From: Phycisphaerae bacterium
GTDB lineage: Bacteria > Planctomycetota > Phycisphaerae > Phycisphaerales > SM1A02
Assembly (NCBI GenBank): GCA_002862305.1
Contig: PKCS01000098.1
Location: 1-44,083, forward strand
Direction of reading: 5' to 3'
Length of the DNA: 44,083 nucleotides
Shown: positions 1 through 44,083 of the stretch, in pieces
How the letters are laid out: every line of letters starts with the position of its first letter
Position numbering within the stretch: the first letter of the stretch is position 1
Notes under the pieces: model-generated
The model's input: the letters and a program-made list of their open reading frames with translations, nothing else
What the model was told of the DNA's origin: nothing
The model's database searches: none
Translations under genes and position numbers: made by a program

Positions 1-483
1 TTCCACAAGGAAGCCGGTTCCATCAGAGTTTCGGCCCAGGAGCAGTCCGTCCCCTGATTCGTAGATCAGCTCGGTTTCGCGCCCCTCGCCGACCCGGTGG
101 ACTTGAACCCTGGTTCCGGGTGGGCAGCTGCCGGAGCTTGCATTCACCAGCGCCTTGCCCGGTATCGGTCCCACCTGGGTCGCGATGTAGCCACCATCCA
201 CGAACGTGAAGAGCGGGAGCGTCGAGCCGTTGTATTCGACCGAACCACCCCTCCTGATCCGGAAAGTGGTCTCGGTGCTTGAGGTCAGCGCGAGGTTGCC
301 GTCCTCGTCGAAGCCGGTCCGCTGCACCACTTCGAACTGTTCCTCCGCGGGCAGAACGTACCTTGATTCACCCTTCGCCTCGTAGCTGCTCACACAGCCC
401 GCGAGCGTCACGAGCACCCACGCCATCACCGTTATGATTCCGGTGGTCCTGATGGTGGCCAGTGCGACTGGACGCGTGCTCAT
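1..483 (-). CDS. Putative lipoprotein of the T2SS operon (3' end cut by window)
   Basis: An open frame of 161 codons starts with ATG at 483 and runs without a stop to the window edge, so the C-terminus is missing. The N-terminus has a hydrophobic stretch (IITVMAWVLVTL) ending in the lipobox LAGC at residues 28-31, which predicts lipid attachment at Cys31. The rest is a predicted soluble, Gly- and Thr-rich beta-type domain that I do not recognise. The start lies 7 nt after the gspD stop, so it is probably the last or next gene of the secretion operon. A role as a pilotin or accessory lipoprotein of the GspD secretin is possible from position alone, but nothing in the sequence proves it. Confidence 0.7.
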   Translation of the reverse strand, partial: MSTRPVALATIRTTGIITVMAWVLVTLAGCVSSYEAKGESRYVLPAEEQFEVVQRTGFDEDGNLALTSSTETTFRIRRGGSVEYNGSTLPLFTFVDGGYIATQVGPIPGKALVNASSGSCPPGTRVQVHRVGEGRETELIYESGDGLLLGRNSDGTGFLVE

Positions 484-490
484 GTCCGAT

Positions 491-3052
491 TCAATCGCGT
501 CTCGGATCCTTGTTCGAGTTGGTGCCCTCGGAACCGGGTCCCCCGAGTCCCAGCTGGTTCTGCAGGTTCCGCATGCGCTCCCCGATCGGGTCCTTGAAGT
601 ACTCGAGTCTTCTACGGTCGATCTCGTTGAAGTTGATGTCGTTCTCGTCGGGGTTGTCAACGACGATCGGGGTGATGAACACTACCAGTTCGCTGATGAT
701 CGTCTCGTCGGATTCATTCGAGAATACCCAGTCGAGGATCGGGATGTCCCCGAGCAGCGGGACCTTGTTCTTCCGCTTCCCTTCGGACTCCTTCCGGATG
801 CCCGAGATCACGATGGTCTGGCCGTTCTTCACCGTGATGGTGGTGTTGGTCTGGCGACGCTTGAAGGTGGGGTTGTTGCCTGCTCCCTGGATGCTGTTCT
901 TGTCGATATTCGAGAGCAGGATCTCGATCTGCATCGCGACATTCTTCTCCTTCGTGATCCGGGGTCGGACGTTCACGCCGATCCCGACCGCCCGGTAGTC
1001 GAAGGTGTCCGTGGTCTGGGTGGCGACGGTGGTGCCGGTCTGGACCGAGACGTCCTGACCGTCGAAGAAGACCGCCTCCTGGTTGTCCGAGGTGAACAGC
1101 CGCGGCGACTGGAGGATTCTGGTGTTGGTCACCTGGTCGAGGGCCTGCAGGATCACGGTCGCGTCGGTGTTGAAGGTGAAGATGCTCTGGGTGAGCGAGT
1201 TGGGGAAGACGTCCTGCTTGTCGCCCAGGAAGTCCGTGTTGATCACCACCGCATTGTCGGGGTTGTCGGGGCTGATCCCCAACTGGCCGAAGCGGAGGCC
1301 GAATTCGAACTGGTCACCCAGTTCGACCTCCGCGAGGACGGCGCTGATCATGACCTGCCGGCCCGGACGGTCGAGCTCGGTGATGATGTCGATCACCGCC
1401 TGCTGGATCTCGGGGGTCGCCAGGACCAGCAGTGAGTTCTGCGAGGCATTCGGGACCACGCGGGCCTTGCCGACCAGCGCGCTGACCTCCGCGGACTCGC
1501 CTTCGGCTCCTCGCTGGGTCTGCCAGGGGAAGCTGATGGTCGAGGTGGCGTCACCCGTCCCACCGGTGGTGTTCAGGCTGCTCGAGGTGTTGGACGCACC
1601 CCCCGCGGCATTGAAGTCGATTCCCGACAGGCCGTCATCCGGGGCGGTGATCGAGGTCTGGGCTCCGGAGCTGGCCAGCAAGGCGTTCAGGATCTCCGCC
1701 ACGCTGATCGCGCTCGCGTGCTTCAACTCGATGTTGATCGGCATGCCCACGCTGAGCGGCATGTCGATGCGTTCGATCATCTCGTTCAGCCACTCGAAGT
1801 TGCTTGGCGACTTGCTGATCACGATCAACCTGTTCGAGTCCGGGTAGGCCTCGATCCTGAAGATGTTCGCGACTGCGGCGTCCGCACCCGCCGTCGGGGC
1901 GTTGCCACGATTGTTGCCCCGGGCGTTCCCGGCGCTGGCGGTGCCACCGCTCTCGAGGAGGGAGACCAGCAGTTCCTTGACCTTGAGGGGGTCGGTGTAC
2001 TTGAGGTCGTAGATCCTGAAGATCTCGCCCTCCTGGGCGGGAGCGACGTCCCAGGCGGTGTCCAGGAGCGTCCGGATCTCGGTGATGATGTCCGGCTCCG
2101 CCCGGACCGTGATCGAGTTGGTCGGCTCCAGCACCGTCACCGTCAGCTGCTCGCTCGTGCCGACCTCCACCGGGGCCTGCTGTTGCGTGTTGCGCTGTGG
2201 GGTGTTCCTGCCCTGCGACCTCCCGGTGGTTCGGTTGACCTGGGGTGATGTGGTGCCGCTGGAGGCGAAGAGCGTCTCCACGAGTTCCGCGACCGTCGTC
2301 GCATCGGCGTACCGGAGCCGGAACGTCTCGACCTTGACCGCGACGTAGGGTTCCACGTCGAGAATCCTGATCAGCCTGGCCACGCGCTTCGCGTACCCGA
2401 TGTCGCTCTCGACGATGATCTGGTTCGAGTTCACGTCGACCGTGAGGCGTGCGTACTCGGGCTTGGAGGGGTCGAGTCGCTCGAAGATGTCCTGGGCCTT
2501 GGCCTCCATGATCTGGAAGACCTTGATCACGATGTTGCCGTCGTCGTCGAGCTCCTCGACATCCACCTCGGGACCGAGCACCACCCCGGGCTGGAGGGCG
2601 GACACGTCGTTGATCGAATCGATCATGATCATGTCCTCGGTCTCGACCACCGCGATGTCGTTGAGCTTGAACGCCTGGTAGAGGATCTCGAGGGCGGTCG
2701 ACTTCGGTACCTTCTTCTCGGACATCACGGTGATCTTGCGCGAGAGGATCGCCTGCTCCTGGACCATCACCACCTTGCCCGTCCACCTGACGATGAACTC
2801 GATGATCTCGCTGACGTCCTGCTTGTTCAGGTTCAGGTTGACCAGTTCCTCGCCGTCCACGGGGGGGGGCATGATGCCCCCCTCGAGTTCCTCCGGATCC
2901 TCGGAAGGCTCGAGCACGAGCGCGGGTTCCCGTTCACCGCCTGGTGCCGGCACGGATTCCTGCGCGAGGCCCGGGCTCGTGAGGGACCCCCACAGCAGCG
3001 CGGCGGCGGTGAGCAGGCAGGCGAGTATGGATGTCTTGGTGTGGAGGATCAA
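491..3052 (-). CDS. gspD: Type II secretion system secretin GspD-like
   Basis: This is the outer-membrane channel of a type II secretion system, 853 residues. A signal peptide (ILACLLTAAALLWGSL...GLAQ) is followed by an acidic stretch, an N0-type domain (about 70-145), and four repeats of the N1/secretin_N type (about 172-232, 238-340, 345-440 and 445-560). The secretin core then runs from about 565 to 800 and includes the motif VPLLGDIPILDWVFS and the closing VVFITPIVV. The number of periplasmic N domains is at the high end for the family. Repeats 2-4 carry Gly/Asn/Ser/Thr-rich insertions. The start is TTG, with AAGGAA upstream and the signal peptide immediately after. It sits between the GspC-like gene and a lipoprotein gene. 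Confidence 0.93.
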   Translation of the reverse strand: MILHTKTSILACLLTAAALLWGSLTSPGLAQESVPAPGGEREPALVLEPSEDPEELEGGIMPPPVDGEELVNLNLNKQDVSEIIEFIVRWTGKVVMVQEQAILSRKITVMSEKKVPKSTALEILYQAFKLNDIAVVETEDMIMIDSINDVSALQPGVVLGPEVDVEELDDDGNIVIKVFQIMEAKAQDIFERLDPSKPEYARLTVDVNSNQIIVESDIGYAKRVARLIRILDVEPYVAVKVETFRLRYADATTVAELVETLFASSGTTSPQVNRTTGRSQGRNTPQRNTQQQAPVEVGTSEQLTVTVLEPTNSITVRAEPDIITEIRTLLDTAWDVAPAQEGEIFRIYDLKYTDPLKVKELLVSLLESGGTASAGNARGNNRGNAPTAGADAAVANIFRIEAYPDSNRLIVISKSPSNFEWLNEMIERIDMPLSVGMPINIELKHASAISVAEILNALLASSGAQTSITAPDDGLSGIDFNAAGGASNTSSSLNTTGGTGDATSTISFPWQTQRGAEGESAEVSALVGKARVVPNASQNSLLVLATPEIQQAVIDIITELDRPGRQVMISAVLAEVELGDQFEFGLRFGQLGISPDNPDNAVVINTDFLGDKQDVFPNSLTQSIFTFNTDATVILQALDQVTNTRILQSPRLFTSDNQEAVFFDGQDVSVQTGTTVATQTTDTFDYRAVGIGVNVRPRITKEKNVAMQIEILLSNIDKNSIQGAGNNPTFKRRQTNTTITVKNGQTIVISGIRKESEGKRKNKVPLLGDIPILDWVFSNESDETIISELVVFITPIVVDNPDENDINFNEIDRRRLEYFKDPIGERMRNLQNQLGLGGPGSEGTNSNKDPRRD

Positions 3053-3184
3053 GGTTCTGTTCCTTGGCGCTTGTCTTGAATCATCGGCCCTGAGATCCGG
3101 ATCGTCGGTCTGGGGCCCCTGTCGTGGTGCGGGGTGGTGTGGTCGTTTTCGGTCGGTCGGCAGAGTCCGGTTCCCGGCTCGGCG

Positions 3185-4069
3185 TCAGGCCTCGTTGTCT
3201 TCGCTCTTCTCCCTGAGCTTCTGCATCAATACCTTGCGTTCCGCCTCGAGTCGGTCCTTGGTCGCCTGGTCGATGCCATCGGCTCGCATGCCGCGGAAGA
3301 TGTCGCCTATCCGCTGGGTGATCTCCGACCGGGTGAGGGAGTCCAGCTCGGCCTCCGTCAGCGGTTCGGGAACCCTGTTCATGTTCGTATTTCGGCTGGA
3401 TTCGGTCCTGGCCCGTGAGGATTCCCTTGCATTGCTCGTGACCGGCCTGCTGGATCCGAGCGCCATCGATCCCTCGGAGACCAGATCCTCCCGGGTACTG
3501 TCGCTGAAGGGCTTCTCCCCGAAGAAGGCCGGCATCTCCCCCCCAAGGAGGTCGATCTCGTATTCGCCCTTCTTCCATCCGAGCTTCACCCGGAACGGTC
3601 CGTAGACCTCGAGGACCTGCACATCGTCCGCCGTCTCGCCGACGGACACCCTCCGGCCGTTCTTGAAGAAGACGTTGGTCCCGAGGATGCTCTGGATCTC
3701 GGGGCCTGCGTACTGGGCGGGAGGCGGTGGCGGAGGCGGGGGAGGCGGCGGCGGCGGCGGTGGGGGGGCGACCGTCCTCGGGGCCGGTGGGCGGGGCGGC
3801 GCCGGCCGGTTCCGGACGGGTTCCCGGGGGATGTAGAAGATCGAGCGGCCGTTGAAACGGTCCTCGGCACGGTCCATGACCGTGTTGTTGCTCAGGAGCC
3901 GGGCGACCACGTTGGCCTCTTCGGCCTCGACGGACGACTCGGTCAGGGAGCCCACCACCAGCATCATGCTCCCGATCATGAACGTCGAGGCGGTCACCAG
4001 CGCCACCACGCTTATCGCCAGGCTCGCCGGGATCTTGAGGCCGGGGATGGATCGTTCGTGAATCCTCAT
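3185..4069 (-). CDS. GspC/PilP-like inner-membrane linker protein with polyproline hinge
   Basis: The 294-residue protein has a short cytoplasmic N-terminus, one membrane segment (about 14-42), then a periplasmic region. Residues about 88-117 are almost entirely proline, with an unbroken run of 16 or so. A small beta domain follows (about 120-175, with NVFFKNGRRVSVGE and an FRVKLGWKKGEYEIDLLGG strand pair), resembling the homology-region domain of GspC or PilP that contacts the secretin. The last ~55 residues are charged and helical and align without gaps to the C-terminus of the GspL-like protein. An SD (GGAGAGGGG) lies inside the end of the upstream gene. Position between the GspM-like gene and gspD supports a GspC role; sequence similarity alone is weak. 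Confidence 0.7.
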   Translation of the reverse strand: MRIHERSIPGLKIPASLAISVVALVTASTFMIGSMMLVVGSLTESSVEAEEANVVARLLSNNTVMDRAEDRFNGRSIFYIPREPVRNRPAPPRPPAPRTVAPPPPPPPPPPPPPPPPAQYAGPEIQSILGTNVFFKNGRRVSVGETADDVQVLEVYGPFRVKLGWKKGEYEIDLLGGEMPAFFGEKPFSDSTREDLVSEGSMALGSSRPVTSNARESSRARTESSRNTNMNRVPEPLTEAELDSLTRSEITQRIGDIFRGMRADGIDQATKDRLEAERKVLMQKLREKSEDNEA

Positions 4070-4072
4070 CCG

Positions 4073-4720
4073 CTAGACCCCTCTCCGGTTGCTGCGCGTC
4101 TTGAGCACCCAGCTCTCCAGGGTGATGTCCACGTTGACCAGCCCGCGGGACTGCTCCGGTCCCGAGTCGTAGCGACTGAGTTGCAGCCTGGTGATGCTGT
4201 AGATCTCCGGGCTCGACTCGAATGCCTTGATGATCCTGGTCGCTGACGCGTGGTTGCAGTCGAACTCGAGCCGACCCACGATCTTCGCGAGCTTCTGCCC
4301 GCTGCTCCGCGGGATCTCGGGGGCCGCGCTGTTGGGGAGGTTCGCCCCGGGCGAGATCGAGATCGCGACCATCTCGGCGTCGTTTGCCTCGAGTATCTCG
4401 TTGATGACCTCGTACATCCGCTGTTCCGCCGCGAGCGTCGACAGCCTCGGATCCGGCAATCTGAGTTCACCCATCGCCTGCACCTGGTCCCGGAAAGCCG
4501 GCTTCAGCTGGGTCTGGGCACTCCGTGCCCGGTCGATCTGCAGCAGCAGGTCGTCCGCCTCGGCATTGAGGTTCTTCGCTATCGCCATGCTCTCGAGCAC
4601 GCCCAGCAGGACGATGCTCACGCCCGCCACGACCACGAGGGTGCGGGTGGTCTTGGAGAACCGGTCGAATTCCGAACGAACCCGGGTGATGGTGTTGTCA
4701 AGATTCTGGTTCAGTGGCAT
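4073..4720 (-). CDS. GspM/PilO-like inner-membrane assembly protein
   Basis: The open frame extends upstream, but the ATG at 4720 (MPLNQNLDNTITRV) is chosen because it follows the GspL-like stop by 10 nt and gives a 215-residue protein. It has one N-terminal membrane segment (about 26-46), a coiled-coil stretch (NLNAEADDLLLQIDRARSAQ) and a periplasmic alpha/beta region, the plan of PilO and GspM. The C-terminal domain includes LEFDCNHASATRIIKAFESS, typical of a ferredoxin-like fold in PilO. It ends 3 nt before the GspC-like start. In this family the protein sits beside GspL in the inner-membrane platform. Assignment rests on topology and gene order. Confidence 0.72.
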   Translation of the reverse strand: MPLNQNLDNTITRVRSEFDRFSKTTRTLVVVAGVSIVLLGVLESMAIAKNLNAEADDLLLQIDRARSAQTQLKPAFRDQVQAMGELRLPDPRLSTLAAEQRMYEVINEILEANDAEMVAISISPGANLPNSAAPEIPRSSGQKLAKIVGRLEFDCNHASATRIIKAFESSPEIYSITRLQLSRYDSGPEQSRGLVNVDITLESWVLKTRSNRRGV

Positions 4721-4730
4721 GGGTTGGTGG

Positions 4731-6767
4731 TCATCCTGAGGCGTTCCTCGTGGCTTCGAGGAGTCGCTTGAAGTCAATCCGGAGACGTTCGCTGGTCTCC
4801 TCGTCGAGGTCGTTCCGCTGGCGCGCCTTCGCGTTCCTGGAGGTCGCCTCCAGGAGCTCCGCACGGCTCATCGCCGCGATCTCGTTGTCCGTGAGCGAAT
4901 CCGGTATCGGGGCGAGGCCCGTCGAGCTCCTCGCGGCCGTCTGTTCGCTTCGCCGGGCGGGGGTGTTTCCACCCTGTCCACCCGCACCGAGTCCCGAGGA
5001 CCTGCCTGCGGCCCGGGCCGGCGCGCCTGCCGTGGCGGTTCCGGGGGTACGGGCTCGCTCCGGGCTCCGCGCGGGTTCCCCGGCGAATCCCGAGCCGGTT
5101 TCCCGTGCTGAACGCGCCGGGGCGGATGCGGCCACGTCGGCTCTCGCGGGATCCGCCTCGGCCTTCGCGCTGGCGAGCTCGGTGGCCGGGACTTCCTCCA
5201 CCGATTCCAACTGGTCGACTTCCTCGGTCTCTTCCTTCTCCTCGTCCTCGAATGCATGGGGGTAGCGGATCTCGACGTGCGGAGTCTTCGCGAAGTCCTG
5301 CACGAAGTTACGGACGTACTTGTAGGGCTCCCGCACCGTCGCGGTGATCGAGAACTGGATCAGCCCACTGTTGTCGACCGGATCGCTGGTGTAGTTGATG
5401 TCCCCGAAGATCTGGGTGGACTCCATGCGCTCCATCGCCTCACTGATCAGTTCGACGGGACTGATCCCCTGGAAGCGACCGGCCCGACCGCGCAGCACCA
5501 CTGAATCACCCTCGTTGATCATGATGGTATCCGCCTGGATGCCCAGAGGAATGCAGTTCGCGAGGTCGCCGAGCAGCTTGGTCATCGGCCAGGCCCGCCC
5601 CGCCATCTCCCTGTAGATTCCCTGTTGCTGCTCGAAGTCGGCGAGCGTCGCCTCCAGGGCCTGTCGGTCGTCGACCTTGCCCTGCACGACCGAGAGCCGT
5701 ATCCACGCGGAGAAGATCGGGATGAAGGTCGCGGCGATGAAGGCGGCCACCAGGACCATGACCATGACCTGCATCGAGGAGAAGGTCCTGGCCACGGTGG
5801 CCACCGGGCCCAGGATCTCCGCCTTGCGGGTCAGCTGCAACCTGGTCAGCGGCCTGAGGTTGCCGGCATTCGCCAGCAAGGCGCCCACTGAGAGCCCCCA
5901 GCTCTTCCACCAGTGCTCATCGCCTGCCCCGGTGGTGATGCGTTCGAGGTGGCGGCGGGCCGATTCGGGGATGAGCAGCACTTCCTCGCCCTCGGATCCG
6001 CGAATCTCCGAGTCGAGCCTGGTGTCGAGTTCGGCCCTGAGGCGTTGGATCTGTTCGGTGGATTCATGCCCGGCGACCGCGGTCTCCATGACGGTCCTCA
6101 GGATCGAGTCCTTCCAGTCACGGGTGCCTTCCATGGGCTCCCGGGTCGACCGGACCAGCAGCCCCGAGCTGGAATCGAGGACGATGGCCACCGAGTTGCT
6201 CGAATGCTCCGCGTGAATCAGCGCATCGGAACATGGCTGCATGGGCAGCATCCCGAGCAGCGCCGCGGTATCGGGTACGTAGTAGATCCCCTCCCGGGGG
6301 CTTGGTGGGACCACCGTCGAGGTCGCCGGCCACGAGACCAGCACGCCCTGTCGGGGCTGTCCTTCCCGGGCATGGATGGCCGCCATCCCGACTCGGTGGG
6401 CGGGAGCACCGCCCAGCAGGTGGGATTCCGCGCTCAGCCTCAGTTCCTGGTCCACCTGCTCCTCGGTCTCTGCGTCGTTGAGGTGGAGCACCCTCGAGAT
6501 GGTCTGGGCGGCGGGCAGCAGCACCAGAACCTGCGGATTGCCGTTGGCCTCCAGCCAGAGATCGATCTCTCCGGTGGGCCCCTCGTGGTCCGCGAGATTG
6601 TTTTCTCCGGCCCGGGCGGGATCGGATGGGGCCTGGAAGACCTTGGTGTCGAGGATCCGTACCTTGCCCTCGTGGAGTTCGCCGAACAGCACGGACCAAC
6701 CGGCCTCGGTGGACCGGAAGATCGCCGCCCGATGGGGGTGTTCGAGGTTTTCAGGGAGGGTGATCAC
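4731..6767 (-). CDS. gspL: GspL/PilN-like inner-membrane platform protein
   Basis: The 678-residue protein has a cytoplasmic actin-like/PilM-type region (about 1-320, with VLVLLPAAQTISRVLHL and AIVLDSSSGLLVRS strands), one membrane segment near 330-355, and a periplasmic PilN-like domain (about 365-500) ending in a coiled-coil and ferredoxin-like part. An acidic and then Ala/Arg/Ser/Gly-rich linker of roughly 110 residues follows, and finally a ~55-residue helical tail that matches the tail of the GspC-like protein. In T2SS, GspL recruits the GspE ATPase to the membrane. It overlaps gspK by 4 nt (ATGA). The length is well above the usual ~400 residues because of the linker and tail. Confidence 0.82.
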   Translation of the reverse strand: MITLPENLEHPHRAAIFRSTEAGWSVLFGELHEGKVRILDTKVFQAPSDPARAGENNLADHEGPTGEIDLWLEANGNPQVLVLLPAAQTISRVLHLNDAETEEQVDQELRLSAESHLLGGAPAHRVGMAAIHAREGQPRQGVLVSWPATSTVVPPSPREGIYYVPDTAALLGMLPMQPCSDALIHAEHSSNSVAIVLDSSSGLLVRSTREPMEGTRDWKDSILRTVMETAVAGHESTEQIQRLRAELDTRLDSEIRGSEGEEVLLIPESARRHLERITTGAGDEHWWKSWGLSVGALLANAGNLRPLTRLQLTRKAEILGPVATVARTFSSMQVMVMVLVAAFIAATFIPIFSAWIRLSVVQGKVDDRQALEATLADFEQQQGIYREMAGRAWPMTKLLGDLANCIPLGIQADTIMINEGDSVVLRGRAGRFQGISPVELISEAMERMESTQIFGDINYTSDPVDNSGLIQFSITATVREPYKYVRNFVQDFAKTPHVEIRYPHAFEDEEKEETEEVDQLESVEEVPATELASAKAEADPARADVAASAPARSARETGSGFAGEPARSPERARTPGTATAGAPARAAGRSSGLGAGGQGGNTPARRSEQTAARSSTGLAPIPDSLTDNEIAAMSRAELLEATSRNAKARQRNDLDEETSERLRIDFKRLLEATRNASG

Positions 6768-8077
6768 TCTTCGCGGTACTCCAGGATCTGGATGGGTAGT
6801 GTTGAACGGCTGACCACCATATAAATTGCCGTCTCGATGTCACCATTTAGCGAACGTCCGATACTGGTTATCGAGTAGAGCGTGGCCTCGGTGGTGAGGC
6901 TGGGCCCGATCGCCGAGAGGATTTCAGGGCTGATGGCGCTGATCTCCAGCAAGTCCACCAGGGAGGTGATCCCGCCGGCTCGGCTCTGTCGGAGCTGGAT
7001 CACCTCGTCCGCGATCGACGTATCGAAGGCGAATATGGTCTGGAGGGCCAGCTGCGGGGCGGTGTTCACGTTCAGCCTGCCTGGATGGCGTTCGTTGACG
7101 TCCCCGATCCACCCCTCCGCCAGGATGGCCCGGTACTGGTCGAGGGTCAGCTGGCCCTCGCTCTGGTCCTCGCTCACGATCCCGCTGGTGCTTCGCCCCG
7201 TCGATGAACGGGTGGTCCGCCCGGACTGTGGTCCCTGGACCCCCAGGCTGAAGATTCCCTCCAGCTCCCCCGGGGACTGCTCGCTGGCGAAGGAGGCGAC
7301 TGCTTCCGCCTGCTCCTCCGAGAGCTGGAAGTAGGCTGCGATCTCCTCCGGTTCGGCTTCGTCGAGCACGAATCGCGGTGCACCATCGCTGGTGTAGCCG
7401 GTGTTGTAGGTGAGCGCGGTGAGGTACTGGCCCCAGTTCGAGGTGTCCCCGATGGTCGACTGGTTGATGAGCCGCTGGTCGCCTCCCCGCAGGTTCTCCG
7501 GCCACACCCCCGCGACAAGCTCCAGTTCCGCGAGGCTTCGTAGCTCGCCGTTGCGGGGTTCGTACCGCTTGTTCCGGTTCTGGTAGTACTCCGACTCCGC
7601 ACCCATCAGCGAGACCTCGTCGTCCTCGTCGCGCCAGTCAATGATCGCGTCTATGACGTCGTCACTCATCCCGTCGAGTTCAAGCTCCTGCATCTGGGTG
7701 GTGTTGAGGTTGTTGATGTTCAGCTTGGCCGATTCGTCCATGGGCCCCAGGTACTCCTCGCCGTTGAGTACGTGAGTGATCTTCCAGGAACCGGTGTCCA
7801 CCTTCCCCACCGCGAAGTCCTCGAGATTCCTCAGGGTCGCGAAAGCGTCATCGGGATTCGGATTCTGCATGCCGAACGACAGCACGCAGATCATCTGCTC
7901 CGCCCCTGCCCTGGCCGCCCAACGGGCCTGCACGCGTTCCAGCGACTTGGAGCCGACCGCTGCCATCCTGAAGCAGACGATCTGGGTCCCCGCGACGATG
8001 ATCGCAAGCAACGCTGTGGCCCAGATGACGAGGACCAGGGTGCTTCCCCTGCGCGCTCGTGTCCTTGCTCCGGTCAC
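6764..8077 (-). CDS. gspK: Type II secretion minor pseudopilin GspK
   Basis: The frame is open far upstream, but that part is a shadow of gspJ. The GTG at 8077 overlaps the gspJ stop (GTGA) and gives 437 residues. After a short basic leader the class III pilin segment RRG|STLVLVIWATALLAIIV appears. As in other GspK proteins there is no Glu at +5, which fits GspK capping the pseudopilus tip. The helical-domain signature of the family is clear: IDAIIDWRDEDDEVSLMGAE, then paired Tyr residues and a NGELRSLAELELV segment. A Ser/Thr/Gly-rich insertion (about 285-310) lies mid-protein. Between gspJ and gspL, as in standard operons. Confidence 0.9.
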   Translation of the reverse strand: MTGARTRARRGSTLVLVIWATALLAIIVAGTQIVCFRMAAVGSKSLERVQARWAARAGAEQMICVLSFGMQNPNPDDAFATLRNLEDFAVGKVDTGSWKITHVLNGEEYLGPMDESAKLNINNLNTTQMQELELDGMSDDVIDAIIDWRDEDDEVSLMGAESEYYQNRNKRYEPRNGELRSLAELELVAGVWPENLRGGDQRLINQSTIGDTSNWGQYLTALTYNTGYTSDGAPRFVLDEAEPEEIAAYFQLSEEQAEAVASFASEQSPGELEGIFSLGVQGPQSGRTTRSSTGRSTSGIVSEDQSEGQLTLDQYRAILAEGWIGDVNERHPGRLNVNTAPQLALQTIFAFDTSIADEVIQLRQSRAGGITSLVDLLEISAISPEILSAIGPSLTTEATLYSITSIGRSLNGDIETAIYMVVSRSTLPIQILEYREE

Positions 8078-9018
8078 GGCCTGCCACCTCCGAAGCCTCC
8101 ACCGGGACGACCTCCGCCCGGACGACCTCCGCCGGGACGACCTCCTCCGCCGGGACGACCTCCTCCGGGACGGCCTCCCCCGCTCGGTCGTCCTCCTCCC
8201 TCGCCTGAATCCCCGCCGGATTCTCCACCGGTCGGGAGCCTGCCGCCGCCCACGGCTCCCCCGGATCCTGCGGTGTCGTCCTGCCCGGCCGCCTCCTGAT
8301 CCTCCTCGTCCTCGGGAACCGGTGGTGGGGGCGGGATGATCCGATCGATCGCCACCTGGGTTCGAAGCCTGACCAGTGGACTGTCGGGTTGGTAGGGGTC
8401 CTCCCCGAGTTCGACCCCGCTGGCCGTGACCGTGACTCTGATGGCCCATGGCAGCCCGTCGATGTCGGAATCCCATTCCGAGAACCATGACTCGCCGTCG
8501 TAGGCCTCGATGTCCAGTGCCAGGATCCCGGTGGCGACCGGGGACGCGAGCCCTCCGGCATCGGACCACTCGTCGAGCACCGGATCCCGTCTCTGCCAGA
8601 GAGCGACCCCGGTGACGTCATCTCCGATCCGGAAGTGTGATTCGTACTCCTGCCCCTCGCCTTCGTAGTCGATCGGTCGGATCGGGTCGAGACTGACGTT
8701 GAACACGAGCAGCTCGTCCCTGCTCAGTTCCCCGATCGGGGTCAGTTGTTCCTCGTCGTACAGCAGGATCCTGGTCTCGAACAGGTCCGGTCGTCGTATC
8801 GTGGAGGCGATCTCCCCCCGGATCAGGTCGAGGGCCGACATCGCCCGGGAATACGCCACGAGTCTCGAATTGGTCGTCGATCTGGCCCGTGCACTCTGGA
8901 ACAGGGCCGAGGACACCGCGGCCAGCACCAGCAGTCCCGCTATGCCCGCGATCAGAAGCTCGACCAGGGTGAAGCCTCTTCGCCGGGGTGGACGGATCGA
9001 GCTACCGACGAACCGCAT
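8074..9018 (-). CDS. gspJ: Type II secretion minor pseudopilin GspJ with Gly/Arg/Pro tail
   Basis: The 314-residue protein carries a prepilin leader and the class III signal RRRG|FTLVELLIAGIAGLLVLAA near residues 13-35, with Glu at +5. The globular part (to about 230) holds the family-like strands and an NSRLVAYSRAMSALDLIRGE helix. A Pro-rich bridge (IIPPPPPVPEDEEDQE) leads to a C-terminal ~55 residues made of GGGRP-type repeats, which are not part of ordinary GspJ. Its start overlaps the gspI stop by 1 nt and its stop overlaps gspK by 3 nt. In the T2SS, GspJ forms the I-J-K tip complex of the pseudopilus. Confidence 0.88.
   Translation of the reverse strand: MRFVGSSIRPPRRRGFTLVELLIAGIAGLLVLAAVSSALFQSARARSTTNSRLVAYSRAMSALDLIRGEIASTIRRPDLFETRILLYDEEQLTPIGELSRDELLVFNVSLDPIRPIDYEGEGQEYESHFRIGDDVTGVALWQRRDPVLDEWSDAGGLASPVATGILALDIEAYDGESWFSEWDSDIDGLPWAIRVTVTASGVELGEDPYQPDSPLVRLRTQVAIDRIIPPPPPVPEDEEDQEAAGQDDTAGSGGAVGGGRLPTGGESGGDSGEGGGRPSGGGRPGGGRPGGGGRPGGGRPGGGRPGGGFGGGRP
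8090..8230 (-). repeat. Short in-frame tandem repeat encoding GGGRP units of GspJ
   Basis: The DNA is built of near-identical units of about 12-18 nt (plus-strand core cgggacgacctccgc) in tandem, encoding GGGRP or GGGGRP. It forms the extreme C-terminus of gspJ. Such repeats are prone to in-frame gain and loss of units, so length is probably variable between strains. The limits given are approximate. Confidence 0.75.
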
Positions 9019-9488
9019 CAGAAGCCCTCCATCATCTCGTTGATCTCGGCCCAGCGTTCCTCCCGGTCGACCGGCTCCTCGGGGGACCGGACTGGATTCG
9101 GATCCTCACCCAGCCGGGGGGCGACCAGGGTCGCGCACTCGTAGGGGTTGCCGATCGGACTCGTGACCACGACGTTCACCTTGAAGGGATCGATCCCCAC
9201 GGCATTGTCGATGTCGACCGAGTACTCCCAGTTCTGGAACGGCGCGTCGCATGGCCCCTGGTTCGAGTAGATCAGCCCGAAGTCCTCCGCCCCCTCGGTG
9301 AGCACCCTGCCCAGCAACTCGTCCAGCAGGGCCGCGGCCACGACCTTCTCCTCGCCGCGTCGGTGCATGCTCAATGCCTGCGAGGTGAGGGTCAGAAGCA
9401 CCCCGGCGCAGATCACCAGGATCACGCCCGAGATGATGACCTCGACAAGCGTGAAACCACGGCCTCCGGGACGGCGTCGGACTACCAC
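9018..9488 (-). CDS. gspI: Type II secretion minor pseudopilin GspI
   Basis: The start is taken as the GTG at 9488, which overlaps the gspH stop; the long upstream extension of this frame only shadows gspH. The resulting 156-residue protein begins with a basic leader and the cleavage motif GGRG|FTLVEVIISGVILVICAG, with Glu at +5. The rest is a short globular domain (FQNWEYSVDIDNAVGIDPFKVNVVVTS) typical in size for GspI. The stop overlaps the gspJ ATG (TGATG). GspI nucleates the pseudopilus tip complex with J and K. Confidence 0.85.
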   Translation of the reverse strand: MVVRRRPGGRGFTLVEVIISGVILVICAGVLLTLTSQALSMHRRGEEKVVAAALLDELLGRVLTEGAEDFGLIYSNQGPCDAPFQNWEYSVDIDNAVGIDPFKVNVVVTSPIGNPYECATLVAPRLGEDPNPVRSPEEPVDREERWAEINEMMEGF

Positions 9489-10162
9489 TGGATCCGCTCC
9501 TGTCCGGTTGAATCGAGGTCGATCGACTGTGGGAGCTGTATGGTCTTGAGCAGCCCCTCCACCCGGTCGTTGGTGTAGGGGGACTGGGCCCACGGAGCGA
9601 GCACCACGATCGAATCGACGTCGTCCCCGGTGACCTCCAGCTCGATCTTCGGTCGGGTCCCATCGGTGCTCGACTCGATGAGCCACCCCCCATCCGGCAT
9701 GAGACTTCCATCGACGAAGGCCCTGAGCTCGAAGTCGTCGGGCAGGTACAGGTGGGGAGCCAGCGAATCCGGTACCCACGACGGGTTGCCAGCGGCCCTG
9801 CTCGGACTTCGATCCCTCATGAGCATGGCCACCCTCGAATCACCATCGTACTTGAGGGCCGACCGGCCGCTGGCGATCGAATCCCTGTAGGCGAAGGCCG
9901 CCAGCAGGTCGGATGCCTTCATGACCGTGAGCTTCCCGGAGCTCCTCGCGATCCCCGACATCCTCGGGAGGATGAGCCCGGCGAACAGCGACAGGACCAT
10001 GATCACGATGATGACCTCGACGAGACTGAAGCCTCGTCCACTGCGACGACCGGTCCGCGGTGGAGCGGATCCACCCCGGCGCCCGGGACCAGCGATGGCA
10101 AGGTTGGCCGTCCGTACCGGGTTCAGATCATCCCTGGTTGCTGATGATGTCTTCGGATTCAT
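9482..10162 (-). CDS. gspH: Type II secretion pseudopilin GspH-like
   Basis: A prepilin-type protein with the motif GRG|FSLVEVIIVIMVLSLFAGLI (Glu at +5). The chosen ATG at 10162 gives 226 residues and a leader of about 45 residues, longer than usual. It overlaps the end of gspG by 35 nt. Two GTG codons just upstream in the same frame have a better spaced AAGGACGG, so the exact start is open. The C-terminal domain has beta strands such as KIELEVTGDDVDSIVVLAPW. Position between gspG and gspI supports GspH. Confidence 0.8.
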   Translation of the reverse strand: MNPKTSSATRDDLNPVRTANLAIAGPGRRGGSAPPRTGRRSGRGFSLVEVIIVIMVLSLFAGLILPRMSGIARSSGKLTVMKASDLLAAFAYRDSIASGRSALKYDGDSRVAMLMRDRSPSRAAGNPSWVPDSLAPHLYLPDDFELRAFVDGSLMPDGGWLIESSTDGTRPKIELEVTGDDVDSIVVLAPWAQSPYTNDRVEGLLKTIQLPQSIDLDSTGQERIQW

Positions 10163-10571
10163 CCTCACCACCCGGTTGCCCGTCCTTGCCGTAACTGACG
10201 ACATCGAAGTCGAGGTTGTACTCACCGGGGATCAGGATGACGTAGGGGAACCCCCACGGATCAGTCAGGTCGGCCCGGTTGTTCAGGTATGGGTCGGAGC
10301 CCTCCGTGAGCTGCTCGAGCATGAAATCGTCGGGAAGGGATCCATTGGACCGCTCCACCATGTAGAGGTCGACCTGGCGGTGGAGCGAGTTGACCTCGAT
10401 CTGCGCGGTTCGCCTGGTCGAGCTCCTCAGGAGGCCTGCGAACCGGGGCACCACGAGGGCGGCGAGAAGCGCCACGATCATGACTGCGACGATGATCTCG
10501 ATGAGGCTGAACGCACGCCTCATTCCCCTGGGGGCTCGACGGCTCGCGGTGCTCGAAGTGGGGGTCCGCAT
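10128..10571 (-). CDS. gspG: Major pseudopilin GspG (Ala at the -1 cleavage position)
   Basis: The ATG at 10571 is preceded by GAAGGAGA at good spacing and gives 147 residues, the normal GspG length. The N-terminal signal reads GMRRA|FSLIEIIVAVMIVALLAALVVPRF, with Glu at +5 and the conserved VVPRF. The C-terminal domain has the GspG hallmark DPWGFPYVILIPGEYNLDFDVVSYGKDG, which forms the calcium-binding loop in the family. The -1 residue is Ala, where prepilin peptidase substrates almost always have Gly; the three neighbouring pseudopilins GspH, I and J all have Gly. It is the first gene of the second T2SS block. Confidence 0.93.
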   Translation of the reverse strand: MRTPTSSTASRRAPRGMRRAFSLIEIIVAVMIVALLAALVVPRFAGLLRSSTRRTAQIEVNSLHRQVDLYMVERSNGSLPDDFMLEQLTEGSDPYLNNRADLTDPWGFPYVILIPGEYNLDFDVVSYGKDGQPGGEDESEDIISNQG

Positions 10572-10727
10572 CGTATTCTGGTCTCCTTCCGGGGCCTCGC
10601 GTTCCAGGGGCCCGCATGCCTGCATGATATTCACTCGTTGGGGGGCCATGCGGGGAAAGAACGCCCCAAATGGGGGTTGCTTGCATGCCAGGGGTGATTT
10701 TTGGAAATAAAGCCCCATCCCCGATCA

Positions 10728-10751
10728 GCCGGTTCGGGATCTGGAACCGGC
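10728..10751 (-). terminator. Hairpin after gspF, weak terminator
   Basis: A perfect 8-bp stem GCCGGTTC/GAACCGGC with an 8-nt loop begins 20 nt beyond the gspF stop. The following minus-strand bases are GC-rich, with TTTATTT only about 18 nt later, so termination may be partial. It separates the E-F block from the G-to-D block. Confidence 0.45.
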
Positions 10752-10770
10752 GTTGAACGCCTCCAGGGGC

Positions 10771-11994
10771 CTATCCACCGATCGCCGACTGCATCTCCAG
10801 CATGGGCATCAGGATGGCGGTCAGCACGAATCCCACGAGGCAGGCCATGATGACCAGCAACAGCGGCGGCAGCGCCTTCATGAAGACCTTGAGGGTCTGG
10901 TCGACCTGCCGGTCGAAGGCGTTCGCGGCATGGATCAGCATCGTCTCGAGGCGCCCGGAACGCTCCCCCATGTTGACGATCTGGATGAGCAGGGGAGGGA
11001 AGTGGCCACTTCGCTCCAGCGGGGCGGCAAGCGACTGACCCGTCGTCACCTTCTCCTGCACGGCATCGATCGCGTCCATCAGAACGGTGTTCCCGAGAGT
11101 GTCGCGGACGATGGCGAGCGCGGAGAGGATCGGAATCCCTGCGGAAGCCAGCGTGCCCAGGGTTCTGGTGAACCTGGCCACGGCAATGTCACGGAGCAGC
11201 CTGCCGATGAGGGGAAGCTTCAGGAGCAGGCGGTCCACCCTCCTGCGATTGGACCCCGAGGACACCCACTTCTTGTAGCCGATCAGCGTGCCCAGGACCA
11301 CGAGCACCATCGCCCACCACCAGGTCCCCGTGAATTCCGCGAGACCGAGCAGGAACGCGGTCGGCCAGGGCATGCTGAAGTTGGGCTGGTTCTCGATCGG
11401 CTTCATCAGCATGGGAAGGATCACCGTGACCAGCACCGCAGTGCTCACCGCGAGGAGCCCCGCGACGATCAGGGGGTAGACGACGGCACCGACCACTTCG
11501 CGCCGGAGCTCGATCGACCTGTCAAGGAGACCGGCAAGCTGGTGGAGGACCTCGTCCATCCTTCCGGAGGCATCGGCGGCACGGAACATGCCGATCACGA
11601 GGTCGTCGAAGGGTTCACCGTATTCCTTCGCCGCACTGAACAGCGGGGTGCCCGCCTCGATGCGTTCGATGAGGAAGTCGAGGATGACCGGCATTGCCGG
11701 ACCCCGTGCCTGTTCCCGAACCGTCCTCATCGCCTGCATCAGAGGGAGGCCCGCCTCGAGGGCGGTCGCCAGTTCCCGCACGAAGTTCGCGAGTTCCGCA
11801 CGCTTGATCGTTGGGCGGTCCTTGCGCCTCGCGAACACGTTCACGCTGCGTGCACTGCCGTTCTCCTCGACGTTGATCGGGGTCAGGCCGCGGTCCCTGA
11901 TGAGGCGCATGGCCTCCGCCTTGTCCGGCGCATTGAGCGATCCGGTCGAGGCCGTCCCGTCCTTGTTGATGCACTCGTAGGTGAAGGATGGCAT
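10771..11994 (-). CDS. gspF: Type II secretion inner-membrane protein GspF
   Basis: The polytopic platform protein of the secretion system, 407 residues from the ATG at 11994. The opening MPSFTYECINKDGTASTGSL is characteristic of the GspF/PilC family. Two T2SSF cytoplasmic helical domains (about 75-195 and 280-400) are each followed by membrane segments (about 175-205, 225-250 and 380-403). The family phrases FVRELATALEAGLPL and FTRTLGTLASAGIPIL, which open the two repeats, are both visible. It begins 5 nt after gspE and ends before a hairpin. Frame sequence upstream of 11994 only shadows gspE. Confidence 0.95.
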   Translation of the reverse strand: MPSFTYECINKDGTASTGSLNAPDKAEAMRLIRDRGLTPINVEENGSARSVNVFARRKDRPTIKRAELANFVRELATALEAGLPLMQAMRTVREQARGPAMPVILDFLIERIEAGTPLFSAAKEYGEPFDDLVIGMFRAADASGRMDEVLHQLAGLLDRSIELRREVVGAVVYPLIVAGLLAVSTAVLVTVILPMLMKPIENQPNFSMPWPTAFLLGLAEFTGTWWWAMVLVVLGTLIGYKKWVSSGSNRRRVDRLLLKLPLIGRLLRDIAVARFTRTLGTLASAGIPILSALAIVRDTLGNTVLMDAIDAVQEKVTTGQSLAAPLERSGHFPPLLIQIVNMGERSGRLETMLIHAANAFDRQVDQTLKVFMKALPPLLLVIMACLVGFVLTAILMPMLEMQSAIGG

Positions 11995-11999
11995 CCAGG

Positions 12000-13613
12000 T
12001 CAGCCCTCGTCCACGTCCTGGGTCGCGCGCAACACTTCGTCGATCGACGTCTCCCCACGGGCGACCTTGGCCATCCCGTCGTCCCGCATGGTCCGGAAGT
12101 CCTCCGGAAGCGCGTTCTTGAGTTCGTACACGGCTGAGTTCTCTGCGATCGCGGAACGCAGGTTCGGGGTGATCCGGATCAGCTCGAAGAAGCCGAGTCG
12201 GCCGTAGAAGCCCTGCTCCTTGCAGGCTTCGCACCCTCTGGCCACGGGCATCCGGCCGTCCAGCAGTTCGAGCTCCTGCGGGGTGAGGCGATGACTGAGG
12301 TCCTCGGAGAGCGTGGTCCACTCCATGCACTCGGGACACAGTCGACGTCCGAGTCGCTGCGCAAGCAGCCCTTCGAGGACGCTCGCCGCCAGGTAGGGCT
12401 CGGCGCCCATGTCGATCATGCGGCCGACCGAGCTCAGTGCATCGTTGGTGTGCAGGGTGCTGAAGACGAGGTGGCCGGTCAGGGCGGAACGGATCACGAT
12501 GTCGATGGTCTCCGCGTCGCGGGTCTCTCCGACGAAGATCACGTCCGGATCCTGCCTCAGGATCGCCCGGAGTCCGGTGGCGAAGGTCAGGCCACGCTTC
12601 GGGTTGACCGGGATCTGGTTGATGCCACCCAGCTCGTACTCGACCGGATCCTCGATCGTGATGATCTTCTTCCTCGGGTCGTAGAGCTTGCTCAGGCAGG
12701 CGTAAAGGGTCGTGGTCTTGCCGGAGCCGGTCGGTCCGGTCACCAGCACGAGCCCATGGGGCTTCGAGATCAGCGAATCCATGGTGTCACGATGCTCGAC
12801 GTCCATCCCCAGGGTCTCGAGCTGCAGCTGTATCGAGCTCTTGTCGAGGATACGCATCACCACCGATTCCCCATACAGCGTCGGTACCGTCGAGACCCGG
12901 ATGTCCACCTTGCGCCCCTCGAACCGGAGGGTGATGTGCCCGTCCTGTGGCACGTACCGCTCCGCGATGTTCATTCCGGCCATGATCTTGATCCTGCCGA
13001 TCAAAGCGGGTTGCAGGTGCTTCGGCGGCGGGGACTGCTCGGCGAGGACGCCGTCGACCCGGTACTTGACCTTGAGCTCGGACTCGAACGGTTCGATGTG
13101 CACGTCCGAGGTCCTGGACTGGATGGCCTCCAGCAACAGGAGGTTCACGAGGTTGATGAGCGTCGGTTCCTCGGCCATCCGATGGATGTCGCCGGCCTCG
13201 ATGGCATCGAGGTTGTGCTCCAGGTCCGTCGTGGAGGCCATCCCCGAATCCGCGGCCAGGCTCTCGGCCATCCGCGCGGCGGTGGTCCCGTACGTACCAC
13301 GCATCAGGTCGCCGAACGCCTCTCCATCAAGGCCGACCCGCTTGATCGACAGGCCGACGATCGCCCCCACCTCGTCCGCCGCGGTGACGTCGAGCGGATC
13401 CGCCATCGCTACCAGCAAGTGCCCGTTCTGCCTCTCGATGGGTATCACCCTCAGGCGCACCGCCACGTCAGGCTCGATGAGGCCCGAGACCTCGGTGTCG
13501 ATCTCGGGTGCCTTCTCCAGCCATTCGATGCCGAGCATGCGGCATCGCTCGACGAGTTCTTCGGACTCGTCGGCGGGTGAGGCCTTTCTGCTGTCGAGGT
13601 CGATTTCGCTCAT
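12000..13613 (-). CDS. gspE: Type II secretion ATPase GspE
   Basis: The cytoplasmic hexameric ATPase that drives pseudopilus assembly, 537 residues. It has an N-terminal MshEN/N1E-type domain (about 20-110), then the N2E domain with TSDVHIEPFE and VKYRVDGVL, Walker A GPTGSGKTT (near 295), the Asp box IITIEDPVEYEL, Walker B AILRQDPDVIFVGETRD and the His box TGHLVFSTLHTNDA. A zinc tetracysteine (CPEC ... CEAC, near 430-475) sits before the C-terminal domain, as in GspE and PilB. The ATG is preceded by GGAG. It lies 19 nt downstream of the secreted repeat protein gene and 5 nt upstream of gspF. Confidence 0.96.
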   Translation of the reverse strand: MSEIDLDSRKASPADESEELVERCRMLGIEWLEKAPEIDTEVSGLIEPDVAVRLRVIPIERQNGHLLVAMADPLDVTAADEVGAIVGLSIKRVGLDGEAFGDLMRGTYGTTAARMAESLAADSGMASTTDLEHNLDAIEAGDIHRMAEEPTLINLVNLLLLEAIQSRTSDVHIEPFESELKVKYRVDGVLAEQSPPPKHLQPALIGRIKIMAGMNIAERYVPQDGHITLRFEGRKVDIRVSTVPTLYGESVVMRILDKSSIQLQLETLGMDVEHRDTMDSLISKPHGLVLVTGPTGSGKTTTLYACLSKLYDPRKKIITIEDPVEYELGGINQIPVNPKRGLTFATGLRAILRQDPDVIFVGETRDAETIDIVIRSALTGHLVFSTLHTNDALSSVGRMIDMGAEPYLAASVLEGLLAQRLGRRLCPECMEWTTLSEDLSHRLTPQELELLDGRMPVARGCEACKEQGFYGRLGFFELIRITPNLRSAIAENSAVYELKNALPEDFRTMRDDGMAKVARGETSIDEVLRATQDVDEG

Positions 13614-13632
13614 GGTCTCCGTGGCTCCTCGC

Positions 13633-15003
13633 TCAGAGCGTGGGTGAGTTTCCCGGCCTCGTCTTGCCGGGGCTCCGCGAGGAGCCGGGCGTCGAGAGGC
13701 CCGACGGATTCTTCATGGACTTGCCGCCCTTCGACTTCCCCTTGCTCCCCTGCGTGGTCGGGGCGGGGCCCGACTTCGAATTGACGCTCCTGCCTTGCAG
13801 CGATCCGCTTGAAGTGCGGTTGCTCACCGAAGGAGGGAGGGTGTTCTGCTGCCCCTGGCTGAGAATCGCCAGGATCTGTCGCCGATAGTCGGCCAGCATC
13901 TCGTCCTTGGCCTGCTGGAGGCCGATGATCGCCTCGGGGAGCTTCTCCATGTTGATCGGCTCCCGGTTTCGCCTCCGAATGGCCCTCTTCGCCTCGATGA
14001 CCGGCATCTCCTTGCCGTGGATCAGGTAGGTCTCGAGGAGCATCTCGTTCGCGGACTGGAGCGATGCCTCGTAGGCGGACTCGATCGCATCGAGTTGCTC
14101 CACCTGGTCATCGGTCAGGTCGTCCATCGCGCGGACCGCCCTGAGCAGCTTGTCGACCCTGGTCTCGGCGTAGATGGTCGGGAACCCGCTCCGAAGGATC
14201 GTGATCCTGAACTGTCCGGCCGCGTCCTCCGGAAGGGTGGCGTCGAGGTCGTTGATCGTTCCCATGTGGAGACGGCAGATCTCGGCTCGCTTGTCGCAGA
14301 TCTTCCTCAGTGCGTCGAGGCCGGTGTCCGTGTCCTTGGAGATCATGGCGTCCTTGAGCACGTCCTGGTACTTGTCGAGCGCCTCCCGGCGCCTCACCAG
14401 AGCCGAGTCCACCTCGATCTCGTACTTGAGGAGGATCGGTTCCACCTCCTGGCGATCGTCCGGATCGAGATCGAGTTCGTTGATGGCGACGAAGATGTTC
14501 ATCGACTCGCCGGGGATACTGCCGAGGGGAAGCTCCTTCTCCCTCCGCATTGCACGTTCGAGACTGGGCCAGCGCTGGAGCTGCAGCGGGCTGAGTTGCC
14601 CCTGGATGTCGGCGACCAGCAGGCGCTTGAGTTCGCGCTTCTCGACCTCCCATTCGCGGATCGGGCGCATCGCGATCCTCATCGCGTTGTCGGGGTCCGC
14701 CTGGAGTTCGTCCTTGAGCTGGCTCATCTCATCCCGGCATTCCTTGGTGCCAAGGTCGAAGCTCACCTGGTAGTCATCCAGCAGGATCTCGATGATCGGG
14801 CGCTGCCACTCCTCGAGCTGGAGATAGTCCGAGTACAGCTGCATGTCCCGGCGGTAGAAGTCGGGCTTGAAGACCTCCGTGAAGCCTGCCTGGTCACCGA
14901 ACTGCCCCAGGGCGGGCGCGGTCAGGGTGGCGGCCAGGGCCACCAGGGCGATCCTTCTCATGCTGGAGGGTCCTGGGGTCGTTGCGTGGGGGGGGCGGTT
15001 CAT
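13633..15003 (-). CDS. Secreted helical protein with Spy/CpxP-like repeats
   Basis: Unrecognised as a named gene. The ATG at 15003 has AGGAGAT seven bases upstream; a second in-frame ATG at 14961 starts directly at the signal peptide (MRRIALVALAATLTAPALGQ) but has a poor ribosome site. The mature part is mostly alpha-helical and strongly charged. I see three related units: LQLEEWQRPIIEILLDDY, LDLDPDDRQEVEPILLKY and DLTDDQVEQLDAIESAY, each followed by a long helix, recalling the LTxxQ repeats of Spy and CpxP periplasmic chaperones. The C-terminus (about 395-456) is a Ser/Gly/Lys-rich disordered tail. It is the first gene before gspE and F, so it may be exported by or linked to the T2SS. Confidence 0.75.
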   Translation of the reverse strand: MNRPPHATTPGPSSMRRIALVALAATLTAPALGQFGDQAGFTEVFKPDFYRRDMQLYSDYLQLEEWQRPIIEILLDDYQVSFDLGTKECRDEMSQLKDELQADPDNAMRIAMRPIREWEVEKRELKRLLVADIQGQLSPLQLQRWPSLERAMRREKELPLGSIPGESMNIFVAINELDLDPDDRQEVEPILLKYEIEVDSALVRRREALDKYQDVLKDAMISKDTDTGLDALRKICDKRAEICRLHMGTINDLDATLPEDAAGQFRITILRSGFPTIYAETRVDKLLRAVRAMDDLTDDQVEQLDAIESAYEASLQSANEMLLETYLIHGKEMPVIEAKRAIRRRNREPINMEKLPEAIIGLQQAKDEMLADYRRQILAILSQGQQNTLPPSVSNRTSSGSLQGRSVNSKSGPAPTTQGSKGKSKGGKSMKNPSGLSTPGSSRSPGKTRPGNSPTL

Positions 15004-15094
15004 CTGGTCATCTCCTGTACGCCAGTCTGGTCGAATGGTACGGCGCTTCTCCCGGTGAGCGTCCTCTCGGCCTGTCAGAACGAACTCCCGGGCC

Positions 15095-15140
15095 GTTTAT
15101 GCCGGTTTATTTCAAATTTACCCCGGTTTTCGATCATTCA
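15095..15140 (-). promoter_or_regulatory. AT-rich patch, likely promoter of the T2SS block
   Basis: In a GC-rich neighbourhood the minus strand here reads GGTAAATTTGAAATAAACC then GGCATAAACGG, about 100 nt before the 15003 start. It offers several A/T-rich -10-like hexamers, but I cannot fix a single -35/-10 pair. It is the only such patch between the CoA-transferase gene and the secretion operon. Confidence 0.35.
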
Positions 15141-15150
15141 GGGCACGTCA

Positions 15151-15846
15151 TCAACCTGAGGTGGTCCGATTCTCGATCCGCTTCTCGGACTCGGTCTGGA
15201 TGATCCGGTCCACGAAGATGCCCGGGGTGTGTATTTCGTCGGGATCCAGCTCTCCGGGGCCCACCAGGTGCTCCACCTCGGCCACCGTGGTCTCCCCGCA
15301 GGTGGCCACCATCGGGTTGAAGTTGCGGGCGGTCTTCCTGTACACGAGGTTCCCGAAGGCATCGCCCTTCCAGGCCTTGACCAGCGCGAGGTCGGCCCGG
15401 ATGCCCCGTTCCATCAGGAAGGTCTCCCCGTCGAACTCCCGGTGCTCCTTGTTCTCGGCGATGACCGTGCCCACCCCGGTCTTGGTGAAGAAGGCCGGTA
15501 TGCCGGCCCCGCCGGCTCTGAGCCTCTCCGCCAGGGTCCCCTGGGGATTGAACTCGAGTTCAAGCTCGCCCGACATGAACTGCTGCTTGAAGAGATCGTT
15601 TTCCCCGACATAGGAGCTGACCATCTTCCGGATCTGCCGGGTCTCGAGCAGGAGCCCGAGCCCCCAGTCATCGACCCCGGCATTGTTGCTGACCGCGGTG
15701 ATCGATCCGACCCCGGTGTCCCGCAAGGCGATGATCAGCCTCTCGGGTATGCCGCACAGCCCGAACCCCCCGACCGCCACGGTCATTCCATCCTGAGTGA
15801 GTCCGGCAAGCGCCTCGTCCGGTGATGAATAGACCTTGTCGACCAT
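15151..15846 (-). CDS. scoA: 3-oxoacid CoA-transferase subunit A
   Basis: The ATG at 15846 ([15 protein letters not shown]) gives 231 residues, the normal size of the alpha subunit of succinyl-CoA:3-ketoacid CoA-transferase. The family glycine motif [15 protein letters not shown] is at about 21-35. The later signatures [13 protein letters not shown], the [22 protein letters not shown] stretch and the ending [11 protein letters not shown] are all present. The enzyme moves CoA between succinyl-CoA and acetoacetate in ketone-body or short-chain acid metabolism. The catalytic glutamate is on subunit B, which normally follows directly; here 147 nt of non-coding DNA and then the T2SS genes follow. 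The upstream part of this frame is a shadow of the sigma-factor gene. Confidence 0.88.
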
Positions 15847-15940
15847 AGTTGCTCCAGGCGGGCTTTGAAGTTCCGGAGCAGAGTGTACAGCCAGCCAGCA
15901 CCCTGGTGGGGGTGCAGCTCCCGATGGCGCCCAAAGGGCG

Positions 15941-17047
15941 TCAGTTGTTCGGGGGCATGCTGATGTTCCGGTCGATGTCCGGCCTGGGGTCATCGAGGAT
16001 CGAGCGTATCTTCTTGATCGCCTTGTTCTGGATCTGGCGGACCCGTTCCTTGGTGACCCCGATGATCTGCCCGACCTGCTCGAGCGTAAGCGCCTTCTGG
16101 GTCTTCGGCTCGGGATCATCGGTGATGCCGAAACGCAGCCCCAGCACGGACAGTTCCACGTCGGACAGGCCGGCGTTGTTGTTCAGGACGATGTGCTTCA
16201 CCTCGTCCGCGCATTCCCGTTCATGGGTGGCACGCAACGTCTCGAGGTGATCCGACTTCTCGAGGGTGCTGTCGAATTCGGCTGGGAACCGCTGTCGATA
16301 CTTGGTGTTCTTCATCCCCTGCCTGCTGAAGGCCTTGAGGATCGCCCGGCACGCGTAGGTCGAGAACTTGAAGCCGCGTTCGCAGTCGAACTTGTCAACC
16401 GATCTCATCAGTGCCATGTTTCCCTCGCTCACGAGGTCGGCGAAGTCGACATCACTCAGCTTCACCCTCTTCGCCATGGCCAGCACCAGGGCCAGATTGG
16501 TCTCCGCGATCTGCTCACGGTACCGCTCGGCGACGTTGTACCAGTGGAGCAGCTCCTTCTTGACGGCCTCGGTGGGCTTGCGGCCCGCCAGCTTCGTCTG
16601 GATCTTCGCCTGCTGGTACCTTGCGTAGTTCAACTTGAGGAAGAGAACGCGTTCCTCGGCTTGGGTGAGAACCACCGAGGCCTTCCTCGCCGGGGGTGAG
16701 GGGGCCTTGGCCTTGCTTCCGGTGTCGCTCATCAGTGGGCGGTACCAGGACACGTCGGGTGCGGTGATCTCCGGTGCCTCCTCGTAGATCCTCCGGGCGG
16801 CTCCACGCTTGCTGAACTCGGGGGAGCCGATGTAGTCGATCTCCTTGGCGAGCAGCTTCGAGACGATCTCCTCTTCCCGGCCGGACAGCGAGGCCTTCGT
16901 GGCGGCTGGCTTGCTCTCCGAGCCACGGACCCCGAACCCGGAGACCGAGAGGGGGGATTTCGACGATTTGAGTTCCAATCCCGCGGCAGGGCGTCGCTGC
17001 GCTCTTCGCTTCAGGGGGGAGTTGGTACCGAGCATCGAATTGTCCAT
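15941..17047 (-). CDS. Divergent sigma-70 family RNA polymerase sigma factor
   Basis: The ATG at 17047 ([15 protein letters not shown]), preceded by GGAG, gives 368 residues. Residues 1-130 are basic and low in recognisable motifs. A region 1.2-like helix ([19 protein letters not shown]) is followed by a strong region 2 ([49 protein letters not shown]). A region 4 helix-turn-helix ends the protein ([20 protein letters not shown]). The region 2.3/2.4 sequence lacks the WWIRQAI of primary sigma factors, so promoter recognition or melting is probably altered. I read it as a group 2/3 alternative factor of the planctomycete type, not RpoD. Confidence 0.85.
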
Positions 17048-17378
17048 GATGAGGCTCCAGAATGAGGACACGACAAAGCAGGCCAGAAGGCCTCCGGGTG
17101 ATGTCCCCATTCGGCGAACCCCGGCGACCGCCTGGCAGGGGTCATTCTCGGCGTAAGAGTCTGCCGACAATGACCTTGAGCTCAGTACGATCGTGCCGGA
17201 CGGTGGTTCGTCCGCAACATCGCCATTGGTACTGGATACGATTCCCCGGGTTGCACGGATTGCCGAGACTCGGCTATTTCACAGGTTTGGCGGATCAGCC
17301 GATGGCCTAAGCCACTTCTGTGCACGAACTTGCGTTATCGGAACCAAATCAGGTTTTTTCCCGGTTCCACTTCTGGAT
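17048..17378. other. Intergenic gap between sigma-factor gene and ndk
   Basis: 331 nt with no supportable gene. It must contain the sigma-factor 5' region. A 6-bp inverted repeat GGAACC/GGTTCC (17340-17368, 17-nt loop) lies 10 nt past the ndk stop but has no T-run, so it is at best a weak terminator. No clear -35/-10 pair was found. Confidence 0.5.
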
Positions 17379-17849
17379 TCACTCGGGGGTCCCACTCGAG
17401 AGATCGTAGATCCAGCCTTCCCCTGCCCGCTGCCAGTCGATCAGTTCCGAGGTCTCGAAGAAGAGCTCGAGCTCCCGGGCTGCGCTTTCCACCGAATCGG
17501 AACCATGGATCAGGTTGAAGGAGTTGGAGACCCCGAAGTCACCCCTGATCGTTCCCGGGTCCGCCTTGGATCCGAAGGTCGCGCCCATCATGCTCCGACA
17601 GATCGAGATGGCCCCACACCCCCTGAGTGCCAGCACCAGCACGGGGGAACTGGTCATGAAACTCACCAGGCCCTCATAGAAGGGCTTCCCTTCGTGGTCC
17701 GTGTAGTGCCTGGCCGCCAGCTCCGGCGAGATCCTCATGAATTTGGCACCCGCGACCTGCAGGCCCTTGTCCTCGAATCTGGAGATGATCCGACCCATGA
17801 GTCCTCGCTGGACTGCGTCGGGCTTCAGGATGATGAGTGTTGTTTCCAT
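17379..17849 (-). CDS. ndk: Nucleoside diphosphate kinase
   Basis: A 156-residue cytosolic enzyme that transfers the gamma phosphate of ATP to nucleoside diphosphates through a phosphohistidine. Conserved features are KPDAVQRGLMGRIISRFE at the N-terminus, the MGATFGSKADPGTIRGDFG segment, and the active-site motif NLIHGSDSVESAARELELFF with the catalytic His. A strong SD (GGAGGT) precedes the ATG. It faces away from the topoisomerase VI operon, with 192 nt between the two starts. Slightly longer than the usual 140-150 residues because of a few C-terminal residues. Confidence 0.95.
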   Translation of the reverse strand: METTLIILKPDAVQRGLMGRIISRFEDKGLQVAGAKFMRISPELAARHYTDHEGKPFYEGLVSFMTSSPVLVLALRGCGAISICRSMMGATFGSKADPGTIRGDFGVSNSFNLIHGSDSVESAARELELFFETSELIDWQRAGEGWIYDLSSGTPE

Positions 17850-18041
17850 GGTTGCTACCTCCGGGTGGTCGTGTCTGGGGCGCCGATGATAGCGAATTTC
17901 CGCTCCTCAAGACCGTTCGCTTTGCTTCGGTTAGGATTATTCCCGTCAGGTACCACCACTACGACCAGAGGCCCCTGATCAGGGCCGCCAGCCTGGTCGT
18001 CCGAGGGACCTGTTTCGCCCCATGGCATGGAGGTCCGGCGA

Positions 18042-19871
18042 ATGAGTCCACGGAAGTCTGCAACGGAGGCCCCGACCCGGCCGGCAAGGGGTACCAAGAA
18101 GAGTTCGCGTGGGAGCACTGCGGAGGAAATGGCCTCGAGGCAGCGGGAGATCTCCGTCAGCGAGTTCTTCGCCAAGAACCGCCATCTCCTCGGCTTCGAC
18201 AATCCACGCAAGGCGATGCTGACCACCGTCAAGGAGGCGGTCGACAACGCCCTCGATGCGTGCGAGGAGGCGAATATCCTGCCCGATCTCTTCGTCGAGG
18301 TCCTTCAGCTCGCCGACACGAGGTTCAGAATCACGATTCGCGACAACGGACCGGGCATCGTCCGCAAGCAGATCGAGAACATCTTCGGCAAGCTCCTCTA
18401 CGGCTCGAAGTTCCACCGCCTGAAGATGAGCCGCGGTCAGCAGGGGATCGGCATCTCCGCTGCGGGCATGTACGGGCTGATGACGACAGGTCAACCGGTG
18501 GTCATCACCACCAAGACCGGAAAGCGGAAGCCTTCTCACGAGGTCGTCCTGAAAATGGACACCTCCAAGAACCGTGCGGACGTCGTGAGCGAAACCGAGA
18601 TGCCGGATGCGGACACCCTGTTCCCGAGCGGGAGTGGGACCCAGGTCGCCATCGAACTCGAGGGCAAGTACCTCAAGGGTCGCCAGTCCATCGACGAGTA
18701 CCTCGAGCAGACCGCTATCGCGAACCCGCACGCCGCGATCACCTACCTCAATCCCCTCAACGAACGGGTTGAATTCCCACGGGCCGTGGACGAGCTCCCA
18801 CCGGAACCCACCGAGATCAAGCCGCACCCAAAGGGCATCGAGCTGGGGACCCTGATCCAGATGCTCGAGCGGACCAAGTCCACCCAGCTCGGGGCCTTCT
18901 TCAAGAATGAATTCTGCCGGGTCGGGCCGAACGTGGCCAAGCAGATCTGCAGGCTCGCCGATCTCACTGACAGGACCTGGATCAAGCAGGTCGAGCACAA
19001 GGACGCCGAAAAGCTCTACTCGGCCATTCAGAAGGTCAAGATCATGTCGCCCCCGACCAACTGCCTGGTGCCGATTGGCAGCAAGGCCCTGCTGGCCGGG
19101 CTTCTGAAGGAGGTCGAAGCCGAATTCTTCGCCGCGGCTTGTCGTCCGCCCACGGTGTATCGGGGGAACCCGTTCCAGATAGAGGTGGGCATCGCGTACG
19201 GCGGCTCGCTTCCGGGTGACGACCTTGCCCGCGTTCTCAGGTTCGCCAATCGAGTACCCCTGCTCTACCAGCAGTCCGCCTGCTGCTCCTTCAAGGCGGC
19301 CATCGAGGCTTCCTGGAAGAACTACGGGCTGACGCAGTCGAGGTCCAGCCTGCCTTCGGGTCCGCTCGTCGTGATGATTCACATGGCGAGTGTCTGGGTG
19401 CCCTTCACGAGTGAGTCCAAGGAGGCCATCGCGGATTACGACGAGATCCGGAAGGAAATGAAACTCGCCCTCCAGGAGTGCGGCAGAAAACTAGGGACCT
19501 ACCTGAGGCGGCGCATGCGGATGAAGCGTGAATCCCAGCGACGCGACGTCTTCGCGCGTTACATCGGTGAAATCGCAAGGAGCTGCGAATCGATCACGGG
19601 GTCGGATGCCGGGGCCGTCTACCAGGCGCTGCTCAGGACCGCCGAGTCGAAGACCGCTGTCGCCGACAACGTCCTCGATGACGAAGGCAAGGTCCTCCAG
19701 GAGGAAACGGGATTCTCCAAGGATGATGGCGTGGTCATCCGGGATGTTTCCACCGGTCCTGACCTCGGCGAAGGCCTGTTCGAGGATGACCACCCGCCAG
19801 CCAAGCAGGCCGCGTCAAGTCGATCCCGGAAGAAGAAGCCCCGATCCGCCACCGCCAAGCCAGGTAAGTGA
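18042..19871 (+). CDS. top6B: DNA topoisomerase VI subunit B
   Basis: The ATPase subunit of the type IIB topoisomerase, 609 residues. The ATG at 18042 is chosen because GGAGGT lies 7 nt upstream; an ATG 15 nt earlier has none. After a basic 35-residue lead come the GHKL motifs: EAVDNALDA (65-73, with the Mg-binding Asn69), DNGPGI (101-106) and GQQGIGISAAG (132-142). The H2TH and transducer domains follow, with the invariant switch-lysine segment VWVPFTSESKEAI (near residue 455). The C-terminus is a second Lys/Arg-rich tail. Subunit A starts 3 nt later. The enzyme is widespread in archaea and plants but sporadic in bacteria. Confidence 0.95.
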   Translation: MSPRKSATEAPTRPARGTKKSSRGSTAEEMASRQREISVSEFFAKNRHLLGFDNPRKAMLTTVKEAVDNALDACEEANILPDLFVEVLQLADTRFRITIRDNGPGIVRKQIENIFGKLLYGSKFHRLKMSRGQQGIGISAAGMYGLMTTGQPVVITTKTGKRKPSHEVVLKMDTSKNRADVVSETEMPDADTLFPSGSGTQVAIELEGKYLKGRQSIDEYLEQTAIANPHAAITYLNPLNERVEFPRAVDELPPEPTEIKPHPKGIELGTLIQMLERTKSTQLGAFFKNEFCRVGPNVAKQICRLADLTDRTWIKQVEHKDAEKLYSAIQKVKIMSPPTNCLVPIGSKALLAGLLKEVEAEFFAAACRPPTVYRGNPFQIEVGIAYGGSLPGDDLARVLRFANRVPLLYQQSACCSFKAAIEASWKNYGLTQSRSSLPSGPLVVMIHMASVWVPFTSESKEAIADYDEIRKEMKLALQECGRKLGTYLRRRMRMKRESQRRDVFARYIGEIARSCESITGSDAGAVYQALLRTAESKTAVADNVLDDEGKVLQEETGFSKDDGVVIRDVSTGPDLGEGLFEDDHPPAKQAASSRSRKKKPRSATAKPGK

Positions 19872-19874
19872 CCC

Positions 19875-21225
<1,351 letters not shown>

Positions 21226-21251
<26 letters not shown>

Positions 21252-22098
21252 GATCGTGGGTCTCCTCCGGCGGCGGACCCGCGACCGGCATCCTGATGAT
21301 GAAGTCGCTTCCCTGACCTTCGACCGAATGCACCTCGATGCTGCCGCCATGCTCCTCGACGATCCGCCTGGTGGTGGGCAGTCCGAGTCCGCTTCCGCCG
21401 GATTTGGTTGAAACATATGGCCGGAATATCTCCTCGACCCTCGACGGTTCGATGCCTCCTCCCTGGTCGATGACGTGGATCCTGTATTCCTCCGCGTCGC
21501 CCTCGAGCCTCACGATCAGCTCCTTGTTCTCCCCGGGCGCCTCCTCCATCGCCTGGAGGGCGTTGATCAGCAGGTTCAGAACGGCCTGCTTGAGCAGGCT
21601 GACATCCACCCGTGCACCGACCCCGCCTTCCGGGAAGTCCTCCCTCAGCAGCACTCCAGCCTTCTCGCACTGCGGGTGGAAGAAGTCCACCAACTGGTCG
21701 ATGACCAGCCGCACGTCGGTCTCGGTGGGGGCAAGCTTCACCCGGCCGGCGAACTGCAGGAAGTCCTCGAGGATCTCCCTCAACCGTTCGGCTTCCCTCT
21801 GGAGTGCCAGGGTCCGTCTGGTGACCCGATCGGCGATCTCCCCATCCATCGAGGAATCCTCGATCTCCTCTCTCAGGAGCTGGGCGTTGAGCACGACGGT
21901 CGACAGTGGATTCTTGATCTCGTGCGCGAGTCCGCCGGTCATCGAACCCAGTTCGGCGAGTCGCTCGGCCTCCGCCGCTCGTCTACCCGCCTGTCGCACC
22001 TGCAGCTCCCGCCTCTTTAGACGCAGGTGCAGGACGAGTGCGGTCAGCACCGCAGCTGCCAGGGCGGCGATCAGGACGGCTTCGATTCCGAATTCCAC
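21226..22098 (-). CDS. Orphan membrane-bound sensor histidine kinase
   Basis: 290 residues from a GTG start. One N-terminal membrane helix (about 6-26) and a short coiled coil lead directly into the dimerisation/phosphoacceptor helix LGSMTGGLAHEIKNPLSTV, with the H-box His at about residue 60. The catalytic domain has the N box (LKQAVLNLLINALQAME), G1 (IDQGGGIEP), the F box and G2 (GGSGLGLPTTRRIVEEHGG). There is no periplasmic or PAS sensor domain and no response-regulator gene beside it, so the signal and partner are unknown. It lies 48 nt after the cold-shock gene on the same strand and overlaps top6A tail to tail. Confidence 0.92.
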
Positions 22099-22146
22099 CG
22101 GTTCAACCGCCAGTCATCGATCTACGCAGGAAGCGTCGGGGGTCAG

Positions 22147-22413
22147 TCAGTCGGCATTCGTGGTGACGCTGGAACGATCGAGCGCCTTCGCATGCGTGGC
22201 AGACCAGCCCTTGTCACCCTGGCTCGCGCTGTAGACGACTCGCTCCCCGTCCTTCAGGGTTCGAAATCCGGAGTCCTGGTCGATCACTGAGAAGTGGACG
22301 AAGATGTCCTGCTTCTCGGGCCCCACGATGAAGCCGAACCCCTTGCGGGCATCGAACCACTTCACTTCACCTTCGATCGTGTCCAAGGCCTCAATCTTTC
22401 CCGTATCAGTCAT
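22147..22413 (-). CDS. Cold-shock domain protein
   Basis: An 88-residue single-stranded RNA/DNA-binding protein. The cold-shock domain starts at about residue 13 (IEGEVKWFDARKGFGFIV, containing RNP1) and includes RNP2 (DIFVHFS). Extra residues on both ends (about 12 at the N-terminus and 15 at the C-terminus) make it longer than CspA (~70). The second half of the domain (GERVVYSASQGDKGWSATHAKAL) is somewhat divergent. Cold-shock proteins act as RNA chaperones and transcription antiterminators. An AGGAACGG lies upstream of the ATG. Probably a single gene, or co-transcribed with the downstream histidine kinase. Confidence 0.93.
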   Translation of the reverse strand: MTDTGKIEALDTIEGEVKWFDARKGFGFIVGPEKQDIFVHFSVIDQDSGFRTLKDGERVVYSASQGDKGWSATHAKALDRSSVTTNAD

Positions 22414-22516
22414 GTGTCTTGCACCGTTCCTATCAACTGAATCTCATCGCAATACCGAACCCGGCCTTCTCATCTTCTCGACTAGCCCTCGTTTCTGCAA
22501 GTCCTCACAAGGGAAA

Positions 22517-22542
22517 CAGCAGGGCCCCATGGGGCCCTGCTG
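22517..22542 (-). terminator. Perfect 26-bp palindrome downstream of pnp
   Basis: The sequence from 22517 to 22542 equals its own reverse complement (arms CAGCAGGGCCCCA / TGGGGCCCTGCTG). In minus-strand RNA it can form a GC-rich hairpin followed by TTTCCCTT, which fits a Rho-independent terminator 51 nt past the pnp stop. On the plus strand no T-run follows. Confidence 0.7.
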
Positions 22543-22593
22543 CCATTAATTGACCGTGATTCGGCGATTTACACGCCGTGGTTCCCGCCCTGA

Positions 22594-24747
22594 TCAGGCG
22601 TCCTTGCCGGCCACCGGTTCGCCCATGAGGGCCTTGCGGGAGACCTTGATCCGACCATTCTCGTCGACGTTCACCACCTTGACCTTGATGACGTCCCCGA
22701 CCTTCACGACCTTCTCGACGTTCTCAACGTAACCGGTGTCGAGCTCGGAGATGTGGCACATGGCGTCCGTCCCTGGCGCGATCTCCACGAAGCAGCCGAA
22801 GTCCTTGGTGGAGACGACCTTCGCATCGTAGATCGATCCGACCTTGATCTCGGCACCCAGGGCCTCCACCTCGGCGCGTGCCTGCAGGCCGCCCTCGGCG
22901 TCGACGCTCGCGATGAAGACGGTGCCGTCCTCCTCGACGTCGACCTGGGCTCCCGTCCTCTCCTGGATGGAGCGAATCGTCTTGCCGCCCGGGCCGATGA
23001 GCTTGCCGATCTTGTCCGGATCGATCTTGACGGTCATGATGCGGGGCGCGTACTTCGAGATGTCCGCACGAGGCTCGGGGAGCACGGCCTTGATCTGATC
23101 GATGATCTCGAGACGACCAGCCTTGGCCTGCTCGAAGATGGTCTCGATCTCGTCGAGATCGAGGCCTCTGGCCTTGAGGTCGAGCTGGATGCCCGTGATG
23201 CCATCGACGGTGCCCGACACCTTGAAGTCCATCTCGCCGAAGAAGTCCTCCTCGCCGAGGATGTCGGTGACGTGGGTCACCTTGCCCTCACTGGAGGTGA
23301 ATCGACCGACGGAGATGCCGGCACATACGTTGACGATCGGGACCCCGGCATCCATGAGGGCGAGGCACCCGCCGCACACCGAGGCCATCGAGGAGGAGCC
23401 GTTCGACTCGGTGATGTCCGAAACCAGTCGGATCGTGTACGGGAAGTCCTCGCTGGACGGGAGGATCCCGAGCAGCGACTTCTCGGCCAGCGAACCGTGT
23501 CCGAGCTCACGACGTCCGGGGCCCATGATCCGCCCCGCCTCGCCCGTGCAGAAGGGGGGGAAGTTGTAGTGAAGGTAGAACTTCTTCGCGTACTCCGGCA
23601 TCAGGCCGTCGACGATCTGTTCTCCCTTGATGGTGCCAAGCACGCAGGTCACGAGGCTCTGGGTCTCCCCACGCTGGAAGAATGCGGAACCGTGCGTCCT
23701 CGGGAAGATCGAGGTTTCCATTTCGAGTTCACGGATCTCCGTGAGTCCTCGTCCCTCGGCGCGAATGCCGTGCTCTGCCACCAGCATGTGGGTGATCTTC
23801 TTCTCGAGCTTCCGGAAGCACTCGACGGCGTCCTTCCTTCTGGACTCCGCCGCCTTGTAGGTCACGTAGTCTCCGGACTCGGGGAGAGAGAAGTGCTCGT
23901 GGAGAACCTTTTCCCTCAGTTCCGCGACCTTGTCGTTCCGGATCTGCTTGCCCTTGAGCTTCCTCGCCTCCACGAGCTCGTCGTAGATGGCGCCCTTGAC
24001 GACCTCCATCACCTCGTCACTCGGCAGGGCCAGGTCGCCCATGCGCTTCTCCGGAGCGTTGCACTTCTCTCGAAGCTCCTCGATCAGCTCGAGGATAGGG
24101 GTGATTCCCTCGGCAATTCCGAACTTCATGGCTTCGAGCAGGTCGGCCTCTGAGATTTCAGCGGCACCCACCTCGATCATGTTGATGCCGTCCTTGTGAC
24201 CCGACAGCACCAGGTCGAGATCACTGAACTCGATCTGCGCCTGGGACGGGTTGAGGACGAATTCCGCCCCGGCATCGGTGTAGATGCGGGCCACCCGGAC
24301 GGTGGCGATGGGGCCCTCGAAAGGCGCATCAGAGATGTGCGCCGCCGCCGAGGCACCACAACAGGCCACGACGTCTGCGTCGTTCTGTCCGTCATGGGAC
24401 ATGACCCAGCACTGGATCTGGACCTCGTCGATGAAGCCCTCGGGGAAGAGGGGGCGCATCGGTCGGTCCATCATGCGCATCGTGAGGATCTCCTTCTCGC
24501 TCGGCGCACCTTCACGCTTGCGGAAGCCACCGGGGAACTTCCCTCCCGCGCTCAGCTTCTCTCGATAGTCACACTGGAGGGGGAAGAAATCGAGTCCGGG
24601 GCGGGGGTTGGCCCTGACGCAGGTTGAGAGGACGGCCGTCTCGCCGTAACTGATGATCACCGCACCGGATGCCAGCTTGGCGACCCTGCCGGTCTCGATC
24701 CTCATCATGCGTCCGCCGATTTCACGTTCGACTACTGTCTTAGACAT
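22594..24747 (-). CDS. pnp: Polyribonucleotide nucleotidyltransferase (PNPase)
   Basis: The trimeric 3'-5' phosphorolytic exoribonuclease of RNA turnover, 717 residues. Two RNase PH domains flank a helical domain. The second carries TDILGEEDFFGEMDFKV, in which the catalytic Asp/Asp/Lys positions known from E. coli (486, 492, 494) are kept; the Asp between them is Glu. The KH domain (KIGKLIGPGGKTIRSIQE) and S1 domain (DFGCFVEIAPGTDAMCHISE) end the protein. The ATG has AGGAGT at 6 nt. It is downstream of rpsO, with a terminator and a long RNA stem in the 185-nt gap, the same gene order as in E. coli. Confidence 0.97.
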   Translation of the reverse strand: MSKTVVEREIGGRMMRIETGRVAKLASGAVIISYGETAVLSTCVRANPRPGLDFFPLQCDYREKLSAGGKFPGGFRKREGAPSEKEILTMRMMDRPMRPLFPEGFIDEVQIQCWVMSHDGQNDADVVACCGASAAAHISDAPFEGPIATVRVARIYTDAGAEFVLNPSQAQIEFSDLDLVLSGHKDGINMIEVGAAEISEADLLEAMKFGIAEGITPILELIEELREKCNAPEKRMGDLALPSDEVMEVVKGAIYDELVEARKLKGKQIRNDKVAELREKVLHEHFSLPESGDYVTYKAAESRRKDAVECFRKLEKKITHMLVAEHGIRAEGRGLTEIRELEMETSIFPRTHGSAFFQRGETQSLVTCVLGTIKGEQIVDGLMPEYAKKFYLHYNFPPFCTGEAGRIMGPGRRELGHGSLAEKSLLGILPSSEDFPYTIRLVSDITESNGSSSMASVCGGCLALMDAGVPIVNVCAGISVGRFTSSEGKVTHVTDILGEEDFFGEMDFKVSGTVDGITGIQLDLKARGLDLDEIETIFEQAKAGRLEIIDQIKAVLPEPRADISKYAPRIMTVKIDPDKIGKLIGPGGKTIRSIQERTGAQVDVEEDGTVFIASVDAEGGLQARAEVEALGAEIKVGSIYDAKVVSTKDFGCFVEIAPGTDAMCHISELDTGYVENVEKVVKVGDVIKVKVVNVDENGRIKVSRKALMGEPVAGKDA

Positions 24748-24834
24748 TGAGTACTCCTGTATGCAGCGCCGTCCGGCACCGCTTCTTCAGCCGAGTCCGA
24801 AGCCCGGCCATGGTTGGTTTTTGTCTGCACATCC

Positions 24835-24885
24835 CGGCAGAAGGCGGAATCCACTTGCCTTGCAAGTGCCGTCCGCCCACTGCCG
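24835..24885 (-). promoter_or_regulatory. Long imperfect stem-loop in the rpsO-pnp gap
   Basis: Three perfectly complementary arm pairs are nested: CGGCAG/CTGCCG (24835-24840 with 24880-24885), GGCGGA/TCCGCC (24843-24848 with 24872-24877) and CACTTGC/GCAAGTG (24852-24858 with 24862-24868), separated by 2x2 and 3x3 internal loops and closed by a 3-nt loop. This is 19 base pairs in 51 nt, about 90 nt before the pnp ATG. In E. coli a stem at the same place is cut by RNase III and lets PNPase repress its own mRNA. A similar role here is an inference. Confidence 0.6.
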
Positions 24886-24901
24886 ATCTGCAGCGAGTGA
24901 G

Positions 24902-24923
24902 AAAACGCCCTGGCTTCGCCAGG
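24902..24923 (-). terminator. Rho-independent terminator after rpsO
   Basis: In minus-strand RNA CCTGGC-GAA-GCCAGG (24909-24923) is followed by GCG and TTTT. It lies 9 nt beyond the rpsO stop. Since pnp lies just downstream on the same strand, read-through or a separate pnp promoter must exist. Confidence 0.75.
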
Positions 24924-24932
24924 TAGAGTTGG

Positions 24933-25202
24933 TTACTTGCGGAGTCCGAGCTTCTTGATCAACTCGAGGTAGGACGCCCGGTTGGTTCTGGCGAGGTACC
25001 TCAGGAGCCGATTTCGGCGACCCACGAGCATCAGCAGGCCTCGACGACTTGCATGATCCTTGTGGTTGCTCTTGAAGTGGCCTTGGAGTGCATTGATCCG
25101 TTCAGAGAGAACGGCGATCTGCGCCTCCGGTGAGCCGGTATCAGAGGCTCCTCGGCCATGCTCCTTGATGAGCTCGGTCTTCTTTTGCTGGGTGATGGTC
25201 AT
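24933..25202 (-). CDS. rpsO: 30S ribosomal protein S15
   Basis: The 89-residue protein has the standard length and motifs of S15: the [19 protein letters not shown] helix, the loop [16 protein letters not shown] and the C-terminal [13 protein letters not shown]. It binds 16S rRNA at the central-domain three-way junction early in 30S assembly. It is followed by a terminator, then pnp. Its 5' leader contains two perfect hairpins directly before the ATG, with no strong Shine-Dalgarno sequence, which is suggestive of S15 autoregulation. Confidence 0.98.
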
Positions 25203-25260
25203 TTGGGATCCGTATTGCCCACCCTACGTTCGGGTGGTTCTCCGCTCCTGCGGAGGCTGT
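25203..25260 (-). promoter_or_regulatory. Candidate S15 autoregulatory leader (two hairpins)
   Basis: Two perfect 6-bp stems lie in tandem in the rpsO leader: CTCCGC/GCGGAG with a 4-nt loop (25240-25255) and CCACCC/GGGTGG with a 7-nt loop (25219-25237). They end 16 nt before the ATG. S15 represses its own mRNA in several bacteria using leader structures that differ between lineages, so this is a reasonable candidate, not a match to a known class. Confidence 0.45.
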
Positions 25261-25365
25261 TTCCTTTGATTCCGATAGATTCGGAAGGATAGCGCGCCCA
25301 GGCCTTCGTGGCAAGGAATCGGGGGGTGGCAGGAACTCCGGGCGAACGGCTGATAAACTTGGGCC

Positions 25366-27030
25366 ATGCCCGAATCCCCCCAACAGCCCGCTTCAGCGCG
25401 CTCCGCGCACCCTCTCGGCCTGGCTGCCGAATCCTATGCCCTCATCGAGGCGGAGATCGCGGAGGGTGGGGGGGCCAAGGGAATCGCCCGGCAGCATGCC
25501 CACGGTCGTCTCACCGCCCGTGAACGCCTCGAGCTCCTGACCGACCAGGGCACCCCCTCCATCGAGCTCGGGGTCTGGGCGGGATGGGAGATGTACGAGC
25601 AGTACGGCGGTGCCCCCGGTGCGGGTGTCGTGGTGAAGGTGGGGGTCGTCTCGGGTCGGCTGGCCATGATCATCGCCAACGATGCCACCGTGAAGGCGGG
25701 GGCCTTCTTCCCGATGACGTGCAAGAAGATCATCCGGGCCCAGTGCGTGGCCCAGATGGCGGGTCTGCCCTTGATCTACCTCGTCGACTCCGCGGGCGTC
25801 TTCCTCCCGCTTCAGGAGGATGTCTTCCCGGATACCGATGACTTCGGTCGCATCTTCCGGAACAACGCCGTCTTCTCCTCCCAGGGTCTTCCCCAGATCG
25901 CCGCGATCATGGGGAACTGCGTCGCCGGAGGCGGGTACCTCCCGGTCCTCTGCGACACCCTGGTCATGACCGAGGGCAGCGGACTCTACCTCGCGGGGCC
26001 CGCACTGGTGAAGGCGGCCATCGGACAGGAGGTCGATTCGGAGGAACTCGGCGGTGCCTCGATGCACTCGGAGATATCCGGGACCGTCGATTTCCATGAG
26101 CCGGATGATCCGGCCTGCATCGAACGGCTTCGACGGCTGATGCTGTCGTACAACAATCTGCCCGAATTTTCGCCGGACCCATCCGGGCATCCCGATCCCG
26201 CCAGGGCGGCGACCGATCTGTATGACATCTTCAAGGCCGATCCGGGAAGCCAGTACGACACCCGCGAGCTCCTTGAATGCTTCGTCGACGCTGATTCGAT
26301 GGATTGCTACAAGTCCGACTACGGGCGATCGCTGGTGTGCTGCTACGCCCGCATCGAAGGACGGCCATGCGGGATCGTGGCGAACCAGAAGCTGATGACC
26401 CAGCGCAAGATGCCCGGTGGCAAGGCCGGTCCCTCCAGTGCCATGAACATGCCCGCGGTCATCTACGACGACAGCGCCGACAAGGCGGCCCGATTCATCA
26501 TGGACTGCAACCAGCGGGACCTGCCTCTGGTGTTCGTCAGCGACACGACCGGTTTCATGGTCGGGCGCGACAGCGAGCAGGGGGGAATCATCCGATCGGG
26601 TGCGAAGATGGTCAATGCCATGGCCAACTGCGTGGTTCCGAAGATCTCGCTGATCCTCAATTCGAGCTACGGCGCCGGCAACTACGCGATGTGCGGCCGA
26701 GCCTTCGATCCACTGCTCACCCTGGCCTGGCCTGGCTCGAAGTGCTCGGTGATGGGTGCGGCCCAGGCTGCGAACACCCTCCTGCAGATCGACCTCTCCG
26801 CACGTAAGCGCCGAGGCGAGGAGGTCGACGAACAGATGCGGGACGAGATATTGAAGGGGATCACCGATTCCTACGAGCAGCAGCAGGACATCCGCTACGG
26901 TGCCGCCCGGGGGTGGGTGGACCGGATCATCGATCCCGAGGAGACCCGTGCGGAGCTCTCAATGGCCCTACGACTCGCGGCCCACGCACCGGACCGCGGG
27001 CGTTTCAGGACCGGCGTCATCCAGACCTGA
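25366..27030 (+). CDS. Acyl-CoA carboxylase carboxyltransferase (beta) subunit, MCC-like
   Basis: A 554-residue crotonase-fold carboxyltransferase that moves carboxyl from biotin to an acyl-CoA. N- and C-terminal halves are both present: GRLTARERLELLTDQGT and the IMGNCVAGGGYLPVLCD oxyanion region in the first, and DTTGFMVGRDSEQGGIIR, SSYGAGNYAMCGRAFDPLL and SVMGAAQAANTLL in the second. The last group resembles methylcrotonyl- and geranyl-CoA carboxylases more than propionyl-CoA carboxylase, but the substrate cannot be fixed. No biotin carboxylase gene is adjacent. The ATG has no Shine-Dalgarno; a GATAAAC -10-like box lies 7-13 nt upstream, so the mRNA may be nearly leaderless. rdgB follows by 9 nt. 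Confidence 0.88.
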   Translation: MPESPQQPASARSAHPLGLAAESYALIEAEIAEGGGAKGIARQHAHGRLTARERLELLTDQGTPSIELGVWAGWEMYEQYGGAPGAGVVVKVGVVSGRLAMIIANDATVKAGAFFPMTCKKIIRAQCVAQMAGLPLIYLVDSAGVFLPLQEDVFPDTDDFGRIFRNNAVFSSQGLPQIAAIMGNCVAGGGYLPVLCDTLVMTEGSGLYLAGPALVKAAIGQEVDSEELGGASMHSEISGTVDFHEPDDPACIERLRRLMLSYNNLPEFSPDPSGHPDPARAATDLYDIFKADPGSQYDTRELLECFVDADSMDCYKSDYGRSLVCCYARIEGRPCGIVANQKLMTQRKMPGGKAGPSSAMNMPAVIYDDSADKAARFIMDCNQRDLPLVFVSDTTGFMVGRDSEQGGIIRSGAKMVNAMANCVVPKISLILNSSYGAGNYAMCGRAFDPLLTLAWPGSKCSVMGAAQAANTLLQIDLSARKRRGEEVDEQMRDEILKGITDSYEQQQDIRYGAARGWVDRIIDPEETRAELSMALRLAAHAPDRGRFRTGVIQT

Positions 27031-27039
27031 GGAGATCCA

Positions 27040-27654
27040 GTGCGCACAGTCCTTCTCGCCACCTCCAACCCCCACAAGCTCGACGAGGTAAGGCAGATCC
27101 TCGCACCCACCGAGACCACGGTGCTCGGTCTCGACTCGCTTGGCCTCGACCTGGAGGAGCCCGTCGAGGATGGCACCACCTTCGCCGAGAACGCCCGGAT
27201 AAAGGCCCTCTACTACGCCCGGCACACGGATCGGATGTGCTTGGCGGACGACTCCGGACTGGTGGTCGATGGTCTGGGTGGCGCACCCGGCATCCACTCC
27301 GCACGCTACTCGGGGGTGAATGGCCCCCGTGACGTCCGCGACCGGGCCAACAACGAGAAGCTGGTGGGTGAGCTGGAGTCGATCCCCGACTCGGGACGAT
27401 CCGCCCGGTTCGTCTGCGCGATGTGCTTCGCCGACCCGGAGGGCCGGGTGCTGCTCGAATCGACGGGCACCTTCGAGGGCGTGATCGTCGATGTTCCTCG
27501 CGGTACCAACGGCTTCGGTTACGACCCTCACTTCATGGTCCCTTCCCTGGGCCGAACCGCTGCGGAGTTGAGCCCGGAGGAGAAGAACGAGCTCTCCCAT
27601 CGCGGACGAGCCACCGCCAACATGCTGGCTCTGCTTCGTTCCTCCAAGGTCTGA
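27040..27654 (+). CDS. rdgB: Non-canonical purine NTP pyrophosphatase, RdgB/HAM1 family
   Basis: 204 residues from a GTG preceded by GAGGAG. The enzyme hydrolyses dITP, XTP and similar damaged nucleotides to monophosphates, keeping them out of DNA. The family motifs are all there: ATSNPHKLDEVRQIL at the N-terminus, the catalytic segment LADDSGLVVDGLGGAPGIHSARYSG, NGFGYDPHF, and the closing SHRGRA. It starts 9 nt after the carboxyltransferase stop, so the two are likely co-transcribed without an obvious functional link. Confidence 0.95.
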   Translation: MRTVLLATSNPHKLDEVRQILAPTETTVLGLDSLGLDLEEPVEDGTTFAENARIKALYYARHTDRMCLADDSGLVVDGLGGAPGIHSARYSGVNGPRDVRDRANNEKLVGELESIPDSGRSARFVCAMCFADPEGRVLLESTGTFEGVIVDVPRGTNGFGYDPHFMVPSLGRTAAELSPEEKNELSHRGRATANMLALLRSSKV

Positions 27655-27700
27655 GGACCGGCCTGGGTGATGTGTTCCGGGGCTGCGTCGAGCTCCCTGA

Positions 27701-28666
27701 TCAGGAGGTTGCCACGGCGCCGCTTCGACCCCGGACCAGTCGCGGTATCACCCAGATGGAGGCGATCACCCCGAGGGGGATGATCCCGAGCAGTTCCCCC
27801 GCGGACTCGATGAGCACCAGTTGCGCCTGGAGGCTCTCGATGCTGTCACCCTCGAAGGCGCTTGCAGCAAGGTAGGGGGTGAGCATCATCAGCGTCCATT
27901 CGCGCCACCCCACTCTGCCCAGGGGATTGAATCCGAGCATCAATGCCGCGGCCGAGAGGATGATGACGTTCTTGAGGCCGAGGTCAATGCCCAGGATCGC
28001 CGCCGCGAACCCCATCCTCGCGGTGTTGCTGGCGAGGACCATCAACCTGCCCACGAGTCCCGCCGCCAACGCCCTCGGATCCCCGAGCATGCGTTCCCGG
28101 CCGCGGGCGATCTTCTGCACGAAGCCCGTATTTGCGCCCAGCCAGAGGGCGAGACCGCTCAGGAGGATGAACAGTCCGCAGAGCAGCGTGAATGGCAGGA
28201 CTTCTCCACCACTCATCAGGATTGCAAGGACCACGGACCCGATGCAGGCCACGGTCGTGACCATGATCGACACGAACCAGGCGACGATCGTGACCAGCGG
28301 GACCCCATCGACCCGCGCGTGGTAGGTGACACGAAGTATCGTGCCGAGCCGTATCGGGGCGTAGTTCATGAGAGCCACGCTCATGTTCACCGACTCGACC
28401 TGTATGACGTCGAGGGAACGGCTCGGGCGCAGCACCGCCCAGAAGACGAAACCGTCTATCAGGGTGCTCAACAGCCCGAAGCCCACCAGGGCGGCTATCA
28501 GCCCGGGGTCCGCATCGAATATCACCTTCCAGTCTCCATCCGACCTGGAGAGTGCGGTGCGTATGCAGAGGAACAACAGGAAGAGCCCGACGATGAAACC
28601 CGCGATCTGCACGAGTATCCTTCGTCTGGTGAGGCCTGAATGAACTTCCGGATCTTGCACGTTCAC
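27701..28666 (-). CDS. Flippase/LPG-synthase-like integral membrane protein
   Basis: A 321-residue polytopic protein with about eight hydrophobic helices (for example IAGFIVGLFLLFLCIRTAL and LIAALVGFGLLSTLIDGFVFW). Its overall pattern and the conserved-looking middle (MNYAPIRLGTILRVTYHARVDGVPL) resemble the UPF0104 / lysylphosphatidylglycerol synthetase membrane domain family, whose members often sit beside glycosyltransferases in lipid or glycan export. The GTG start overlaps the stop of the GT2 gene (GTGA), which argues for tight coupling. Function is not known; the family call is moderate. Confidence 0.65.
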   Translation of the reverse strand: MNVQDPEVHSGLTRRRILVQIAGFIVGLFLLFLCIRTALSRSDGDWKVIFDADPGLIAALVGFGLLSTLIDGFVFWAVLRPSRSLDVIQVESVNMSVALMNYAPIRLGTILRVTYHARVDGVPLVTIVAWFVSIMVTTVACIGSVVLAILMSGGEVLPFTLLCGLFILLSGLALWLGANTGFVQKIARGRERMLGDPRALAAGLVGRLMVLASNTARMGFAAAILGIDLGLKNVIILSAAALMLGFNPLGRVGWREWTLMMLTPYLAASAFEGDSIESLQAQLVLIESAGELLGIIPLGVIASIWVIPRLVRGRSGAVATS

Positions 28667-29400
28667 GCCGCAGTCCGCCTTCTGAAGGCTTCTCGGAGGA
28701 TGACGTAGATCGCCCGGATTCCGTCTCGGATTCCGATCTTCTTTCCATCCTCGAATCGGCGTGCATCGTAGTTGATTCGATGATTTTCGACCCGGGCCCG
28801 GTGTCTTGAAAGCGCAGCCACGATCTGCGGTTCGATCCCGAATCGCGTCTCGCTCAGCTCACCGAGGATCCTTCGTGCCATGGGGGCGCTGAGCATCTTG
28901 TAGCAGCATTCCATGTCCTCGATCCCCAGGCCGGTGCATCGATTGCTCAGCCAGGTAAGACCCCGATTGACGGACATGTGGGTCCTGCCGAGTCCGGATG
29001 GCTTCCTGCCCGCGCGGAAGCGATCACCAATGACCGCATCCACCGTTCCCTCGTCGAACCTCGCCACCATGCCCGGCAGATCGCTGGGGTCGTACTCGAG
29101 GTCCGCATCCTGTATCACCACCAGGTCGTCCTCCGCAGCCGATTCCAGCGCAAGTCCGATTCCAACCCGTACGGCCCCGCCCTTTCCCAGGTTTTCGGGC
29201 AACGTCACCGTCTCGATGAGATCCATCTCATCGGCGAGCCCTCTCGCCAGCCCCGTCGATCCATCCGAGGAGTGGTCGTCCACGATCACCACCCTGAGCC
29301 GCCAGCCAGCTCCCCAGGGCACGTCCACGAGCCTTCGAACGGAACGCTCCAGGGTGATGTTCTCGTTGAAGCAGGGTATTACTGTGTGAAGGGTCGGCAA
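28663..29400 (-). CDS. Family 2 glycosyltransferase (DPM1/DPG-like)
   Basis: 245 residues from a TTG start (MPTLHTVIPCFNENITLE). The GT-A fold is clear: HTVIPCFNE, VVIVDDHSSDGSTGLA, NLGKGGAVRVG and the metal-binding VIQDADLEYDPSDLPGMV. The C-terminal part has GDRFRAG and a GIEDMECCYKM segment common in polyprenyl-phosphate sugar synthases. No membrane segment follows, so it is the soluble or membrane-associated form that usually charges a lipid carrier with a sugar. It is coupled by a 4-nt overlap to the flippase-like gene and begins 23 nt after floA. Confidence 0.88.
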   Translation of the reverse strand: MPTLHTVIPCFNENITLERSVRRLVDVPWGAGWRLRVVIVDDHSSDGSTGLARGLADEMDLIETVTLPENLGKGGAVRVGIGLALESAAEDDLVVIQDADLEYDPSDLPGMVARFDEGTVDAVIGDRFRAGRKPSGLGRTHMSVNRGLTWLSNRCTGLGIEDMECCYKMLSAPMARRILGELSETRFGIEPQIVAALSRHRARVENHRINYDARRFEDGKKIGIRDGIRAIYVILREAFRRRTAA

Positions 29401-29423
29401 GCCTTTGATCCCGCCCGGTCCGA

Positions 29424-30455
29424 TCAGCCCTCGCTGGCGTCCCCGTCCGCTATCGACTTGCGCATGTCGGTGTCGGACATGACGTTCTGCATGCGGTAGT
29501 AGTCCATGATGCCAAGTCGACCCGACCTGAACGCCTCCGCCATCGCCTTCGGTATCTCAGCCTCGGCGAGGATCACGATGGCCCGGTTCTTCTGGGCCTC
29601 CGCCTGGTGCTCGGCCTCCTGGGCGACGGCGAGGGCACGACGCTGCTCGGCCTCCGCCTGGTACCGCTTGGTGTCCGCACCAGCCTGGTCCGCCTGCAGG
29701 TTCGCACCGATGTTCTCACCGACATCGATGTCCGCGATGTCGATGGACAGGATCTCGAAGGCCGTGCCCGAATCGAGACCCTTGGCGAGCACGGTCTTGG
29801 AGATGTTGTCGGGGTTCTCCAGAACGTCCTTGTAGGTCTGGGATGAACCGATCGCCGACACGATCCCCTCGCCTACTCGGGCGACGATGGTCTCCTCCGT
29901 CGCTCCGCCGACCAATCTCGCGATGTTGGTACGGACCGTCACCCTGGCCTTGGCCCTCAACTGGATCCCGTCCTGGGCGACCGCGGCAATCGTCATCTTG
30001 CTGCCGACATCCTGGGACGGGCAGTCGATCACCCGAGGGTCGACCGAGGTCTGCACGGCGGCGAGTATGTCACGGCCCGCGAGGTCGATCGCGGTCGCGT
30101 TCTCCCAGGACAGATCGATCTTCGCCTTGTCGGCCGCGATCATCGATCTCACCACCCGGCTCACGTTGCCCCCCGCGAGGTAGTGAGCCTCGAGCTGGTT
30201 CGTCGGGAAATCGAGTCCCGCCTTCTTTGCGGAGATGCGGTTGAGCACCACGACGTCGGGCTTCACCTTCCTGAGCCGCATCCCGATCAGGCTCGCAAAC
30301 GATACCGAGGCGTTGGACAGCAGTGCCTGCAACCAGAGTGAGAAGAACTGGCCAAGGATCAGCACGATCACCAGTACGACGGTGCCGCCGACCCCGATGA
30401 AGACCCACTGGAGTGCGGTCAGTGCGAGGGTCGGTGGTGTGAGGTCTGCGTTCAT
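29424..30455 (-). CDS. floA: Flotillin-like membrane protein FloA
   Basis: 343 residues. One N-terminal membrane hairpin or helix (about 15-42) precedes an SPFH domain (about 60-235) and a coiled-coil region rich in Ala, Glu and Gln ([20 protein letters not shown]). The family phrase [21 protein letters not shown] and the ending region [14 protein letters not shown] match FloA of Bacillus and its relatives. FloA organises functional membrane microdomains. It follows the short nfeD gene by 53 nt, the conserved partner arrangement, and precedes the GT2 gene. Confidence 0.93.
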
Positions 30456-30508
30456 CGAGTCGTGCTCCTGCTATCTGATCCCTTGATGAGTCGTCCGATC
30501 GCAGCCTA

Positions 30509-31144
30509 TCAGCTTCCCGGCCGATTGTCCTGTTCCGAGGACTGGGTCGCGAGCCTCACCTTGATCTGGTTATCGTAGGCGTCCACCACCTCCACGCGCT
30601 GTCCGCGTTCGATGACCTCGCCCTCGGCTATCGCATCCAGCCGGTCCTCCTCGATGAGCACGAACCCGACCGGTCTCAGGGTGGAGTCCGCCACCCCGAA
30701 CTTGCCGATGTTCTGCTTGATCCGATCCGCCCGGACGAGCCGCATTTCCTCGGAGCGAACCTGGGACAGCTGGTCGTCCGTACCCTCGGTGTCGGCTCCG
30801 AGTATGAGCTTGTGACCGACGCTCGAGCCCCTCCAGACCTTGAGGCCCCAGTACAGGGCCACTGGGATGACGATGAAGTACGCGATCAGCAGCGACATGC
30901 CGAGCATGCTGTTGAACAGGAACATCACCACGACGGAGCCGACCAGCGAAGAGGCCGACAGCAGGGCGAGTATCCCTCCGGAGGGAAGGAACACCTCCAG
31001 CAGGAAGAGGATGACTCCCGCGAAGACCAGTGCCAGGGCGACGAAGAGGAGCCCGTCCGGGCTGGCGGCTGTCACGGCACCTCCTCCGGTGAGCGGTGCA
31101 CCCGCAGTCGTTCCAAGGATAAGCTGGTGAAGGATCAGGTTCAT
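30509..31144 (-). CDS. NfeD short-form membrane protein
   Basis: The ATG at 31144 overlaps the stop of the long NfeD gene (ATGA) and gives 211 residues; the frame further upstream is a shadow. Three hydrophobic helices (about 30-50, 56-78, 80-102) are followed by a cytoplasmic OB-fold NfeD domain at about 135-200 (STLRPVGFVLIEEDRLDAIA, EVIERGQRVEVVDAYDNQIKV). Short NfeD proteins are conserved partners of flotillins. It lies directly upstream of floA. Confidence 0.88.
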   Translation of the reverse strand: MNLILHQLILGTTAGAPLTGGGAVTAASPDGLLFVALALVFAGVILFLLEVFLPSGGILALLSASSLVGSVVVMFLFNSMLGMSLLIAYFIVIPVALYWGLKVWRGSSVGHKLILGADTEGTDDQLSQVRSEEMRLVRADRIKQNIGKFGVADSTLRPVGFVLIEEDRLDAIAEGEVIERGQRVEVVDAYDNQIKVRLATQSSEQDNRPGS

Positions 31145-32799
31145 CTCTGGGAACTCTCCGCCGGGGCCCCTTCGTCTGGCTCGGATCGTGGCTCGACCTC
31201 GAGCTCGCCCGCGAAACACCCGGTTACCAGGACATCCGTACCGGCCTTGACCCAGCCACGGGTCGAACGGGCACTGTGGATCATACCCTCGATCCGGACC
31301 CTGCCTCCCGGCCTGAGATCGGTGACCGTGGTCCCCCATGATCCCTTCTCGATCGGGGACGGATCGTGTCCCGGAGTGGTTGCCGGTGGCTTCGAGCTGG
31401 TTCCGGTCTCCGCGTTCAGGACCAGCTGGTCCAGGACGCCGAGTCGTCCGGTCCGCTTGCTGATCCACCATGCAATGCTCAGTCCGGCAATCACCGCTGC
31501 CGTGGTCGCGATCATCAGGGTCGTCAACTGAGTGGAGCCCTCCTGGCTGCCGGGGTCGGCGGTCAGCACCAGTGCGACCACGCCCGACAGGAGGGAGGCA
31601 ACCCCCGCAAGGCCGAGAACCCCGACCCCCGGGGTGAGGAAGAGTTCGGCGGCGAGGAGCGCCAGCCCGGCGAGTATGAGCGCCACCGTCCACCATTCCG
31701 CCATGCCGACCAGCATCGGGGCGCCGATCAGCAGGCCGAGGCAGATCAGTGCTATGCCGCCGAAGACGGCGGTCCCCGGGATTGCCGCCTCGATCAGGAA
31801 GGCGATGATCATGACCACCACCAGGATGATCCGGACCGGCCAGCTCATCAGGAAACGTGCCAGCAATTCCGACCAGTGCTCCCGGTACCTGGTGATCGTC
31901 GTGGCTCCGAAGTAGGCCGCGAGCTCCGACTCGTCGGCGATCCGCTGGGTCGCCAGGCCGCTCGTGAGGGCGGCGGAGTCGTCCACGATCAGCAATTCCT
32001 CGTCTCCCACGACCTGTCCCACCAGCTTCCAGTCCGCTGCCTGGCTCGGGGCGGGCAGGTCCCTGGTCGATTCGAGGTCCTGCAGCCCGTCTATTTCCCG
32101 CATGGTCTCCTCGTCGACGGGCAGGGCGGTCTGGGCCGACTTCGGCTCGCTGCCGCGCAGTCGCTCGACCGGGGGCTTGCTGCCGAAGATCTCGAGGTAT
32201 TCGTTGGCGTCGACGAAGCGACGTTGCTTCCCGTCGGTGCTCTCGATCTCCCAGAGCGCGAACCTGACGCCCACGAACGACTGGACGAGTTTCTCGTCGT
32301 AGCCGTTCCTGCGAGCCGAGTCGACCACCTCCGTGAGCAGGGGAGCCTCCATCTTCGCCCGCTCGGCCACCGGTAGTTCCACCAGTCCCATGGCCGGCAT
32401 TGCCGCGATGGGGGCCGCGTCCCCCATTCGTGACCCGGGGGCGACCACGATCTCGTCCGCGGCCAGGGCGATCAGCGCTCCAGCGGAGTAGGCCTGGTGG
32501 TTCACCCACCCCACGGTCAGGATGTCCTCCTGTTGCTTGATGAGGTGGCAGATCTCGAGCATGGCATCGACTTCGCCGCCGGGGGTGTCGAGGTCGAACA
32601 CCACGGCATCGGAACCGGACTTCGCCGCTTCTTCCAATCGTCTGGTCAACGACACCGCGGTGACGGAGTCGATCGGCGTCCGGATGTCGATGACGGCCAC
32701 GGAGTCCGCCTGGCGCCCCGCGGGAATGCCTGCCTGTTGCCGGTGTTCAGGTCCGATGCACCAGCACAGCAGAAGGGATATGGCAGTCGATGCCGTCAT
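31141..32799 (-). CDS. NfeD long form: ClpP-class protease domain plus membrane and OB domains
   Basis: 552 residues. After a short signal or anchor segment (TAISLLLCWCIG) comes a ClpP/SppA-like serine protease domain (about 30-215) with VVFDLDTPGGEVDAMLE and the nucleophile segment HQAYSAGALIALAAD. A Lys (AERAKMEAPL) about 45 residues on is the likely general base of the Ser-Lys dyad. Roughly four membrane helices (about 315-440) and a C-terminal OB-fold domain follow. The ATG has no Shine-Dalgarno but a TAGAAT -10-like hexamer lies 6 nt upstream, so a leaderless mRNA is possible. First gene of the nfeD-nfeD-floA-GT2-flippase operon. Confidence 0.9.
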   Translation of the reverse strand: MTASTAISLLLCWCIGPEHRQQAGIPAGRQADSVAVIDIRTPIDSVTAVSLTRRLEEAAKSGSDAVVFDLDTPGGEVDAMLEICHLIKQQEDILTVGWVNHQAYSAGALIALAADEIVVAPGSRMGDAAPIAAMPAMGLVELPVAERAKMEAPLLTEVVDSARRNGYDEKLVQSFVGVRFALWEIESTDGKQRRFVDANEYLEIFGSKPPVERLRGSEPKSAQTALPVDEETMREIDGLQDLESTRDLPAPSQAADWKLVGQVVGDEELLIVDDSAALTSGLATQRIADESELAAYFGATTITRYREHWSELLARFLMSWPVRIILVVVMIIAFLIEAAIPGTAVFGGIALICLGLLIGAPMLVGMAEWWTVALILAGLALLAAELFLTPGVGVLGLAGVASLLSGVVALVLTADPGSQEGSTQLTTLMIATTAAVIAGLSIAWWISKRTGRLGVLDQLVLNAETGTSSKPPATTPGHDPSPIEKGSWGTTVTDLRPGGRVRIEGMIHSARSTRGWVKAGTDVLVTGCFAGELEVEPRSEPDEGAPAESSQR

Positions 32800-32850
32800 G
32801 GCTGCATTCTATCCACGCGCGGTCCGGGGCAGCGTATGTGCCGCCCAACA

Positions 32851-32879
32851 AAAAAAGCGGCTGCCCGGAGGCAGCCGCT
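32851..32879 (-). terminator. Strong Rho-independent terminator
   Basis: A perfect 10-bp stem (AGCGGCTGCC / GGCAGCCGCT, 32856-32879) with a 4-nt loop is followed on the minus strand by seven T. It lies 31 nt past the stop of the prepilin-type gene and insulates it from the nfeD operon. Confidence 0.93.
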
Positions 32880-32910
32880 AGCTCATTCTCGACCCCTGGT
32901 GGGTGACGTA

Positions 32911-33903
32911 TCAGTCCCAGACGGCGGTGTAGCCGGTGGGGTCCCACCCATCGTCGGGACTGTTGTCCTCGATCGCATAGATCATGCAGATGAAGGCGTC
33001 CTTGCCGACGTTGTTGGGGTTGTTGCTGGACGGAGTCAAGTCCTCGTTGACGTAGATGTCGTCCTCGAAGTATTGACCGTTCGAGTCCTCCCAACGCTTG
33101 TGTCCGTCGGGGGTGAAGGTGTTGTTGTACTCGATGTGTCCATCATTGAAGCACTGGTTTCCGAAGTGCTCCTCGCGTCCGCCGAAGATCCCGATGGTCT
33201 GGGACTGCTCGTAGAGCGAGATGTCGGGAGTGCTGCCGTCGATGCCGCCCACGCTGTAGGTGGTGCCGCTGCTGTTGTCGCCGGGACCCCTGGTTCCGAT
33301 GACCACGAAGGAGGAGTCCATGCCGTCGCGCCATTGGTCCTTCTTGCGCTTGCCGACGAGCGCCATGGTGGCATAGGACACGTTGCACTCGTTGCCGAGG
33401 TTGGCTCCAAAGCCGGTGTTCGACCAATCGCCATCGGGCGCGAGTTCACCCTGGGACTCGGCGTTCATGTCCCAGTACTGGCCCTGCAGGGGGCGATACT
33501 CCTCGTAGTTGTAGTCGGCATCGACCACGCAACGGGAGTTGACCTCCGCCGGACAGATCAGGATCTGGGGGGACACGAAGTTCCTCTGGATCATGGCGGA
33601 GTACATGTTGGCGTGGTTGTTCGCCTGGTAGTCCTCCTCGCCCTTCCCGGGGACGAAGTTCCCGTTGTACTGCAGCCGAGCGATCCGTCCGGGAGTCGGA
33701 AAGATGCCATCCTCGTCCGAAGCGAAGGTGACGAGTCCCTTGTGGATCTGCGAGAGCTGGGTCGCACTCTTGACCTGCCGGGCCTTGGATCGTGCCTTGT
33801 TCAAGGCGGGAAGGAGGATCCCGAGCAGCAGGGCGATGATGGCCATCACCACCAGCAGCTCGATCAGCGTGAATCCTGGCTTCTTGTTTCTTGATGCATT
33901 CAT
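32911..33903 (-). CDS. Prepilin-type large secreted protein, copy 1
   Basis: 330 residues with the class III signal KKPG|FTLIELLVVMAIIALLLGILLPALNKAR, Glu at +5. The large C-terminal domain is acidic and rich in Asn, Gly and aromatic residues, with Cys pairs (LICPAE..., NECNVS, NQCFNDGHIEY). The NDGHIEY segment corresponds to the 'H-x9-DG' zone seen in planctomycete prepilin-like (DUF1559-related) proteins. The protein is paralogous to the next gene upstream. Likely exported by a type IV pilus or T2SS-type machinery; function unknown. A strong terminator follows. Confidence 0.85.
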   Translation of the reverse strand: MNASRNKKPGFTLIELLVVMAIIALLLGILLPALNKARSKARQVKSATQLSQIHKGLVTFASDEDGIFPTPGRIARLQYNGNFVPGKGEEDYQANNHANMYSAMIQRNFVSPQILICPAEVNSRCVVDADYNYEEYRPLQGQYWDMNAESQGELAPDGDWSNTGFGANLGNECNVSYATMALVGKRKKDQWRDGMDSSFVVIGTRGPGDNSSGTTYSVGGIDGSTPDISLYEQSQTIGIFGGREEHFGNQCFNDGHIEYNNTFTPDGHKRWEDSNGQYFEDDIYVNEDLTPSSNNPNNVGKDAFICMIYAIEDNSPDDGWDPTGYTAVWD

Positions 33904-33982
33904 TGACTAAATTCCAATCGGTTGGTTAGCGAGGTTCATGACCTCGGGTGTTCTTGCGTTTTCGAGGGTCGACAAGAAGCGA

Positions 33983-34972
33983 TCAGTTCTTGTCGTCGAA
34001 CCTCAGCGAGGATCCACCGGCTTCGGAGACGCTCTTGGAGATGCCGCAGAAGCTGTCACCCTCCCACTGTGCCTTGATGTCGCCACTGGCGCACTGGGCA
34101 CTGTTGGAGCCATCGCCGAAGTCGCACCAGAAGACGTTGTCGGGCAGGTTGCCGCCCGAGTCGAGGCAGACGTAGTTGGCGCCGTAGAAGCTCTCGCCGT
34201 ACTCCATGTGGTTGTCACCGAAGCAGAAGTAGCCGGCCCATCGATCAGGGCTGCCATGAAGTCCGAGGGTCGGGCTCTTCACGTAGTTCTCGGGGTGGGT
34301 CTCGTCGCCACCGCGGGTGCCGCGGGTGCAGAGCACCACGCACTCGGAACTGGCGTAGTTGACCCAGTTCTTCGAGCGACGGAGATTCGCCTTGTTGGAG
34401 ACGCTCTTCCCGTGGATGACCATGTGGGCGTAGGAGGTGTTGCACGTCTCCGGGTGGGAGTTCCCGTCCCAGTTCTGGGTGCACTCGTCATCCCAGCTGC
34501 CCTCGCCGTCCTCACTGATGTTCGCCGAGAACCCGGTGTCCCAGTAGCGCTGCTGGGAAGGCTGGATCGAGGAGTAGTCGTAGTCGTCGTCGACCTCGAT
34601 GTTCTCATTGACCTCGGTGGTTCCGATCAGGATGTTGGGCTTGAAGTACTCGCCCGCGATGCACATCGAGTAGAGGTTCTTGGTGGTGTTGATCTCCTGG
34701 CGTTCGGAGCCGAAGCGGCCCGCGTACTCGATGCCGCTGTTCTGGTACCAGTTCGGGTAGTAGATGCCCGGGATCGGGAGACGATTCTTCTTGTCGCTGT
34801 TGGCGTAGATCAGCATCCCCTTGTGGGTCTGGTTGATCTGCGAACTGTCCTTGGTCGAACGGGCGGACTGTCGGGCCTTGGCCAGGGCCGGCAGGAGCAG
34901 GCCGATGAGCAGTGCGATGATCGCAATGACCACCAGGAGCTCGACCAGGGTGAAACCACGGTTCTTTCGCAT
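33983..34972 (-). CDS. Prepilin-type large secreted protein, copy 2
   Basis: The ATG at 34972 has GGAG at 7 nt and gives 329 residues, so the 13 extra upstream codons of the open frame are excluded. The signal is RKNRG|FTLVELLVVIAIIALLIGLLLPALAKAR. The domain matches copy 1 in order: an INQTHKGMLIYANSD helix, a YWDTGFSANIS segment, CNTSYAHMVIHGKS, VVLCTRGTRGG, and CFGDNHMEYGESF near the C-terminus. It has more Cys residues than copy 1, perhaps disulfides in the exported form. An inverted repeat CGAGGT/ACCTCG (33930-33946) lies in the 79-nt gap before copy 1. Confidence 0.85.
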   Translation of the reverse strand: MRKNRGFTLVELLVVIAIIALLIGLLLPALAKARQSARSTKDSSQINQTHKGMLIYANSDKKNRLPIPGIYYPNWYQNSGIEYAGRFGSERQEINTTKNLYSMCIAGEYFKPNILIGTTEVNENIEVDDDYDYSSIQPSQQRYWDTGFSANISEDGEGSWDDECTQNWDGNSHPETCNTSYAHMVIHGKSVSNKANLRRSKNWVNYASSECVVLCTRGTRGGDETHPENYVKSPTLGLHGSPDRWAGYFCFGDNHMEYGESFYGANYVCLDSGGNLPDNVFWCDFGDGSNSAQCASGDIKAQWEGDSFCGISKSVSEAGGSSLRFDDKN

Positions 34973-35740
34973 TGGATTCTCCAATAGTTGCTTGCAGTTG
35001 TTACTTGACACGGGTGTGTTCTCTGACTGTGGCCGTTTGGGAGTACCTGTTCGTGATCAACGGGTGAGCATCGAGGTACTTCCCGAGGCCTTTTCTTGCA
35101 GGGCGCCTGGGACGGCCAGGCGCCGTGTCGGGTCCCGCAGGCCCGAAGGACTGCAGGGTCGGTCGGCTTGCCGTGAACGAGAACTGTGTGGGGCCAGAAC
35201 CAGACATCCGGCGGCCTCGCAGGGAGGTGCCGGAGCTCGATCTGTTGACGGATGCGGCATGTCCCGGTCCGTTTCCGGATCGGGGCAGGATCCTCCTCGA
35301 TCACCAGGGTGGTCGGAAGACCCGCGGGCGTCTCATGATTCCTCCAGGAATCCACAGTCGTCATACCCCCGAGGGGGTGACACGGCATCGGGTTGTCGCT
35401 GACGAGTGGGTAGGTAGGAATCGGCCAAGCGGCCGGTCATGAGTGCGGGCGTGGTCAAGGTCGAAACCCGACCGGAAGGTAGAAGGCTCTCGTCAGCCTG
35501 GAATCTGAGTTACCGGACCCTGTCATGCAGGAGCCCGGGAACCTCGTTGATCTACGGTAGATGATCGGGGTCGGTTGTCAAGTATCTTCCAAATCATGGT
35601 TTTTTCGGCTGTCGATCCGAAGTTCGCGATTCGGAGGGTACGCCCTGCACGCCGCGGGCGGTTGCGATAGGTTGGTCCTCGGGTGGCCCGGAGGGCCTCC
35701 TGCAGGCCCATTTGCCTCGCCCACTCCCCGGATCACCTCG
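34973..35740. other. Long gene-free stretch with several perfect inverted repeats
   Basis: 768 nt, the largest gap in the window. Frames open here on both strands have no recognisable domains and no convincing starts. Perfect short inverted repeats occur at 35102-35124 (9-bp stem GGCGCCTGG/CCAGGCGCC, 5-nt loop), 35337-35352 (6 bp), 35365-35378 (6 bp), 35422-35435 (5 bp, AAGC loop), 35460-35474 (5 bp) and 35550-35562 (6 bp). It must include the 5' regions of the minus-strand prepilin gene and the plus-strand RidA gene. A structured RNA is possible but I cannot assign one. Confidence 0.4.
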
Positions 35741-36226
35741 ATGGATGAACCCATGACCCCGTCACAGCGCATCGCCGAGCTGGGCCTGGTCCTCCCGGAC
35801 GCCCCGAGCCCCGTGGCGGCGTATCGACCTGCGGTGGTCTCGGATGGTTTGGTCTTCGTCAGCGGTCAGATCCCCCTCAGTGATGGGCGGCTCACCGCGG
35901 CCGGCTCGGTTCCCTCCGCGCTCGGCCTCGAGGATGCCAAGGCGGCTGCACGGCTTTGCGCCCTCAACGGCCTCGCCGTGCTCGATTCCACCCTGCCCGG
36001 AGGGATCGACTCGGTCCTCCAGATCGTCAGGCTCGGCGTCTTCGTCTGCTCGGACCGCGGCTTTCACGACCAGCCGCAGGTCGCCAACGGCGCAAGCGAG
36101 CTGATGGAGCAGGTGTTCGGCGAGTCCGGGCGTCATGCCCGGGCCGCGGTCGGCGTGATCGCCCTGCCGCTCGGGGCCTCGGTGGAGGTCGAACTCGCGG
36201 CGCGGGTCACCTGCTCACGAGAATGA
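35741..36226 (+). CDS. RidA/YjgF/UK114 family protein
   Basis: The frame is open further upstream, but homology begins at about 35741 (MDEPMTPSQRIAELGLVLPD), giving 161 residues; an ATG four codons later is also possible. The subfamily is the longer RidA type with PVAAYRPAVVSDGLVFVSGQIP, AARLCALNGLAVLDSTL, RLGVFVCSDRGFHDQPQVANGASELM and GRHARAAVGVIALPLGASVEVE. The Arg in the RHARAAVGV stretch aligns with the substrate-binding Arg of RidA. Family members deaminate reactive enamine/imine intermediates; activity of this subfamily is less certain. The gene end overlaps the end of the convergent kinase gene by 20 nt. Confidence 0.88.
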   Translation: MDEPMTPSQRIAELGLVLPDAPSPVAAYRPAVVSDGLVFVSGQIPLSDGRLTAAGSVPSALGLEDAKAAARLCALNGLAVLDSTLPGGIDSVLQIVRLGVFVCSDRGFHDQPQVANGASELMEQVFGESGRHARAAVGVIALPLGASVEVELAARVTCSRE

Positions 36227-37727
36227 GCACCAGGACGAGTGCGATCAGCCCGAGGATCGTCACCACCAGAATCTTGAACGAGGAATCGGATTTCCCGCCG
36301 CGACCCGCCGGCGATCGGTCGTTTCGCGTGACCACCAGCCCGGGGGGCACCGTCTCGTCCTGGCTCAGGCTCTTCGCCACGGTCGAGAGATCGATCCTCG
36401 AACCAGCATGCAGCGGTCTCTTGCCCTCGAGGACGAGATCGATGTCCTGGATCAGGTCGCTGGCGCTTCCATAACGGTCGCTCGGTCGCTTCTCGAGCAT
36501 CATCTCGATGATCTGGGCGGTCCCTGCCGAGAGCTTTGAATTGACGTGGTCGGGGGGGACGAGGTCGTCCTTGAGGTGGCGATGCATGACCTGCGAAGGG
36601 GAACGTCCCTCGAAGGGGACCTTCCCCGTCACCATGTGGTACATGGTGGAGCCAAGGCCGTAGATGTCCGATTCCGGGCCGATCTGGACCCGGCCGCGGA
36701 TCTGCTCGGGACTGATGTAGAACGGGGTCCCGTAGGCACGTCCCGCCTCGGACTCGGCCAGTTCCTTGTCGCTCAACGCCCTGGCGAGTCCCAGGTCTGC
36801 CAGCTTCACCACTCCGTTCGAGGCCATCATGATGTTCTTCGGCTTGATGTCCCGGTGAATGAAGCCCCGCTCATGCGCGTGCTGGAGTGCGGAGGCCACC
36901 TGCCTCAGGATCCTCAGGGCCTCGTCCTCGGAGATCCTGCGGTCCCGCTTGATCGCATCGAACACGGTCTCGCCGTCCACGTACTCCATGACGAAGTAGT
37001 GGTGGTCACCCGCCTGACCGACGTCGTAGGCCTGCACGACGTTCGCGTCGTTGAGCTTCGCCGCCGCGCGCCCTTCCCGGTAGAAGCGCTCGATGAATGA
37101 GGCATTCGCCGAGAACCGCTTCGGCAGGACCTTGATGGCCACCAGGCGATCGAGGCTCAGCTGGCGGGCCAGGAACACCGTGGCCATCGCTCCCGATCCG
37201 AGCTTTCGGAGGATCGTGTAGCCGGGTATCTGCTGGCTGTTCTTGTCGGTCTCGTACTCGCCCCTCACCCGGTCCAGCTGCCTGCGCGTGATCATGTCCT
37301 CCTTGACCAGCACATCGGCCACCGAGAGGGACGGGTCCATCTGCCGTCGCTTGGCGGCGAGTTCAAGCGCCTCGTCCAGCTCATCCGCGGTGACCAGCCC
37401 GCGTTCGACCACGATCCTGCCGACCACCGTGTCGAATCCCTGCCCGGTTCTCGAACCATCGTTGGGGTCGTCCCCGGTCGCCCCGTCGACAGCGCCGCTG
37501 GTCTCGCTGCCCGGGGTGTGGGTCGGGTCCTCTACCGGATCTGACTCTGTGTTTCTGCTGGTGATTGCGTCACTGCTTCCAGGCTTGTGGTCTTCGGAAC
37601 GAGCTGCGCCACCGAGATCACGCTCGCGCGGAACGTGACTATGAACTCCATGGTGGACGCATGTCAAGATAGTGCACGTTACGCCGGCAACGTATACTTC
37701 GTACAGGACCCCTCCGCGGCTGCACAA
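36207..37727 (-). CDS. Membrane-anchored Ser/Thr protein kinase
   Basis: Up to 506 residues. The kinase domain (about 168-430) has the Gly loop LGSGAMATVF, VAIKVLP (ATP-binding Lys), the catalytic loop HRDIKPKNIM, the Mg loop DLG instead of DFG, and SPEQIRG. Ahead of it is a ~60-residue helical domain (GRIVVERGLVTADELDEAL) like the N-terminal MshEN module of GspE-type ATPases. The C-terminus is one membrane helix (ILVVTILGLIALVLVLILV). The start is unsettled: a TTG at 37727, a TTG at 37667 or a GTG at 37427; the acidic linker between has coding-like codon use, so a start upstream of 37427 is favoured. Divergent from the heptosyltransferase gene, and convergent with RidA. Confidence 0.88.
   Translation of the reverse strand: MCSRGGVLYEVYVAGVTCTILTCVHHGVHSHVPRERDLGGAARSEDHKPGSSDAITSRNTESDPVEDPTHTPGSETSGAVDGATGDDPNDGSRTGQGFDTVVGRIVVERGLVTADELDEALELAAKRRQMDPSLSVADVLVKEDMITRRQLDRVRGEYETDKNSQQIPGYTILRKLGSGAMATVFLARQLSLDRLVAIKVLPKRFSANASFIERFYREGRAAAKLNDANVVQAYDVGQAGDHHYFVMEYVDGETVFDAIKRDRRISEDEALRILRQVASALQHAHERGFIHRDIKPKNIMMASNGVVKLADLGLARALSDKELAESEAGRAYGTPFYISPEQIRGRVQIGPESDIYGLGSTMYHMVTGKVPFEGRSPSQVMHRHLKDDLVPPDHVNSKLSAGTAQIIEMMLEKRPSDRYGSASDLIQDIDLVLEGKRPLHAGSRIDLSTVAKSLSQDETVPPGLVVTRNDRSPAGRGGKSDSSFKILVVTILGLIALVLVLILVSR
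37638..37667 (-). promoter_or_regulatory. Candidate sigma-70 promoter for the kinase gene
   Basis: A perfect TTGACA (37667-37662) and CATAGT (4 of 6 matches to TATAAT) are 18 nt apart on the minus strand. If used, transcription begins near 37630 and only the GTG at 37427 would be available as a start, so it conflicts with the longer reading frame. Confidence 0.35.
37693..37698 (+). promoter_or_regulatory. -10 box for the envelope cluster
   Basis: TATACT matches TATAAT at five of six positions and lies 53 nt before the heptosyltransferase ATG. No good -35 is visible 16-18 nt upstream. It is the most plausible transcription start for the gene cluster from 37752 to 42407. Confidence 0.4.
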
Positions 37728-37751
37728 GATCGTGCGGTCCGAGAGAACTCG

Positions 37752-38801
37752 ATGACAGCTCTCAACCCAGAATCCATTCTAATCGTGCGCCCCAGCGCCC
37801 TCGGCGACGTCTGTCGGACCGTTCCCGTACTGGTCTCCCTGAGGAAGAAGTGGCCAGATGCACGCATCGGCTGGCTAGTGCAGGATAACTTCGCGGAAGC
37901 CGTCTCCGCCCATCCCAGCCTGGATGAGCTGATCCCCTTCCCCAGATCAAGGATGCGGTCGGCTTGGCGTTCCCCGAAACGGATGCTCGAGGTGCTCCGT
38001 TTCCTGCGCATGCTCAAGGGAGGGGATTGGGACCTGGTGCTCGACTGCCAGGGACTCGCCCGCAGCAGCCTGTTCTCACGACTCTCCGGTAGTTCGCGGC
38101 GCGTCGGGTTCTCCGAAGCCCGCGAGTTTGGATGGCTGCTGTTGACCGACCGGGTTCCGACCGTCTCGACCCACATCGTGGACAGGACCATGGAATTGGT
38201 TGCGCACCTCGGCGCGGACACCGAGCCGGACATGCGCCTCCACGCCCCGCCCGACTCCATCGATGGCTGGCAGGACAGTGACCTTCGCCCCGCATCGGCC
38301 TACGTCGTGCTGGCTCCGCGAAGCCGTTGGGGCACCAAGGAGTGGCCGATGGACAAGTGGCGCGGCCTGATCGAGGAGCTCTCGGCGAGGGGACATCGGG
38401 ACTTCGTGCTGGTGGGCAGTGCCGACGAGCGCGATTCGCTTGAACGACTCATCGGCATGCTGGACGGGCGCGACGGGCCCAGAGTGGTCTCGATGGCCGG
38501 GCGGACGACGGTGGGGGACCTCATGGCGATCATCCGATCCGCGACCCTCGTGGTGGCCAACGACTCCGCGGCGCTGCACGTGGCGGTCGGTTTCTCGCGG
38601 CCGATGGTGGGGTTGTTCGGTCCCACGGATCCCCGAGAGGTGGGGCCCTACGGAGCCCTCGACCAGGTCATTCGTCATGCAGGCGCCACCGGGTCGGGGC
38701 ATGACTACCGTTCACGCTCGGTTTCGCTGGACTCCATGGACCGTATCACGGTCGCGGAGGTCGTCGAGCGTGCCCTCGAGGTCCTGGAGCCAGGGGCATG
38801 A
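37752..38801 (+). CDS. Family 9 glycosyltransferase (heptosyltransferase-like)
   Basis: The ATG at 37752 (MTALNPESILIVRPSALGDV) gives 349 residues; upstream codons in the frame do not look coding. The GT-B enzyme has the GT9 features IVRPSALGDVCRTVPVL at the N-terminus, LVLDCQGLARSSLFSRL, then VVLAPRSRWGTKEWPMDKW, and the donor-binding VANDSAALHVAVGFSRP followed by LFGPTDPREVGPYG. Heptosyltransferases add heptose from ADP-heptose to the inner core of lipopolysaccharide. The presence of hldE, which makes the donor, three genes downstream supports this. The stop overlaps the Maf ATG by 4 nt. Confidence 0.9.
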   Translation: MTALNPESILIVRPSALGDVCRTVPVLVSLRKKWPDARIGWLVQDNFAEAVSAHPSLDELIPFPRSRMRSAWRSPKRMLEVLRFLRMLKGGDWDLVLDCQGLARSSLFSRLSGSSRRVGFSEAREFGWLLLTDRVPTVSTHIVDRTMELVAHLGADTEPDMRLHAPPDSIDGWQDSDLRPASAYVVLAPRSRWGTKEWPMDKWRGLIEELSARGHRDFVLVGSADERDSLERLIGMLDGRDGPRVVSMAGRTTVGDLMAIIRSATLVVANDSAALHVAVGFSRPMVGLFGPTDPREVGPYGALDQVIRHAGATGSGHDYRSRSVSLDSMDRITVAEVVERALEVLEPGA

Positions 38802-39415
38802 GGCCGCTTTGGCTCGCCAGTTCCTCCCCGCGCCGGAAGAAGATGCTGCTCGAGGCGGGACTGGCCCCCCGACTCGCCCCCGGATCCCTCGATGACGACC
38901 TCCTCCGTTTCAACCGGGCGAGCGTGCCTTCGATCTGCCTCGCGCGGGCGTGGTTCAAGGCCCTGGGGAGTCACCAGAGGCTCCTCGAATCAGAATCACC
39001 CGATCCCGGGGACCGGGGCGTGCTGCTCGCCGCCGACACCTTGTGCGAGCTGGCGGGTGCCCCCCTCGGCAAGCCCCGGAACGAGGCCGACGCGCTGGAG
39101 ATGCTGCACAGCCTCTGTGGTGCGCGTCATCGGACCATCACCGCCGTGGCGCTGCTGGATCGTGCCACCATGGATCGTTCGCTGTGGTTCGATGCGGCGG
39201 AGGTCACGATCGGCACCGTTCCGGAGACGGAGCTTCGCCGCTACGTCGCCACCGACGGCTGGCGTGGGAAGTCAGGCGGCTACAATCTCGAGGACAGGAT
39301 CTCCGATGGCTGGCCGGTCACCTGCGACGGAGATCCCGCGACCGTGATGGGTCTCCCGGTGCGCAGGCTGGTTCCCGAGGTCGTGCAACTCCTGGATCGG
39401 AGCCAGAGCACGTGA
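38798..39415 (+). CDS. maf: Maf-family nucleotide pyrophosphatase
   Basis: 205 residues, overlapping the previous gene by ATGA. The Maf signature is LASSSPRRKKMLLEAG at the N-terminus, AADTLC (catalytic Asp) and KPRNEADALEMLHSLCGARH. The latter part (GWRGKSGGYNLED) matches the family's YxiQG-type region in position but differs in sequence. Maf proteins hydrolyse canonical or modified NTPs and have been tied to septum formation. Its place in an LPS gene cluster looks like operon packing, not function. It overlaps the next gene by 4 nt (GTGA). Confidence 0.9.
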   Translation: MRPLWLASSSPRRKKMLLEAGLAPRLAPGSLDDDLLRFNRASVPSICLARAWFKALGSHQRLLESESPDPGDRGVLLAADTLCELAGAPLGKPRNEADALEMLHSLCGARHRTITAVALLDRATMDRSLWFDAAEVTIGTVPETELRRYVATDGWRGKSGGYNLEDRISDGWPVTCDGDPATVMGLPVRRLVPEVVQLLDRSQST

Positions 39416-39828
39416 TCGCCGCGATCGACATGTCCCCCTATGCAAGCATCGGTATCGGTGGCCTGCTGATCGGACTGTGCGCCTGGTACTGGCAGCACCT
39501 CGGGAAGGTCGGCACCTCCCCGGCCAGGCGATCGATCCGTCGTGGCTCGCTGGTCATTGCGGTCCTCGCCGTCTTCGCACTGGTACGGGCCGCTTCCTTC
39601 GTCGATTCCGAGGTGCATCCCGCCAACTACGTCAATTCATGGCTCGCGGCCATCGGACTGCTCTTCCTCTTCATGGTTCTGATCGGATTGGATCTCTTCA
39701 ACAGCTTCCTCGTGTACCGTCGCCTGCTCGCCCACGACATGATTCTCGACGCGCGGACACTGCAGTCCCATGTCGACCAGCCCCGAGGCCCGGCGGCACC
39801 GGAACCAGACGATGAACGCACGGAATGA
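39412..39828 (+). CDS. Small integral membrane protein
   Basis: The GTG at 39412 overlaps the Maf stop and gives 138 residues; an ATG six codons in (39430) is another possible start. Three hydrophobic segments (about 10-30, 45-65 and 78-103) and a charged C-terminus ending in DQPRGPAAPEPDDE are visible. I do not recognise a family. The C-terminal 17 nt overlap lpxK. It is part of the envelope operon by spacing. Confidence 0.7.
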   Translation: MIAAIDMSPYASIGIGGLLIGLCAWYWQHLGKVGTSPARRSIRRGSLVIAVLAVFALVRAASFVDSEVHPANYVNSWLAAIGLLFLFMVLIGLDLFNSFLVYRRLLAHDMILDARTLQSHVDQPRGPAAPEPDDERTE

Positions 39829-40861
39829 GCAAGGTCCGATCCCGGGAGTCCCGCGGCCAGCCACCTGGGTGGCCTCCCGCTGCTACGCGGCAGGGGAACG
39901 ACTGGTCTCCACCTGGCGATCCCGTGGCGACGCACGAAGACTCCCGGTCCCGGTGGTCTCGGTGGGCAACCTGACCCTTGGTGGAACGGGAAAGACCCCG
40001 GTGACCACCATCCTCGCCGAATCACTCGCGGCGGCAGGCCTGCGTCCCGCCATCGCCTTGCGTGGATACCGCGCGCGACAGACGGGTGGTTCCGATGAAG
40101 CCGAGGAGTATCGCACGAGAATGCCGGACGTCCCGATCCTGGTCGGGGCGGATCGGGCTGGTACCGCGGCATCCCGACTCGCGGTGGACCCCGATGCCTT
40201 CGACGTCCTGCTGCTCGACGACGGATTCCAGCACCGGCAGCTTCACCGTGATCTCGACATCGTCCTGGTCGACGCCACGAGACCCGCCCTTGACGGCGAC
40301 CTCGTGCCGCATGGCTGGCTGCGCGAACCGGCCTCCCGGATCCAGCGTGCCGGACTGGTGGTGGTGACCAACGGCCCCGAAGGGGAACTCGAGCCAGGGC
40401 TGCTGGACTCGATCACGAGACACCGCGGCAGTCCACCGGACGTCGTCACCCGGCACCGGTGGCGAACCATCAGGTCCTTCCCAGAATCCGAGTCGGACGG
40501 GATGGCGCATGGAGGGGTCCGACCGCGTTCGGGGAGGGTCCTCCTCGTAAGCGGACTGGGAAACCCTTCGGCATTCGAGGACCACGCCCGGCGAGAGGGG
40601 ATCGATGTCGTGGATCACCTCGTGCTGCGTGACCACGCGGCCTACGACGATTCCACGATCGAGCGGATACTGTCGGCCTCCACCCGGGCCGATGCGCTGC
40701 TGGTCTCGGCCAAGGATTGGGTGAAATTGAGAAAAAAAGCGCGTGCTTCGGACCTGCCGGTTCCCGTTCTGGTGCCTGAGGTCGAGATCGAGATCGTCTC
40801 GGGCGCCCAACGCCTGTCCGAAGCCCTCTCGGAGGCCTGCGGGCGACGCATTGCCCTGTAG
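39812..40861 (+). CDS. lpxK: Tetraacyldisaccharide 4'-kinase LpxK
   Basis: 349 residues from the ATG at 39812. LpxK phosphorylates the 4' position of the lipid A disaccharide at the inner membrane. The P-loop VGNLTLGGTGKTPVT is at about 50-64. The signature LDDGFQHRQLHRDLDIVLVD and the phrase PHGWLREP are highly typical. The C-terminal half has LLVSGLGNPSAFE and DHAAYDD, also LpxK hallmarks. It indicates a lipid A pathway and therefore an outer membrane. It overlaps the small membrane protein gene by 17 nt and ends 10 nt before hldE. Confidence 0.95.
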   Translation: MNARNEQGPIPGVPRPATWVASRCYAAGERLVSTWRSRGDARRLPVPVVSVGNLTLGGTGKTPVTTILAESLAAAGLRPAIALRGYRARQTGGSDEAEEYRTRMPDVPILVGADRAGTAASRLAVDPDAFDVLLLDDGFQHRQLHRDLDIVLVDATRPALDGDLVPHGWLREPASRIQRAGLVVVTNGPEGELEPGLLDSITRHRGSPPDVVTRHRWRTIRSFPESESDGMAHGGVRPRSGRVLLVSGLGNPSAFEDHARREGIDVVDHLVLRDHAAYDDSTIERILSASTRADALLVSAKDWVKLRKKARASDLPVPVLVPEVEIEIVSGAQRLSEALSEACGRRIAL

Positions 40862-40871
40862 ACTTGCCCTC

Positions 40872-42407
40872 ATGAGATCCGAGTCACAGAGCGCACTCCT
40901 CGACCTGCATGGCCGGGTACAGACCTTCGCCCCCTTCAAGGTGGTCCTGGTCGGGGACTACATGCTGGACAGGCAGATCCGGGGGACCGTGGACCGGATC
41001 AGTCCCGAAGCCCCCGTGCCAGTGCTCACCTCGAGATCGCAGGCGGACTTCGAGAGTTCCCCCGGTGGAAGCGGAAACGTCGCGGCCTGCCTCGCGGCGC
41101 TCGGTGGCGTCGTCCACTGCATCGGCGTGGTCGGCGACGACCCAGACGGAGGGCTTCTGAGGACCGGCCTCGAGTCCATCGGCTGCGTCACCGAGGGGCT
41201 CGTCGAGGATTCGACCCGACCGACCACCCTCAAGCAGAGCATGGTGGGACTCGCGCAGCATCGCCATCCTCAGAAGATGTTCAGGTTCGACATCGAATCG
41301 ACCGACCCGCTCTCTGCGGAATGCGAGCAGCGACTGCTCGATGCACTCGCCAAGGCGCTGCCGGGCTCCGCCGTGGTCTGCCTCGAGGACTACGGCAAGG
41401 GGGTCTGTTCCCCACGCGTCTGCGAGGAGACCATGAGGATGGCCTCCGAACTGGGCATACCGGTGATGGTCGATCCCGCATCCCGTGACTCCTTCGAACG
41501 CTACTCGGGCGCGGCACTGATCACCCCCAACCGGAGCGAGGCCGAGAGGGCTCTCGGCGGTGGAGCGACTCCGTCAACCGCTTCCTCCTCCGGGGTCGAG
41601 CACGGGCGATCGCTCGCCGAACGACTCCACGGTTCCCTCGATGTTTCGGAAATCGTGGTGACCATCGATCGTGATGGCGCGGTGTACTCCGTCGATCGCG
41701 GCACCGAACCCGTGCACGTCGCCACTCGTGCCCGGCACGTCTACGACGTGACCGGGGCAGGTGACGTGGTCCTGGCCGTACTTGCCGCCTGCAAGGCGCA
41801 TTCCATGGGAATCCACGAATCAGTCCAGCTTGCCAACATCGCCGCCGGGCTCGAGGTCGAGACGTTCGGGGTCAGACCGATCCCCCTCGGGGAGCTCTCC
41901 GGTGCCCTGCTGGACGAGGCGCGTGGCGGCGGGCGCGAGCGTGACCTGCCGACGCTCCTCGACGAGCTGGACCAGCTCAGACGCGAAGGCAAGCGGGTCG
42001 TGCTCACCAACGGATGCTTCGACGTCATCCACGCCGGTCACGTCGCCTACCTGCGGGAGGCCGGCATGGTGGGGGACGTCCTCGTCGTCGGTCTGAACTC
42101 GGATGAGCAGGTCCGCATCCAGAAGGGGGCCGACCGGCCGATCTTCAATGCCACCGAGCGGCTCGAGATCCTCGGAGAACTCCGTTGCATCGACTACCTC
42201 GTCATCTTCGAGGAGCCGACGGCGGAATCCCTGATCAGGGCGATCCGGCCGGACGTCTACGTGAAGGGTGGCGACTACCAGCCGGAGGAGATCGCCGAGT
42301 ACGGGCTCTTGACCGAACTCGGCATCGAAACCCGCGTACTAGCCTCGAGACCAGGGCTCGGATCCAGTGCCCTGATCGATCGAATCCGTTCCCAGTCCGG
42401 GGCCTGA
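40872..42407 (+). CDS. hldE: Bifunctional heptose 7-phosphate kinase / heptose 1-phosphate adenylyltransferase
   Basis: 511 residues from the ATG at 40872. The N-terminal ribokinase-family domain (about 1-345) has VVLVGDYMLDRQIRGTVDRI, SPGGSGNVAACLAALGG, and the anion hole/catalytic VYDVTGAGDVVLAVLA. The C-terminal cytidylyltransferase-like domain (about 370-511) has VVLTNGCFDVIHAGHVAYL, LNSDEQVRIQKGADRP and VYVKGGDYQPEEI. Together they make ADP-D-glycero-beta-D-manno-heptose except for the phosphatase (GmhB) and epimerase steps, which are not in the window. The product feeds the heptosyltransferase encoded upstream. Confidence 0.96.
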   Translation: MRSESQSALLDLHGRVQTFAPFKVVLVGDYMLDRQIRGTVDRISPEAPVPVLTSRSQADFESSPGGSGNVAACLAALGGVVHCIGVVGDDPDGGLLRTGLESIGCVTEGLVEDSTRPTTLKQSMVGLAQHRHPQKMFRFDIESTDPLSAECEQRLLDALAKALPGSAVVCLEDYGKGVCSPRVCEETMRMASELGIPVMVDPASRDSFERYSGAALITPNRSEAERALGGGATPSTASSSGVEHGRSLAERLHGSLDVSEIVVTIDRDGAVYSVDRGTEPVHVATRARHVYDVTGAGDVVLAVLAACKAHSMGIHESVQLANIAAGLEVETFGVRPIPLGELSGALLDEARGGGRERDLPTLLDELDQLRREGKRVVLTNGCFDVIHAGHVAYLREAGMVGDVLVVGLNSDEQVRIQKGADRPIFNATERLEILGELRCIDYLVIFEEPTAESLIRAIRPDVYVKGGDYQPEEIAEYGLLTELGIETRVLASRPGLGSSALIDRIRSQSGA

Positions 42408-42621
42408 GCGGCCTCCCGGCCACCAACCAACGTTCTAGGACGCTCCAGACGGGATTTTTTCCCTGTCCGCCATCGGTGTTTCGCGGAGGTCACCAAAAGG
42501 TGTGGCCCCCTCTCCCGACTGTGGCACCCTGACGGTAGGCCGCTCCATCACGACCACGGGGCCGATCCACCCCCGGATCGTCCCCCTCTGCGCTCGAAAA
42601 TCACAGACAGGATTCAGCCAC

Positions 42622-42999
42622 ATGGACGACAAAATCATCCCTCAGAGCCCGAAAACGGCCCTTTTGGCCCTCCTGCCCCTGTTGGCCCTGCTCTGGGGTT
42701 GCTCGAGCCATCAGCGGGATCGGGCCGCAGACCCCCTGGTCCCCAGCACCTGCTCGCTGGTGCTGCCTTCTGGGGAGATGAGGATGGTCCAGGTGATGGC
42801 GGGCCTCCCCGAGGCGGGGGCGGATTACGGGCCCTTCAGCGGGCGCAGGGATGGCAGGATGGGTGCACGACAGCAGCCCTTCGAGCGCATCGACGACGGG
42901 TACGAGCGTCGGATCTATGACCGCCAGTTCACCTCGGTGGGGCGCCCCTTCAACATCTACCAGGACACCACCTACGCCATCAAGCGCATCTCCCGGTGA
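42622..42999 (+). CDS. Small putative lipoprotein
   Basis: 125 residues from the ATG at 42622 (MDDKIIPQSPKTALL). The hydrophobic stretch ALLALLPLLALLWGC ends in a lipobox with the lipid-bearing Cys near residue 27. The mature part is polar with many Arg, Asp and Tyr residues (FERIDDGYERRIYDRQFTS). I recognise no family. The 214 nt upstream include a T6 run (42456-42461) but no clear promoter. It may be regulated on its own, as a likely terminator follows. Confidence 0.7.
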   Translation: MDDKIIPQSPKTALLALLPLLALLWGCSSHQRDRAADPLVPSTCSLVLPSGEMRMVQVMAGLPEAGADYGPFSGRRDGRMGARQQPFERIDDGYERRIYDRQFTSVGRPFNIYQDTTYAIKRISR

Positions 43000-43027
43000 C
43001 CCGGTGCCCTGAGTCCGATATGAAGGC

Positions 43028-43057
43028 TTGACACCTCACCACCTCCGTGACGATACT
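43028..43057 (+). promoter_or_regulatory. Promoter upstream of HU gene
   Basis: A perfect -35 TTGACA (43028-43033) and GATACT (43052-43057, 4 of 6 matches) are 18 nt apart. Transcription would start near 43064, giving HU a leader of about 140 nt that includes the hairpin at 43087-43106. Confidence 0.55.
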
Positions 43058-43086
43058 CATCCATACCTGCGGATCAGCCGAGCTGT

Positions 43087-43111
43087 GCCAGCATGTGGGT
43101 GCTGGCTGTTT
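43087..43111 (+). terminator. Hairpin between the lipoprotein and HU genes
   Basis: A perfect 7-bp stem GCCAGCA/TGCTGGC with a 6-nt loop, followed by TGTTT. It could end the lipoprotein transcript, but the candidate HU promoter lies upstream of it, so it could also act in the HU leader as an attenuator. Confidence 0.5.
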
Positions 43112-43203
43112 GTGGGCCTTTGCTGATCCCGTCCCGAGTCCTCGGATCAAACCAGTCCGCGAGCTCGTGATGACAGACTTGACCCGTGTGAAGGGGCCCG
43201 CGA

Positions 43204-43545
43204 ATGGCAACCACGACGAAAAAGGATCTCATCGATCGGATCGCCGACACCACCCAGCAACGACGCTCTGACGTGAAGAAGACGGTACAGGCCTTCCTTG
43301 ATCAGGTGATCGACGAGCTTGGCCGGGGAAACCGGCTCGAATTCAGGGATTTCGGTGTCTTCGAGATCAAGGATCGTGCGCCGAGGGTCGCACAGAACCC
43401 CAAGACCCTGGAGCGCGTGCACGTCCCTGCCCGACGGACCGTCAAGTTCAAGGTCGGCCGCCTGATGCGGGAGACCCTTGAACAACCCGAGGACACCCAT
43501 GTCATGGACATGGAGGTCGTCGGCTCCGGTGAACCGGCCGGCTGA
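43204..43545 (+). CDS. HU-family DNA-binding protein
   Basis: 113 residues. The HU/IHF fold is complete: the helical start KKDLIDRIADTTQQRRSDVKKTV, the strand RLEFRDFGVFEIKDRAPR and the DNA-contacting arm with AQNPKTLERVHVPARRTVKFKVG, where the conserved Asn-Pro tip intercalates in the family. The C-terminus has about 20 extra residues that are acidic (EQPEDTHVMDMEVV), unlike typical 90-residue HU. It binds and bends DNA for nucleoid organisation, replication and recombination. An AAGGGG lies upstream of the ATG, and it is followed by a hairpin terminator. Confidence 0.93.
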   Translation: MATTTKKDLIDRIADTTQQRRSDVKKTVQAFLDQVIDELGRGNRLEFRDFGVFEIKDRAPRVAQNPKTLERVHVPARRTVKFKVGRLMRETLEQPEDTHVMDMEVVGSGEPAG

Positions 43546-43575
43546 TCCCGGCTTCAACCCATGACGAGCATTCGA

Positions 43576-43603
43576 GGGAGGACCTGGCCAGCCGGGTCCT
43601 CCC
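43576..43603 (+). terminator. Likely terminator after the HU gene
   Basis: A perfect 9-bp stem GGGAGGACC/GGTCCTCCC with a 10-nt loop lies 30 nt past the HU stop. The bases after it (TGTTCAG) form only a weak T-tract, so efficiency is uncertain. Confidence 0.6.
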
Positions 43604-43685
43604 TGTTCAGATCCGCCCGACAATTTGCGTGGATGAGCTGTCGCATGCGTCAGGATTTCCGAGCCAGCTGGTCTGATGCATGGCC

Positions 43686-44083
43686 ATGAGCGTGCGCGAC
43701 GATACATCCGGAGAAGAACGCGGTTCCTGGCAGGAGTCCTCCGGGACGCGCGCTGCCGGTCAGGGCAATGGACGAGCCATCGAAGGTCGGTCCGGCAGCA
43801 GTGGGGGACTCGGAGGCAGGGACCTCACACGTCTGATCGAGGCGCTTCCCCCGCACGCCCCGGGTGCGGAGATGAGCCTGCTCGGCGCCATGCTCTGGGA
43901 TCACTCCGTGATACCCGAGGTCATCGGGATCGTGTCCTCCGGGGATGACTTCTACAAGGCCGCCCACCAGGTCCTCTTCCAGACCATGATCGACCTCTAT
44001 GACAAGCATGGGGCGCTGGACGGAGAGCAGCTGACCCAGCGACTGGTCGACATGGACCTGCTGGAGGACACCGGAGGGATCGA
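43686..44083 (+). CDS. dnaB: Replicative DNA helicase DnaB (5' part only)
   Basis: The ATG at 43686 begins a frame of about 132 codons that stays open to the window edge. Residues 1-50 are a Gly/Ser/Arg-rich lead not normally present in DnaB. After it the DnaB N-terminal helical domain is clear (PPHAPGAEMSLLGAMLWDHSVI, GDDFYKAAHQVLFQTMIDLY, GALDGEQLTQRLVDMDLLED). This domain forms the trimeric collar that contacts DnaG primase. The ATPase domain lies beyond the window. Start choice is provisional as no strong ribosome site precedes it. Confidence 0.9.
   Translation, partial: MSVRDDTSGEERGSWQESSGTRAAGQGNGRAIEGRSGSSGGLGGRDLTRLIEALPPHAPGAEMSLLGAMLWDHSVIPEVIGIVSSGDDFYKAAHQVLFQTMIDLYDKHGALDGEQLTQRLVDMDLLEDTGGI

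What the first reader, a model, noticed from the sequence alone, without database searches (positions are those of the whole stretch)
3188..4907. Shared ~53-residue C-terminal module on GspC-like and GspL-like proteins
The tails of the two inner-membrane proteins (gspC-like at 3188-3367, gspL-like at 4734-4907) align without gaps over about 53 residues: LTEAELDSLTRSEI / LTDNEIAAMSRAEL at the start and QATKDRLE / EETSERLR later, with about 12 identities by eye and many conservative pairs. Both are predicted periplasmic and both hang from long disordered linkers (polyPro; Ala/Arg/Ser/Gly). This looks like a duplicated docking or dimerisation domain not described for T2SS proteins.
Basis: partly seen in the sequence, partly recalled or inferred. 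Interest (0 to 1): 0.65.

Follow-up and report, generated by a model that had tools for sequence, protein, structure and literature searches.

The report
Mobile three-helix tail on secretion proteins
Two membrane proteins of a planctomycete type II secretion machine really do end in the same small three-helix domain, which no searched database names; relatives show that it belongs to one of the two (GspL), was copied onto the other once, and has repeatedly been copied from there onto unrelated exported proteins, which suggests a docking tag for the secretion machine whose partner is still unknown.

Summary
The C-termini of the GspC-like and GspL proteins align without gaps (13/55 identical; no shuffle in 20,000 as good). 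Family profiles match at 99.4% probability, E 3.6e-21. Separate AlphaFold2 models of both tails give the same three-helix mini-domain (pLDDT 91 and 90). The domain is absent from Pfam and NCBIfam.

All 54 GspL proteins examined, from four families of one planctomycete order, carry the tail, and it is more conserved than the neighbouring periplasmic domain. Only 30 of 55 GspC proteins carry it, nearly all in one subclade. So it is an ancestral GspL domain, copied once (perhaps twice) onto GspC.

It is also not confined to the T2SS. It occurs on a GspD in one lineage and on DUF1579, secretin-N-like, beta-lactamase, von Willebrand, kinase-TPR and other mostly exported proteins. In 10 of 13 non-GspC, non-DUF1579 cases the nearest of 59 GspL tails is that of the same genome; one pair shares 263 bp at 93.5% DNA identity.

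Best reading: a periplasmic docking module on a flexible tether that brings its carrier to the GspL platform. Docking itself is inferred, not shown.

The parts
4734..4907 (-). C-terminal tail module of GspL (residues 621-678), three-helix mini-domain
   Evidence: AlphaFold2 pLDDT 91.3, pTM 0.75, helices at model residues 13-18, 21-35, 42-63
3188..3373 (-). C-terminal tail module of the GspC-like protein (residues 233-294), same three-helix mini-domain
   Evidence: AlphaFold2 pLDDT 90.4, pTM 0.73, helices at 9-14, 17-31, 38-61
4908..5279 (-). Low-complexity (acidic, then Ala/Arg/Ser/Gly/Pro) linker between the periplasmic domain of GspL and its tail, about 124 residues
   Evidence: Sequence; linker 64-177 residues, median 126.5, in 50 relatives
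3374..3541 (-). Ser/Arg/Ala-rich linker between the HR-like domain and the tail of the GspC-like protein
   Evidence: Sequence
4731..6767 (-). gspL-like gene, 678 aa: cytoplasmic part, TM helix, PilN-like periplasmic domain, linker, tail
   Evidence: PilN (PF05137) hit in 7 of 10 family members, best E 7e-4, below the curated cut-off for the window protein; position between gspK-like and gspM-like genes
5289..5681 (-). PilN/ferredoxin-like periplasmic domain of GspL (approximate limits)
3185..4069 (-). gspC-like gene, 294 aa: TM helix, polyproline run, small beta domain, linker, tail
   Evidence: assignment by layout and position between gspM-like and gspD; T2SSC (PF11356) not detected in this genome
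3542..3709 (-). HR-like (GspC/PilP-like) beta domain of the GspC-like protein (residues 121-176)
   Evidence: Conserved block in relatives; not detected by Pfam or PDB sequence profiles
4073..4723 (-). gspM-like gene between gspL and gspC, no tail
   Evidence: NCBIfam T2SS_GspM_XpsM E 2.7e-4, below its cut-off
491..3052 (-). gspD secretin gene, no tail in this genome
   Evidence: Pfam Secretin E 3.8e-44, Secretin_N, GspD N0

Best explanation
The tail is an undescribed, roughly 52-residue, three-helix domain that is the ancestral C-terminus of GspL in four families of one planctomycete order, carried in the periplasm on a long flexible linker. It was copied onto GspC in an ancestor of the subclade that holds the window (perhaps once more in another genus), onto GspD in one other lineage, and repeatedly and recently onto other, mostly exported proteins of single genomes, in at least one case visibly by direct DNA copying of the 3' end of gspL. 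SHOWN by computation: homology, common predicted fold, conservation, distribution, within-genome copying. INFERRED: that it is a protein-protein docking module. On GspL, and on GspC where other systems have a PDZ or coiled-coil domain, it would reach through the periplasm and bind either another tail (helix-bundle pairing) or one shared partner in the secretion machine. A carrier that gains the tail would thereby be brought to, or made to compete for, the T2SS platform.
For: Profile match 99.4%, E 3.6e-21. Same helices in both models. 54 of 54 GspL with tail. Tail more conserved than the adjoining periplasmic domain in 45 of 50 relatives (median 38% against 31% identity to the window) although the linker is not conserved, which argues for a function on GspL. 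GspC tails form essentially one subclade on the GspL tree: 2 changes against 17.8 in shuffles. Most other carriers have a signal peptide or TM helix before the tail: 11 of the 16 ORFs screened by a simple hydropathy scan, and a 12th (L070) by eye. 10 of 13 non-GspC, non-DUF1579 copies are closest, among 59 GspL tails, to that of their own genome; 263 bp at 93.5% DNA identity joins the 3' ends of gspL and an STN/secretin-N-like gene in one genome. Carriers include GspD itself and proteins with secretin N-type domains. In known systems the GspC C-terminal domain is PDZ or coiled coil (PMC3169554) and OutC takes part in substrate recruitment (PMC9239104; PMC7949064).
Against: No interaction, ligand or phenotype was tested; complexes could not be predicted. 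Some carriers (Ser/Thr kinase with TPR, vWA protein with a TM helix) are not plausible T2SS cargo, so plain secretion tagging cannot explain them all. Similarity to the genome's own GspL may reflect recent copying only. GspC works without the tail in many relatives. GspC tails are not especially like the GspL tail of the same genome (median rank 25 of 55), so no matched pairing is visible there.
Confidence: 0.45

Rival explanations
1. The tail binds a general envelope component (peptidoglycan, outer membrane or surface layer) and acts as a generic periplasmic anchor, as SPOR or LysM domains do; GspL and GspC use it to tie the machine to the wall.
For: It is C-terminal, after a low-complexity linker, on membrane and exported proteins of unrelated function, which fits anchoring better than secretion tagging for the kinase and vWA carriers. 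GspB/OutB has a C-terminal extension that fixes a T2SS to peptidoglycan (PMC9239104).
Against: Very few copies per genome (1-5 in the genomes, often on GspL alone), whereas a general anchor would be expected on many proteins; no match to any known binding domain in Pfam; 10 of 13 copies resemble the genome's own GspL, pointing to the T2SS as source.
Confidence: 0.2
2. The tail is an oligomerisation module: it pairs with itself only to help GspL (and GspC) form the inner-membrane ring, and other carriers use it simply as a dimerisation domain.
For: Helical-hairpin shape typical of small bundle-forming domains; two tandem copies in the DUF1579 proteins and in L068, which could pair within one chain; GspL, GspM and GspC homologues self-associate in other systems (PMC11981180).
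Against: Both tails are confidently predicted as folded monomers; no sign of C-to-L matching within genomes; not tested directly.
Confidence: 0.22
3. The copies beyond GspL are neutral products of segmental duplication: a 3' end with its own stop codon that is readily copied to other gene ends and tolerated.
For: The shared DNA in G011 covers linker, tail, stop codon and about 29 bases past the coding part, like a simple segmental duplication; scattered, lineage-specific carriers.
Against: GspC tails and the tandem tails of DUF1579 proteins are old and still recognisable across genera; the carriers that can be classified are nearly all exported or membrane proteins.
Confidence: 0.1

Closest known systems
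C-terminal (2P) domain of GspC: PDZ or coiled-coil domain (PMC3169554; PMC11981180)
   Same: Same place in GspC: after TM helix, Pro-rich linker, HR-like domain and a second linker; periplasmic. Likely a similar role in contacting partners or substrates.
   Different: Three-helix fold, no PDZ match in Pfam; homologous to the C-terminus of GspL, which is not described for any PDZ or coiled-coil GspC.
GspL periplasmic domain (PilN-like, ferredoxin-like fold)
   Same: Window GspL has the TM helix and a PilN-like domain.
   Different: Known GspL ends at the ferredoxin-like domain (own knowledge; consistent with PMC11981180); here a 64-177 residue linker and an extra folded domain follow.
Ribosomal protein uL29
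   Same: Fold: VIA-align Z up to 8.1, rmsd 1.0-2.2 over 52-57 residues; nearly all of the top 50 rows are uL29/eL35 chains.
   Different: Foldseek E about 1 or worse; profile-profile probability 2% or less and not clearly above column-shuffled controls; periplasmic, not ribosomal. Probably the same simple arrangement, not shown kinship.
GlyGly-CTERM / rhombosortase tag of some T2SS substrates (PMC3237569, PMC6219818)
   Same: A C-terminal module shared by otherwise unrelated exported proteins and linked to the T2SS.
   Different: GlyGly-CTERM is a processed motif with a hydrophobic segment; this is a folded soluble domain that is also part of the machine itself.

Membership tests
T2SS GspL | TM helix followed by a PilN/ferredoxin-like periplasmic domain | tested here: inconclusive
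   PilN hits 7 of 10 family members (best E 7e-4), window member E 0.069, below the curated cut-off; weak PDB match to PilN, E 0.038
T2SS GspL | Gene position between gspK and gspM in a T2SS operon | tested here: met
   ORF order; GspM-like model hit E 2.7e-4, below cut-off; secretin gene downstream E 3.8e-44
T2SS GspL | Cytoplasmic actin-like domain that binds GspE | not tested
   N-terminal 330 residues not modelled here
T2SS GspC | HR beta domain recognised by the T2SSC model (PF11356) | tested here: inconclusive
   No match in the window's genome; only sub-threshold matches in relatives; no Pfam or PDB profile hit for the domain. HR domains share only 10-17% identity (PMC9239104), so sequence models are weak judges.
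T2SS GspC | Layout: N-terminal TM helix, Pro-rich linker, small beta domain, second linker, C-terminal domain | tested here: met
   Sequence of P0001, compared with PMC3169554; the beta nature of the domain is read from sequence only
GspC C-terminal PDZ domain | PDZ domain | tested here: not met
   No Pfam match in P0001; predicted all-helical
Ribosomal protein uL29 | Sequence similarity to the uL29 family | tested here: not met
   hhalign probability 0.6-2.0%; 3, 22 and 19 of 150 column-shuffled controls score as high. A normal uL29 gene exists elsewhere in the genome.
Any named Pfam or NCBIfam family, for the tail | Score above the curated cut-off | tested here: not met
   only chance-level hits, all below cut-off

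The most novel reading that the evidence does not exclude
The T2SS of this order carries its own recruitment tag: the folded GspL tail is a recognition module that, copied onto an exported or envelope protein, delivers that protein to the secretion platform. The machine would thus hand out its own docking domain, and new clients would arise by copying the gspL 3' end.
Probability: 0.2. Interest if true: 0.85.

Novelty: new variant of a known kind. Interest (0 to 1): 0.62.

Why it matters
How T2SS substrates are recognised is still unsettled (PMC7949064). A folded domain shared by GspL, GspC, once by GspD, and by several exported proteins gives a concrete thing to test: if the tails bind each other or one common partner, recruitment could be read from sequence in this order. 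It also defines an undescribed domain family with a clear history of copying from a secretion machine to other proteins.

Tried and rejected
(1) Chance or composition: rejected by shuffles and profile tests. (2) Gene conversion or matched co-evolution of the two tails within a genome: GspC tails are not closest to their own GspL (median rank 25 of 55, rank 1 once in 30). (3) Monophyly of all GspC tails on the tail tree: neither shown nor rejected (6 changes; AU p 0.24; 56 columns are too few). (4) Kinship with uL29: fold match only, no sequence support (one search was a first try with many rows on the wrong strand). (5) Hits of the PDB profile search (a designed helical protein, calmodulin, NblA, MafG): short helix-cap matches of an all-helical profile, taken as chance. 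(6) Weak matches outside the order (seryl-tRNA synthetase, SecA, a secretin N region, one exported protein; E 4e-4 to 1e-3): judged chance. (7) The hit in L099 (weak, frame doubtful) and L074 (internal, not near own GspL): left out. (9) L036 'no GspC tail' is a contig end, L102 a scaffold gap.
Full report
OBSERVATION. The window holds a T2SS operon on the minus strand: GspE-, F-, G-, H-, I-, J-, K-, L-, M-, C- and D-like genes from about 13613 down to 491 (GspE to GspK named from sequence and order only). GspD is clear (Pfam Secretin), GspM is hit below its cut-off, GspL has a PilN-like domain recognised in 7 of 10 family members but below cut-off in the window protein. The GspC-like gene is assigned by layout and place; the T2SSC model does not ring in this genome. 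The last about 55 residues of GspL and GspC align without gaps, 13 identities, E 5e-5 for the single pair, 0 of 20,000 shuffles as high, and each is the other's best among 134 ORF C-termini of the window. In the whole genome the GspL tail as query finds itself and the GspC tail only (E 0.019).

HOMOLOGY IS FIRM. Relatives were taken from 41 genomes and read as loci. Models from two GspL tails alone hit GspC tails and the reverse. Profile against profile: probability 99.4, E 3.6e-21, all 59 columns in register. AlphaFold2 models with only four sequences each give pLDDT 91.3 and 90.4 and the same helix order: a 6-residue helix, a 15-residue helix, a 22-24 residue helix. The two predictions share the same four rows in different order, so they are separate targets but not independent alignments. 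Consensus, roughly: LTxEQIxxMSxxEAxxALxxxAxARxxxxLDxETxxRLRxEFxxLLxRxR. No Pfam or NCBIfam family reaches its cut-off.

DISTRIBUTION. 54 of 54 GspL bodies read end in the tail; 30 of 55 GspC do, one of the rest (L036) being cut by the contig end. The later loci were partly chosen because they had two matches, so these fractions are not a census; in the first, unselected set the GspC tail was seen in 10 of about 30 operons and the GspL tail in all. In the window's family 162 of 181 genomes (96 of 104 good ones) have a match. In the order it is found in families f1-f4; none was found in the f5 and f6 genomes listed, and in those of them that were searched no GspL of this kind was found either. 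Elsewhere in the phylum and class only chance-level hits appear. On a tree of GspL bodies the GspC tail needs two changes (shuffled mean 17.8): one subclade of 29 rows with the window, and L097. Hence GspL is most simply the older carrier and GspC the later one. In 45 of 50 relatives the tail is closer to the window's than the PilN-like domain is (median 38% against 31%; a rough measure), while the linker varies from 64 to 177 residues: a conserved, freely tethered domain.

BEYOND THE T2SS. The GspL-tail profile found further copies. In the window's own genome a signal-peptide protein with a DUF1579 domain (PF07617, E 1.3e-27) has two tandem tails; similar proteins in G002, G003, G010 and G068 do too. 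Single or double tails end, or follow, proteins with secretin-N/STN-like regions (L069, L075, L076), a class C beta-lactamase-like domain (L070), vWA/YfbK domains (L072, L073), a Ser/Thr kinase with TM helix and TPRs (L077), TM stubs (L071, L111), a thioredoxin-like protein (L113), WD40 repeats (L109), and in G133 the GspD secretin itself, residues 820-869 of 877. A hydropathy scan sees a hydrophobic segment (signal peptide or TM helix) before the tail in 11 of the 16 ORFs scanned; L070 has a signal peptide by eye; L068, L113 and L109 (cut at a contig start) are unclear, and L074 is a doubtful member.

COPYING FROM GSPL. 10 of 13 copies outside GspC and the DUF1579 proteins have the GspL tail of their own genome as the nearest of 59. 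A binomial figure of 5e-16 printed there treats copies as independent, which those of G054 and G011 are not; take the count, not the figure. One of the ten (L072) is a tie with another genome. In G011 the 3' end of gspL and that of the STN/secretin-N-like gene share 263 bp at 93.5% identity, reaching about 29 bases past the coding part; 93.5% rather than 100% speaks against a chimeric assembly. GspC tails, in contrast, are old: own GspL ranks a median 25th of 55.

HOW IT LIKELY WORKS. Shown: a conserved domain with a confident predicted fold, flexibly tethered on the periplasmic side of GspL, copied to GspC and to other proteins. Inferred: docking. In other T2SS the corresponding end of GspC is a PDZ or coiled-coil domain (PMC3169554), OutC takes part in substrate recruitment (PMC9239104; PMC7949064), and GspC, L and M form one complex (PMC11981180). 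The simplest reading is that the tail contacts a partner at the platform, another tail or a shared protein, and that carriers acquire that contact with the tail. The kinase and vWA carriers fit docking or anchoring better than secretion. I give docking 0.45, pure oligomerisation 0.22, envelope anchoring 0.20, neutral copying 0.10.

FOLD. VIA-align of the GspL-tail model ranks uL29/eL35 chains almost exclusively at the top, Z 7.0-8.1; Foldseek E-values are not significant. The tool warns that Z below about 13 for helical bundles may be only a common arrangement. The uL29 profile made from 30 sequences of this order (two of them read on the wrong strand) gives probability 2% or less, with shuffled controls as high in 3, 22 and 19 of 150. 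So the resemblance is recorded, kinship is not claimed.

LITERATURE. No paper found in the library describes such a tail; subscription papers are mostly absent there. The organism is a relative of Planctomycetes bacterium TMED75, whose GspL is 62% identical in the best segment.

Noticed in passing
L063:6885-8267 (-), own genome, contig C2:106884-108266 (outside the window): Exported DUF1579 protein with two tandem copies of the tail; similar proteins with two copies in G002, G003, G010, G068. Function unknown.
   Followed up: partly
L048:8576-8838 and L069:5768-6030 (genome G011): 263 bp shared at 93.5% identity between the 3' end of gspL and the 3' end of an STN/secretin-N-like gene next to an obg-type GTPase gene: a recent DNA-level transfer of a protein tail.
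   Followed up: yes
L098:1265-3895 (-), genome G133: A GspD secretin that carries the tail at its own C-terminus (residues 820-869 of 877).
   Followed up: partly
Genome G054 (L068, L076, L077, L108): At least four tail copies besides GspL, on a two-tail protein, an STN-like protein and a kinase-TPR protein, all closest to that genome's GspL.
   Followed up: partly
window:4734-4925 (-), GspL tail model: The small domain superposes on ribosomal protein uL29 over its whole length although no sequence kinship is detectable.
   Followed up: partly
L109:3-2456 (+), genome G291: WD40-repeat protein whose tail is closer to the GspL tail of another species of the genus (G131) than to its own, hinting at transfer between species.
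   Followed up: no
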